Source: Pseudomonadota bacterium (GTDB taxonomy: Bacteria > Pseudomonadota > Gammaproteobacteria > Burkholderiales > REEB80). Taken from it: DNA of 64,000 nt. Below, piece by piece: positions 1 to 64,000 of the stretch; position 1 is the stretch's first letter; each line of letters opens with the position of its first letter. The stretch covers positions 62,001 to 126,000 of the forward strand of contig JAGXAQ010000004.1 in the NCBI GenBank assembly GCA_018971485.1. The letters run 5' to 3'. The notes beneath the pieces are model-generated. The model was not told where the DNA came from and did not search any database. It saw only the letters and a list, made by a program, of their open reading frames with translations. Position numbers and translations under genes: made by a program.

Positions 1-924
1 GAAACTGTGCAGAATATGTTGGTTTTCCGCTTTGCTAATACTCTGATTGAACCTATCTGGAACCGTAATTATATCGATCATGTGCAGATTACTGTTGCGG
101 AGGATATCGGGATTGGCAGTCGGGCTGATTACTATGATCAGGCTGGAGCCTTGCGGGATATGTTGCAGAACCATCTGATGCAGCTTTTAACTGTGGTTGC
201 TATGGAACCTCCCCCATCCTTGGATGCAGATGCTGTTCGTGATGAAAAGGTAAAGGTTCTGCGTTCAATACGCCCGGTTCCCCGTCGAGCAGTTCAGGCC
301 AGGGCTTTACGGGCTCAATATGCTGATGGAGTGATTGATGGGGAACAAGTGCCAGGTTATCAACATGAGCCTGGTGTAGAAAATAATTCTGTTACAGAAA
401 CTTTTGTAGCAGCCAAGTTTTATATTGATAACTGGAGATGGAAGGGTGTCCCGTTTTATATGCGCACGGGCAAGCGATTGGCTAAATCCATGACAATGAT
501 AGCTATTCGTTTTCATGATACACCGCAGCAGTTGTTTCGTGAAACTCCCCTGCAGGTCATTAGTCCAAACTGGATTTTGCTGTCGATTCATCCGGTCGAA
601 AGCATGCAGATGGAAATCCACGTGAAACAGCCCGGGCTTTCTATGGAAACACGGGTAACCAAGCTTGCTGCGTCTTATCGAATGGATAATGAGGCACCTT
701 TGGATGCATATGAGACATTGCTTTTAGATGTTATTGAGGGTGACAGAACCTTGTTTATCCGTTTTGATGAGGTTGAAATGGCCTGGCAGGTTGTAGATCC
801 TATCATGAAGCAGTGGTCGCAGGATCAAGCTTATATTCCGAGCTATGCTGCAGGGAGCTGGGGACCTGAAGAGGCAAACCGGTTGTTTGATGATGACGAT
901 CAGTTTTGGCGTAATGAGATTTAA
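1..924 (+). CDS. zwf: glucose-6-phosphate 1-dehydrogenase, C-terminal part (gene truncated by the window start)
   Basis: Frame is open from base 1 (ETVQNMLVFRFANTLIEPIWNRNYIDHVQIT...; FYMRTGKRL), typical of G6PDH; followed at once by pgl. Confidence 0.96.
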   Translation, partial: ETVQNMLVFRFANTLIEPIWNRNYIDHVQITVAEDIGIGSRADYYDQAGALRDMLQNHLMQLLTVVAMEPPPSLDADAVRDEKVKVLRSIRPVPRRAVQARALRAQYADGVIDGEQVPGYQHEPGVENNSVTETFVAAKFYIDNWRWKGVPFYMRTGKRLAKSMTMIAIRFHDTPQQLFRETPLQVISPNWILLSIHPVESMQMEIHVKQPGLSMETRVTKLAASYRMDNEAPLDAYETLLLDVIEGDRTLFIRFDEVEMAWQVVDPIMKQWSQDQAYIPSYAAGSWGPEEANRLFDDDDQFWRNEI

Positions 925-926
925 AA

Positions 927-1616
927 GTGCAGATTAAAAGAGTTCATATCTATGATAGCGTTGATGCAATGATGGAACGCTTAAGTCAGGCCGTGATACG
1001 TATCGCCCAGGAATCCATTTGTCGGCATGGACGGTTTGATATGGTGCTCAGTGGTGGGAATACCCCACAAAAGTTATATGCTTTATTGGCACGACAATCT
1101 GCGGACTGGTCAAAATGGCATATCTGGTTTGGCGATGAACGATGTTTAGCTCCTGAGGATTCGCAGCGGAATAGTTATATGGCAGCACAGATTTGGTTGC
1201 ACAGGGTTGCCATTCCTAAGGTTAATTTGCATGTAATTCCTGCTGAACTGGGTCGGGAGGGGGCAGAGGTTTATGCAAAGCTGTTGTCCGAAGTGCATGA
1301 ATTTGATTTAACTCTATTGGGTTTGGGTGAAGATGGTCATACAGCCAGTCTTTTTCCTGAAAATGCAGCTTTTTTAAAGGATTCCGATCTAACACAATTT
1401 GTTGCAAATTCCCCTAAGCCTCCTTCAGATCGTATTACAATGAGCGCTGGCCGCCTTTCCTTATCCCGCCAGGTTATTTTCCTGGTTTCTGGAAAAAGCA
1501 AGAAAAAAATATTGGCCTCTTGGCTTGCTGGTCAGAATATGCCAGCTGCACATATTGTTCCTCCGGAAGGAGTAGATATTGCTGTAAGCATGGACGCCTG
1601 GGGTATTGAAGCCTAA
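927..1616 (+). CDS. pgl: 6-phosphogluconolactonase
   Basis: LSGGNTPQKLYALLA, WFGDERCL and LGLGEDGHTASLFP motifs; directly after zwf. Confidence 0.95.
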   Translation: MQIKRVHIYDSVDAMMERLSQAVIRIAQESICRHGRFDMVLSGGNTPQKLYALLARQSADWSKWHIWFGDERCLAPEDSQRNSYMAAQIWLHRVAIPKVNLHVIPAELGREGAEVYAKLLSEVHEFDLTLLGLGEDGHTASLFPENAAFLKDSDLTQFVANSPKPPSDRITMSAGRLSLSRQVIFLVSGKSKKKILASWLAGQNMPAAHIVPPEGVDIAVSMDAWGIEA

Positions 1617-1664
1617 AATAAAGGTAAACCTTACGAAGTCACTGGTAGTTTATGAGGGGGGGAG

Positions 1665-2000
1665 ATGCACCGAGGTGTTCTGGCTGGCTTAATGGCCATG
1701 TTGGTTTTGAATGGCTGTACGACACTCACCCGAACGGAGCATATTTCGTCGCGTACTGAGTCTGGGATAATTATAGGGATTACACGAACGAGTCCGAACA
1801 GTAATGTAAGTTTTGGTTCTGTGGGCGGGATGCCTGGTTTTAGCTGGACGACTTCTTCCCCTACGGAAAACAGACAGGCTTACTTGGTGACAGTCAGGCT
1901 GGATAATGGTTCTAGCTTAACCCTTCCCATGAAAAATCTGGAGGGTTATCAAGTTGGTGATCGGGTTTTAATCGACGATGCAGGCATAAGGCATCGTTAG
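1665..2000 (+). CDS. small putative lipoprotein with a SlyB-like C-terminal segment
   Basis: Signal peptide with Cys (MHRGVLAGLMAMLVLNGC); C-terminal VRLDNGSSLTLPMKNLEGYQVGDRVLI resembles the SlyB/Pcp tail; no glycine-zipper segment seen. Confidence 0.6.
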   Translation: MHRGVLAGLMAMLVLNGCTTLTRTEHISSRTESGIIIGITRTSPNSNVSFGSVGGMPGFSWTTSSPTENRQAYLVTVRLDNGSSLTLPMKNLEGYQVGDRVLIDDAGIRHR

Positions 2001-3640
2001 TTTTTTCTGAATTTGAGGTAGCGTTCCATTAAGTGATTAGTTGAAGAATCATGGTTCCGGATATTTTTGTCGCGTAGATCAGACAGGATTTGACCCGCCA
2101 GTTTTTTGCCCAATTCTACTCCCCACTGATCAAAGGAATTAATATTCCAAATAGTGCCCTGGACAAATACTTTATGTTCATATAATGCAATCAGCTCTCC
2201 TAAGGTTTCAGGAGAGAGTTCTGGTAAGAATAAGGTGCTGGTTGGCCGGTTTCCTGGGAAAGAACGGTGCGGAGCCAATCGTTTTGCCTCTTGTAAATCT
2301 ACCCCTTCCTTTAACATCAAGGCTTCAGCTTCCTGAACTGATCTTCCGCGCATGAGCGCCTCAGTCTGGGCAATTCCGTTCGCTATCAGCATATCCTGAT
2401 GCATTTTGATTGAATAGGGGCTTTGGGCGATTAGGATGAAATCGGCTGAAATGAATGGTGTTCCTTGGTGAATAAGTTGATAGAAGGCGTGTTGGCCATT
2501 TGTTCCAACTTCTCCCCAAATGATAGGGCAGGTGGAATAGTTGACATAATGTCCAGACTGGTTAGTCCTTTTGCCATTGGATTCCATTTCGAGTTGCTGC
2601 AAGTAGGCTGGCAGCCTTGAGAGATGTTGTGAGTAAGGAAGAATGGCATGATTTTTGGCACCCACGAAATTCGTATTCCAGATGCCGATTAATGCAAGGG
2701 TTGCGGGTAGGTTTGATTCTAGCGGTGCTGTGCGGAAGTGTTCATCCATTACATGGGCGCCCTTTAGAAGGGAGCGAAAATTGGACATGCCTATGGTCAG
2801 GGCAATAGATAAACCGATGGCTGACCATAGTGAATATCGTCCGCCGACCCAATCCCAAAACTCAAACATGTTGTCTGTATCAATCCCAAATGCCGAGACA
2901 GCGTCAGCATTGGTGGATACGGCAACAAAATGTTTCCTGATATCTTCTTTATTTGCTGATTGAAGAAACCAGTCTCGTGCGCTATGAGCATTTGTCAACG
3001 TTTCTTGGGTGGTGAATGTCTTGGATGAAATAATGAAAAGAGTAGTGCCTGGATTCAGTGTATTTAGTGTATCAAGTAACTGGCAAGCGTCTACATTTGA
3101 AACAAAATGTGGCCGTATACCGGTAGAATGATAGGCCTTGAGGGCTTCAACAACCATAACGGGGCCAAGATCCGAACCGCCGATACCAATATTAACAATA
3201 TCGGTTATTTTGTCTCCCTGAAAACCCTTCCATTGTCCTTTTTCAATCAAATCAACAAATTTTTCGATTTTATTCAGGATATGGTGGACATCCTGGATAA
3301 TGTTGTGCTTACCCAAGCGTAGACTGTCATGAAGCGGAGCTCTAAGGGCGACATGAAGGGCAGGCCTGTTTTCAGTGAAATTGATTTTTTCCCCGGAAAA
3401 CATGGCAAAGATGTGCTCTGGAACATGACATGCTCTGGCAAGCCGGAATAAGTTTGCCATGATATCTTTGTTGACATGATTTTTGGAATAATCCAAAAAT
3501 ATGTTGCCAGCTTCAAGACTAAAAGATTTTGCCCGATCCGGATCATTGTCAAACATGCTGGACAAGGTTGTGTTACAAGCTGTTTTTTGATGAGACGCAA
3601 GTTGTTCCCATTCGGGTAGCTGGGTGAGGTTGTTCATCAT
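1997..3640 (-). CDS. pgi: glucose-6-phosphate isomerase
   Basis: NIGIGGSDLGPVMV, FWDWVGGRYSLWSAIGL and VELGK signatures; ORF track extends to 3655, but AAAGGAG lies just before ATGATG at 3640/3637, so the start there is more likely. Confidence 0.96.
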   Translation of the reverse strand: MMNNLTQLPEWEQLASHQKTACNTTLSSMFDNDPDRAKSFSLEAGNIFLDYSKNHVNKDIMANLFRLARACHVPEHIFAMFSGEKINFTENRPALHVALRAPLHDSLRLGKHNIIQDVHHILNKIEKFVDLIEKGQWKGFQGDKITDIVNIGIGGSDLGPVMVVEALKAYHSTGIRPHFVSNVDACQLLDTLNTLNPGTTLFIISSKTFTTQETLTNAHSARDWFLQSANKEDIRKHFVAVSTNADAVSAFGIDTDNMFEFWDWVGGRYSLWSAIGLSIALTIGMSNFRSLLKGAHVMDEHFRTAPLESNLPATLALIGIWNTNFVGAKNHAILPYSQHLSRLPAYLQQLEMESNGKRTNQSGHYVNYSTCPIIWGEVGTNGQHAFYQLIHQGTPFISADFILIAQSPYSIKMHQDMLIANGIAQTEALMRGRSVQEAEALMLKEGVDLQEAKRLAPHRSFPGNRPTSTLFLPELSPETLGELIALYEHKVFVQGTIWNINSFDQWGVELGKKLAGQILSDLRDKNIRNHDSSTNHLMERYLKFRKN

Positions 3641-5802
3641 TTCTCCTTTTGGCATGTAGGCTTCAGGATTAATCCCCCTAAAGGGGGAAGTGTGAGTCGG
3701 ATGGAAGCCGTAAATCCCATACTGATTTCACTTGGTGCAGAAATGATATCAGGAGGGCCTACGTTAGTTCCTCCGTAATAACGCGAGTCGCTGTTGAAGA
3801 TGATTTCCCAGGTTCCTGGGTGATTTGTTCCTAGCATATAATCGTACCGGATGACAGGTGTAAAATTCAGAACAATGAGCAAACTGTTGCCTTGATTATC
3901 ATGACGTAACCAGCTTATAACAGATTGATCAGTATCATGGCAGTTGACCCAAGTAAAACCTGACTGTTCAAAATCATAGTAGTAAAGAGAGCTTTCTTTA
4001 ATGTAGAGATGATTTAAATCGCAAATCAGCTGTTTTATGCTGCTATGTGGAGGATAACTTGAACTATCCCAGTCTAGCGATCCTGTAGCACGCCACTCTT
4101 CCCATTGAGCAAATTCGTTCCCCATAAAATTAAGTTTTTTTCCTGGGAAAGTCATCATGAAGGTGAAAAGCAGGCGTAAATTGGCAAAGCGTTGCCAGTC
4201 ATCTCCTGGCATTTTCTGGATAAGTGATCCTTTTCCATGGACGACTTCATCGTGGGATAAAGGAAGGACAAAGTTTTCCGAGTAGGCGTAAAGCTGGCTA
4301 AAAGTTAGTTTGTCATGATTATAGCGACGGAAAATTGGATCTTCGTGGATGTATGACAGGGTGTCATTCATCCACCCCATGTTCCATTTCATGGAAAATC
4401 CAAGCCCTCCCGTATAGACAGGTCGGGATACTCCAGGCCAAGCTGTTGATTCTTCAGCAATCGTTAGGGCTCCTGGAAAATCTGCATGAATTAATGTGTT
4501 GAATTCGCGTAGAAAATCGATGGCTTCCAGGTTTTCACGCCCCCCATAACGGTTAGGGATCCATTGCCCTTCTTGCCGTGAGTAATCAAGATAAAGCATT
4601 GAGGCAACTGCATCTACTCGTAGGCCGTCAAAATGAAATTCTTTTAGCCAGTACCGTGCACTGCTCAATAAAAAACTTCGGACTTCATTTCGGCCGTAAT
4701 TGAAGATAAGCGTCCCCCAGTCGGGATGGTATCCCAATCGTGGATCAGCATGCTCATATAGAGCAGTTCCATCAAAATGAGCCAAAGCAAAATTATCTGA
4801 TGGAAAATGAGCCGGGACCCAATCAAGTAATACGCCAATTTCAGCTTGATGGCAGGCATTGATAAATTGCTTGAGATCATCTGCAGTCCCAAACCGGGAT
4901 GTTGCTGCAAAATACCCTGTACTTTGATAGCCCCATGATTCATCAAGAGGATGTTCCATGATAGGCATTAGTTCGATATGGGTATAGCCCATTTCTTTCA
5001 GGTAGGGTAGCAAGGCTTGTTGAAGCTCTGCCCAGTTTAGATAATGTCCGTTTTTTCGCTGCCAGGAACCCGCATGGACTTCATAGATATTCATGGGGGC
5101 ATGAAGCCAGTCCTGTTGAGCACGTTTTGTCATCCAGGCATCATCATTGAAGGTAAACTTAGATGGGCCAACAATTCGGCTTGCTGTCCCAGGGCGGGCC
5201 TCAAATGCTTTTGCATAAGGATCGCTTTTGATGTGCCGATGGCCGTTTTGGTCAATAATGGCATATTTGTAGAGACCGCCATGGATATGGGGCAGAAACA
5301 GGCTCCATATCCCGCTGTTCCCTAAATTTTTTAATGGGAGGCTGGTTTGATGCCAGTGATTGACGTCCCCCATTAGGCATACTCCTTTTGCATTGGGGGC
5401 CCATACTGCAAATTGGGTTCCTTTTATTTCAAGCCATTCCTGTTCATTGGCCCCAAGTATTGACCAGCCCTCGGTTTGCTTTCCTTCATTAAACAGGTAA
5501 AGGTCGTTAGGCTCAATTACAGGATTAAACTGATAAGGATCAAGATAGGGCTCATTATCCCGATAGAGTTGGTAGGGTAATCCGGGGCGTTTTTTCAGCA
5601 CAATCTCAAAAATTCCAGGTTCAGGTGTTTTTGAAAATTTTTGAGCATTGAACCTGATTTCTTGTGCTGCTGGTGCATATACCACTATTTTCCATGAGTC
5701 TTCTTGTGGATGGAGCCCAAGAATATGAAAGGGGTTGGCATGCTGGCCATGAACAAGTTCTAGAAATTCCGGGTTGACTTTGCTGCCAAGGTCGTGTTTC
5801 AT
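3637..5802 (-). CDS. glgB: 1,4-alpha-glucan branching enzyme (GH13)
   Basis: HVGSW-like EVHAGSWQR, DWVPAHFPSD, GLRVDAVASMLY, LPLSHDEVVHGKGSL. Confidence 0.97.
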   Translation of the reverse strand: MKHDLGSKVNPEFLELVHGQHANPFHILGLHPQEDSWKIVVYAPAAQEIRFNAQKFSKTPEPGIFEIVLKKRPGLPYQLYRDNEPYLDPYQFNPVIEPNDLYLFNEGKQTEGWSILGANEQEWLEIKGTQFAVWAPNAKGVCLMGDVNHWHQTSLPLKNLGNSGIWSLFLPHIHGGLYKYAIIDQNGHRHIKSDPYAKAFEARPGTASRIVGPSKFTFNDDAWMTKRAQQDWLHAPMNIYEVHAGSWQRKNGHYLNWAELQQALLPYLKEMGYTHIELMPIMEHPLDESWGYQSTGYFAATSRFGTADDLKQFINACHQAEIGVLLDWVPAHFPSDNFALAHFDGTALYEHADPRLGYHPDWGTLIFNYGRNEVRSFLLSSARYWLKEFHFDGLRVDAVASMLYLDYSRQEGQWIPNRYGGRENLEAIDFLREFNTLIHADFPGALTIAEESTAWPGVSRPVYTGGLGFSMKWNMGWMNDTLSYIHEDPIFRRYNHDKLTFSQLYAYSENFVLPLSHDEVVHGKGSLIQKMPGDDWQRFANLRLLFTFMMTFPGKKLNFMGNEFAQWEEWRATGSLDWDSSSYPPHSSIKQLICDLNHLYIKESSLYYYDFEQSGFTWVNCHDTDQSVISWLRHDNQGNSLLIVLNFTPVIRYDYMLGTNHPGTWEIIFNSDSRYYGGTNVGPPDIISAPSEISMGFTASIRLTLPPLGGLILKPTCQKEK

Positions 5803-5886
5803 GAATTTACCTGTGGGATGATGACTTATTTAAACACAACATCCGGCTAAAATCGAATATCCTGCCTGTTTTTAATCCTTGATGAC

Positions 5887-7179
5887 ATGGAAGGGGAAGC
5901 TGCAGTGCGAACATCTTCGCCTCGTTTTATCAGTTTGTTGACAAAAGGGACGCTGGCCTTGATTCTGGCTGGTGGAAGAGGTACTCGTCTTAAGGGACTG
6001 ACTGATTGGCGGGCAAAACCTGCGGTTCCATTTGGGGGTAAGTTGCGTATTATTGATTTCCCCCTTTCCAATTGTCTTAATTCTGGCATAAGGCGGGTCA
6101 GTGTGTTGACTCAGTACAAGGCTCACAGCCTGATACAGCATTTACAGCGTGGATGGGGCTTCATGCGTGGGGAATTTAATGAATTTGTTGATATTTTGCC
6201 AGCACAGCAACGTGTTGAAGAATCCTGGTATCAAGGCACAGCTGATGCAGTTTACCAAAATCTTGATATTATCCGTCATGTAGAGCCGGAATTGGTGCTA
6301 ATTCTGGCAGGAGACCATATTTACAAGATGGATTATGGCGAGATGCTGGCTGAACATGTGGCAAGTGGGGCGGATATGTCTATTGCCTGTCTTGATGTTC
6401 CGATTGAGGAAGCCAAAGCGTTTGGTGTGATGCAGGTTGATGCCAGCCATAGAATCATCGGGTTTGAGGAAAAGCCGGAAAACCCTGCACCGATTCCAGG
6501 AAAACCTGGCCATGTGCTTGCAAGCATGGGTATTTATGTGTTTAATCCTGTCTTTCTGTATGAACAACTTCTTCGGGATGCCGATGATTCGCATTCCAGT
6601 CATGATTTCGGCAGAGATATTATCCCGCATGTTATCCGCCATTATCGCGTTTGCGCCCATCGTTTTGCTGATAGCCATGTGGGTTCGCCTGGCTCTAAGC
6701 CCTATTGGCGTGATGTAGGTACTGTTGATGCTTATTGGGAAGCTAACATCGATCTGACACGCGTGGAACCCGATCTCAATTTGTATGATGAGAACTGGCC
6801 TATTTGGACTTATCAATCCCAATTGCCGCCAGCCAAATTTGTATTTAATGATGATGGAAGGCGGGGTATGGCGGTTGATTCTATTGTTTCAGGCGGTTGT
6901 ATTGTTTCAGGTGCAAATGTTTGCCGAACGATTATGTTTACAAATGTCCATGTTCATAGTTATGCCGAGGTTGTGGATTCAGTCATTCTTCCTGAAGTAA
7001 GTATTGGTCGTCATGTGAGGCTTAGGAAGGTGATAGTCGACAAGGGATGTGTTTTGCCGGAGGGACTGGAAATCGGGTTTCATCCGGAAGAAGATGCCAA
7101 GCATTATTATGTCACTGATTCTGGCATTACGCTTGTTACCCCTCAAATGCTTGGCCAGGATACCCATTTTTTTCGGTAG
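5887..7179 (+). CDS. glgC: glucose-1-phosphate adenylyltransferase
   Basis: [41 protein letters not shown]; divergent from glgB; a GTG start at about 5905 is also possible. Confidence 0.97.
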
Positions 7180-7302
7180 CTCAAATATTAAGGCGGAAGA
7201 AATTAGGAACAAACCCATAAACTATTTTGACTATAAGTTTATAAGTAAAAATGTTATGGCTTGTCGTAACCCTGATCAACGGAGATCAATAATAAATCTG
7301 AT

Positions 7303-8976
7303 ATGGCAACATCCAACCTAAAATTTATTCTTTGCTGGCATATGCATCAACCGGATTACCGAAATTATCAGGATGATAGTTATATGCTTCCGTGGACCTA
7401 TCTTCATGCCATTAAGGATTATGCCGATATGGCATGGCATCTGGAGCAGCACCCGGGTTTACGTTGTGTGGTTAATTTTGCGCCGGTCTTACTGGATCAA
7501 CTGGAAGATTATGTTCTACAGGTTGATACAGGATCCATCCGGGATCCCCTTTTGAGCCTGCTTGCAGAACCTGATGAAGCATTGGTAAGTTCTGAATCAG
7601 CACAGCGTGTCCTGCAATTTTGCTTCCGTAATAACCATGCCCATATGTTAGAGCCCTTTTCAGCCTACCGTCGCTTATATGATATCTTTCGGATGGTTGA
7701 ATCGGATCCTGATGCATTGGCTTATCTGGGGCCATGTTTTTATGCAGATCTCATTACCTGGTATCACCTGTCATGGACAGGGGAAAGCCTGAGGCGAACA
7801 ATCCCCTTGATTGCCAGGCTGATGGGAAAAGGGGCGGGATTTACCTTTACGGACAGAAATAATTTATTGGAGTGTATTAAAGACGTTCTTCGCGGGTTAA
7901 TTGGGCGCTATCGAAAACTGGCCCAAAATGGGCAAATAGAACTTTCCGCAAATCCACAGCAACATCCGATTCTGCCTTTGTTGATAGATTTTAAGGCGGC
8001 TCATGAAAATGCACCAGATATGCTGTTGCCCCAGTCTGAAGGCTATCCTGGCGGCTCTGATCGGGCTGAATGGCACGTTAGTGAGGCACTAGAGCAACAT
8101 GCAAGGCGATTTGGTGAAAAACCAAAAGGGTTATGGCCTGCTGAAGGGGCTGTATCCATGGATACGCTGCATTTTTTTGAAAAAAAAGGGATAGTGTGGA
8201 CAGCCAGTAGTGAAGCTGTTCTTGCAGCGAGCATTATTAAGGCAGGAGGTGCTGTTGATCATAAAGAGGCCTGGCTTTACAAACCCTATCGGTTTTCTAC
8301 CCCTGAAAAAAAGATTGCATGCTTTTTCCGTGATGAAAGGCTATCAGATCTAATTGGTTTTGAATATGCCCAATGGCTCGCACGTGATGCAGTTCATCAT
8401 TTTGTACATGAGTTGGAGCAGATTGCAGATAGGGTTGATGATGGTGCTGTTGTTAGCGTTATTCTGGATGGAGAGAATGCCTGGGAGTCCTATCCTTATA
8501 ACGGGTATTATTTTCTGGAACAGCTCTATGACGCGTTAGAGTCCCATGAGCGGATTTCGCTTTCTGTTTTTTCGGAATGCCTCGAAGGAGCTGCTGAGCT
8601 TGATCATCTGGTTGCAGGAAGTTGGGTATATGGAACCTTTTCAACCTGGATGGGATCAAAAGAAAAGAATTTGGCGTGGGATATCCTGTGTGAAGCCAAG
8701 GCAACTGTGGACGAGGTCCTGGCTTTAGAGCATCTTGGAGCAGAACAACTGCAGGCTTTAAAACGCCAGTTGGCTAATTGTGAGGGTTCGGACTGGTTTT
8801 GGTGGTTTGGCGATTATAATGACCACGAAAGTGTTAGGCTTTTTGAGAAGGTGTTTAGAGAGAATTTGAGCCGTCTTTATGGGTTGATGGGGCGATTCCC
8901 GCCTGCTACTTTGAATGAACCCCTAAGTTCAGGGGGCCAGTCTGACAATCTGGGAACAATGCGTCGTGTAACTTGA
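7303..8976 (+). CDS. GH57 family glycoside hydrolase (alpha-amylase/amylopullulanase type)
   Basis: N-terminal WHMHQPDYR, GLWPAEGAVS and VILDGENAWE match GH57 conserved regions. Confidence 0.92.
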   Translation: MATSNLKFILCWHMHQPDYRNYQDDSYMLPWTYLHAIKDYADMAWHLEQHPGLRCVVNFAPVLLDQLEDYVLQVDTGSIRDPLLSLLAEPDEALVSSESAQRVLQFCFRNNHAHMLEPFSAYRRLYDIFRMVESDPDALAYLGPCFYADLITWYHLSWTGESLRRTIPLIARLMGKGAGFTFTDRNNLLECIKDVLRGLIGRYRKLAQNGQIELSANPQQHPILPLLIDFKAAHENAPDMLLPQSEGYPGGSDRAEWHVSEALEQHARRFGEKPKGLWPAEGAVSMDTLHFFEKKGIVWTASSEAVLAASIIKAGGAVDHKEAWLYKPYRFSTPEKKIACFFRDERLSDLIGFEYAQWLARDAVHHFVHELEQIADRVDDGAVVSVILDGENAWESYPYNGYYFLEQLYDALESHERISLSVFSECLEGAAELDHLVAGSWVYGTFSTWMGSKEKNLAWDILCEAKATVDEVLALEHLGAEQLQALKRQLANCEGSDWFWWFGDYNDHESVRLFEKVFRENLSRLYGLMGRFPPATLNEPLSSGGQSDNLGTMRRVT

Positions 8977-8985
8977 GGAGTTGCT

Positions 8986-10974
8986 ATGCCCGAACCGACA
9001 CATCTGCTGTTTGGTGTACATATGCATCAACCAGCCGGCAATTTCGACCATGTAATGCATGATGCTCATGAACGTTGTTACCGCCCTTTTTTTGAGACGC
9101 TTTGGCAGTACCCTGATTTTAAGTTTGCTTTGCATGTTTCTGGATGGTTGCTTGGCTGGCTAAAAATTCACTATCCTGGTGATGTAAAACGCATCAAAAA
9201 TATGGTTAGGCGTGGACAGGTTGAGCTTTTTGGCGGCGGGGACACTGAACCTGTTCTGGCAGTAATTCCCTATAGGGATCGCTTGAGCCAGATTAATGCC
9301 CTCTCAAGACGGTTAGAGAATACCTTAGGCGCAACCCCCCGGGGCGCCTGGTTGACCGAGAGGGTTTGGGAAGCAACAGTCGTTCCCGCACTAAGTGACT
9401 GTGGCATCCTTTATACAACAGTTGACGATTATCATTTTCTTTGTTCGGGACTTGATAAGCGTGTGCTGAATGGCTATTACACCACTGAGGAAGATGGGCG
9501 TGTGCTGAATCTGTTTCCCATATCCCAAGAATTGCGTTACAAGATCCCCTTTTCTCAACCAGATGAAGCTGTTCTGGCTGTATCCGGGTTAGGTTGTGAT
9601 CGTTGCTCTGCAGCCGTTTACTTTGATGATATAGAAAAGTTTGGGATTTGGCCGGAAACCTGGGAGTGGGTGTACAAGGATAAATGGTTAAGTCGTTTTA
9701 TTGAGGGGGTGCTGGCTCATCCGGACATTCAGGTTTCACATTATTCGACTTTTGTAGGTCTTGTTCCTTCGCGGGGCATAATTTATCTGCCAACAACATC
9801 CTATATTGAAATGAATGAGTGGACGCTATCTAAAGAGCCGGCAGATCATTTTAATCGTTTGGTGGAGGAGTTGCGTCAGTCAGGGCGCTATGAAGAAGAT
9901 AAACCTTTTGTAAGGGGAGGGATCTGGAAAAACTTTTTTTCCCGCTATCCTGAATCAAACTGGATGCATAAACGCATGCTTGATCTGTCTTTAAGGCTTG
10001 AACGAGGAAAATATGGAAAAGATCATCCAGAGCTGATAGAGCTGCTGCATTTGTCCCAGACAAATGATGCCTATTGGCATGGCTTGTTTGGGGGGCTTTA
10101 TTTGCCCCATTTGCGTAGATCGTTGTTTGACGCTTTATTAAAGCTTGAGAAAAAGCTGGAACAGCTCGAAGGGTTGCCTGCAGGGATTGAATCCAGGGAT
10201 ATCGATCTCGACGGGCACAATGAAACACGTTTGCATAACTCCAGACTGGCCATCTGGATTCGTGAGGATACATCCGCAAGTATTCATGAGCTTGATGTCT
10301 ATGATTTAGACCATAATCTAGCTGATACCTTGAGCCGTAAACAGGAGCACTACTATCGGAAAATGCTTCTGCAAAAGAATGTGGCTCATGAAGGTATTGT
10401 TTCTGCCCATGATCGCATCAGTTTTAAGGATGAGATTACCCCTGAGGATATGGTTGAAGATTCCTTTTTGCGCACTTCCTTTAGAGATAGCTGTTTTGTT
10501 TCAGGCAAAGGCGCTCAGGCGGTTTTGTATGCCCCGGGATCTCAATTGAAGCACAAATTAAAGTATGAATCAGAGCAGCTGTGTAAATATTATTCCATTT
10601 CGGACAATGTGCTTAGGGTCCAATATGAATTTTTGCCTATCGAAGCTACATTTTCTACTTTGTTGAATCTGTCTATGCCTTCTTGTGGCGGGGCCGGAGG
10701 TCGGCTTGTTGTTCAGGGCGAAACGTTGGGGGGGCTGGGTGGATCTTACCATCTGAAAGAGTGTAACAGTTTTATTTTAGAAGATGATGAGTTGGGCGGG
10801 CGAATTTTCTTCTTCTTTTCAGAACCGTTACATATTTGGTTGGGCCCATATTTTACGGTGTCTCAATCAGAGGCAGGGTTTGAAAAAATTATGCAGGCTT
10901 TACAGATAACCCTCGAAAAAGAAATTCATGGTCAGTGCAGCTTAGAAATAAAAATGCTTTTTGAGAAAAAATGA
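8986..10974 (+). CDS. GH57 family 4-alpha-glucanotransferase-like enzyme
   Basis: GVHMHQPAGNF, GAWLTERVWE (catalytic Glu region of the Thermococcus-type enzyme); long C-terminal beta-rich region as in 4-alpha-glucanotransferases. Confidence 0.88.
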   Translation: MPEPTHLLFGVHMHQPAGNFDHVMHDAHERCYRPFFETLWQYPDFKFALHVSGWLLGWLKIHYPGDVKRIKNMVRRGQVELFGGGDTEPVLAVIPYRDRLSQINALSRRLENTLGATPRGAWLTERVWEATVVPALSDCGILYTTVDDYHFLCSGLDKRVLNGYYTTEEDGRVLNLFPISQELRYKIPFSQPDEAVLAVSGLGCDRCSAAVYFDDIEKFGIWPETWEWVYKDKWLSRFIEGVLAHPDIQVSHYSTFVGLVPSRGIIYLPTTSYIEMNEWTLSKEPADHFNRLVEELRQSGRYEEDKPFVRGGIWKNFFSRYPESNWMHKRMLDLSLRLERGKYGKDHPELIELLHLSQTNDAYWHGLFGGLYLPHLRRSLFDALLKLEKKLEQLEGLPAGIESRDIDLDGHNETRLHNSRLAIWIREDTSASIHELDVYDLDHNLADTLSRKQEHYYRKMLLQKNVAHEGIVSAHDRISFKDEITPEDMVEDSFLRTSFRDSCFVSGKGAQAVLYAPGSQLKHKLKYESEQLCKYYSISDNVLRVQYEFLPIEATFSTLLNLSMPSCGGAGGRLVVQGETLGGLGGSYHLKECNSFILEDDELGGRIFFFFSEPLHIWLGPYFTVSQSEAGFEKIMQALQITLEKEIHGQCSLEIKMLFEKK

Positions 10975-11033
10975 ATAGGCCGTAAGTTAGGAACTCCTGT
11001 TTTTAGGAGGTGTAAAATGTAGTTGGGCTGAAA

Positions 11034-12107
11034 TTAAATGGATTGACTATGTTGCTTGAGTGCCCATTCCACATGTTCACGAACGATTGCAGAAGAGTGA
11101 TTCATACGCATCTTTAAGCAGTTAATAATGTCAGGGTTGGAAGGAGCATTGCCTAATGCTACTGCTATGTTGCGTAACCATCGTTCATGGCCAATCCTGT
11201 AAATCGCTGATCCAGCAAGATTTCTTTTGAAAGTGGCTTCATTCCAAGAGAAAAGCTCGATTAGGGAAGCTGAATCCAGGCCATGACGGACCTGAAAATC
11301 GGCTACAGTGGTTGTTTTTGCAAATCGGTTCCATGGACAGGCAAGCTGACAGTCATCACATCCATAAATACGGTTACCTAGCAAGGGTCGAAGTGCTGTT
11401 GGAATGGAGCCGTGATGCTCAATGGTCAGGTAGGAGATGCATTTCCTGGCATCTAGCCGGTAAGGGGCAATGATGGCCCCGGTCGGGCAGATATCGATGC
11501 AGGCTGTGCATTGCCCACAATGTTCTTGTGCTGGTTTATCCGGTGACAAAGGAAGGTTTGTCACAATTTCGCCCAGAAAGAAAAGGGAACCCGCCTCCCG
11601 TGACAGTAAAAGCGTATGTTTTCCACGCCAGCCAAGACGCGTTTTTCGTGCCAGGGCTACTTCCATAACTGGAGCGCTGTCCGAGAAAATACGAAATGCA
11701 TAGCCCCCGATATTTCCTTGGATTTTTTTGACAAACCGATTTAATTTTTGGCGCATGACTTTATGGTAATCCCGACCAAGTGCATATCTTGATATATAGG
11801 CTGTTTCAGGATTGTTTAGAATGCCTTGTGCATCCTTGGCATCGGGCCAGTAATTCAGACGGCAAGAAATAATGGTAATTGCCCCAGGTACCAGTTCTGT
11901 TGGACGGGCCCGCATGGTGCCATGTTTTGACATATAATCCATGTCACCATGGAATCCTGATTCAAGCCATGATATCAGGCCGGCTTCTTCATGGCTTAGA
12001 TTGGTATCGGTGATTCCAATATGTGAAAATCCCAGGTCTGCTGCCCAGCCCCGGATATCTTGAGTGAGCTGATAACGGTCAATTTCTTTATCAGTTTTAG
12101 GAGACAT
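11034..12107 (-). CDS. queG: epoxyqueuosine reductase
   Basis: Two 4Fe-4S Cys motifs (CGQCTACIDICPTGAI, YGCDDCQLACPWN), GRDYHKVMRQKL; ORF track start is 12137, internal ATG at 12107. Confidence 0.95.
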   Translation of the reverse strand: MSPKTDKEIDRYQLTQDIRGWAADLGFSHIGITDTNLSHEEAGLISWLESGFHGDMDYMSKHGTMRARPTELVPGAITIISCRLNYWPDAKDAQGILNNPETAYISRYALGRDYHKVMRQKLNRFVKKIQGNIGGYAFRIFSDSAPVMEVALARKTRLGWRGKHTLLLSREAGSLFFLGEIVTNLPLSPDKPAQEHCGQCTACIDICPTGAIIAPYRLDARKCISYLTIEHHGSIPTALRPLLGNRIYGCDDCQLACPWNRFAKTTTVADFQVRHGLDSASLIELFSWNEATFKRNLAGSAIYRIGHERWLRNIAVALGNAPSNPDIINCLKMRMNHSSAIVREHVEWALKQHSQSI

Positions 12108-12579
12108 GAGGTTAAAGTTCGTGGAAACGTCAACCATTATACGTGAAATTGTGAGTGAAACAGAGATGCGGGACTTAGGGGGTTATCTTGCAGAAATACT
12201 GCGGCCTGGTCATATTGTTGCACTTAGGGGGCCATTAGGAGCCGGGAAAACAACCCTTGTCAGGGCTATTCTCTGGGCTAAGGGGATTAAAGGCCCCGTG
12301 CGTAGCCCAACCTATACACTGGTTGAAAGCTATATGATATGCGGGGTAAACTTACACCATTTTGATTTTTATCGATTTAGCGAACCGGCTGAACTTGAGG
12401 AAGCGGGTTTTCGTGAATGTTTTTCTGACTCCAGTATCTGTTTGGTTGAGTGGCCGGAAAATGCAACAGGGTTTTTACCTCAAGCTGACTTGACCATACG
12501 AATTGAATATATGGAAAAAGGTCGCAGAATCTATTTGACTTCCAATACGGTTAACTTGGATTTATTGAGGCATATTTAA
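12106..12579 (+). CDS. tsaE: tRNA threonylcarbamoyladenosine biosynthesis ATPase TsaE
   Basis: LRGPLGAGKTTLVRAIL P-loop, SPTYTLVESY, LHHFDFYR, VEWPE. Confidence 0.95.
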   Translation: MRLKFVETSTIIREIVSETEMRDLGGYLAEILRPGHIVALRGPLGAGKTTLVRAILWAKGIKGPVRSPTYTLVESYMICGVNLHHFDFYRFSEPAELEEAGFRECFSDSSICLVEWPENATGFLPQADLTIRIEYMEKGRRIYLTSNTVNLDLLRHI

Positions 12580-12597
12580 AGTTAAGAGGGGAAACTG

Positions 12598-13821
12598 TTG
12601 GGATTCAGGTGGATATTATTCTGTTTCGGGTTACTATTTATAGTCCCTGCCTCTCATGCTGAAAACTTGGTTAAGGCTGTCCGAATATGGCCTTCCCCTG
12701 TTTATACCCGTATCGTTATTGAATCGAGCCATCCCATACCGTATCACCTGTTCAAACTGCAGAATCCACAGCGGGTTGTGCTGGATTTGCATCAGGTAAA
12801 GTTTCGGGGTGTAATTGAAACGCTTCCTGCCTTACTTAATTCAAATAACCCTGATATTAGTGAAATACGGGTTGGCCGTTTTAACCCCGAAACTGTTCGT
12901 ATTGTGCTGGCCATAAAGCATCCTGTAGAACCTGTTCTGGCGAATTTGAAGCCTATTGCCAATTATGGATATCGGCTTGTGTTGGATATTTACCCCAAGC
13001 AACCTATGGATGCTATTGCGCGTTTGGCCTTACCAGGTAATGTTTCGCCAGCTCGTGAACTACCTCCTTCTGTTCGGGAGGAACCCCCTCATATGGCTAC
13101 GCAGCATGATATTATTGTTGCCATTGATCCAGGGCACGGGGGAGAAGATCCAGGGGCACATGGCCCGGATGGGGTTCTGGAAAAGAATGTGACTTTAGCA
13201 ATTGCCTATAAGCTGAAGGCAGCCATTGATAGGCTCCCTGGCATGAAAGCTGAATTGACTCGAACAGGGGATTATTATGTTCCTTTACAGATGCGTGTGA
13301 TAGAGGCCCATAAGATGCATGCTGATTTATTTGTATCAATCCATGCCAATTCCCAGCCTTACGGAGATAGTGCGACAGGCACTGCGGTATATGCATTATC
13401 TGAGCACGGGGCAACAAGCGCCGCGGCACGGTTGCTGGCGAGAAATGAGAATTCTTCAGATAGTATTGGAGGGGTAACATTACCCATGCATGATACTGAT
13501 CTGGCTAAAACGCTTGTTAATCTGGAGCAATCTGCAACGATAGATGATAGTATCAAATTAGGAAATGACGTGCTGTCGAAGGTAGAAAAATTTCATTCTC
13601 TGCACTACAAGAGAGTGCAGCAGGCAGCTTTTGTTGTTTTGAAATCGTTGGATATTCCTTCCATTCTTGTTGAGACAGCCTTTATTAGTAACCCAGTTGA
13701 GGAAGCAAGATTAAATAGCCCGGTCTTTCAGAAGGAAATGGCCCGTGCGATAGCTCATGGGCTCTATAAATATGTTCAGTCAGATCCTTCCTTTGACCAG
13801 CAATTAGCGAATAACCAATAG
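12598..13821 (+). CDS. N-acetylmuramoyl-L-alanine amidase with N-terminal AMIN domain (AmiB/AmiC type)
   Basis: Signal peptide, AMIN-like region, IVAIDPGHGGEDPGAHG, SIHANSQPY, SILVETAFISNP; TTG start. Confidence 0.94.
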   Translation: MGFRWILFCFGLLFIVPASHAENLVKAVRIWPSPVYTRIVIESSHPIPYHLFKLQNPQRVVLDLHQVKFRGVIETLPALLNSNNPDISEIRVGRFNPETVRIVLAIKHPVEPVLANLKPIANYGYRLVLDIYPKQPMDAIARLALPGNVSPARELPPSVREEPPHMATQHDIIVAIDPGHGGEDPGAHGPDGVLEKNVTLAIAYKLKAAIDRLPGMKAELTRTGDYYVPLQMRVIEAHKMHADLFVSIHANSQPYGDSATGTAVYALSEHGATSAAARLLARNENSSDSIGGVTLPMHDTDLAKTLVNLEQSATIDDSIKLGNDVLSKVEKFHSLHYKRVQQAAFVVLKSLDIPSILVETAFISNPVEEARLNSPVFQKEMARAIAHGLYKYVQSDPSFDQQLANNQ

Positions 13822-13876
13822 AGCAGCATAGATGTTCAGGATGTTTTCCTTTGTATTTTTAATGGGTAACTAAATC

Positions 13877-15625
13877 ATGCCGATGATTCGGGAACTGCCT
13901 GATATCTTGATTAACCAGATCTCAGCTGGTGAAGTTGTTGATAGGCCGGCATCAGCGTTGAAAGAGCTTCTTGAAAACAGCCTGGATGCTGGAGCTAGCC
14001 GTATAGATGTCGTTCTTCGCGAAGGAGGAATAGATCAGATTTGTGTCCATGACAATGGAGTTGGAATTGATTCGTCCGATCTCCCCTTAGCCTTGTCTCG
14101 TCATGCGACGAGTAAAATTGTGTCCCCTGCCGATTTAGAAAACATAACCAGTATGGGGTTTCGTGGAGAGGCGCTGGCTTCAATTGCCTCGGTGTCCCAT
14201 CTGGTGCTGGTGAGTCGAACTGCTGCTGATTCCCATGCTTATATGATTGAAGGAAAGGGAGGTGTGGTGAGTAGTGTGCGTCCGGCTGCACTTGCTTCTG
14301 GAACCCGAATTGAAGTTTCGGATATTTATTTTAATACACCTGCCAGAAAAAAGTTTCTGCGTGGTGCCAGTACAGAATTTGGCCATGGGAAAACTGTTTT
14401 TTTGAGGGTAGCGCTTTCCAGACCTGATGTTAGTTTTAGTTTGGTTCATAATCAAAAGCTTCAGGTTAAGCTTTCGGTGAGCAAGGATGCTTTAGCGGAT
14501 CGTGTTCGGGAGGTATTGGGGCAGGATTTTTTTGACGAGTCGCTTGAGATTAATGAAACAGTGGGTGGTATGCGAATTTATGGGTTTATTGCCCGACCAA
14601 CTTACTCAAAAGCCCGAAGAGACGGACAATACATTTATGTGAACGGGCGTTTTGTGCGGGATAAGCTAATTATCCACGCATTACGTCAGGCTTATGCTGA
14701 TGTATTGCATCATGATTGCTATCCCGTCTATGTGCTGTACTTGACGCTCCCTTATGATCAGGTGGATGTCAATGTCCATCCTGCAAAGACTGAAGTTCGA
14801 TTTCGTAATGCAAATCTGGTCCATCAATTCGTTTTTCATGCTTTGGAAAAGGCTTTGTCCGTTTCGATGCAGATTAATTATTCGGTTCCTGTTGCCGCAT
14901 CAGCTTTGATTGATCGACACATAGGGAATCAGGTGCAACAGTTTATGTCTTTCCCGGCTGAACAGGGGGAATTTTATGCCCCTCTGTTTTCTGTTCCAAA
15001 AGAAGAAAATCATATGGCTGGCATTGTTGCGATGGAAGAAGATTTTCCTCTTGGCTACGCAATAGCTCAATTGCATGAGATTTATATTCTATCCCAGAAT
15101 AAAAACGGGTTGATAATTGTTGACATGCATGCTGCACATGAACGAATTTTATATGAGCGGTTAAAACAGGCTCTGGATGATAATTTAATCCAGATGCAGT
15201 CATTGCTGGTTCCCTTGTCATTTCAGGCTACACCCCAGGAAATGGAGTTGGTCGAGTCTCAACCTGAAACCTTGTACACACTTGGTTTTGATATTGCGAG
15301 GCTTTCTCCATCTATGCTTGCGATTCGGGGGGTGCCAAGTTTGCTTGCTGAATCGGATATAGTGGATTTGGTTCGAAATGTTCTGGGAGAAATTGAACAT
15401 TATGGCTCCAGCCGTGTAGTTGAGGAACAAAGAAATACACTGCTTGCTACCATGGCATGTCATGGGGCTGTTCGAGCGAACCGCCATTTGTCCTTGCATG
15501 AAATGAATGCCCTGTTGAGAGATATGGAAAGGACTGAGCGTTCGGGGCAGTGTAATCATGGTCGGCCCACTTGGCATGAATTTTCTATTGCTGAAATAGA
15601 TCGCTTGTTTATGAGGGGTAAATAG
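13877..15625 (+). CDS. mutL: DNA mismatch repair protein MutL
   Basis: IRELPDILINQISAGEVVDRPASALKELLENSLDAGA, GFRGEALASIASV. Confidence 0.98.
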   Translation: MPMIRELPDILINQISAGEVVDRPASALKELLENSLDAGASRIDVVLREGGIDQICVHDNGVGIDSSDLPLALSRHATSKIVSPADLENITSMGFRGEALASIASVSHLVLVSRTAADSHAYMIEGKGGVVSSVRPAALASGTRIEVSDIYFNTPARKKFLRGASTEFGHGKTVFLRVALSRPDVSFSLVHNQKLQVKLSVSKDALADRVREVLGQDFFDESLEINETVGGMRIYGFIARPTYSKARRDGQYIYVNGRFVRDKLIIHALRQAYADVLHHDCYPVYVLYLTLPYDQVDVNVHPAKTEVRFRNANLVHQFVFHALEKALSVSMQINYSVPVAASALIDRHIGNQVQQFMSFPAEQGEFYAPLFSVPKEENHMAGIVAMEEDFPLGYAIAQLHEIYILSQNKNGLIIVDMHAAHERILYERLKQALDDNLIQMQSLLVPLSFQATPQEMELVESQPETLYTLGFDIARLSPSMLAIRGVPSLLAESDIVDLVRNVLGEIEHYGSSRVVEEQRNTLLATMACHGAVRANRHLSLHEMNALLRDMERTERSGQCNHGRPTWHEFSIAEIDRLFMRGK

Positions 15626-16566
15626 TGGCGACTCCCATTGTCATGCTGATGGGGCCTACTGCAGCTGGGAAAACCCAGGTAGCACTTGAAATAGCAAAGA
15701 GATTGCCTGTTGAAATTGTGAGTGTGGATTCGGCGAATGTATATTCGCAGATGAACATTGGAACAGCCAAGCCGGATTCAGTCCTACGCCAGCTTGTCCC
15801 ACATCATCTTATTGATATTATTTCACCCGTTGAAGCTTACTCCGCAGCTCGGTTTAGGCAAGAAGCGATAGAGACTATTGATGCTATTCATGTAAGAGGT
15901 CGGATCCCATTGCTGGTGGGGGGTACTTTTTTTTACTTTAACGCTCTCCAAAAGGGAATCCATGATCTTCCTGTCACACAACCTATTGTTCGTTTACAGA
16001 TAGAGCAGGAAGCGAAACTGCAAGGCTGGCCTGCAATGCACCGCCGCTTACAGGGTATTGATCCGGCCATGGCAGAAAAATTGAATCGTCATGATGGTCA
16101 ACGAATCGGGCGGGCACTCGAGATTTATGAGCAAAGTGGCTATCCCATGAGCGAATGGTTGGCCAAACCCGTATATAATTCATTTGATTATCCAACGATA
16201 CGTCTTGTCTTGGAGCCGGAAATCCGTAATGTGCTTCATGAACGGATTGCGGTGAGGTTTCGAAATATGTTGACTGCTGGTCTTGTCGATGAGCTTCAAG
16301 GGTTAAAAAAATGTTATGAATTGCATGAGTCTATGCCCAGTATGCGCTGTGTAGGGTACCGCCAGGCTTGGAAATATTTGGATGGATTAATTGATTTCAA
16401 GGAGATGGAAGAGGCTGGAATTGCCGCTACCCGGCAACTGGCAAGAAGACAGTTGACCTGGCTTCGTTCCATGAAAGATGTCAATCGAGTCAACTGTTTT
16501 GATGAAAATGTTGTTGAAAAAAGTTATCAGCTTGTTCTGCAGGCGCTTGACAGGATTAAGGGCTGA
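15625..16566 (+). CDS. miaA: tRNA dimethylallyltransferase
   Basis: MGPTAAGKTQVALEIA, VSVDSANVYSQMNIGTAKP, VGGTFFYFNAL; 1-bp overlap with mutL. Confidence 0.97.
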   Translation: MATPIVMLMGPTAAGKTQVALEIAKRLPVEIVSVDSANVYSQMNIGTAKPDSVLRQLVPHHLIDIISPVEAYSAARFRQEAIETIDAIHVRGRIPLLVGGTFFYFNALQKGIHDLPVTQPIVRLQIEQEAKLQGWPAMHRRLQGIDPAMAEKLNRHDGQRIGRALEIYEQSGYPMSEWLAKPVYNSFDYPTIRLVLEPEIRNVLHERIAVRFRNMLTAGLVDELQGLKKCYELHESMPSMRCVGYRQAWKYLDGLIDFKEMEEAGIAATRQLARRQLTWLRSMKDVNRVNCFDENVVEKSYQLVLQALDRIKG

Positions 16567-16587
16567 ATTAAGAAGGATAACCGGAAG

Positions 16588-16596
16588 TTATCCACA
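16588..16596 (+). promoter_or_regulatory. DnaA box, TTATCCACA
   Basis: Perfect match to TTATNCACA. Confidence 0.7.
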
Positions 16597-16772
16597 TTTT
16601 GTTTTTTAGAGCCAAGAGGATGAAAGAATAATTCCTGTGGGCTCAGGTTTTGAGTAATAGCATTTGTTTTTATGTAAAACAGGTAGTTAAAAAGAAATTT
16701 AAGACATCTTCATTCAATTCCCATGTTAATGAATTTGCATAGTCCACTGGTTAAATGAGAGCGCAGATCAAG

Positions 16773-16781
16773 TTATGCACA
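16773..16781 (+). promoter_or_regulatory. DnaA box, TTATGCACA
   Basis: Perfect match to TTATNCACA. Confidence 0.65.
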
Positions 16782-16784
16782 AGA

Positions 16785-16793
16785 TTATCCACA
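16785..16793 (+). promoter_or_regulatory. DnaA box, TTATCCACA
   Basis: Perfect match to TTATNCACA, 3 bp after the previous box, same orientation. Confidence 0.7.
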
Positions 16794-17095
16794 GTTTGTA
16801 TTAAACATAAAGAAACAAGCTGGCGTGTTATTTTTATTGTTATTGTAAGATTTGAGTAAGGTTAACATAGTTTTCCAGATTAGATCCAGTTTTTTTTATA
16901 AAAAAATAATCATATTTATCTATATGATTTTAATATATTAAAATGATACCAGTCTAAATGCCTGGATTAGATCTGTGAGGATAGCAAGGGACGGTGTTTA
17001 TGGGTATCAAGGAGCTGTTTTTCAGCTAGAAATAATAGCCTTGCCTAATTTTTTCTGGGCGACTAAAGTTCTGCTATTGTTAAATTGAAGGAGAG

Positions 17096-17707
17096 TTGAA
17101 ATTGTTGTCGATGATTGCGGCTGCTGGTTGGCCAATTTGGCCTCTTATTTGTGCTTCCATCATTGCGCTAGCTATTATTGGAGAAAGGATCTGGTCACTT
17201 AATCGCAGCGAGCTTGCTCCTTCCGGGTTATGTGCCGAGATTGAGGATGCGGTGGGCAAAGGTAAAGTGAATGAGCAGATGATTGAAGCCCTGGCCCATC
17301 ATTCTCCGTTGGGTCGCGTGTTAGCTGCAGGGGTTCGTAACATGAATGCCCCGCGTGAAGTCATGAAAGACGCGATTGAAGATGCGGGAAGGGTGGAAGC
17401 ATATGCTTTGGAGCGATATCTGGCTACCCTGGGCACTATTGCTTCAGTTAGCCCGTTGCTAGGGTTATTGGGTACGGTTATTGGTATGGTGGATATTTTT
17501 GGTGCCTTGACGCCACAGGGTTCTAGCCCCGCCATATTGGCCCAAGGAATTTCGGTTGCGCTTTATAATACTGCGATGGGGCTAATAGTAGCGATTCCCA
17601 GCTTGATTTTTTATCGTTATTTTCGTCAAAAGGTAGCCGGTATAGTTCTGGATATGGAAACACAGGCTGTTCGTTTGGTAGAAGTTGTGCACTGTCCACA
17701 GGGTTAA
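17096..17707 (+). CDS. exbB: MotA/TolQ/ExbB proton channel family protein
   Basis: ATLGTIASVSPLLGLLGTVIGMVDIF, ISVALYNTAMGLIVAIPSLIFYRYF; TTG start. Confidence 0.93.
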   Translation: MKLLSMIAAAGWPIWPLICASIIALAIIGERIWSLNRSELAPSGLCAEIEDAVGKGKVNEQMIEALAHHSPLGRVLAAGVRNMNAPREVMKDAIEDAGRVEAYALERYLATLGTIASVSPLLGLLGTVIGMVDIFGALTPQGSSPAILAQGISVALYNTAMGLIVAIPSLIFYRYFRQKVAGIVLDMETQAVRLVEVVHCPQG

Positions 17708-17709
17708 CT

Positions 17710-18114
17710 ATGCATTTTCAGAGAATACTGGTAAAAGAAGAGCCTGAAGTTAATCTAATCCCCATGATTGATGTTCTGCTGGTTATACTTTTGTTTCTGA
17801 TGGTGACAACAACTTTTAGTAAAATGGGTGAGTTGTCTATTGTTTTGCCTAAGGCTTCAATGGCACAAAGTCAAAAGTCGCAGTCCCTTCATGTTGTTAT
17901 TGATCGTAATGGACAGGTCACGATTCAGGGGCATATTCCCCAGGTTCCTTTGTCGAAGGCATTAAAAAATGCTGCTAAGGGAAATCCGGCTATGGTTGTG
18001 ATAATTGATGCTGACGCCAGAACTACGCAACAGGCTGTGATTACGGTTATGGAAGCTGCAAGGCAAGCTGGCCTGGATCATATTGCTTTTGCCATTCGTC
18101 AAACGCGATCTTAG
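17710..18114 (+). CDS. exbD: ExbD/TolR family biopolymer transporter
   Basis: EVNLIPMIDVLLVILLFLMVTTTF. Confidence 0.95.
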   Translation: MHFQRILVKEEPEVNLIPMIDVLLVILLFLMVTTTFSKMGELSIVLPKASMAQSQKSQSLHVVIDRNGQVTIQGHIPQVPLSKALKNAAKGNPAMVVIIDADARTTQQAVITVMEAARQAGLDHIAFAIRQTRS

Positions 18115-18120
18115 CAGTCT

Positions 18121-19146
18121 ATGTCCAATTATCATTTGCGTGTTGAATCCTGGTTCATGAGGTTGTGGCATAAACATAGTTTGTGGTCGCTTTTGTTTGT
18201 ACCGGTTGCCTTGATATTCCTGGTAATTATTGCAACACGGCGTAAAGCGTATGGTTTGAATTTATTTAAGGTGCAACATCTACCTGTTCCGGTAATTGTG
18301 ATAGGAAACATTACGGTGGGGGGTACTGGGAAAACCCCCTTAATTTTATGGCTTGTCACTTTTTTTATGAACAGGGGTATTTTGGTTGGAGTCATCAGCC
18401 GAGGTTATGGACGTAGAACCCATGGTGTTGTTCTGGTTAAGCCGGAGATGTCATTTAGAGATTGTGGTGATGAGCCTTGGCTGATTTACCAGAAAACCGG
18501 ATGTCCTGTCGCGGTTGGAGAAGACAGGGTTGCAGCGGCGAAGGTTCTTTTGCAGGCTTATCCGCATGTCCAGATTATTTTAAGTGACGATGGAATGCAG
18601 CACTATCGTTTGTTTCGTGATATCGAAGTTCTGGTTGTGGATGGCAAAAGGCGGTTTGGCAACAATCTTTTACTGCCAGCAGGCCCTTTGCGGGAATTGT
18701 CTTCTCGTGTTACGTCAGTTGATGCGGTTGTAGTTAATGGACGGCAGGCCTATATTCTGCATGACAAGACGTATTGCATGCAGCTTGTAGGCGATATGTT
18801 TTATAATCTGGCTCAACCCAGTCAGTACTGTGGAGTAGAGCAATTTAAGGGTAAAACAATTCATGCGGTTGCAGGAATAGGTAACCCACAGCGATTTTTT
18901 GATGCTTTGATGGAAAAAGGGCTAAACATCATACCCCATATTTATCCGGATCATTATGAATATCAATCTGAGGATCTCGGGCAATTGGAAGGGGAAATTC
19001 TTATGACGGAGAAGGATGCGGTCAAGTGCCAGCATTTTGCACAAGATCGATTTTGGGTATTTCCTGTTCGTGTCAGTATTGATGAAGAGTTTGGCTTATT
19101 TATTTTAGAAAAGACGAGAACATTATATGGATCCAAAGCTGATTGA
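18121..19146 (+). CDS. lpxK: tetraacyldisaccharide 4'-kinase
   Basis: [44 protein letters not shown]. Confidence 0.96.
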
Positions 19147-19296
19147 AATTCTGGTGTGCCCGGTGTGTAAGGGGCCTTTGCATTTTCAGCGGGAATCCGT
19201 TGAGATGACCTGTAAGGGATGCCGATTGGCATATCCGATAAGAGATGACATTCCAGTGTTAATAGAGCAAGAAGCCCGAGAGCTGGATCCGGAAGA

Positions 19297-19300
<4 letters not shown>
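19127..19300 (+). CDS. Trm112-like (YcaR/UPF0434 family) small zinc-ribbon protein, 57 aa
   Basis: Below the ORF-track cutoff; translates as [57 protein letters not shown]; overlaps the lpxK end and the kdsB start (ATGA). Confidence 0.93.
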
Positions 19301-21598
<2,298 letters not shown>

Positions 21599-21711
21599 TG
21601 AATGCATTGTGAAATGCGGTAATTAATTGATTTAGAAACCTGGTTTGTTTGTGTAATAGGGTAATTTTTTTAAATATCATAACTATGTATTATAAGATTG
21701 AGGAAAAGAAG

Positions 21712-22239
21712 ATGGGTTTGGATAAGATAGAAGCTGGTCAAGCCGTGCCTGAGGATGTAAATGTTGTTATTGAAATCCCGATGAATGGTCCCCCAATAAA
21801 ATATGAAGTAGACAAGAAATCAGGAATGTTATGGGTTGACCGGTTTATGTCTACTGCCATGCATTACCCCTGTAATTATGGCTATATCCCTCAGACTAAG
21901 GCAGGTGATGGTGATCCTGTTGATGTTTTGGTGATTACACCAATTCCCTTGCAACATGGTGTCGTTATTCGGGTTCGTCCAATTGGTATGCTTGAAATGA
22001 CGGATGAGGCAGGCGTTGACACTAAACTTCTTGCGGTCCCTGTCAGTAAATTGACACCGATATACAATGATATCGACTCTCCTGATGATTTGCCGCCCCC
22101 TATTCTGGATCAGATTAAACATTTTTTTGAGCATTACAAGGATTTGGAAAAAGGTAAATGGGTTAAGGTTCAAGGTTGGGCAAAAAAAGAATCTGCCTGG
22201 GCTGAAATTATGTCCGGAATCAAGAATTTTAGCCATTGA
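21712..22239 (+). CDS. ppa: inorganic pyrophosphatase
   Basis: [53 protein letters not shown] track starts at 21649, ATG 21712 more likely. Confidence 0.96.
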
Positions 22240-22264
22240 GTTTTCTGTCTCGTTAAAAACATGC

Positions 22265-22279
22265 GCACTAAAAATGTGC
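22265..22279 (+). promoter_or_regulatory. putative NtrC binding site GCAC-N7-GTGC upstream of amt
   Basis: GCACTAAAAATGTGC matches the GCAC-N7-GTGC architecture of NtrC enhancer sites; could alternatively be part of a hairpin after ppa. Confidence 0.55.
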
Positions 22280-22361
22280 ATGTTTCTCCTTTGATTCACC
22301 TATTTAGTGCAAACATACAATGGCAATGAACCATACCCGTGCATAATCATGCACTTTAATC

Positions 22362-22378
22362 TGGCATGTGTTTTGCAT
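22362..22378 (+). promoter_or_regulatory. putative sigma54 (RpoN) promoter, -24/-12, upstream of amt
   Basis: TGGCATGTGTTTTGCAT: TGGCA-N6-TTGCA with exact GG-N10-GC spacing, about 30 bp before the amt ATG. Confidence 0.75.
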
Positions 22379-22408
22379 TCGTAACTGGATTAGCTATGAG
22401 GAGGCGAC

Positions 22409-23581
22409 ATGAGTCAGGATGTATTGTTTATATTGATGGGTGCCATACTGGTTTTGGCAATGCATGCTGGATTTGCATTCTTGGAGCTGGGAACAGTTAG
22501 AAAAAAAAACCAGGTTAATGCCTTGGTTAAAATTCTATGTGATTTTTCGGTTTCCACTATCGCTTATTTCTTTATTGGTTATGGTATTTCATATGGAATC
22601 CATTTCTTTTCAAGTGCCAAAATCTTGAACATGCACCATGGGTATCAGCTAGTCCGATTCTTTTTTCTACTCACCTTTGCTGCGGCTATCCCCGCTATTA
22701 TTTCTGGCGGAATAGCAGAGAGAGCTAAATTTGCACCTCAATTAGCTGCTACCTTTATCTTGGTGGGGTTTGTCTATCCATTTTTTGAAGGCATAGCCTG
22801 GAATAATGCTTTTGGATTCCAGAATTGGCTGATGAACCATTTTGGTGCGTCATTCCATGATTTTGCTGGCTCTGTTGTGGTGCATGCATTTGGTGGATGG
22901 GTAGCCTTGCCGGCAGTAATTTTATTGGGAGCAAGGAGAGGTCGCTATCATTCAAGCGGGAATATTGTGGCTCATCCTCCTTCGAATATCCCTTTTTTGG
23001 CATTGGGAGCCTGGATATTGCTGGTTGGATGGTTCGGGTTTAATGTGATGTCTGCGCAGCATATTGATGGAATTTCAGGGTTGGTGGCAATAAATTCTTT
23101 GATGGCTCTTGCCGGGGGAACTTTGGGTGCGTTGGTGATGGGGCGAAATGATCCGGGTTTTGTTCATAATGGTCCTTTAGCTGGCTTAGTCGCAATATGC
23201 GCAGGATCAGATGTCATGCATCCGATTGGAGCCTTAGTTACTGGTGTCATTGCCAGTATCATATTTGTTTATATGTTTTCTTATGTGCAGAACAGATGGA
23301 AGATTGATGATGTGCTTGGAGTTTGGCCTTTACATGGTTTATGCGGAACTTGGGGTGGAATTGCTTGTGGCATATTTGGCCAGAGGAGCCTTGGGGGGTT
23401 GGGTGGCGTTAGCCTGGTTAGCCAGATAATTGGTACGGGTCTGGGAATTGGGATAGCCCTTTTAGGTGGCTTCGTGGTTTATGGCTTACTTAAATGGACG
23501 GTAGGGATTCGTTTGGATCCAGAGTCAGAGTTTGACGGAGCTGACTTGAGTATCCATAAAATCAGCGCTACCCCTGAATAA
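22409..23581 (+). CDS. amt: ammonium transporter (Amt family)
   Basis: FLELGTVRKKNQVNALVKILCDFSVSTIAYFFIGYG, FDFAGS-like HDFAGSVVVHAFGGWVALPA, GPLAGLVAICAGSDVMHPIGAL; SD GAGGAGG. Confidence 0.94.
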   Translation: MSQDVLFILMGAILVLAMHAGFAFLELGTVRKKNQVNALVKILCDFSVSTIAYFFIGYGISYGIHFFSSAKILNMHHGYQLVRFFFLLTFAAAIPAIISGGIAERAKFAPQLAATFILVGFVYPFFEGIAWNNAFGFQNWLMNHFGASFHDFAGSVVVHAFGGWVALPAVILLGARRGRYHSSGNIVAHPPSNIPFLALGAWILLVGWFGFNVMSAQHIDGISGLVAINSLMALAGGTLGALVMGRNDPGFVHNGPLAGLVAICAGSDVMHPIGALVTGVIASIIFVYMFSYVQNRWKIDDVLGVWPLHGLCGTWGGIACGIFGQRSLGGLGGVSLVSQIIGTGLGIGIALLGGFVVYGLLKWTVGIRLDPESEFDGADLSIHKISATPE

Positions 23582-23816
23582 CATAATTTTTAACCGGTAT
23601 TAAAATCAGATTGCCTTCAACCCTGAAATGCACAAATCAGGCAGTCATGCCGAACGTCACATAAAAATTGTCTTAAATGAAATTATTAACTTATTTAATA
23701 TTTAGCAATGTTAAATTTCATTAAGGTCTGAAACATGGGGTCCTCGCTATGAAAACTGGGTAATAGCACGGGTGTGATTCTTTCACCCACGCTGTTTTGC
23801 TCGTTGTGCCTGTAAA

Positions 23817-24707
23817 TTATTCCTGGATGGTTGCAGATAGATAACGTATGTTATGGATGCTGATAATTGCCAGGGCACATAAAATTGCCGCAATGCCGAC
23901 TAGATTTATGGGGCTTGGAATTTCATGAAGCTCTAAGGCTGCCGCCAGTAATCCGAAAATGGGTGCAAGTAGCAGTCCTAAACTGGCTGTTCCGGCTTTC
24001 ATGGTTCTTAGAAGATAAAGCCAGATCAGCCAGCCTAATGCAGTTGAGGGTCCTGCATTGTATAGTAAGGCAAACCAGAAATATAATGACAGATGCACTC
24101 CCTTTTCTTGCACAAAAGGGAGTGCCATGGCGAGCACTATTCCTCCTAGGAGCATTTGCCAGGCAGTCAAGGACAGAAGCTGGACCTGTTTATGCGACTG
24201 GATACGCTTTCCAATAATTACAGAAATAGCCCATACAATACCTGAAGTGAGTGCCAACAGCTTGCTTGTTAAGCTTCCAGTATCAGATGAAGGTAGAAAA
24301 AAGCAGCCAAGCCCTAAAATAGCCAAGATGGCAGAACCTGCCTGAATTAAGTTGATTTTTTCTTTTAAAAGCGGCCAGGCCAGGATCATGACCCAAAATG
24401 GCATGGTGTAAACTAGAATTGCAACATTGCCTGCGCCTCCTGCGACTAAAGCCCACATGGATAAACCTGTAAAAGCAGTAGTTTGAAACAGGCCTAGCAG
24501 GAGGGTTTCACTAGGGTATTGAAGGCGTAGTTTTTGTTTTTTCAGGATTAGAACAATAAATAGGATTCCGGCCCCTAACAACATCCGTAGCGTAGCGAAG
24601 GTAAATGGCCCGGTATAATCAAGCGCTCTTTTCATCACGACCCAGTTGTATCCCCAGATGAGAGAGAGAAAGACAAGGAGAACTGGAGAAAGCCAGGCTT
24701 TTTTCAT
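23817..24707 (-). CDS. EamA/DMT family transporter
   Basis: Ten hydrophobic segments, SLIWGYNWVVMKRAL, duplicated EamA-like halves. Confidence 0.88.
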   Translation of the reverse strand: MKKAWLSPVLLVFLSLIWGYNWVVMKRALDYTGPFTFATLRMLLGAGILFIVLILKKQKLRLQYPSETLLLGLFQTTAFTGLSMWALVAGGAGNVAILVYTMPFWVMILAWPLLKEKINLIQAGSAILAILGLGCFFLPSSDTGSLTSKLLALTSGIVWAISVIIGKRIQSHKQVQLLSLTAWQMLLGGIVLAMALPFVQEKGVHLSLYFWFALLYNAGPSTALGWLIWLYLLRTMKAGTASLGLLLAPIFGLLAAALELHEIPSPINLVGIAAILCALAIISIHNIRYLSATIQE

Positions 24708-24821
24708 AGGTTGAATAGGTTAAAAGTTTTTGAATTGTAGAAAATTTAGGGTGGATTGATAAATAAAGTAATTTCTAAAGTTCATTTTCTTACTGGATGA
24801 AAAAAATTGATAAATGGGCCA

Positions 24822-25703
24822 TTATCTTACAATGCAACCAGGGCAGGATATGTCAGGTATATAGTCCGATGATTGTTGTTCTTCTAGATTGAGAGGTCGT
24901 TGGCAATTAAAGCACATTTTATACTGGCTTTGGGTTAATTCTGGGGTTAGAGCCACTCTTTTATCAAATACGAAGCAATCGCCTTTGTAATGGCGGCGGC
25001 CTACCTGTTCAAAATAGTTCAGAATTCCACCCTGAAGTTGGTAGACTTCGTTAAACCCTATTTTTTTGAGTAGTGGTGCTGCTTTTTCGCAACGAATTCC
25101 ACCGGTACAAAAAGTGACTATTGGTTTATTCCTTAGGTTTTCATTTAATGTGGATGCTGCATTGGAAAAGTCGCGGAATCGGGATAAATTCAGATGGGTC
25201 GCATTTTCAAAACTTCCGATTTTTATTTCGAAAACATTGCGGGTATCCAATAACGTGATACTTTTACCTTCGTCTAACCAGGTTGCCAGGGTTTTGGGGT
25301 CAATGAAAGGCGCAGGGTTGGTTATGGGATTAATTTCTGGCTGGCCCATGGGGATAATTTCCTGCTTGATTTTGACGAGCATCCGATTAAATGCGATTTC
25401 TGAAGAATGGCTATCTTTCCATTCCATTTTTATAAAGCGAGCATCTGTTTCGAATTCTTGTTTGAATGCTTTAATGGTAATTGCTGTCCCGGACAGAAAG
25501 ATATTGATTCCTTCCGTACTAATTAGTATCGTTCCTTTGAGCCCAAGGTCATGGGTTAACTCATTTAATTGCTGACGTAAAGCGGAGCAATCCTGGATTG
25601 GAACGAAACGATAGCCTGCGATATTCAAAAAATCCAATTTTATGCCTTTGGTAAATTCACGACAGACTTTATTATACTGGATATAGATTCTATCTCGGAA
25701 CAA
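24822..25703 (-). CDS. trhO: tRNA uridine(34) hydroxylase, rhodanese family
   Basis: LKGTILISTEGINIFLSG, LLDTRNVFEIKIGSFENA, VTFCTGGIRCEKAAPLL. Confidence 0.93.
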   Translation of the reverse strand: MFRDRIYIQYNKVCREFTKGIKLDFLNIAGYRFVPIQDCSALRQQLNELTHDLGLKGTILISTEGINIFLSGTAITIKAFKQEFETDARFIKMEWKDSHSSEIAFNRMLVKIKQEIIPMGQPEINPITNPAPFIDPKTLATWLDEGKSITLLDTRNVFEIKIGSFENATHLNLSRFRDFSNAASTLNENLRNKPIVTFCTGGIRCEKAAPLLKKIGFNEVYQLQGGILNYFEQVGRRHYKGDCFVFDKRVALTPELTQSQYKMCFNCQRPLNLEEQQSSDYIPDISCPGCIVR

Positions 25704-25768
25704 TCATTGATCCATGATCCACCTGGACGGCAATGTGTCCTTTTTGACCCGTTAGGAACAATAAATTT

Positions 25769-28700
25769 ATGTCTGATTCTGGCTTTATTCATTTGAGATT
25801 ACATAGCGAATATTCTATCGTAGACGGAATTGTCCGAATTGAGGAGGCAATTCAACAGGCACTCAAGGATGGGATGCCAGCTCTTGCCCTGACAGATTTA
25901 AATAATATGTTCGGGCTTGTAAAGTTTTTTCAGTCGTGTCGTCAGGCCGGTATTAAACCGATAGTAGGGGCTGATGTAAGACTCTTTAATGCTGAACAAT
26001 TGACTCACCCCCATCATTTTACTTTTCTTTGCCAGTCGAAACAGGGTTATTTGAATTTATCAAAATTGTTATCACGGGCTTACCGTGAGCAGACGGATGG
26101 CCGTCCTTTGCTACATTGGGAGTGGTTGCAGAAAGAAGCCATAGATGACTTGATAGTTTTGTCAGGCGGGCATCTGGGGGATGTAGGCCAGCTCCTTATG
26201 GCTGGTAAAACAAGGGAAGCAGAAGAAGTTGCATCACTTTGGTCTTCGTTGTTTCCCGGAAAATTTTATTTAGAAGTCAGTCGGTATAACTACCCGGGTC
26301 AAGATGACTATGTTGAGCAAGTCGCTTATTTAGGCCAAAGGCTGAATTTACCCCTAGTGGCGACTCACCCTGTTCAGTTTATAAATAAAAGTGACTATAA
26401 AGCACACGAGGCCCGTGTCTGTATTGCTGAAGGTTATGTATTGGGCGACCATCGCAGGCCTAGGCAGTTTACTGAAGAGCAGTATTTTCTTACTCAGCAG
26501 GAGATGAAGTCTCGATTTTCCGACTTGCCAGGTGCTTTGGCCAATTCTGTTGAGTTGGCTAAACGGTGTAATTTTTATATTGAATTAGGACGCCCTTGTT
26601 TACCCCAATTTCCTACCCCGAATGGTATGAGTCTGGATGAGTATCTTCTGGCTCGGGCAAAAGAGGGCCTTGAAGAGCGGCTGACCTTGTCTTTTCCTGA
26701 TTCGGCTGTTTTAGAGGGGGTTCGATCACGGTATGAGGAACGCCTGACGTTTGAGGGCCAAACTATTATTCAGATGGGATTCTCGGGGTATTTTCTGATA
26801 GTTTCAGATTTTATACGTTGGGCAAAGGATAATGGTGTTCCTGTAGGGCCCGGGCGAGGATCTGGTGCAGGCTCTTTAATTGCTTATTGCCTTAAGATTA
26901 CTGATTTGGATCCTCTTCGTTATGATTTGCTTTTTGAGCGTTTTTTGAATCCGGAACGGGTATCAATGCCTGATTTTGATGTCGATTTTTGTCAAGATGG
27001 CAGGGAGCGTGTTATTGATTATGTCAAGCAGCGCTATGGGGCAGAATCAGTCAGCCAGATTGTTACATTTGGAACAATGGCCGCTAAGGCTGTAATTCGA
27101 GATGTTGGTCGGGTTATGGATCTGCCTTATAACTTTGTGGATCAGTTGGCGAAACTGATCCCTAATGAACTTGGAATGACCCTTTCCAAGGCCCGTGTTA
27201 TGGAACCTTTGATTAATGCCCGGGCTGAAGAGGAAGAAGAGGTTAGGGAGTTGTTGGTGCTGGCAGAAAAACTGGAAGGGTTGACCCGTAATGTGGGCAT
27301 GCATGCCGGGGGTGTTTTGATTGCGCCTGGGAAAATTACAGATTTTGCTCCTGTTTATATTCCTTCAGGGGCTGAGCACGTTGTGTCTCAATTTGATAAG
27401 GATGATGTTGAACAGGTTGGTCTGGTTAAATTTGATTTCTTAGGTCTTAGAACTTTGACGATACTGGATCTGGCTATGCGTTATGTAAAAGCGCTTGATC
27501 CTAATATGAATTATACCCTTGAGACTTTGCCGCTAGATGACAAACTAAGCTTTGACTTGTTAAAAAATTGTAATACTACAGCTGTATTTCAGCTGGAATC
27601 ACGGGGAATGAAAGATTTAATAAGGCGGCTTCAACCGGATTGTTTCGAAGATATTATCGCGCTTGTGGCTTTGTTTAGGCCAGGCCCATTGGGCTCAGGT
27701 ATGGTAGATGATTTTATTAATCGAAAGCATGGGCGTGCCAAGGTTGATTATTTTCATCCTAAGCTCGAGGGTGTGTTGAAATCAACCTACGGCATTATTC
27801 TTTATCAAGAACAGGTTATGCTGATTTCCCAAATTCTGGCAGGTTATTCATTGGGTAGTGCCGATATGCTCAGGCGGGCTATGGGTAAGAAAAAGGCTGA
27901 AGAAATGGCCCGTCATCGTGAAATTTTTACTCAGGGTGCTATCGAGAGAGGTGTTTCTCCTGATTTGGCGTCAAATCTGTTTGATTTAATGGAGAAGTTT
28001 GCTGAATACGGATTCAATAAAAGCCATTCTGCAGCATACGCGATGGTTGCGTATCAGACAGCCTGGCTTAAAGCACATTATCCTAGTGCATTTATGGCAT
28101 CAACGCTTTCATCAGATATGGATGATACTGATAAAGTCAGAGTGTTTGTCGAAGACGCGCAACAGAACGGGCTGGTTATCCTGCCTCCTGATATCAACCA
28201 GAGTGAGTATCGTTTTATTCCTGTCTCTGCTTATGAAATTCGTTACGGTTTGGGAGCAATTAAGGGAACCGGTGCTTTGGCTATTGAATCAATTGTTCGA
28301 ACCAGAGCTGAACAGGGCTATTTCAGGGATTTGTTTGATTTTTGCAATCGGGTAGACAGGCGTCTTGTTAATCGGCGGGTCCTGGAAGCTCTTGTTCGTG
28401 CCGGAGCATTTGATAGTCTTGACAGTAATCGGGCGTATTTGTTTTCATCCATTCCAACCGCTGTAGAACTTGCTGAGCAATCAGCTAAAATGACTAACCA
28501 GAACAGTCTGTTTGATTCGGCTGAGACGGGTTTGCCCATGCACTCTATACCCGCTATTCCTGACTGGCCTGCAAAAGAAAAATTAACCTATGAAAAGCAA
28601 AGCCTGGGCTTTTATTTATCTGGCCATCCTTTTAGTGCATGGCGAAATGATTTGATTCCTCTCGTACCCCGAAGTATTTCTGAATATATGCCCAGTAAAG

Positions 28701-29242
28701 AAACGGTTCTAATGGCAGGAATTATTTCCGGGATAAGAACTGTTATGAGCAGGCGTGGCAAAATGGCTCTTGTTAACCTTGAGGATGGTAGCCGGGCAAT
28801 GGAAATCGTTGTTTTTAATGAGCTCTTTGAAAAAAACCGGGCTTTGTTGCAAGAAGATGCTTTGCTGATTGTTGAGGGAAAAGTGATCCTTGACCATTTT
28901 TCCGGCGGACTACGTTTGAACGCGGATCGGGTATTTGATTTGGCCCTGGTTCGCGAACTGTATGCTACAACGTTGCACTTGGATATATGTGATAGGTCAG
29001 ATATTAAGTCAGTTATTTCCTGCTTTTCAGATTATAAAGGGGGGAAAACCCAGGTGATTATCCATTATCAGAATGACCAGGTCCAGTGTGATTTAAAGCT
29101 GGGGAAAGCTTGGTTTTTACACCCTAGTAATGAAATGGTTGAATCTCTTGCCCAGTTGGTTCGGCGTGATGGGATGCGTTTTGAGTATGCTTATCTTCCC
29201 CCTAAGCGAACCCGCCAATTTACAGGAACAGATGGATATTAG
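25769..29242 (+). CDS. dnaE: DNA polymerase III subunit alpha
   Basis: FIHLRLHSEYSIVDGIVRI, GPGRGSGAGSLIAYCL, PDFDVDFCQDGRERVI, MGKKKAEEMA; 1157 aa. Confidence 0.98.
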   Translation: MSDSGFIHLRLHSEYSIVDGIVRIEEAIQQALKDGMPALALTDLNNMFGLVKFFQSCRQAGIKPIVGADVRLFNAEQLTHPHHFTFLCQSKQGYLNLSKLLSRAYREQTDGRPLLHWEWLQKEAIDDLIVLSGGHLGDVGQLLMAGKTREAEEVASLWSSLFPGKFYLEVSRYNYPGQDDYVEQVAYLGQRLNLPLVATHPVQFINKSDYKAHEARVCIAEGYVLGDHRRPRQFTEEQYFLTQQEMKSRFSDLPGALANSVELAKRCNFYIELGRPCLPQFPTPNGMSLDEYLLARAKEGLEERLTLSFPDSAVLEGVRSRYEERLTFEGQTIIQMGFSGYFLIVSDFIRWAKDNGVPVGPGRGSGAGSLIAYCLKITDLDPLRYDLLFERFLNPERVSMPDFDVDFCQDGRERVIDYVKQRYGAESVSQIVTFGTMAAKAVIRDVGRVMDLPYNFVDQLAKLIPNELGMTLSKARVMEPLINARAEEEEEVRELLVLAEKLEGLTRNVGMHAGGVLIAPGKITDFAPVYIPSGAEHVVSQFDKDDVEQVGLVKFDFLGLRTLTILDLAMRYVKALDPNMNYTLETLPLDDKLSFDLLKNCNTTAVFQLESRGMKDLIRRLQPDCFEDIIALVALFRPGPLGSGMVDDFINRKHGRAKVDYFHPKLEGVLKSTYGIILYQEQVMLISQILAGYSLGSADMLRRAMGKKKAEEMARHREIFTQGAIERGVSPDLASNLFDLMEKFAEYGFNKSHSAAYAMVAYQTAWLKAHYPSAFMASTLSSDMDDTDKVRVFVEDAQQNGLVILPPDINQSEYRFIPVSAYEIRYGLGAIKGTGALAIESIVRTRAEQGYFRDLFDFCNRVDRRLVNRRVLEALVRAGAFDSLDSNRAYLFSSIPTAVELAEQSAKMTNQNSLFDSAETGLPMHSIPAIPDWPAKEKLTYEKQSLGFYLSGHPFSAWRNDLIPLVPRSISEYMPSKETVLMAGIISGIRTVMSRRGKMALVNLEDGSRAMEIVVFNELFEKNRALLQEDALLIVEGKVILDHFSGGLRLNADRVFDLALVRELYATTLHLDICDRSDIKSVISCFSDYKGGKTQVIIHYQNDQVQCDLKLGKAWFLHPSNEMVESLAQLVRRDGMRFEYAYLPPKRTRQFTGTDGY

Positions 29243-29251
29243 CGGTAAGAT

Positions 29252-29605
29252 TTAATATTCGGGTGAATGCCGCCTGACTTTAGTTAGGCCACGAATTTTT
29301 TTATTCTTAATGCGGCGTAACTGTGAGCCCCGGGTTGGGTGAGTAGCCAGTCTTACTTTTGGTACCTGGTTTAGTGTACCCAATTTCTTAATTAATCTGG
29401 AAAAAGCAGTTTCCCTGTTTCGTAATTGTGAAGAGCTGTTTCGGCAAATGATGACTGTACCAGATGGGAAATGTGTCAGTCGAATTGCAGAATTCGTTTT
29501 GTTGACATGTTGTCCTCCGGGACCTTTTGCTTTGAAGGTGTCAATCCGAGTGACTTTTATTAGACTAACCCGGTCAAGACTGTAGGGTGGCGAAGTGTCA
29601 CTCAT
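29252..29605 (-). CDS. short release-factor-like protein with GGQ motif and basic C-terminal tail
   Basis: [30 protein letters not shown] (RF-1 domain GGQ), basic tail [17 protein letters not shown]; no codon-recognition domain (117 aa). Confidence 0.85.
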
Positions 29606-29642
29606 TTTTTTGTTATTGGCTTATTAAGCTGCTATAAGGTGG

Positions 29643-31643
29643 CTATTGTATCTTCATACCAGGTTTTGCGCCTGTATCCGGGCTGATTAGGAAAATATCT
29701 TGATCTCCTGCTGCTAGTATCATCCCTTCAGAAGTGCCAAAGCGCATTTTCTTGGCTTCGAGATTATTAACAACAACTACGAGACGCCCGACAAGTGATT
29801 CCGGGGTATAAAACGACCGTATACCAGAAAATACAGTTTTCTTCGAACTGCCGATATCAAGGGTTAGTTTTAGGAGCCTGTTGGAGCCATCAACTGTTTC
29901 AGCTTTAACAACTTGGGCTACTTTTAAGTCCAACCGCTGAAAATCCTCAATAGAAATACTAGGGATGGCTTTTTTCTTTGAATCATGTTGGGTCTGTGGA
30001 GTCAAGTTTTCTTTGTTTGCCTGAAGTAGCTGGGAGATTTTGTTTGCTTCAATCCGCTGGATAAGATGTTCATATGGAGCAATGCTGTGATTAAGAAGAT
30101 AGGTATGGCTATCTTTGAAACTTAAAGGTGGGATTTGAAGAAACTGCTCTATTTTTTTCGCCATTTCAGGTAAAACAGGTTTCAAGTAGAGCGTGAGCAA
30201 TCGGAATGCATTGATTGCCACGGTCAATACTTCATGCAACTGGTTATTGCTGTCTTTGCTTTTAGCCAGAATCCAGGGTTTGTTGTTATCAATATAAAGA
30301 TTAACAAGATCTGTCAGTTGCATGATTTCACGGATAGCCCGGTTATATTCTCTGCCTTCATAGGCAGCTATAATGGAACTGCTTGCATTGGAGAGGGTTT
30401 CTAGCAAACTTGAATCCTTTAAATGGGCAGCAAGTTTTCCATTAAAGAATTTATGGATAAGACCAGATGCCCGGGATGCAATATTGACGAATTTCCCGAC
30501 TAGATCACTGTTAATACGGCTAATAAAATTTTCAAAATTTAGGTCAATGTCCTCAATATGGTCAGATAGTTTGCTGGCAAAATAATAGCGAAGCGTTTCA
30601 GGATTGAAGTGATCAAGAAAACTGCGGGCGGTGATAAATGTCCCGCGAGATTTACTCATTTTTTCACCATCAACTGTTAGAAAGCCATGAGCAAAAATCT
30701 GTGTGGGAGTTCTAAAACCAGCATAATGTAGGGTAGCTGGCCAAAATAAGGCATGAAAATACAGGATATCTTTTCCAATAAAATGATAAAGTTCGGTTTG
30801 GCTGCCTGGATCCCAGTATTCGGAGAAATCCAGTGAAAGGCGTTTGGCAAGGTTCATGAAACTTGCCATGTATCCTATTGGAGCATCAAGCCAGACATAG
30901 AAGTATTTGTCTTCTGTGCCAGGTATTTTAAAGCCAAAGTAAGGTGCATCCCGAGAAATATCCCAGTCTTTGAGCCCTTGTTCGAACCATTCTTTCATTT
31001 TATGTGCAGCTTCAGGCTGTAAATGTGTTTCGGTGGCATATCCTTTAAGGAAGGTGGCACACTCGCTCAAGCCAAGAAAGTAATGTTCAGATGATTTTCT
31101 TACAGGCGTAACACCTGATATTGCTGATCTGGGTTTAATGAGTTCAATTGGATCGTAGGCTGAACCGCAGATTTCACAGCTATCCCCGTATTGATCCTTG
31201 GCGTGACATTTTGGACATTCGCCTTTGATAAAGCGATCAGGGAGAAACATGTTTTCTTCCGGGTCGTAAAATTGCTCTACTTGGCGAATCTTGATTAGAT
31301 TGGCAGCGGACAGGCGAGCGAAAATGGTTTCGGCCAATATCCGGTTTTCTTCAGAGTTGGTCGAATAGTAACTATCAAACTCAATGTTAAATTGCGTGAA
31401 ATCAGATAGGTGCTCTGTGTGCATTCGTTCAATGAGCTGTTCTGGTGTAGTGTTTTCCTTTTGGGCACGAAGCATGATGGGTGTGCCATGTGTATCGTCG
31501 GCACAGACATAGTGGCATTCGTGTCCACGCATCTTCTGGAACCGGACCCAAATATCCGTTTGGATGTACTCGACTAAATGGCCCAGATGAATGCTGCCAT
31601 TTGCATAAGGGAGGGCTGAGGTAACCAGAATTTTACGTTTCAT
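29643..31643 (-). CDS. metG: methionyl-tRNA synthetase with C-terminal tRNA-binding domain
   Basis: LPYANGSIHLGHLVEYIQTDIWVRF, KMSKSRGTF; C-terminal EMAP-like DLKVAQVVKAETVDGSNRLLKL. Confidence 0.98.
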   Translation of the reverse strand: MKRKILVTSALPYANGSIHLGHLVEYIQTDIWVRFQKMRGHECHYVCADDTHGTPIMLRAQKENTTPEQLIERMHTEHLSDFTQFNIEFDSYYSTNSEENRILAETIFARLSAANLIKIRQVEQFYDPEENMFLPDRFIKGECPKCHAKDQYGDSCEICGSAYDPIELIKPRSAISGVTPVRKSSEHYFLGLSECATFLKGYATETHLQPEAAHKMKEWFEQGLKDWDISRDAPYFGFKIPGTEDKYFYVWLDAPIGYMASFMNLAKRLSLDFSEYWDPGSQTELYHFIGKDILYFHALFWPATLHYAGFRTPTQIFAHGFLTVDGEKMSKSRGTFITARSFLDHFNPETLRYYFASKLSDHIEDIDLNFENFISRINSDLVGKFVNIASRASGLIHKFFNGKLAAHLKDSSLLETLSNASSSIIAAYEGREYNRAIREIMQLTDLVNLYIDNNKPWILAKSKDSNNQLHEVLTVAINAFRLLTLYLKPVLPEMAKKIEQFLQIPPLSFKDSHTYLLNHSIAPYEHLIQRIEANKISQLLQANKENLTPQTQHDSKKKAIPSISIEDFQRLDLKVAQVVKAETVDGSNRLLKLTLDIGSSKKTVFSGIRSFYTPESLVGRLVVVVNNLEAKKMRFGTSEGMILAAGDQDIFLISPDTGAKPGMKIQ

Positions 31644-31760
31644 GTTTTATTTTCAGTTGAATATCGAACTTCTTACATTCGATGCATGCGCCAAGGGTTA
31701 AAATAGATTAAAATCGATTAAAGATGAATTTTGACTATTTTAGCACAGGGAATCTTAGTG

Positions 31761-32849
31761 ATGTCGGTCAGCGCTCCTCAAATTGAATCTGTTCTTAGAA
31801 AGTTCATTAATCCTGATACTGGGTTGGATCTTGTTAGCGGTAAATCCATAAGAAATATTAACGTTGATGGTGATACGGTAAAACTTGATATTTTGTTGGG
31901 ATATCCTGCGGCCGGTGTCGGTCAAAGCCTTTCTGAAGCGATTAAGAAACATTTATGTGATGAGGCTGGTGTTTGTGGAAGTGAGGTTACTGTAACTTCA
32001 GAAATTGTTCCCCATCAGACACAACAGGGAATGAAACTTGTTCCTGGTGTAAAAAATATTATAGCTGTAGCATCAGGAAAGGGTGGGGTTGGTAAATCAA
32101 CGACAGCAGTTAATTTGGCCTTGGCTCTTCATGTAGAAGGAGCCCGGGTTGGGTTGCTTGACGCAGATATTTATGGTCCAAGCCAGCCGACTATGCTTGG
32201 ATTGAGTGGACGTCCGGATACACTTGATGGTAAAAGCCTGGAGCCCATGCAAGGGCATGGGATACAGGCAATGTCAATTGGGTTCTTGATCGATCCAGAA
32301 ACACCTATGGTTTGGCGTGGCCCAATGGTCACTCAAGCCCTTGAACAACTGTTACGGGATACACGCTGGAAGGAACTGGATTATCTTGTAGTAGATTTAC
32401 CTCCCGGTACTGGAGATATTCAGTTGACCCTTGCCCAGAAAGTACCAGTGACAGGTGCAATTATTGTTACAACGCCGCAAGATATTGCATTGCTTGATGC
32501 TCGTAAGGGTCTGAAGATGTTTGAAAAGGTTAATGTGCCTATCTTGGGTATTGTAGAGAACATGAGCTTGCATGTATGCAGTCAATGTGGCCATGTTGAA
32601 CCAATTTTTGGTCAAGGGGGCGCACAACGCATGTGTGCTGATTATGGCGTTAGTCTTTTAGGTGCATTACCTTTAGACATTCGCATTCGTGAGCAAGTTG
32701 ATTCTGGGCATCCTACAGTTGCGGTAGATCCTGATAGTGAAACAAGCCTGATTTATCGGGAGATAGCACGTAAAGCAGCTGCTAAAATCAGCCTCCAGGC
32801 TAAAGACAGAAGTGGCTTATTTCCCAATATTGTAATTCAGAACATCTAG
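31761..32849 (+). CDS. apbC: iron-sulfur cluster carrier protein, Mrp/ApbC family
   Basis: IIAVASGKGGVGKSTTAVNLALAL, CSQCG motif; ORF track start 31731, ATG 31761 probable. Confidence 0.95.
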   Translation: MSVSAPQIESVLRKFINPDTGLDLVSGKSIRNINVDGDTVKLDILLGYPAAGVGQSLSEAIKKHLCDEAGVCGSEVTVTSEIVPHQTQQGMKLVPGVKNIIAVASGKGGVGKSTTAVNLALALHVEGARVGLLDADIYGPSQPTMLGLSGRPDTLDGKSLEPMQGHGIQAMSIGFLIDPETPMVWRGPMVTQALEQLLRDTRWKELDYLVVDLPPGTGDIQLTLAQKVPVTGAIIVTTPQDIALLDARKGLKMFEKVNVPILGIVENMSLHVCSQCGHVEPIFGQGGAQRMCADYGVSLLGALPLDIRIREQVDSGHPTVAVDPDSETSLIYREIARKAAAKISLQAKDRSGLFPNIVIQNI

Positions 32850-33091
32850 TTTTAGTCAGTTACGCGGTGTAACTGTCTTTTAAAGTCCATGGCGGGAACT
32901 TAATGGTGTTCATGATTAATCTATGCTGATACAGGGTGAATGCAGTAATGCTTCCGTCCTGCAGCGGCAGTTTTTTTATGGAGGTCATGGGTTTTAGATG
33001 TTAAAAGGCCAAAGTATATGAAGGCACCAGTTGGATAAGGATGGCCGCGATAGAAACCTGACGCCACTGTGAAGTGCAGGAATTCGGTCTT

Positions 33092-33655
33092 TCAGGCGAT
33101 AGAAGAAGATGCCAGACTGAAGGTTGCAAGCCATAGCAGGCCAGATACAGTTTTGGTATCGCTGATACTTCCAGTTTGAATCATGTGCAGACTTTCTTGT
33201 AATGGTAAAGTGATTACATCAAGCAATTCATTGTCTTTAGGTGGATTGGGTTGTACCAGGCAAAGCTCTTTTGCGCAGGTGAAGATAATTTTTTCATTGG
33301 AATAGCCGATGCAAGGGTAAAATGTAGCTAGTTTTTCCCATGACTGGGCTACATAACCGGTTTCTTCAAGGAGTTCACGTTCGCCTGTGGCTTGCCAGTT
33401 TTCCCCTTTTTCAAACTTACCCGCCGGTAATTCAATAAAATCTTGATGAAGGGGATAACGATGTTGGCGAACCATGACAATGTCTCCATTCTCAAGTATG
33501 GGCAAAATCATTACAGCCCCTGGATGCAAGACATATTCCCTGTAAGTTTCTTTACCATTCGCTAATTTGACTTTATCTTTCCTTAGATTTAGGAATTGGC
33601 CTTTCCAGAGATCTTGGCTATCTAGGGTTTCTTCGCTTAAATGAGATGAAATCAT
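33092..33655 (-). CDS. NUDIX hydrolase (ADP-ribose pyrophosphatase type)
   Basis: Nudix box: GKFEKGENWQATGERELLEETGYV. Confidence 0.92.
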   Translation of the reverse strand: MISSHLSEETLDSQDLWKGQFLNLRKDKVKLANGKETYREYVLHPGAVMILPILENGDIVMVRQHRYPLHQDFIELPAGKFEKGENWQATGERELLEETGYVAQSWEKLATFYPCIGYSNEKIIFTCAKELCLVQPNPPKDNELLDVITLPLQESLHMIQTGSISDTKTVSGLLWLATFSLASSSIA

Positions 33656-33802
33656 TTTTAATATCCTGATAGTTTGGGTTGGTTTGTAGTTCGGTTCTTT
33701 CAGGTAACTTGATGATTTCAGCTATACAGATCCTCCTTTTCCTGCTGATGGAGGAGGGAGGAATTGTACGATGTGCAGTTATGCCGGTATTCTTGATAAG
33801 AG

Positions 33803-34009
33803 TTACTGTTCCATTGAAGAATGGGTGATTTGGTTGGTAATATTTTCAAGAAAGCAGGCAATACTTTCATGGTGTTCTTCACGAGCAAATTCTGCTATTT
33901 TTTCCCAGGAGTCATTTCGGTCGATGGATTGAGCAGTTAATGATTTTGGTTCAAGTTGTTGCCGGAACTTGTGGATTGTTAGTTCTGTTTTCATGAACAG
34001 TGATTGCAT
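33803..34009 (-). CDS. hypothetical small protein (68 aa)
   Basis: ORF with a strong SD (AGGAGGTATCAATG on the minus strand); no recognised family. Confidence 0.6.
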   Translation of the reverse strand: MQSLFMKTELTIHKFRQQLEPKSLTAQSIDRNDSWEKIAEFAREEHHESIACFLENITNQITHSSMEQ

Positions 34010-34271
34010 TGATACCTCCTGTTCGATGCGTAGTGATTAAATGCCTAGTCCCAGAGAAAGGACGGGCGGTAGGTTGCACTTTTAAAATAAGCAAAACCGT
34101 ATAATGTAAAGCGAAGCTCAAGGCAGGTATTTAGAGCATTCAATAAACTCTGTTCCATGGAACAATTGTACGCTTTTTTGTTCTGGAATTAAAGGGTGTT
34201 GTTAAAAGTTAGCTGTCGTAATCTGGATATAATTAGTTGAAGGAAAAGCTAAATTAGTTTTAAATAAACAA

Positions 34272-34841
34272 TCATGTTCGAGGGGGGGTGACACCAGTCT
34301 GGCCCTGATATTTTCCACCTCGATCCTTGTATGAGATATCACAAACCTCATCCGATTCGAAAAAAAGTACCTGGGCAATGCCTTCATGGGCGTAAATTTT
34401 TGCAGGTAGCGGGGTCGTGTTTGAAAATTCTAGCGTAACATAGCCTTCCCATTCCGGTTCAAAAGGGGTGACATTGACAATAATCCCGCATCGAGCATAT
34501 GTCGATTTTCCTAAGCAGATGGTTAGAATATTTCTTGGTATACGAAAATACTCGATGGTTCGGGCCAAAGCGAAACTATTGGGGGGGATGATGCAATACC
34601 CCTTTCCTGAGATGTCGATAAAATTATTTGGGTCAAAATCCTTGGGGTCGACTATTGTTGTGTTGATATTGGTGAATAGCTTGAATTCGTCCGCACAGCG
34701 AATGTCATACCCGTAGCTGGATGTGCCATAAGAGATAATTTTATGCCCGTTTGTTTCTTTGACTTGATTTGGTTCGAATGGTTCGATCATGCCCTTTTCA
34801 ATAGCCATCTTTCGAATCCACTTATCACTTTTGATGCTCAT
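34272..34841 (-). CDS. dcd: dCTP deaminase
   Basis: [57 protein letters not shown] at 34841 (ORF track 34871). Confidence 0.95.
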
Positions 34842-34956
34842 GTTTTTAGTTTCCAATTTTATTGAGGGCATTTTAACCCACTTAAGGGCGGTTGCACTAC
34901 CTTCTAATCAGTAATGAAAGTTTTGGACAGATGAAGACTGCTTATATATTTTTCTC

Positions 34957-34985
34957 GCGACAATTTTACGCGCATATTTTATAAT
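34957..34985 (+). promoter_or_regulatory. candidate sigma70 promoter of the ornithine decarboxylase leader (GCGACA-N17-TATAAT)
   Basis: Perfect -10 TATAAT at 34980-34985, 4/6 -35 at 34957-34962, 17-bp spacer. Confidence 0.55.
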
Positions 34986-35080
34986 TCGCGTTTTTGATTG
35001 TGATGTAGTGCTGCAAGGGAAAAGGGTCAGTGAACATGAACTGGTTTTTAACCAGAATTTGTGTAAATAAGGAGGTCATC

Positions 35081-35107
35081 ATGATAATCCCCAGGAGATT
35101 AGGCTGA
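35081..35107 (+). CDS. candidate leader peptide MIIPRRLG*
   Basis: ATG ATA ATC CCC AGG AGA TTA GGC TGA behind AAGGAGGT with 4-5 nt spacing; an in-frame upstream ATG at 35036 gives MNWFLTRICVNKEVIMIIPRRLG*. Confidence 0.4.
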   Translation: MIIPRRLG

Positions 35108-35184
35108 ACACCCACTTAATGATAGTGAGGTATTTGTTATATTTTTACTCCTAAACATTCTGGAAATTTTTACCGGAGAATTTC

Positions 35185-36342
35185 ATGATTGATTCCTTTT
35201 CTGAAATCTATGACACTCACCCAGAAGTGAGTCTTGATTTCAAATTTGTTCAAGAGGCTGTAAGAAATGGAACAACAACCCCTTTTCTTTTGATTGATTT
35301 AGATTTGGTCAGAATTAAGGCGAGACGGTTTAAGGCAGCAATGCCACGGGTTCAGCCCCATTATGCTTTTAAAGCTAACCCCCACCCGGAAATTGCCAAG
35401 GTGCTTATTGAAGAGGGAGTCGGGTTTGAGGTTGCATCAATAGCCGAATTAGATGCTTTATTGGAATTAAATGTCCCGGCCCCGGAAATATTTTATAGTA
35501 ACCCAATAAAGTCAAGACAGTATTTGCAATATGCCGCAGCTAAGGGAGTGCAGTGGTATGTGCTTGATAGTGTCGATGAATTGCGGAAGATTTATAGTGT
35601 GAAGCCTGATGCGAGCTTATATTTGAGAGTTGATACACAAAATCTGGGCTCGGATTGGCCGTTATCAGGAAAGTTTGGTGCCACATTGACTGAATGCAAA
35701 GAGATTATCCAGGAAGCGGCACATTTGAAGGCAGATTTGGCTGGTGTGACATTTCATGTGGGCTCACAATGCCGGAATGTGGAAAATTGGCATGTTGGAA
35801 TAGATAATGCCAAAATGGTTTTTGATTTGATGGCTGAGTCAGGATTGGAGGTCCGGTTGCTTAATATCGGAGGTGGATATCCAGTCCGGCATGTTAAACC
35901 TATTCCCTCAATTGAGAAAATTGGAGAATCGGTCAATGATGCAATTGCTGATTTGCCTTCCTCGATTCGAATTATGGCTGAACCAGGACGCTATATGGTA
36001 TCAGACTCGGCCTATTTAATCAGTCGTGTTGTAGGGACTGCGGTTCGTGCTGGAACGAAGTGGGTATATCTAGATTCTGGAGTATTTCAGGGATTAATGG
36101 AGACTCATGAAGGATTTCAGTATGAAGTATATACCGATCATGATGGTCAGGATGAAATCCCCTGTACCGTTGCTGGTCCGACTTGTGATTCGATGGATAT
36201 TATGATGCGGGACGAAATGTTGCCGGCTGATTTAAAAGAAGGCGATTATGTTTATATTCCTAATGCTGGTGCCTATACAACAGCTTACGCGAGTAATTTC
36301 AACGGATTTTCCTTGCCACAAGTTTATATCTTAAATAAATAA
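35185..36342 (+). CDS. PLP-dependent ornithine (or lysine/ornithine) decarboxylase, alanine-racemase-like fold
   Basis: PHYAFKANPHPEIAKVL (PLP Lys), GVTFHVGSQ, LLNIGGGYP, AEPGRYMV, VAGPTCDSMDIM. Confidence 0.9.
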   Translation: MIDSFSEIYDTHPEVSLDFKFVQEAVRNGTTTPFLLIDLDLVRIKARRFKAAMPRVQPHYAFKANPHPEIAKVLIEEGVGFEVASIAELDALLELNVPAPEIFYSNPIKSRQYLQYAAAKGVQWYVLDSVDELRKIYSVKPDASLYLRVDTQNLGSDWPLSGKFGATLTECKEIIQEAAHLKADLAGVTFHVGSQCRNVENWHVGIDNAKMVFDLMAESGLEVRLLNIGGGYPVRHVKPIPSIEKIGESVNDAIADLPSSIRIMAEPGRYMVSDSAYLISRVVGTAVRAGTKWVYLDSGVFQGLMETHEGFQYEVYTDHDGQDEIPCTVAGPTCDSMDIMMRDEMLPADLKEGDYVYIPNAGAYTTAYASNFNGFSLPQVYILNK

Positions 36343-36359
36343 GTAAAGAGCAGAAGGGG

Positions 36360-36860
36360 TTACTCACGTTCGTATATGATGAAGTCAAAATCAAGAGGGT
36401 GTCTTGAATCTTTAGGGTGGTGATGACGTTTGATTTCACGCCATATTTTGTGATTGATTATCGGGAAATATGTATCTCCCTGGATGATGGTGTTTATTTG
36501 TGTCAAATAAATACGATGCGCAAGATGCAGAGATTGTTTAAACAAGTCTCCACCCCCAACCAGGAAGATTTCATTGTCTTGCTTGCTTAACTCCAAGCTT
36601 TCTTCTAGAGAGTTTGCGCGAATGCAACCTGATGCATGCCAGGCAGGGTTGCGCGTGACTACAATTGTTTTTCGCCCCGGAAGTACCCGTCCAATCGCAT
36701 CAAAGGTTTTTCGTCCCATAATCATATGATGTCCTAATGTGATTCGTTTGAAATAATCAAGGTCATCGGGTAGATGCCATGGCATCTGATTGTTGATTCC
36801 CATAACACGATTTTTGGCTATTGCAACGATAAGTGAAAGAGGCAGCATTGAACGTTCCAT
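36360..36860 (-). CDS. folA: dihydrofolate reductase
   Basis: LSLIVAIAKNRVMGINNQMPWHLPDDLDYFKRITLGHHMIMGRKTFDAIG. Confidence 0.97.
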   Translation of the reverse strand: MERSMLPLSLIVAIAKNRVMGINNQMPWHLPDDLDYFKRITLGHHMIMGRKTFDAIGRVLPGRKTIVVTRNPAWHASGCIRANSLEESLELSKQDNEIFLVGGGDLFKQSLHLAHRIYLTQINTIIQGDTYFPIINHKIWREIKRHHHPKDSRHPLDFDFIIYERE

Positions 36861-36953
36861 TATTCAAATCGAAAAATATATCATGCCAGATAGAAGCCAA
36901 GTAGAATATATAGAAAACCGTCTAATCTGAAGTTCTTTTATTTTTGATTAATT

Positions 36954-37643
36954 ATGCTGACCTGGCTTGAAGAGGAACGAGACTTCCCGCCGCTAGAGCA
37001 GGCGCTTGATGAGCCTAATGGTTTGATTGCGATTGGCGGAGATTTGTCCGTCGATCGTCTTCTTTCGGCTTATTCTCGGGGGATCTTCCCCTGGTTTATG
37101 GCTAATCAACCTATTCTATGGTGGAGCCCAAATCCCCGTATGGTTCTTCTACCCCAAGAAATTCGAATTACTCGTTCTCTGGCTAAAACCCTCAGACATC
37201 TCCCGTACCAGATTTTTTTGGATAAGGATTTTGAAAAAGTGATTTGTGCATGTGCTCAGCCCAGGAAAAATCAGGATGGGGAAAGCTGGATTACCCCGGA
37301 TATGATCGATGCCTATATTGCTTTATTTAGGCAAGGATATGCTCATTCTGTTGAAGTCTGGCTAGATGGAGTGCTAGTAGGCGGGCTTTATGGAGTTGCT
37401 TTGGGCACCATGTTTTTTGGGGAGTCGATGTTCTCAAGTATTCGGGATGCTTCAAAAATTGCTTTGGTTGCATTAGCCCGCCAACTCGATCAATGGGGTT
37501 ATAAATTAATTGATTGTCAGGTGCCTTCACACCATTTATCCTCAATGGGAGCAAAGCTTATCTCTAGGCGGGAATTTGCAAACCAAGTTGCACAGTTGGT
37601 AAAATTGCCAGGTAAAACTGGATATTGGGGTAATTATGGCTAA
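36954..37643 (+). CDS. aat: leucyl/phenylalanyl-tRNA--protein transferase
   Basis: [55 protein letters not shown]. Confidence 0.97.
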
Positions 37644-38400
37644 TCTTCTTAATGAAGTACCGCGAAACCTTCAGTTTTATATTACCACCCCCTATCCTTG
37701 TAGCTATCTTACGGAAAAACAGGCCCGTTCTCAGGTTGCAACCCCCAGCCATCTTATCTCTTCAGATGTATATAGTAATTTAGTTCAGCTGGGTTTTCGA
37801 AGAAGCGGGATTTATATCTATCGGCCGCAATGCGATCGATGTCATGCCTGTGTTCCAGTGCGTATTGTTGTAGATGCTTTAAAACTATCGCGTTCTCAGC
37901 GACGCACATTGCGCAGGAATAATCATTTGCGGGCTTATATGCGTGAACTGGATTTTCAGGAAGAACATTATGATTTATACCGCCGTTATCAGGTTGCCCG
38001 TCATCCGGGAGGCGGGATGGACCAGGACAATGTCGAGCAATATTGTCAGTTTCTTCTCCAAAGTGGTATTGATACGAAGCTGGTTGAATTTTGTGACGCA
38101 ACGGCTGTTAGAATAGTTAGTATTATTGATGAAATTGAAGATGGTTTATCTTCTGTTTATACCTTTTATGATCCGGACCCACTTTTAGCAAGCGCAAGTT
38201 ATGGCACGTATAACATTCTTTGGCAAGCCCAGCTTTGTCAGGAGTTGGGACTTTCATATCTGTATTTGGGTTATTGGATTCACGAAAGTAGTAAAATGAA
38301 TTACAAAATTAATTTCCAGCCACTTGAAGGTTTTATCAATGGAAGCTGGCAACCGCTTACTCCGGATATGATCCAAAAGTTGGATTTTTCCGGTGTCTAA
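37636..38400 (+). CDS. bpt: arginyl/leucyl-tRNA--protein transferase (Bpt/Ate family)
   Basis: [52 protein letters not shown]; overlaps aat. Confidence 0.95.
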
Positions 38401-38546
38401 TCCCTTTATTGTTCCTTGGCTTTGTCCCGTAATGCCCATTCTCGGAATTAACCTGCGGGAGCCAAGAATATAAAATACTGTTACAATCCTGCAGACAGAA
38501 TGTGTCTATCTGCCGGTTTGATTTATTGTTGAGATTGGCCAAGTAA

Positions 38547-39524
38547 ATGTCTACGAAAACAGTTTTTCTTGATTTTGAGCAACCCATCGCAAGATTGATG
38601 GATAAGATAGAGGAGCTTGGACATGTCCAGGAAGGTTCCTCTGAAATGGATATTGCAGAGGAAATAGAACGGCTGCAAATAAAAAGGGTTGGCCTGACCC
38701 AGCAAATATATAACAAGCTTACTGCTTGGCAGATTTCCCAGGTTGCCCGCCATCCACAGCGGCCGAATACGCTGGAGTATATCCAGTATTTATTAACAGG
38801 TTTTGAAGAATTGCATGGGGATAGGGCTTATGCTGATGATCCTGCAATGATTGGCGGGATTGGATGGTTTGATGGTCAAGCAGTAATGGTTATTGGCCAT
38901 CAGAAAGGGCGCGACACGAAGGAGAAAATTTACCGGAATTTTGGTATGCCCAGGCCAGAAGGCTATCGGAAAGCCCTTCGATTGATGCGTCTTGCAGAAA
39001 AGTTCAGGCTGCCTATTTTGACTTTTATAGATACTCCAGGTGCTTATCCTGGTATAGGAGCAGAAGAACGGGGGCAGTCTGAAGCAATTGCACGTAATCT
39101 CTTTGACATGTCAGAGTTGAAAGTACCTATTATTTGTACTGTTATTGGTGAAGGTGGCTCTGGAGGTGCATTGGCAATTGGTGTGGGTGATGCAACCTTG
39201 ATGCTTCAGCATGCCATCTATTCGGTTATTTCTCCCGAAGGGTGTGCTTCTATTCTTTGGAAAAGCGCTGAAAAGGCAGAGCAGGCAGCTGATTCTCTTG
39301 GAATTACGGCTTCAAGATTAAAATCTTTGGGTTTGATTGATGATATTGTTCCTGAGCCTTTGGGAGGGGCCCATCGAGAACCAGGGTTAATGATGCAGAA
39401 CCTAAAAGCAGCTTTGTTGACCCATTTAACATTGATTCAGGCAAAACCGATTGAGGAATTGCTGGATATGCGTCATAGACGCTTGATGAGTTATGGTGGT
39501 TTTAAGGAAATTGAACAAAAATAA
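38547..39524 (+). CDS. accA: acetyl-CoA carboxylase carboxyltransferase subunit alpha
   Basis: [64 protein letters not shown]. Confidence 0.97.
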
Positions 39525-40842
39525 TCTTGAGTTCAGAATCAATACTGTTCTGGCCCGTTATGTTCGGCCAGGGCAGAAGATATGTGTTGCCTTATCAGGT
39601 GGGATGGATTCAGTGGCATTGCTTCATATCCTTGATAAGTTTCGTAATGCAATGGATATTGATTTAAGTGCGGTGCATATTAATCATCAGTTAAGTTTGA
39701 ACTCTTCTGAATGGGAAGATTTTTGTCGTCATCTATGTGATGAAAAAAATGTTGCCCTGACCATTGCCCAAGTTACCATTAGCCCTGATGGAATGGGTAT
39801 TGAAGCCTCAGCACGTCGGGCCAGATATGATGTTTTTCGACATCTGGATGCTCATTTTATTGCCTTGGGCCATCATTTGGATGATCAGGCTGAAACCCTT
39901 TTACTACAGTTATTGCGGGGGGCTGGAGTATCAGGTCTTTCAGCTATGCCTACTTTGCGTCAAATTCCGGGAGAACCAGGACTATTACGACCATTTTTGG
40001 ACGAACCCAGGGAGATTATTCGGCATTACGCAGAAGAGTCAAGCCTGAAATGGGTGCATGATGAGAGTAATGATAATATAGGTTTTGATCGAAATTATTT
40101 ACGCCATAAGGTTCTACCAGTCATAGGGTCGCGATTTAGTGCTTACAGGGAAACCTTTTCCCGGGCTAGCCGGCATCTTTCTGAATCACGTGTTTTGCTA
40201 GAAGATTTGGCTAAGATTGATGCTCAGGAAGCTATTGTTGATGGGCAGCTTGATTTGGCCGTGCTAGCGTTAATGCGGCGGGCCCGCCAGAAAAACCTTT
40301 TACGTTATTTCTTAAATTTGCATTCATTTGGAGCACCTTCTGCTGCGAATCTTGATGATATGCTTGATCAATTGCTCAATGCCCGTTCGGATTCGCAGGT
40401 CCTGATTCAGCTGTCAGTAGGACAGATCCGCTGTCATAAGGGTTTTGCTCATGTGATTCGGGATACGGTAAAACCAGCCGGTTGGGAAATCCTCTGGTCT
40501 GGAGAGCCTGAACTGGTGTTACATCCAATTGATAGCTTGTTGGTTGTAAAAAAAACGATTGGCTTGGGGGTTAGTCGAAAAAAACTTTTATCAGGGGTCG
40601 TTCAGATTCGTTCCCGGCATGGTGGGGAGCGGCTTCAGCCAGATTGCCGTCGTCCTCATCGAACACTTAAGAATTTGCTGCAGGAGGCGGCCATGCCTTC
40701 ATGGGAAAGATCTCTTTTACCACTTATTTATTGTGATGATATTTTGGTTATGGTTCCTGGCATTGGTATTAACTGTGATTTTCAGGCGAAACCAGAAGAA
40801 GAGGGCATTGTATTTGAAATTGTACGAAAGAATACAGTTTAG
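39493..40842 (+). CDS. tilS: tRNA(Ile)-lysidine synthase
   Basis: [38 protein letters not shown]; true start may be TTG at about 39511. Confidence 0.95.
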
Positions 40843-40900
40843 CCAGGATATTCCCTGATAATTTCTTGAGCTGCTTGATAAATTTCTCTATAAAGTTTAA

Positions 40901-41695
40901 TTAAATGGTGCTTGACGGAAAGATAATTTTTTGGTTTAGAATGATGTGAAATTGGTTGGGCATACCGATTGTTGCCAGCATATTAGGACCCATACGTTGG
41001 AAAATCCTCATAAGCTCTTCTTCGAGCTGGGTTCGAAAATAATTGAAATGTTCCGGGTTAAACCGTCGTTCCTTTAGCAGTCGGCCAGAAAAATCTGTTT
41101 CAGACAAACCTACAAGGAAACGGAGAAATTTCTTTCTAAAAGGTTGAACTTCCATTGGTGAGGCTGCGGGAAGAAGCATTTTTGGGTAACCTTGTTTTAG
41201 ACTTGCACTGAGATTGCGGCGTAATTTCAAAGCTGTTGCTGGATAATCAGAATGAATGTCTTTCTTGTTGTAGAACGCACCAGCAAGTATGACCTTAGAC
41301 CCTTGCCCTAGAAATTCAGCGATGATGTTCTGGCTCTGAAGCATTAGATCAGGCCCAACTGGTTTACCTAATACATAAGTGCCTTCAGGAGCATCAATTA
41401 GGATATTGACAGGGATAGCGAATAGCTCGCGTAATTTGGGTAATGGATCAAGTAGTTCCTGCCCAATCTCGGTTTCAGTCAGGTCTTGTACAACTTCGTT
41501 AAGCATTGAAAATGTTTTGTCTGGGAAGGTATGTAATACTGAACGGATTAATTCAAAATCACCTGATTCAATGCTAGTTCTTAATTGTAGTACAAGAGCG
41601 TTGTATAGGGGATCACGTTCATAGCTGATGCAACCCGATTTCTCCCATTCTTGGCATAAATTTAGTAGTCTGACGAAAATTGGGTCGTTATGCAT
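40901..41695 (-). CDS. conserved-looking hypothetical protein (264 aa) coupled to prfC
   Basis: Complete ORF; TAATG stop/start overlap with prfC; no family recognised. Confidence 0.85.
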   Translation of the reverse strand: MHNDPIFVRLLNLCQEWEKSGCISYERDPLYNALVLQLRTSIESGDFELIRSVLHTFPDKTFSMLNEVVQDLTETEIGQELLDPLPKLRELFAIPVNILIDAPEGTYVLGKPVGPDLMLQSQNIIAEFLGQGSKVILAGAFYNKKDIHSDYPATALKLRRNLSASLKQGYPKMLLPAASPMEVQPFRKKFLRFLVGLSETDFSGRLLKERRFNPEHFNYFRTQLEEELMRIFQRMGPNMLATIGMPNQFHIILNQKIIFPSSTI

Positions 41696-43272
41696 TAAAA
41701 TAATTCACGTGTTTCAAGAAAGCTGATCGAACTAAATCGTTCTTGAGCCAAGTTCAGGTTGATTCTGTTAGGAGCAAGATAAACTAAATCACCAGCACCA
41801 TCTTTTGCGATATTTAAGGTATGTCGATTACATATTTCTTTTAGTTCCATTTCGGATCCCCTTAACCATCTGGCGGTTGAAATATCGACGTTTTCAAAAC
41901 GAACATCTACCCCATATTCATGTTCAAGGCGGTGGGCAACGACGTCAAATTGTAACATGCCAACAGCGCCTAGAATGAGATCGTTTGATGAGACAGGTCT
42001 AAAGAGTTGTGTTGCACCTTCTTCAGCCAGTTCATGTAAACCTTTATGTAACTGTTTTATCTTTAATGGGTTTTTAATTTGGGCCCGCCTGAATATTTCT
42101 GGAGCAAAACATGGAATCCCGGTAAATTTTAATGGCTCATTTTCGGTAAAAGTATCTCCTAAACGGATTGTTCCATGGTTAGGGATTCCAATGATGTCTC
42201 CAGCATAAGCTTCATTGGCAGTATTTCGATCCTGTGCCATGAATGTTATGGCGGCATTGATCATAACTTGTTTGCTTGTTCGGGCATGGTATATTTTCAT
42301 TCCGCGCTCAAATCGACCAGAACAAACTCTCAGAAATGCAATGCGATCACGGTGCTTTGGATCCATGTTGGCCTGTATCTTAAATACAAAACCGGAAAAT
42401 CGTTCCTCATTTGGTTGTACAGAACGTGATTCTGTAGCCCTGGGTAGGGGGGGAGGGGAAATTTCAACAATGGAATCCAGAAGATCCTGCACTCCGAAGT
42501 TATTCATGGCAGATCCAAAGAACACTGGAGTTTGATGTCCGGAAAGATAGTGGTTCAAATTAAATGAATCTGAGGCACCTCGAACGAGCTCGATTTCATC
42601 TCGAAGCTCCTGGGCTCTGCTTCCACCAAGAAGTTCATCCAGTCTGGGATGGTTAATGCCTGTAATAACTTCATTGATTCCTTTTTCAGCGAGCGGATCG
42701 AATATGTCGATTGTGTCACGAATGAGATTGTAAGTTCCCCGAAATTGTTTTCCCATGCCAATGGGCCATGTAATTGGAGTTGTTCTTATTTTTAAGATGG
42801 ATTCAATTTCATCCAGCAATTCAATGGGATTACGTCCTTCGCGATCAAGTTTGTTGATAAAAGTTAAAATGGGCGTGTTACGTAACCTGCATACATTGAG
42901 AAGCTTGATGGTCTGGCTCTCAACGCCATTGACCGAGTCAATAATCATTAAGGCAGAATCGACTGCTGTTAATGTTCGGTAAGTATCTTCAGAAAAGTCT
43001 TCATGGCCTGGAGTATCAAGCAGGTTAATCATGCAGTCACGGTATGGAAACTGCATTACACTTGATGTAACTGAAATCCCCCGTTGTTTTTCAAGTTCCA
43101 TCCAGTCAGATATAGCATGGCGTGAAGCTTTTCTGGCGCGTATAGCGCCAGCCATATGTATTGCTTTGCCAAACCAGAGCAGTTTTTCAGTTATGGTTGT
43201 TTTGCCGGCATCGGGGTGAGAAATAATGGCAAATGTACGACGACGTTGGATTTCTTCAGCTAGTTTGGACAC
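41695..43272 (-). CDS. prfC: peptide chain release factor 3
   Basis: [47 protein letters not shown]. Confidence 0.97.
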
Positions 43273-43528
43273 GGAGATAATTAGGCTTTCGGTAGGTTAG
43301 CTTATGCAAGGTGATATGGGAATTGCGAGGTAAGAGTTAATAAAATCAACCTTATCTTTATGAGTTTAGAATTATACTAATTTTAAACCTAATTGGTAAG
43401 TAAATGCACAAATTTAAGTGTCCTAAACAAGCAGATTCAGTGGTTTGTTTATGTTTCAAAACCAATCTGGACAGTGTATATTTAAAGAATTTGTAAATAA
43501 GCATGTTATATTAATTGGAGAGTTTCAC

Positions 43529-43954
43529 ATGGCAGTTGAACGTACCTTATCAATCATTAAACCGGATGCTGTTGCTGATAATGTTATTGGACAGATTTAT
43601 TCAAGATTTGAACGAAGTGGCTTAAGAATTGTTGCGGCACGAATGATGAGATTGTCACGCGAGCAGGCTGAAGGATTTTATGCGGTACATCGCGAGCGTC
43701 CCTTTTTTAATGATCTGGTTGAATTTATGATTTCTGGGCCAGTTATGATTCAGGTGCTTGAGGGTGAAAATGCAATTTTAAAAAATAGGGATTTGATGGG
43801 CGCAACTGATCCTAAAAAGGCAGAACAAGGAACAATTAGGGCTGACTTTGCTAAGAGTATTGATGCAAATGCCGTTCATGGGTCTGATGCGCCGCAAACA
43901 GCCATTAATGAAATAGCCTACTTTTTTCCGGCCTTGGAGATTCTCTCACGCTGA
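43529..43954 (+). CDS. ndk: nucleoside diphosphate kinase
   Basis: [50 protein letters not shown] 43529 rather than ORF-track 43445. Confidence 0.97.
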
Positions 43955-45042
43955 TGCCGCCGAATTTACTTGATTTTGATTCTGTTAGCCTAACGAAATT
44001 TTTCGCCACTTTGGGTGAAAAGCCGTTTCGTGCTCACCAATTGATGCAATGGATGTATCGAAAGGGAGTGGTAGATTTCTCTGAAATGAAGGATCTGTCC
44101 AGTTCATTAAGAACCAAATTGGCCGAGCAGGCTGTGATTGAGTTACCCAAAATCAGGGAAGAATATTCTTCAGGAGACGGTACAAAAAAATGGCTGTTTG
44201 ACGTGGGGCATGCCAATGCCATTGAGACAGTATTTATACCAGAACAAAATAGGGGAACGTTGTGTGTTTCAAGCCAGGTTGGATGTGCGCTTGAATGCAC
44301 TTTTTGTTCGACAGGGCGCCAGGGATTCAACCGGAATTTAAGCACTGCTGAAATTATTGGTCAGTTATGGTGGGCAAATAAGGCACTAGGCCGGGATCCA
44401 AAAGGTGAACGTGTTATCAGCAATGTAGTGATGATGGGTATGGGGGAGCCTCTTGCTAATTTTGATGCTGTTGTTTCAGCTATGAAAATTATGCTTGATG
44501 ATCATGGGTATGGATTATCCCGTCGCCGGGTTACTTTGTCGACATCAGGACTGGTACCTGCTATGGATAGGCTTCGGGAGCAACTGCCAGTTTCATTGGC
44601 TGTATCATTGCATGCGCCGAATGATGCCCTGCGGGATTTATTGGTTCCAATTAATAAAAAATACCCCCTTTCTGAACTTATGTCTGCATGTACCCGTTAT
44701 CTTGATACAGCACCACGTGATTTCATTACATTTGAATATGTGATGCTTGCAGGTGTTAATGATAGTGAAATGAATGCCAGGGAATTGGTAAAGCTCCTGA
44801 GTCAGCTTCCCTGTAAGCTTAATCTTATTCCTTTTAACCCATTCCCTATGTCTGGTTATGTCCGTTCTTCTTCAGAATCAATCAGGCGTTTTGCGATTAT
44901 AGTCCGGGAGGCTGGAATTGTTGTGACAATACGTCGTACACGTGGGAGTGATATTGATGCAGCTTGTGGGCAGCTGGCTGGTGAAGTTAGTGATCGTACG
45001 AGACGTTTAGATAAACGAGCTTCAAGGATTCATTTTTTATGA
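43954..45042 (+). CDS. rlmN: 23S rRNA (adenine2503-C2)/tRNA (adenine37-C2) methyltransferase
   Basis: [26 protein letters not shown] radical-SAM CxxxCxx[11 protein letters not shown]. Confidence 0.97.
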
Positions 45043-45800
45043 GGAACTGGTTGATATCCATTGTATTGTTAATCTTGTCAGGGTGTGTAACAAGTGGAAC
45101 AAACCAGTTGCAGGCCCAGGAAAAAGGGCCTGCTTATCGAGCAAAGTTGCATACTGAATTAGGTGCGACCTATTATAGCAGGGGGCAGTATATCGTTGCC
45201 CTTAAAGAACTTAAAACTGCTCTTTCTGATGATTCAAGCTACGCTCCGGCATATGAAGTTCTTGGATTGGTTTATTTTCATTTTAAAGAAAATGAGAAGG
45301 CGCGCCAGAGTTTTATTAAAGCCTTATCCATTACTCCGAACAATCCTGGCCTGTTAAATAATTATGGATGGTTTGTGTGCCATACAGGTAGCCCGGCTAA
45401 AGCCATGCCATATTTTCGTCGTGCATGGGATAACCCTTTGTATGCTACACCTGAAAAAGCTTTTGATAATGCGGCATTTTGTTCCTTAAAGCAAGGAAAA
45501 ACAAGGATTGCACTGGGTTATTTTGAACAGGCTCTTCATGTTCAACCACAGGATGTTCTGGCTACCTATCAACTTGCTTTACTTTATTTTAATGAGGCTG
45601 ATTATAAGAATTCTCAGATATTTTTGAACAGGTTATTTAGACTGGCCGGTAATACGCCACAAGGATTATTGCTTCAAGTTCGTCTTGCTCATCGCAAGCA
45701 TGAGCTAGATGAACAGAAACGGTTTGCACTAAAACTTATCCATAAATTTCCTGACTCCCCACAAGCTCAGGTTGTTCAACAAAAATACGGGATAAATTAA
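45039..45800 (+). CDS. pilW: type IV pilus biogenesis/stability TPR lipoprotein PilW/PilF
   Basis: Lipobox ILLILSGC, TPR repeats, [18 protein letters not shown]; located between rlmN and rodZ. Confidence 0.9.
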
Positions 45801-45898
45801 GCGTTCATCTTATAGATCAGTATCTTTTATGTGATAACTTATAAAGGAGGGGCTTTTAAGCTGTTCTTGAGACAACTTAATGATGCCGAAAAAGGTTT

Positions 45899-46843
45899 AT
45901 GACAGAAGAAATTGAACAAGACAGTGTTAGTGTCGGATATAGGTTACGCATTGAAAGGGAAAGACAAGCGCTATCGCGAGATGAAGTGGCCGCGAAACTT
46001 CATCTTTCTGTAAGCCAGGTTGAAGCGATTGAGGAAGATGACTATTCAGGTTTGCCTGCATTAACTTTTGTTCGTGGTTTTGTGCGAAATTATGCCAAAT
46101 TACTCCATCTTGACTCTGAGAATCTTTTAGCATTAATGCCTCAATCGCCTTGGACTCAGCAGGGGCGTATTTCTGTGCCTGGTGAGCGGATTTTCTTTCG
46201 GGATAATACCCCCTTTCCTTCTACCCGGCGTCGTAATTGGCATGAGCGGATATTACAATTGCTTTTGCTTATTGCTTTTGTAGTTGTTTTTATACTTATT
46301 TTTTTTCATTCTGAGGTAGTCAAGTTATTAACTCAGGGAGCTCATCCGGTGCCACTTGGAGAGAAAAAAATTAAAGTTGTTCGGCCAGTTATGAGTCAAG
46401 TAGAAAAAACCCCGGTTACAGTGCATCCGTCTAAATTGACTGGCGTGGCATCTGGTTCCAGAAGTATTATGCAGGGCGGAATGGCTACTACGGCTAGTTC
46501 AGCAGCATCTCCTGTAAAATCCATTGTATCGCCATTATCATCTGGGTCTAAATCCAATCAAGATAACCAGTTGTCTTCTTCCAATGTGGTTAATCAGGAA
46601 ATGGGGGCGGGCCCAATCAAATTAATATTTAACAATGCATCTTGGGTGCAGGTAACCGATTCGACCGGAAAATCATTGGTATCAGGATTGAATCCTCCTC
46701 ATACTCAGTTAGTGGTTCAGGGTGTGCCACCATATCATGTTGTGATTGGTAATGCGCCTGGAGTTGAACTGGTTTATAATGGCAAGCCAGTTGATCTGGG
46801 TCCCTACACTCACTCCAAAACTGCCCGGTTGAATCTGGAGTAA
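45899..46843 (+). CDS. rodZ: RodZ-like helix-turn-helix / DUF4115 cytoskeletal protein
   Basis: N-terminal [29 protein letters not shown], single TM, C-terminal [24 protein letters not shown]. Confidence 0.93.
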
Positions 46844-46845
46844 TC

Positions 46846-47970
46846 ATGTTTCAAGTCGAAATTCCAAGACGAAAAAGTCGCCAGATAAGTGTTGGCAAGG
46901 TTCTGATTGGTGGTGACGCGCCTATTTCGGTTCAAACTATGACGAATACAGAAACTTGTGATGTAGAGGCGACCTTGGCACAAATCGAACGCTGTGCCCG
47001 AGCGGGTGCGGATATCGTACGGGTATCCATACCTAGCATGGAAGCGGCCGAAGCATTTGGTAAAATCAGGGCGCGTACTACAGTTCCTCTTGTTACAGAT
47101 ATTCATTTTGATTATAAGATAGCTCTGCGTGTGGCTGAATTAGGCGCTGATTGTTTGAGAATCAACCCGGGAAATATTGGCCGGGAGGATAGGGTTAAGG
47201 CGGTTGTTTCAGCAGCCAGGGACCGTGGAATCCCTATTCGTATAGGAGTCAATGCAGGTTCACTTGAAAAAGATCTTCAAAAAAAATATGGTGAACCAAC
47301 ACCCCAGGCCCTGGTTGAATCTGCCTTGCGTCATGTTGATATTCTTGATCGGCTTAATTTCCAGGATTTTAAAGTAAGTTTGAAAGCTTCCGAGATTTTT
47401 ATGACTGTTGAGGCGTATAAATTACTGGCTGCTCAAATCGAACAGCCCCTTCATTTGGGGATTACTGAAGCCGGAGGCTTCAGATCAGGGAGCGTTAAAT
47501 CTGCAATTGGACTCGGAATGTTATTGTCTCAGGGAATTGGAGATACGATTCGTGTCTCTCTTGCAGCTGATCCAGTAGAAGAAGTAAAGGTGGGTTTTGA
47601 TATTCTTAAAAGCCTGCACTTGAGAAACAAAGGAATTAATATTATTGCTTGCCCTTCATGTTCTAGGCAGGAATTTGACGTGATTGGCACGGTTAATGCG
47701 CTTGAAGAAAGACTTGAAGATGTAATGGAACATCTTGATGTTGCAGTAATAGGTTGTGTTGTAAATGGCCCCGGCGAAGCCCGTGAGGCTGATATTGGTA
47801 TAGCTGGGGGGACCCCAAATTTGATGTACATTGAAGGAAAGCCAAGCCACAAGGTTTCTGCTGAAGCATTGGTCAATGAACTTGAAAAACAAATCAGAGA
47901 TCGTATTGAGTGGCTTAAGTTACATCCTGATGTGACGCGGCGTACGATACCAATAAAAATTGCAGGATAA
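46846..47970 (+). CDS. ispG: 4-hydroxy-3-methylbut-2-enyl-diphosphate synthase
   Basis: [56 protein letters not shown]. Confidence 0.97.
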
Positions 47971-48033
47971 TCCCATTTATAAGGATAAGGGAGTCGCTCT
48001 TAGGATTTTGATCCGGGCATCCCAGAGTTGACT

Positions 48034-49320
48034 ATGAGTATTATTCAGGCTATCAGGGGAATGAATGACATTCTTCCTGAAGAGTCCATACGTTGGAATC
48101 ATTTCGAAGCCCTTATTAAGGGCTGGCTTGATTCATACGGTTACCAGAACATTCGTACCCCATTGCTAGAAAAGACAGAACTGTTTGTTCGTAGTATTGG
48201 AGAAGTGACAGATATTGTTGAAAAGGAGATGTATTCATTTGTTGATTCTTTGAATCAAGACAGCCTTACGTTGCGCCCTGAAGGAACAGTCTCTTGTGTT
48301 CGAGCGGTTCTGGAGCATCATTTGTTGCGACAGTCATCACAGCGTCTATATTATATGGGGCCGATGTTTCGACATGAACGCCCTCAAAAAGGCCGTTATC
48401 GCCAATTCCATCAGGTTGGGGTTGAGTCTTTTGGTTATTCTGGCCCTGATATTGATGCTGAACATCTTTTGATGATTTCAAGGTTGTGGAGCTTGTTAGG
48501 ACTGAAAAACATTCGTCTTGAAATTAATTCACTTGGGTCGGCCCAGGAACGAAGTGAATATCGAGGTAAACTGATTGCCTATTTTGAAGGCAAAATGAAT
48601 CTTTTGGATGAAGATGCAAAAAGACGGTTATATTCAAATCCACTAAGAATATTGGATAGCAAGAATCCTCAGATGCAGGAGTTGGTTGAAAAAGCCCCCC
48701 AGCTTATAGATATATTGGGGAGTGAGTCACATCGGCATTTTCTTAGGTTGCGTGAAATGCTTGACAGTGCTGGAGTGAAGTATGAAGTTAATCCTAGGTT
48801 AGTTCGAGGGTTGGATTATTATAACTTGACTGTTTTTGAATGGGTGACAGATCAATTGGGCTCACAGGGTACAGTTTGTGCTGGTGGACGTTATGATGGC
48901 CTGCTGACTCAAATGGGGGCAGGCCAGGGTGCACCTGCTTGTGGTTTTGCATTGGGCGTAGAACGTATTTTAGCTTTATTGCCCGAGAATTTTGCGGCAA
49001 AACCTGTTCCCGATATCTATTTTGTGAACATTGGGGAAGCCGCTCAATTGCAAGCAATGGCTTTTGCTGAACAAGCTAGGGATGCAGGATTTAAAGTTGT
49101 TCTTCACACCGGTGGGGGGAACATGAAGGCACAGATGAAGAAGGCAAATGCTAGTGGTGCTCTTTTTTCTCTTATTTTGGGTGATGAAGAAATTGCACGG
49201 CAGGTTGTCGGTGTAAAGGCATTACGTGTTGAATCAGAACAACAGTTCTTGTCTATTGATCAAGCATTGTCATGGATGAGATCTTTCCCGCTGTATCGTG
49301 AAAGTATTTCCGGAGAGTAG
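48034..49320 (+). CDS. hisS: histidyl-tRNA synthetase
   Basis: IQAIRGMNDILPEES, TLRPEGTVSCVRA, RHERPQKGRYRQFHQ, LVRGLDYYNLTVFEW. Confidence 0.97.
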   Translation: MSIIQAIRGMNDILPEESIRWNHFEALIKGWLDSYGYQNIRTPLLEKTELFVRSIGEVTDIVEKEMYSFVDSLNQDSLTLRPEGTVSCVRAVLEHHLLRQSSQRLYYMGPMFRHERPQKGRYRQFHQVGVESFGYSGPDIDAEHLLMISRLWSLLGLKNIRLEINSLGSAQERSEYRGKLIAYFEGKMNLLDEDAKRRLYSNPLRILDSKNPQMQELVEKAPQLIDILGSESHRHFLRLREMLDSAGVKYEVNPRLVRGLDYYNLTVFEWVTDQLGSQGTVCAGGRYDGLLTQMGAGQGAPACGFALGVERILALLPENFAAKPVPDIYFVNIGEAAQLQAMAFAEQARDAGFKVVLHTGGGNMKAQMKKANASGALFSLILGDEEIARQVVGVKALRVESEQQFLSIDQALSWMRSFPLYRESISGE

Positions 49321-49322
49321 TT

Positions 49323-49946
49323 ATGTTGGATTTAGAAGAGCAAGAGCAGCTAGAAGAGCTGAAAATATGGTGGAACCGTTATCGTTATGCGGTTTTGGCT
49401 CTATTGTTCGTGATTATTGCTTCAGTTATTGGGATCCAGCTATGGAAAAAATATGAGGCAAACCAGTTAAATCAGGCTGCATCGCTGGATGTGGCAATGC
49501 ATAATGCCTATCTTGAGAACAATATGGCTTTGGTTAAAGCTTATGGGGGGAAACTGATCCAGGCGTATGGGAATACCAGTTATGCAAGTCGGGCGGCCCT
49601 GCTGTTAGCTAAGGTCAATCATCAAGCAGGCGATGATAAAAGTGCACTGGCTCAAATCCACTGGGTTGTTACCCATGCAGATGATACTAATCTTGTTGCA
49701 ATTGCACGATTACGTGAAGCCTCTATCTTGCTTGAACAAAAGCAATATCCAGCAGCACTAAAAAGTCTGGTGCATCATGAACCCAAGGCATTTTCTTTTC
49801 TTTATGATGATATGCGCGGTGATATTTATCATGCAATGGGCCAGGACAATCTGGCCCGCCAGGACTGGACCAAATCCCTTAACGAGATGAGCAAGACAAA
49901 TGGTTACCGTCAACTTGTTCAGATGAAGCTTGATGCATTGGGGTAA
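49323..49946 (+). CDS. yfgM: YfgM/AncA-type TPR-like membrane protein (UPF0070)
   Basis: LEEQEQLEELKIWWNRYRYAVLALLFVIIASVIGIQLWKKYE; between hisS and bamB. Confidence 0.92.
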   Translation: MLDLEEQEQLEELKIWWNRYRYAVLALLFVIIASVIGIQLWKKYEANQLNQAASLDVAMHNAYLENNMALVKAYGGKLIQAYGNTSYASRAALLLAKVNHQAGDDKSALAQIHWVVTHADDTNLVAIARLREASILLEQKQYPAALKSLVHHEPKAFSFLYDDMRGDIYHAMGQDNLARQDWTKSLNEMSKTNGYRQLVQMKLDALG

Positions 49947-49950
49947 ATTG

Positions 49951-51108
49951 ATGATTGGAAAATTTGCACGGCTTTTGGGGTGGTTCTTTTTTTCTCTTAT
50001 GTTGTTGTCATTAGGTGGGTGTGCAATTTATCACTGGTTTTCACCTGTGGATACTGTGCCTCCCGCACCTTTAGTGAAATTTACTCCTACTCAGCAAATA
50101 AGACGGATATGGTCTGTGGATGTGGGTAAAAATCTGGATGCTCCAATGACACCTGTTGTCATGCCAGATGGTTCAGTTTATGCCGCATCGGATAAAGGGA
50201 TTCTGATGCGTGTAAATAAAAATGGACAGGTTCAGTGGACTATTCATACCCATCATCTCCTGTCTGCTGGGGTTGGGGCAGATGCTCAGATGGAGGTGGT
50301 AGGAGGATATGATGGTACTGTTTTAGCTTATGATCCTCAAGGCAAGCTGCTTTGGCATGCCCAAGCTTCAACCCAGATTGTTGGCCCCCCTGCAATTGGC
50401 CGCGGTAAAGTGATTGTTAAATGTCTGAACGGTCACGTTGAGGCTTTTTCACAAAGCAATGGGCAACCTGTGTGGGACGTTGAGCAACAGCTTCCACCGC
50501 TCATTATCAAGAGCCATGCTGGACCGCTTATTGTTGGTAAAAGAGTTTTTGTAGGTTATCCCGGTGGGAAGCTTATAGGTTTTAACATTGAGAACGGTGA
50601 TAAATTGCTTGATTTGAGTATTGCCGAGCCTAAAGGTTCGACTGATATTGAACGCGCGGTAGATGTAACGGCCTCACCGGTTATGATTCAGAATAATATC
50701 TGCGCTGTAGCTTATCAAGGACGTTTGGCCTGCTTTGAAAGAGATGGCGGTAATTTAGTATGGGAGCGTTCTGTTTCGAGCTCTGCTGGAATTGCTGTAG
50801 AGGGGCATGTATTGTTTGTAAGCGGCCAAAATGGTAGTGTGTATGCCTATGATTCTGCAACAGGAGCAAGTCTCTGGCGACAACCCGCCCTACGGAATCG
50901 TTCATTATCAAGCCCGTTAGCGTGGGGTAGTTTTGTTGTAGTTGGGGATTATCAAGGTTATGTGCATCTTCTGTCTAAAGTAGATGGATCTTTTGTGGCG
51001 CGTATTTCTACTGATGACACTCCGATTGTGGTTCGTCCACAACCAACTTCCCGTGGTTTCATTGTGCAAACGACTGGAGGAAGGCTGATTGAACTCACCC
51101 TCAAGTGA
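49951..51108 (+). CDS. bamB: outer membrane protein assembly factor BamB
   Basis: Lipoprotein signal (LLSLGGC), PQQ/beta-propeller repeats; between yfgM and der. Confidence 0.94.
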   Translation: MIGKFARLLGWFFFSLMLLSLGGCAIYHWFSPVDTVPPAPLVKFTPTQQIRRIWSVDVGKNLDAPMTPVVMPDGSVYAASDKGILMRVNKNGQVQWTIHTHHLLSAGVGADAQMEVVGGYDGTVLAYDPQGKLLWHAQASTQIVGPPAIGRGKVIVKCLNGHVEAFSQSNGQPVWDVEQQLPPLIIKSHAGPLIVGKRVFVGYPGGKLIGFNIENGDKLLDLSIAEPKGSTDIERAVDVTASPVMIQNNICAVAYQGRLACFERDGGNLVWERSVSSSAGIAVEGHVLFVSGQNGSVYAYDSATGASLWRQPALRNRSLSSPLAWGSFVVVGDYQGYVHLLSKVDGSFVARISTDDTPIVVRPQPTSRGFIVQTTGGRLIELTLK

Positions 51109-51132
51109 TGTAAGTCGGGGATTAGATCCAGG

Positions 51133-52545
51133 ATGAAACCTACAATTGTCATTGTTGGGAGACCTAATGTAGGCAAGTCTACCCTCTTTAATCGGCTAAC
51201 CCGTAGCCGCGATGCTTTAGTCGCTGATTTTTCTGGGTTGACCCGAGATCGTCATTATGGCCATGGCAGGTTAGGTGAAAAACCCTATCTAGTTGTTGAT
51301 ACTGGAGGGTTTGAGCCTGTCGTGACTGAAGGTATTCTTCATGAGATGGCACGCCAGACTATGCAAGCTGTTACTGAGGCGGATGCTATCATTTTTCTGG
51401 TTGATGTTCGTTCCGGGTTGACACCACAGGACAGCTTGATTGCGGAACAGCTCAGGCGAACTGGATCTAGGATTTATTTGGTTGCTAATAAGGCTGAAGG
51501 GATGAACTTGGCCATTGCAGCTGCTGAATTTCATGCATTAGGGCTTGGCCCTCCTTCTGTGATATCTAGCGCTCATGGTGAAGGTGTGCCGGAATTAATG
51601 GATGAAATTCTAGATCCCTTTTCTGTTGCTCCAGACGAGCCGGCTTCTCAAAATCCCTGCGTTGCAATTATTGGCAGACCCAATGTAGGTAAATCCACTC
51701 TTGTGAATCAGTTGATCGGCGAAAACCGCGTTATAGCCTTTGATGAGCCGGGTACAACCCGCGATAGCATCTATATAGACTTTATTGATAAGGATCGCCG
51801 TTATACTTTGATAGATACGGCAGGGGTTCGTCGTCGTGGCAAAGTATTTGAGGCGGTTGAAAAGTTTTCTGTTATTAAAACCTTAAAGGCTATTGAGGAT
51901 GCCAATGTAGTTGTGCTGGTGCTGGATGCACAGCAGGAAATTTCTGATCAGGATGCCCATCTTGCCGGATTTGTTCTCGAAGCAGGCCGAGGGCTGGTTG
52001 TTGCTGTTAATAAGTGGGATGGTTTGGAAGCATCCCGAAGGGAGTGGATTAAGCTTGAGCTTCCACGTAAGCTTAAGTTTTTGGATTTTGCCCGTTTTCA
52101 TTACATTTCTGCCTTGCAGGGACAAGGTATGGGTAGTTTATTAAAATCAGTGGATGAGACTTATTCATCTGCATTTATTCGATTGCCTACCCCTAAATTG
52201 ACGCGGTTGCTCATTGAGGCTGTCAGTCAACATCAACCCCCTAAGAATGGTCCCTTTCGCCCTAAGTTGCGTTATGCGCATCAAGGAGGACAGAATCCTC
52301 CTATTGTTATTGTTCATGGTTCCGGGGTTAGCCATGTTCCTGAGTCATATAGGCGTTATCTTGAGAATACTTTTCGTAGGTCGTTTAATGTTGTAGGAAC
52401 ACCATTGAAGGTCGAGTTTCACCAAGGACATAATCCATTTGCTGACCGTAAACCTGCGCCTTTGACCGAACGTGAAGAGAAGCGGGCACATCGCCGCCGG
52501 ATGCATTTAAGAAAGACTTACGGGAAAAAACCAAAAAAGGATTAA
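51133..52545 (+). CDS. der: ribosome biogenesis GTPase Der
   Basis: Two GTPase domains: [24 protein letters not shown] and [23 protein letters not shown]. Confidence 0.98.
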
Positions 52546-52635
52546 GTCTTTTTGCCGTAAAAGTTGATTTGATGTGGAAATATAGGAGATGTCTTTTTTT
52601 ATAAAAGAATTGGGCTGAACCTATTCGGAGTAAAT

Positions 52636-54138
52636 ATGGCAGATTCCATTTTATCAATGATTCATGATATTTCGCAGCTGCCTAATCGAAACCTACTAAG
52701 CGTTCAACAAATACGAGAACTTGAGAAGCAGGCTATATCAATACAACCTGGCTTGATGGAACAAGCAGGTGCTGCATCAGCCCATATAATTTCTAGGATG
52801 TTTGGGCAGCGTGAATCGATTCTGGTTATTGCCGGTCCTGGTAATAATGGGGGCGACGCTTTTGTCTGTGCCAGGCATCTTAAAGGGAAAGGTTACGCTG
52901 TTTATGTTTTGTTATATGGGCAAGTAGGAAAACTATCTGAAGAAGCCGGTTTGGCATATCATCTTTGGAATGCGTGTGGAGGAGAGATTCATGTTGAATG
53001 GCCTTCCTTTTCACCGACACTTATAGTGGATGGTTTGTTTGGCATTGGGTTGTCCCGTCCTTTAACAGCAGATACAACTGCTTTAATTGATAAGGTTAAT
53101 CATTCAGGCTCAAAGGTGGTTAGCCTGGATATACCTTCCGGGCTTGATGCTGATTCGGGGATGGTCAAGGGCGTAGCTGTCCACGCTGATATAACTATAA
53201 CATTTATAGCCCTTAAAATAGGGTGCTACCTGAATGAAGGCCCTGGTTACTCAGGAAAAATTGTTCTCGCAGAACTTCAGGCCCCTTTTATCCTGCCTAT
53301 ACCTAAAGCCTGTTTGTTGGACAGGGAAAACATGGTCTGGCCTTGCCCCCGTAATGCCAATAGTCATAAAGGGTTATTTGGCCAGGTTCGTGTTCTGGGG
53401 GGGGCGATGCGGGGAGCCGCATATTTGGTGGCATTAGCAGCTTTGCGTTCAGGCGCGGGGCGAGCGGTAATCGCCTGGGTGGATGATGCCAGTATAGATC
53501 ATGATATATTTCACCCGGAGTTAATTTTTACTGAATGTTTGAATTTGCTATCTCAGGGTGGAGTTCTGGTGATTGGCCCAGGATATGGGAAGACATCATC
53601 GGCTATTCATTTATTATCTCAGGTTTTAGATAGCGATGCTGTTTTATTACTAGATGCAGATGCATTGACTTTGATTTCGGCTGATTCCCGTCTCCAGAAT
53701 GCATTGCGAAGACGTCAGGCAAGGACGGTTTTGACCCCACACCCCTTAGAAGCTGCAAGATTGCTTGGATGTTCTACAGAGGCTGTTTTGGCTGATCGGG
53801 TTACTAGTGCGAAAAAAATTGCAGTTAACTATGGTCACCCAGTTGTGGTTAAAGGAGCTGGAAGTGTAATAGCTGTTCCATCTGGTCAGGTTTGGGTCAG
53901 CCCATGGGCGATCCCTTTGTTGTCCATACCAGGATCGGGTGATGTATTAGCAGGTTTGATTGCTTCATTTGTTGCCCAGAAGCTAGATGTGGAAGATGCC
54001 TTAAAACTGGGAGTTTGGGTACATGGCCAATCGGGGGGGGAGTTGCAACAGAATGCCGGCGGGGCTATCGGTGCATTAGCTAGTGAGTTGACAGAAGCTA
54101 TCCGGCACATTCTTAATAGGCATGAGCGAGCTGGATAG
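52636..54138 (+). CDS. nnr: bifunctional NAD(P)H-hydrate epimerase / ADP-dependent dehydratase
   Basis: IAGPGNNGGDAFVCARHLKGKGY, SLDIPSGLDADSG, C-terminal VLTPHPLEAARLLG, SIPGSGDVLAGLIAS. Confidence 0.95.
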   Translation: MADSILSMIHDISQLPNRNLLSVQQIRELEKQAISIQPGLMEQAGAASAHIISRMFGQRESILVIAGPGNNGGDAFVCARHLKGKGYAVYVLLYGQVGKLSEEAGLAYHLWNACGGEIHVEWPSFSPTLIVDGLFGIGLSRPLTADTTALIDKVNHSGSKVVSLDIPSGLDADSGMVKGVAVHADITITFIALKIGCYLNEGPGYSGKIVLAELQAPFILPIPKACLLDRENMVWPCPRNANSHKGLFGQVRVLGGAMRGAAYLVALAALRSGAGRAVIAWVDDASIDHDIFHPELIFTECLNLLSQGGVLVIGPGYGKTSSAIHLLSQVLDSDAVLLLDADALTLISADSRLQNALRRRQARTVLTPHPLEAARLLGCSTEAVLADRVTSAKKIAVNYGHPVVVKGAGSVIAVPSGQVWVSPWAIPLLSIPGSGDVLAGLIASFVAQKLDVEDALKLGVWVHGQSGGELQQNAGGAIGALASELTEAIRHILNRHERAG

Positions 54139-54473
54139 CTACATTTTTGTAGTGGGTATCTTGAACAAAAAATATGAATCCTTTTATGTTTTTTAGCCGG
54201 TGTTTTAATATGAAAATCTTAGTATGATTTTTTATCACTGTTGGCTTTTTTCTTTATGATTGGCTAACCACGACAAATTGTAAAATCTGTTAGAATATTG
54301 TGACCAGAATTAATGAAAATGGAGAGAGGTAGATTGTTTGGTCTGAATTAAAGGGGGCAGGCGCTCAAATAGTGATGATTAAAGCCGGTATGGCTAGTCT
54401 GAAATTTATCTGAAGTCAAAATATATTATTGTTATAATTGATAATAACAGTTACAAGAATAACAGGAGTTGTT

Positions 54474-54710
54474 ATGAGCGCAAAAGGACAGTTGCTGCAG
54501 GATCCCTTCCTTAATACCTTACGTAAGGAGCACGTTCCTGTATCTATTTATTTGGTTAATGGGATTAAGTTGCAGGGCCATATTGATGCTTTTGATCAGT
54601 ATGTTGTAATGCTTAAGAATTCAGTTACGCAAATGGTATATAAACACGCGATATCAACAATAGTACCTACGCGTTCGGTTAATTATAATGTAACCGAACA
54701 TGGAGATTAA
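54474..54710 (+). CDS. hfq: RNA chaperone Hfq
   Basis: [63 protein letters not shown]. Confidence 0.99.
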
Positions 54711-54761
54711 GTTCCATTTACATTTATTAGATGCTGTGGTTATTAAGATTGTGGAGTTTGG

Positions 54762-55886
54762 ATGATTGAACGGCCCACGGCCGGTGGTGAGCGAGCAATT
54801 TTGGCAAGTTTCGATACTGGAGAACCCGATTGGTTTGAAAGTAATGAAGAGTTTAATTTGTTGGCCAAAAGTGCTGGTGTAACATTGTTACAGTCGTTTA
54901 ACGGTTCTTTGCGACGACTTTATCCTGCCACTTTTATAGGTGCTGGCAAGGTAGTTGAGATAGCAGAAGCCTGTACATATCATAAAGCTAGTGTTGTTAT
55001 ATTTAACCATTCTTTAACTCCTGCACAAGAACGTAATCTTGAACAGCTTATCCATTGTCGTGTTATTGATCGCGTAAGCTTGATATTGGATATCTTTGCC
55101 CATCGCGCGAAATCTCATGAAGGTAAATTACAGGTTGAATTGGCTCAGCTTCAGTATTTGAGCACGCGCCTAGTGAGAGGGTGGACCCATCTTGAGCGGC
55201 AAAAGGGTGGTATTGGTTTGCGTGGGCCTGGTGAAACCCAACTGGAAACTGATCGTAGATTATTAGGATTAAGGGTTAAGTCGCTAAAGGTTCAGATTGA
55301 GCGGGTCAAACGTCAGCGCCATACACAAAGGCTTGGGAGAAGGCGAAGTGGTGCGTTTGTTGTATCGCTTGTTGGTTACACAAATGCTGGAAAATCAACC
55401 CTGTTTAACGCGCTTACAAAGGAAAGCAGCTATACTGCTGACCAACTGTTTGCCACATTGGATACCACTTCCCGGCGTCTTTACTTACCTCAGGGGGGAT
55501 ATTCAATCCTGTCAGATACTGTTGGATTTATCCGCTCTTTACCTCACAGTTTGATTGCTGCATTTCGTGCGACTTTGGAAGAGTCAGTTGAAGCGGATCT
55601 ACTTTTACATGTAATAGATGTATCTCATCCTAATTGGCAAGAGCAGGCTAAGGCTGTGGATGAGGTTTTGGAAGAGATTGGCGCACATCATGCAGATAGA
55701 ATCCTTGTTATGAACAAGATAGATGAGACCGGGGTGGTGCCTCATCTGCTCAGAGATGAATATGGTAAGATAAACCGTATTTTTGTTAGCGCAAGAAAAC
55801 GGGATGGATTGCATCTGGTGCGGCAAGCCTTGAGTGAAAGATGTCCGGCCTTTAATGAGAATAATACATCCGGCTTTTCCTGTTGA
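54762..55886 (+). CDS. hflX: GTPase HflX
   Basis: GGIGLRGPGETQLETDRR, VSLVGYTNAGKSTLFNALT. Confidence 0.97.
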   Translation: MIERPTAGGERAILASFDTGEPDWFESNEEFNLLAKSAGVTLLQSFNGSLRRLYPATFIGAGKVVEIAEACTYHKASVVIFNHSLTPAQERNLEQLIHCRVIDRVSLILDIFAHRAKSHEGKLQVELAQLQYLSTRLVRGWTHLERQKGGIGLRGPGETQLETDRRLLGLRVKSLKVQIERVKRQRHTQRLGRRRSGAFVVSLVGYTNAGKSTLFNALTKESSYTADQLFATLDTTSRRLYLPQGGYSILSDTVGFIRSLPHSLIAAFRATLEESVEADLLLHVIDVSHPNWQEQAKAVDEVLEEIGAHHADRILVMNKIDETGVVPHLLRDEYGKINRIFVSARKRDGLHLVRQALSERCPAFNENNTSGFSC

Positions 55887-55932
55887 ACCAGATGGGCCGG
55901 AGAAAATTTTGAATGAAGAATATGGATGGATA

Positions 55933-57072
55933 ATGGCAAGGAATAAACCTGATTGGAATAAAAAACCTATCAAGACCCGATTTGATTTACGGAAGATTCT
56001 GCGGGGTTTCTATCAACGTTTTTCCGGGTTATTTCATCAATTGCCTGAATATCAGGCAAAACCTTATGTAGGTGTAATCTTGTTTTTGTGCGGGGTATTG
56101 TTGGTTTGGTTAGTGAGTGGTTTTTATTTTGTTGCTGGTTCAGATCATGGTGTAGTTATGAAGATGGGCCGTTTTGTTGGGATAACACAACCGGGCCCTC
56201 ACTGGAATTATCCCCGACCGTTTGGATTGGTGTATAAAGTCAATATCAGGAAAAAGCATACTGTTGATATTGGTGGTAGTCATTTGATGCCTACAGCAGA
56301 TGGCCAATTGATTGATGCAGATTTTTTGGTCAATTATGTCGTTAAGAATCCCGTCTCATGGATTTTTAATATTCATGATCCGCAAGTTGTAATTCATCAG
56401 ATTTCTGAGGAGAAAATTAGACAAAGCATTGCGAAAATGACGGTAAGCAGTCTTTCTAATGGTCACGCTCAAGTCTTATCTACTATAAAATCTTCCTTGC
56501 AGTTGGCTGTCGATGCAGATCATACAGGGATTGAAATAACCCGGGTTACTGAGAATCGGGTTGCTCCTCCAGCTAAGATTGCTTCGGCTTATGCTGATAT
56601 AAATCAGGCCACTCGGGATTCGGCATCCGAAATTAGCAAATCGCAGAAAAAGATTAGTTCTGAGCTTGCCAAGGTTAAACTTGAGGCATTACAAGTAGTT
56701 TCAAAAGCCAGATTAAACCAGGATCAGACAATAAACGATGCTAAATCTCAAGCGGATCAGTTTAATCAAATGCTGGGTATATATGAAAAACATCCAGCAT
56801 TAACGAGGGAAAAATTGTATCTGGATGCTATGAAAACCATTATTGGCAGTGCAGACAAGGTCATTATCCGAACCGGGCACCACCATGAGAATTTTTGTTT
56901 TATTCGCCACGACGGCCCTATAGCAGGTCGAGCCAAGAAAAATCTTTCCATCTTGGGCAAATCTGGCCCTTCAGATGAACTACATAAGGCTAAAAATTCA
57001 GGCTTGATAGAAGACCATGTTACTGTCTTGCAGAATGAACTTCGAAGCCGAAATCGTCCGGAGCGGCCATGA
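55933..57072 (+). CDS. hflK: FtsH protease activity modulator HflK
   Basis: MARNKPDWNKKP start analogous to HflK; SPFH domain; ORF track start 55834. Confidence 0.95.
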   Translation: MARNKPDWNKKPIKTRFDLRKILRGFYQRFSGLFHQLPEYQAKPYVGVILFLCGVLLVWLVSGFYFVAGSDHGVVMKMGRFVGITQPGPHWNYPRPFGLVYKVNIRKKHTVDIGGSHLMPTADGQLIDADFLVNYVVKNPVSWIFNIHDPQVVIHQISEEKIRQSIAKMTVSSLSNGHAQVLSTIKSSLQLAVDADHTGIEITRVTENRVAPPAKIASAYADINQATRDSASEISKSQKKISSELAKVKLEALQVVSKARLNQDQTINDAKSQADQFNQMLGIYEKHPALTREKLYLDAMKTIIGSADKVIIRTGHHHENFCFIRHDGPIAGRAKKNLSILGKSGPSDELHKAKNSGLIEDHVTVLQNELRSRNRPERP

Positions 57073-57938
57073 AACAGGTATATTTTTGGATTTCAGGCGT
57101 AGTTTTGGTGATTCTGATTTCTTCATTTTCTATATTTGGTGTTGATTCGAAACAGGCCGCAGAGGTTTTAAGATCAGGAAAAACTATAGCAATGGTCACC
57201 CTTCCTGGTATTTATTTTCATATTCCTTTTTTAGAAAATGTAAAAAAAATTGATCTTCGTGAGCAAATCACCAATGTTTCTCGTTCGCAAAAATTTATAG
57301 CTATGAATCATCAGATTTTAATGGCCCGACCCTGGGTTAGATGGGAAGTGAGTGATATTTCAAAATTTGAATTGGCTGCCCGTGGAGATAAATCCCAGGT
57401 TGATTCACAGTTGATTCCGATTTTAATTGCAAATGCAGGTGAAGTAATTAAGCAGCATGATCCTAAACCAATTCTGGATGGTTCTTTCGACAGTGGGAAA
57501 GTTATTGCACAGATGCTAGCCCAGCAAAGTGGACAACTAGGAATTAAAATTATTCAGGCAGGTTTAGGGATAATTTCCTTTTCACAACAAGATGTGCATG
57601 ATGTACTAACTAAAATGGATGCTGCCGCAAAGAAAAAAGCAGAACAGGTGCGTGAACAGGGTAAGATTAAAGCGGCAGAGATTTTGGATCAGGGTAAATT
57701 AGAGGCGAAAAAGTTACTTGATGCTGCTCAACAACAAGCCATGTTACTTACTGCTATAAGTAAGGCAAAGGCCGCTGTGATTACCGAACAGGCATATCAG
57801 AAAAACCCGGAGTTTTATAAATTCTGGGGTAGTCTTGAGGCCTATAAGGCAGGCTTTAAAGGGCGAAATGTTATTGTGTTGCCTAAAGACTCACCTTTTC
57901 TAAAATATTTCAACCCGCCCAAGGCGGCTGTAAAATAA
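57069..57938 (+). CDS. hflC: protease modulator HflC
   Basis: SPFH domain, GIYFHIPFLENVKKIDLRE, follows hflK with ATGA overlap. Confidence 0.96.
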   Translation: MKQVYFWISGVVLVILISSFSIFGVDSKQAAEVLRSGKTIAMVTLPGIYFHIPFLENVKKIDLREQITNVSRSQKFIAMNHQILMARPWVRWEVSDISKFELAARGDKSQVDSQLIPILIANAGEVIKQHDPKPILDGSFDSGKVIAQMLAQQSGQLGIKIIQAGLGIISFSQQDVHDVLTKMDAAAKKKAEQVREQGKIKAAEILDQGKLEAKKLLDAAQQQAMLLTAISKAKAAVITEQAYQKNPEFYKFWGSLEAYKAGFKGRNVIVLPKDSPFLKYFNPPKAAVK

Positions 57939-57948
57939 GGATGACAAG

Positions 57949-58131
57949 TTGAATATATTTGTTTTAGGTCTTGCGTTGATGTTGGTGTATGAAGGCATGC
58001 TTCCTTTCATTTCTCCAAGATTATGGCGGCAGGCTTGTTTATATGCGGCTAATCGGCCAGAACGTATGATACGAATCAGTGGCTTGGTTCTAATGTTGGC
58101 GGGAATCGTGCTGCTAAAAATTATAAATTGA
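57949..58131 (+). CDS. DUF2065 (YjeT-like) small membrane protein
   Basis: 60 aa, LALMLVYEGMLPFISPRLWRQ, two TM segments, classic position after hflC. Confidence 0.9.
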   Translation: MNIFVLGLALMLVYEGMLPFISPRLWRQACLYAANRPERMIRISGLVLMLAGIVLLKIIN

Positions 58132-58163
58132 TAAACTTTGATTAGCCTTAGCCGAGAATTTTT

Positions 58164-59312
58164 ATGCAAAATTGGCTCCTTCCTGAATTTATAGAAGATA
58201 TCCTGCCTCCTGATGCTCAAAAAATTGAGCAGCTCCGCCGCCAAGTTCTGGATTTATTTGCTTGTTGGGGGTACAAGCAGGTGACTCCGCCTATGGTTGA
58301 GTATCTGCATTCTTTATTAACAGGTGCTGGCCATGATTTAGATCTGAAAACGTTTAAGGTTGTTGATCAATTAACGGGCCAATTAATGGGCTTACGTGCC
58401 GACTTGTCGCCACAAGTGGCCAGAATTGATGCCCACCAGCTTAATTTTAATGGGGTTAATCGCCTGTGTTATGCGGGGGTTGTGCTCCATACCTTGCCTG
58501 ATGGATTGCTACAGTCTAGAGAGTTTTTGCAGGTTGGGGCAGAATTGTATGGACATTCGGGTATCGAGGCAGATTGCGAGATTCAGAACTTAATGTTAGA
58601 GGCTTTGTATGTAATAGGCTTGTCAAAACCTCATTTGGATTTGGGTCATGTAGGTATTTTTCACGCGCTGATGCGTGAAACCCATTTGGATGCAGATATT
58701 CAATCAGCCTTGTTTGATGCAATGCGGACAAAAGATCCAGATGCATTAAAGACACAAGGAAAGATGTTGTCCTCAAAGGTTCTTGATAGCTTGATTTTTC
58801 TGCAGAATTTGTCTGGTGGCCCTGAAATTCTGGATGAAGCCAGGCGTCTTTTACCAAAAGAAGCTGCTATTGGTCGAGCATTAGCTGATCTTGTTCTTCT
58901 TATCGAAAATACCAAGAATGTTTCTATAGGAATAGATTTAGCTGATTTGCATGGCTATCACTATCATAGTGGTGTAGTGTTTGCAGCATACTGCTCGGGG
59001 TTTTCGCAACCGGTAGCCCGTGGAGGGCGCTATGATAGGGTTGGTGAAGTATTTGGCCGGGCACGCCCAGCTACTGGATTTTCGATGAATTTACGTGCAA
59101 TTGGTCGTGGCCTTTCAACTAGTAATCCCTCTTCTGGGATTCTTGCTCCGATTGGTTCTGATCCGCTTTTGAGTGAGCTGGTTAAGTCATTAAGGGCTCA
59201 GGGTGAAGTTGTAGTTTCTGATTTACCAGGGCACCAAACAACAGCAGTAGAACTAGGTTGTGATCGTGTCATTCGGTATAACGGGACGGATTATGTGGTC
59301 GTGCCGATTTGA
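58164..59312 (+). CDS. hisZ: ATP phosphoribosyltransferase regulatory subunit
   Basis: HisRS-like paralog: LLPEFIEDILPPDAQKIEQLRRQVLDLFACWGY, LRADLSPQVARIDAH, ARGGRYDRVGEVFGRARPATGFS. Confidence 0.95.
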   Translation: MQNWLLPEFIEDILPPDAQKIEQLRRQVLDLFACWGYKQVTPPMVEYLHSLLTGAGHDLDLKTFKVVDQLTGQLMGLRADLSPQVARIDAHQLNFNGVNRLCYAGVVLHTLPDGLLQSREFLQVGAELYGHSGIEADCEIQNLMLEALYVIGLSKPHLDLGHVGIFHALMRETHLDADIQSALFDAMRTKDPDALKTQGKMLSSKVLDSLIFLQNLSGGPEILDEARRLLPKEAAIGRALADLVLLIENTKNVSIGIDLADLHGYHYHSGVVFAAYCSGFSQPVARGGRYDRVGEVFGRARPATGFSMNLRAIGRGLSTSNPSSGILAPIGSDPLLSELVKSLRAQGEVVVSDLPGHQTTAVELGCDRVIRYNGTDYVVVPI

Positions 59313-59315
59313 TAG

Positions 59316-60653
<1,338 letters not shown>

Positions 60654-60677
60654 TACGATAATGTCCGTGTTATCAAG

Positions 60678-60710
60678 AAGGCTAGGGATTGAATCAGGAG
60701 CCTTTTTATT
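60678..60710 (+). terminator. rho-independent terminator after purA
   Basis: AAGGCT...AGCCTT stem followed by a TTTTTATTTT-like tract. Confidence 0.6.
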
Positions 60711-60711
60711 T

Positions 60712-60798
60712 TGGTGCCGAGAAGAGGACTCGAACCTCCACAGGGTTGCCCCCGCATGGACCTGAACCATGTGCGTCTACCAATTCCGCCATCTCGGC
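60712..60798 (-). tRNA. tRNA-Leu, anticodon CAG, CCA encoded
   Basis: Minus strand GCCGAGATGGCGGAATTGGTAGACGCACATGGTTCAGGTCCATGCGGGGGCAACCCTGTGGAGGTTCGAGTCCTCTTCTCGGCACCA; cloverleaf with variable arm; loop TT-CAG-GT. Confidence 0.97.
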
Positions 60799-60837
60799 TC
60801 GAAGAGGTGAATTTTAAAGATTTTATAAGGTCTGTCA

Positions 60838-63048
60838 ATGCCAAGACGTAAAAAAATAAACACGATACGAAATCAGGATCCCTATATGCAACGGGAAAAG
60901 AGTCATTATGGCAGTCCTTTGCCTAGCCGTGAATTCATACTTTCCTTGCTGCGTGAGCATGATATGCCGATGAGCCCCGCAACGCTCTCAGATCTTTTAG
61001 ATATTACGGAAGCTGAAGAGCCTTTGTTTGCTAAAAGATTGAATGCGATGGCTCGAGATGGGCAAATTGTTCAAAATTCCCGAGGCGCTTGGCTACCTTC
61101 TCCAGAATCATATGTTGAAGGTCGAGTAGAGGGCCATCCAGATGGTTATGGTTTTGTTATTAACGAAGCCAGCCAAGGGCAGGATGTCTTTTTGGACCCT
61201 GAGCAAATGCGTGAAGTTTTACATAATGATAGGGTGCGAGTCAGGATTATTGGTCAAGATTGGAAAGGCAGGCCAGCAGGCAGAATCGTAGAAGTTTTAA
61301 AACATGCCAATCTGACCGTAATCGGACGGATGCATCATCAGGATAAAATGTGTTGGGTCGTGCCGTTGGATTTGCATATCAATCAGGATATTTTTGTACC
61401 TGATGGACAAGATATGGATGCTCCTGAAAATACGGTAGTCACTGTGTCGATACTTCAACAACCTAATCGATCCAGTTCACCCGTGGGGAAAGTTATTGAG
61501 ATTATCGGAAGTTACACCGACCCTGGGATGGAAATAGAGATTGCTCTGCGTACTCATCAATTGCCTTATGTTTTTTCAAGCAAGGCTCAAATAGAGGCGA
61601 GTAAATTTAGCCCGGAATTTTCGGATTCGGATTTGAAAAACAGGGAAGACCTGCGTGCCATTAGGCTGGTTACAATTGATGGTGAGACGGCTCGCGATTT
61701 TGATGATGCTGTTTTTTGTGAAAAGACAAAGGATGGTTTTAAGCTTATTGTTGCTATTGCTGACGTAAGTCAGTATGTTCAAGCTTCTGGCCCACTGGAT
61801 CAAGAAGCCTTTGATCGGGGTAATAGCGTATATTTCCCCCGCCGTGTTATTCCTATGCTTCCTGAGTCCCTCTCAAATGACTTGTGTTCATTGAAACCAA
61901 AAGTAGACAGGCTTTGCCTTGCTTGTGAAATGATGGTGGATGAATCAGGTGAAATTTACCAGTATAGATTTTTCTCCGCTATTATGTGTTCCCACGCGCG
62001 TCTGACTTATAGCCAGGTTGCGAACATTTTGAATGGCAGTATTAATCCCGGTCAAGAAACAGAGGGTGTTCTGGTTGAAGGACTGAATAACTTATATTTG
62101 TTATATCGGGTTTTGTCGGCAGCCCGCGAACGCCGTGGTGCAATTGATTTTGAAACGGTTGAGATCCAGCTCATATTTGATGATCGGGGGAAAATCGCCC
62201 GGATTGAGCCTACAGTAAGAAATGATGCCTATCGCATTATTGAGGAATGCATGCTTGCTGCCAATGTATGTGCCGCATCATTTCTTACTCAGGTAAAACA
62301 ACCGTTTCTCTATCGTATTCATGAGGGGCCAACTTTAGAGAAGCTAGAACGTTTGCGGGATTTTTTACGTGAATTTGGGCTTTCTATTGGCGGCGGAGAC
62401 AATCCAAACGCCAAGGATTACGCGAAATTGCTTGAGAAAATTAGGGATAGGCCCGATTGTCATTTGATACAAACTGTAATGCTGCGCTCTCTTTCACAAG
62501 CTGTATATAGCCCAGAAAATGTCGGGCATTTTGGTTTGGGTTATGAAATGTACACGCATTTTACTTCGCCAATACGCCGCTATCCGGATTTATTGGTACA
62601 TCGTGCAATTAAGGCACAACTAGCTGGGAAGACTTATCGCCCAGGTGATCTGAAAAAGCTTGGCGAACATTGCTCAATGACGGAGAGAAGGGCAGATGAG
62701 GCTACGCGTGACGTAGAGTCCTGGCTGAAATGTTATTTTATGCAAGATAAATTGGGCGAAAATTTTGAGGGAACAATTAGCGGTGTGACCGGGTTTGGGT
62801 TGTTTGTGCAGCTGAATGAGTATTATGTCGATGGATTGGTTCATATTACTGACCTGGGTCAAGATTATTTTCGTTTTGATGCCACTCGTCATGCCTTGGT
62901 TGGTGAGCATACTCGGGTAGAATTCCGTTTGGGTGGGGCAATGTGCGTTAAAGTGGCTCGTGTTGATCTGGAGCGAAGTAAGATTGATTTTGTTCCTGCT
63001 GGAGAAGATGTTCAAAAGTTTTCTCGTAAAAGAAAAAAGAAATCTTAG
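60838..63048 (+). CDS. rnr: ribonuclease R
   Basis: IDGETARDFDDAVFCE, ADVSQYVQASGPLDQEAFDRGNSVYFPRRVIPMLPE, YTHFTSPIRRYPDLLVHR, C-terminal S1 domain. Confidence 0.97.
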   Translation: MPRRKKINTIRNQDPYMQREKSHYGSPLPSREFILSLLREHDMPMSPATLSDLLDITEAEEPLFAKRLNAMARDGQIVQNSRGAWLPSPESYVEGRVEGHPDGYGFVINEASQGQDVFLDPEQMREVLHNDRVRVRIIGQDWKGRPAGRIVEVLKHANLTVIGRMHHQDKMCWVVPLDLHINQDIFVPDGQDMDAPENTVVTVSILQQPNRSSSPVGKVIEIIGSYTDPGMEIEIALRTHQLPYVFSSKAQIEASKFSPEFSDSDLKNREDLRAIRLVTIDGETARDFDDAVFCEKTKDGFKLIVAIADVSQYVQASGPLDQEAFDRGNSVYFPRRVIPMLPESLSNDLCSLKPKVDRLCLACEMMVDESGEIYQYRFFSAIMCSHARLTYSQVANILNGSINPGQETEGVLVEGLNNLYLLYRVLSAARERRGAIDFETVEIQLIFDDRGKIARIEPTVRNDAYRIIEECMLAANVCAASFLTQVKQPFLYRIHEGPTLEKLERLRDFLREFGLSIGGGDNPNAKDYAKLLEKIRDRPDCHLIQTVMLRSLSQAVYSPENVGHFGLGYEMYTHFTSPIRRYPDLLVHRAIKAQLAGKTYRPGDLKKLGEHCSMTERRADEATRDVESWLKCYFMQDKLGENFEGTISGVTGFGLFVQLNEYYVDGLVHITDLGQDYFRFDATRHALVGEHTRVEFRLGGAMCVKVARVDLERSKIDFVPAGEDVQKFSRKRKKKS

Positions 63049-63057
63049 CGTTTTAAT

Positions 63058-63798
63058 ATGTCTTCCTCTTCTTATTATTATGGTTTTCATGCTGTTTTGG
63101 CAGTCCTTGAAAATAGGAATGAGCTTGTCGAGTCAGTATATTTTGCTGAGGATCGCCAGGATCTGAGAATTGATGAGGTATTTGCTCTGGCTCATGCACG
63201 GGGATTACAAGTCATTCCTAAGTCTAGAAGAGAACTTGATGTTTTGGTAGGGGGGGCTTCTCATCAAGGAGTGATTGTTAAAAGTCGACAATTGAATCAG
63301 GTTAATTTTGAACAGGTTTTGGAAAAATTATCTCAAAACTCTCTTTTCTTGATCCTGGACGGTGTAAAAGATCCCCATAATTTGGGGGCCTGTTTAAGAA
63401 CGGCTAATGCTTTTGGAGTGGCCGCGGTCATTATTCCCCAGGATCGGGCTGCTAAGATGAGCCCCGTTGTTCGAAAGGTGGCTTGTGGAGCGGCCGAGAA
63501 AACACCTTTGATTACAGTGACTAATTTATCCAGAACACTTTCAATTTTAAGTGGTGAAGGAGTTTATATCGTAGGAGCTGAGGCCCAAGCGCCCAGAACG
63601 TTACCTGAAACGATATTTCAAGGTCCTTTGGCAGTAGTAATGGGAAGTGAAGAAAGCGGGTTAAGAAGATTAACCAAAGAAAAATGCCATGACTTGGTTT
63701 CAATTCCAATGGTTGGGACTGTGGAAAGCTTCAATGTTTCTGTTGCTACTGCTTTATTTTTGTACGAGTGCGTCAGGCAAAGACGCAATCAAATATAG
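63058..63798 (+). CDS. rlmB: 23S rRNA (guanosine2251-2'-O)-methyltransferase
   Basis: LILDGVKDPHNLGACLRTANAFGV, VVMGSEESGLRRLT, SIPMVGTVESFNVSVATALFLYE. Confidence 0.97.
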   Translation: MSSSSYYYGFHAVLAVLENRNELVESVYFAEDRQDLRIDEVFALAHARGLQVIPKSRRELDVLVGGASHQGVIVKSRQLNQVNFEQVLEKLSQNSLFLILDGVKDPHNLGACLRTANAFGVAAVIIPQDRAAKMSPVVRKVACGAAEKTPLITVTNLSRTLSILSGEGVYIVGAEAQAPRTLPETIFQGPLAVVMGSEESGLRRLTKEKCHDLVSIPMVGTVESFNVSVATALFLYECVRQRRNQI

Positions 63799-63811
63799 TG
63801 TTGTGATTGTG

Positions 63812-64000
<189 letters not shown>

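Follow-up and report, generated by a model that had tools for sequence, protein, structure and literature searches.

A double DnaA box upstream of exbB, probably derived from a DARS-type element that recurs across the order

The DNA analyzed here, referred to as the window, is a stretch of 64,000 nucleotides (G000:C32:62001-126000) from a 1.93-Mb genome in 35 contigs. Between miaA and an exbB/tolQ-family gene, the window holds an intergenic region with three DnaA boxes and an AT-rich stretch, in which the following features were recognized:

15625-16566, plus strand: miaA, the upstream neighbor in the window's genus only
16567-17095: miaA-exbB (tolQ-like) intergenic region, 529 bp, 31.8% GC
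16588-16596, plus strand: accessory DnaA box TTATCCACA, perfect and identical in the sister species
16773-16781, plus strand: DnaA box TTATGCACA, at the position of box III of the DARS core
16785-16793, plus strand: DnaA box TTATCCACA, at the position of box II of the DARS core, 3 bp past box III (double DnaA box)
16799-16807, minus strand: slot of box I, here TATTAAACA with 4/8 consensus positions, TGTGNATAA (inverted) in most of the order
16847-16912: conserved block of 66 bp, 82% identity with the sister species, extending into the AT-rich stretch
16890-16948: AT-rich stretch of 59 bp with 4 G/C, between imperfect inverted repeats CAGATTAGATCCAG / CTGGATTAGATCTG
17041-17069, plus strand: candidate exbB promoter TTGCCT-17-TAAAGT, found by eye; the sister species has the surrounding block conserved as well
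17096-17707, plus strand: exbB/tolQ-family gene, heading the operon exbB-exbD-lpxK-kdsB-adk downstream of the element

All three DnaA boxes are perfect copies of TTATNCACA on the plus strand and the last two are separated by 3 bp, exactly as an earlier note on this DNA had described them; the 59-bp AT-rich stretch reported there was also found again and is the lowest-GC 59-mer in the 64 kb. The number of boxes by itself was discarded as evidence, since the window has no excess of them (3 observed vs 2.99 expected). The objection that three boxes could occur here by chance is justified for the count, but not for the arrangement: given the size and base composition of the genome, a tandem pair with 3-bp spacing is expected 0.0018 times, and the pair at the window site is the only one present. 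It reads TTATGCACA-AGA-TTATCCACA and consists of two near-consensus boxes on the same strand within the distance of 2-3 bp that defines a double DnaA box.

Some further observations concern the surroundings of the boxes. The box at 16588 overlaps the palindrome GGATAAC-CGGAA-GTTATCC (16575-16593), which is followed by a T-rich tail, and both together form a possible miaA terminator. The 66-bp block ends in poly-T/poly-A where the AT-rich stretch begins, and the gap around this block has diverged. The inverted repeats span 16876-16975, with the second arm lost in the sister species. The candidate exbB promoter was absent from the output of the promoter scan, and the search for structured RNAs gave nothing but one distant tRNA. 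Upstream, the genes from 11034 to 16566 are ordered queG-tsaE-amidase-mutL-miaA. This resembles the E. coli order queG-nnr-tsaE-amiB-mutL-miaA, with E. coli datA at the other end of that region, and is probably a coincidence.

Comparison of the two species of the genus revealed that the three boxes are identical at 26/27 positions, while identity is 58% over the whole gap and 42% over the 176-bp segment that separates box 1 from box 2. The boxes are thus under constraint.

In the order, the tandem pair was detected in 85/398 genomes and 0 times in the reversed control, and several pairs were located immediately upstream of an exbB homologue. For this reason, the upstream regions of exbB were collected. 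Alignment on the pair yielded an element of three boxes, TTATNCACA-NNN-TTATCCACA-GNNNN-TGTGGATAA, with gaps of 3 and 5 bp, which precedes exbB(tolQ)-exbD-lpxK-kdsB. All three boxes are present in 67 of the 99 exbB upstream regions, the pair only in 6 and neither in 26, in a set that is partly biased, as it comprises 28 unselected regions belonging to the top ExbB matches (15 with the full element, 1 with the pair only, 12 with neither), 60 regions chosen by hand down the ExbB list (45 full, 3 pair only, 12 neither), and remaining regions that came from searches using the pair or the DNA. In the correct orientation, 71 regions reached a score of at least 19/24, on the opposite strand 4, and altered gap lengths reached the score threshold only where sub-pairs were shared. 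The consensus of the 67 full cores is TTATCCACA AAG TTATCCACA GAATT TGTGGATAA, in which box II hardly varies, nor does the beginning of box I.

The distance from the core to exbB ranges from 79 to 814 bp (median 173). On the other flank, a divergent gene with xseA-like sequence, which from this sequence we take to be xseA, was found in the ten relatives that were read, at the place held by miaA in the window's genus. In families without exbB at the locus, the core is still located ahead of lpxK, and some families have no exbB-linked copy, which corresponds to the 26/99 regions lacking any core. In family f8, some genomes carry rows of up to five DARS-like cores within ~0.9 kb upstream of exbB (G237:C11:513551-514394 with five cores in 0.85 kb, G207:C12:22534-23398, and G325:C18:106166-106888). 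Among 13 complete genomes, the exbB-linked core has a mid-replichore place like the E. coli DARS, the median distance from dnaA being 0.24 of the genome (compared with 0.21 for E. coli DARS2 and 0.33 for DARS1), with dnaA serving as proxy for oriC, a proxy that can be 64 kb off in the window's genome. This position is not independent evidence because it is set by gene order. In the comparison with relatives, which the earlier note had proposed, the pair recurs across the order at exbB, and box I of the full core is gone in the window's genus.

The order-wide element equals boxes III-II-I of the E. coli sites DARS1 and DARS2, with identical orientations and the same gaps of 3 and 5 bp. Written with box III first, DARS1 of E. 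coli MG1655 is TAATACACA-TGG-TTATCCACA-GGAAT-AGTGGATAA (22/24) and DARS2 is TTCTTCACA-ACT-CTATCCACA-GAAAA-GGTGAATAA (21/24). As a control of specificity, box I scored 1-4 of 8 at the E. coli double boxes of polA, purH, nrdA, datA, and oriC, compared with 7 in both DARS. The scores for boxes III, II, and I are 8,8,2 for polA, whose double box is TTATGCACA-AAG-TTATCCACA, 7,8,1 for purH, 8,7,2 for nrdA, 6,8,4 for datA, and 8,8,4 for the window. IHF and Fis sites belong to DARS2, while DARS1 works without them.

With DARS1 and DARS2 the window site shares the same-oriented boxes III and II at a spacing of 3 bp (8/8 each), the sequence of box II, and the intergenic place. It differs from them in its neighbors, which are exbB-lpxK and not uvrB or mutH, and in box I: opposed to box II across the 5-bp gap, TATTAAACA agrees with box I at 4/8 positions. 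The sister species scores 7, 8, and 4 for boxes III, II, and I, so that both members of the genus have kept boxes III and II and lost box I at the exbB copy, while the orthologues of the order have the full III-II-I geometry. Searching the window for box I at other gaps gave nothing convincing; TTTGTATTA (gap 1) is 2 mismatches off and not kept in the sister species. Because the window copy fails in the opposed box I, which is part of what defines a DARS, it was not filed as one.

For genome scans with the full pattern, up to 3 mismatches of 24 were allowed. Matches were obtained in 306/398 genomes of the order (0 reversed-control matches), in 305/370 genomes of the class (1 reversed-control match), and in 145/299 genomes of the phylum sample. 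In the latter, matches outside the class came mostly from family f229 (35/39 by count), and the large families f228, f234, f235, f238, f241, and f245 had no full-pattern match. Studies of DARS concern E. coli, with reports for its close relatives (PMC4245941, PMC8682772), and a review also mentions beta-proteobacteria (PMC5742627). A search of the open-access literature for DARS in beta-proteobacteria, Burkholderia, or Pseudomonas, or together with exbB or xseA, gave nothing on point and no paper on DARS in the window's order, with earlier notice of a wider conservation being possible.

Both members of the genus retain a full DARS-type core at another place, between glyA and map. In the window's genome it reads TTATCAACA-TGG-TTATCCACA-ACCTT-TGTGAACAA (22/24; G000:C15:119859-119893; L125, L214), and in the sister species it scores 21/24 (G001:C13:106844-106878; L271), with box I matching at 7/8 and 6/8 positions, respectively.

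From these comparisons, all of them of sequence, we consider it fairly probable that the window carries the genus copy of an order-wide DARS-core DnaA element at exbB-exbD-lpxK-kdsB, which has lost box I, holds DnaA, and leaves recharging to the glyA-map core. The suggestion of the earlier note that the site could be of the DARS or datA type or a DnaA-regulatory locus is supported, and can be specified as a DARS-core-like element with box I lost. In DARS, the opposed boxes I and II reportedly let ADP-DnaA pair head-to-head and lose its ADP (PMC8682772, PMC5742627), and they are described as essential (PMC8682772). In relatives with the full core, ADP-DnaA on boxes I and II would meet in this way, ADP would be released, and DnaA would be recharged with ATP about midway along the replichore. 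Because box I is absent from the window copy, the head-to-head step should fail there, and the site would hold rather than recharge DnaA. The III-II double box and the single box 185 bp off would bind DnaA strongly, and the copy may act as a DnaA sink or as a regulatory site, while reactivation of DnaA in the genus, if any, would be done by the glyA-map core. The site can thus be described as a putative DARS-derived double DnaA box, in which DnaA binding is retained and recharging probably lost. In E. coli, 15/16 regions found by DnaA ChIP contain double boxes 2-3 bp apart (PMC11317965), from which we firmly predict binding of DnaA at 16773-16793.

Since the opposed boxes I and II essential to DARS are missing, the window copy may also be a plain regulatory double box. 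A transcriptional site, at which DnaA on the double box controls exbB-exbD-lpxK (and xseA in relatives) and ties envelope or repair genes to the replication cycle, appears somewhat unlikely. E. coli DnaA does control genes via such pairs (PMC11317965), and the window, with its two same-strand boxes 3 bp apart, has scores closer to those of polA, purH, and nrdA than to those of DARS; moreover, the same operon is always downstream of the element. However, the tenfold variation in the distance to exbB (79-814 bp) and the ~250 bp that separate the double box from the candidate promoter are not what a simple operator would lead one to expect. The inverted box I, which is missing from transcriptional sites, is present in most relatives, so that the orthologues of the order differ from the E. 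coli double boxes both in this third box and in following an operon at variable spacing.

That the three boxes absorb DnaA or promote ATP hydrolysis behind the fork, as a titration locus of the datA type, is unlikely. The strong pair, the third box, and the AT-rich flank would suit such a locus, and E. coli datA is likewise an intergenic DnaA-box locus without box I of DARS. The function of datA requires an IHF site between the DnaA boxes. An IHF-spaced box set is not apparent at the window site, where an IHF site between the boxes was looked for by eye only and none was evident, and the orthologous sites have the geometry of DARS, not of datA.

A decaying relic, in which box I is gone, the rest is eroding, and the glyA-map core has taken over, would account for the loss of box I in both species next to a full core elsewhere; the identity of 26/27 positions in the double box and the single box at 16588 within a gap of 58% overall identity makes this quite improbable in our view, and a DARS-derived site that would still hold DnaA is the reading we prefer.

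Regarding the replication origin, GC skew was read from selected genome stretches. It is positive in every sampled stretch of contig C32 (nearly the whole contig), which bears out the previous remark that G exceeds C on both sides of the boxes without a flip, and it is likewise uniform around the orthologous site of the sister species. In contig C22, the skew has values of about -0.1 to -0.16 as far as ~243 kb and of +0.1 to +0.15 at 267 kb and beyond, with the crossing near 254-258 kb. An AT-rich gap of 466 bp between flgB and lgt (G000:C22:256754-257220; L042:9755-10220) is located at this flip and contains DnaA boxes at 256949 (-), 256982 (-), and 257040 (+). Because the skew flip and a box cluster of its own coincide there, the flgB-lgt gap is most likely the oriC of this genome. 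The dnaA gene adjoins gyrB and rnpA at 193 kb of C22. Its neighborhood, which the earlier note had proposed to check for a box cluster, has one DnaA box ahead of dnaA; the cluster lies 64 kb off in the flgB-lgt gap, so that this genome has its origin candidate and its dnaA gene at separate places. A box cluster with an AT-rich element thus exists both at the window site and at C22:256.8-257.2 kb, but the change from negative to positive skew is found only at the latter, which refutes the window site as main origin. A chromosomal or ectopic origin made up of DnaA boxes and an unwinding element is extremely improbable at the miaA-exbB gap, even though the boxes are followed by the 59 bp with the lowest GC content in the window.

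The genome was also searched for Hda as a sign of RIDA. With PF00308, no Hda was seen in the window's genome; the other two matches (L040:1090-1965 in contig C21 and L041:1021-1812 in contig C14) were rejected as Hda and by eye resemble the IS21 helper ATPase.

Tentatively, and going beyond the single locus, the DARS core may be ancient throughout the class, anchored to lpxK in the window's order, and shared with a small number of further families in the phylum; the window site may then be a DARS converted from recharging to holding DnaA, with the conserved 66-bp block as its partner. The 35-bp pattern separates DARS from other DnaA sites of E. coli, and the majority of the genomes in the class contain it. 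Thereby, recharging of DnaA would become testable far outside E. coli, for which the window's genus, with one intact copy and one copy lacking box I, would offer a natural mutant pair.
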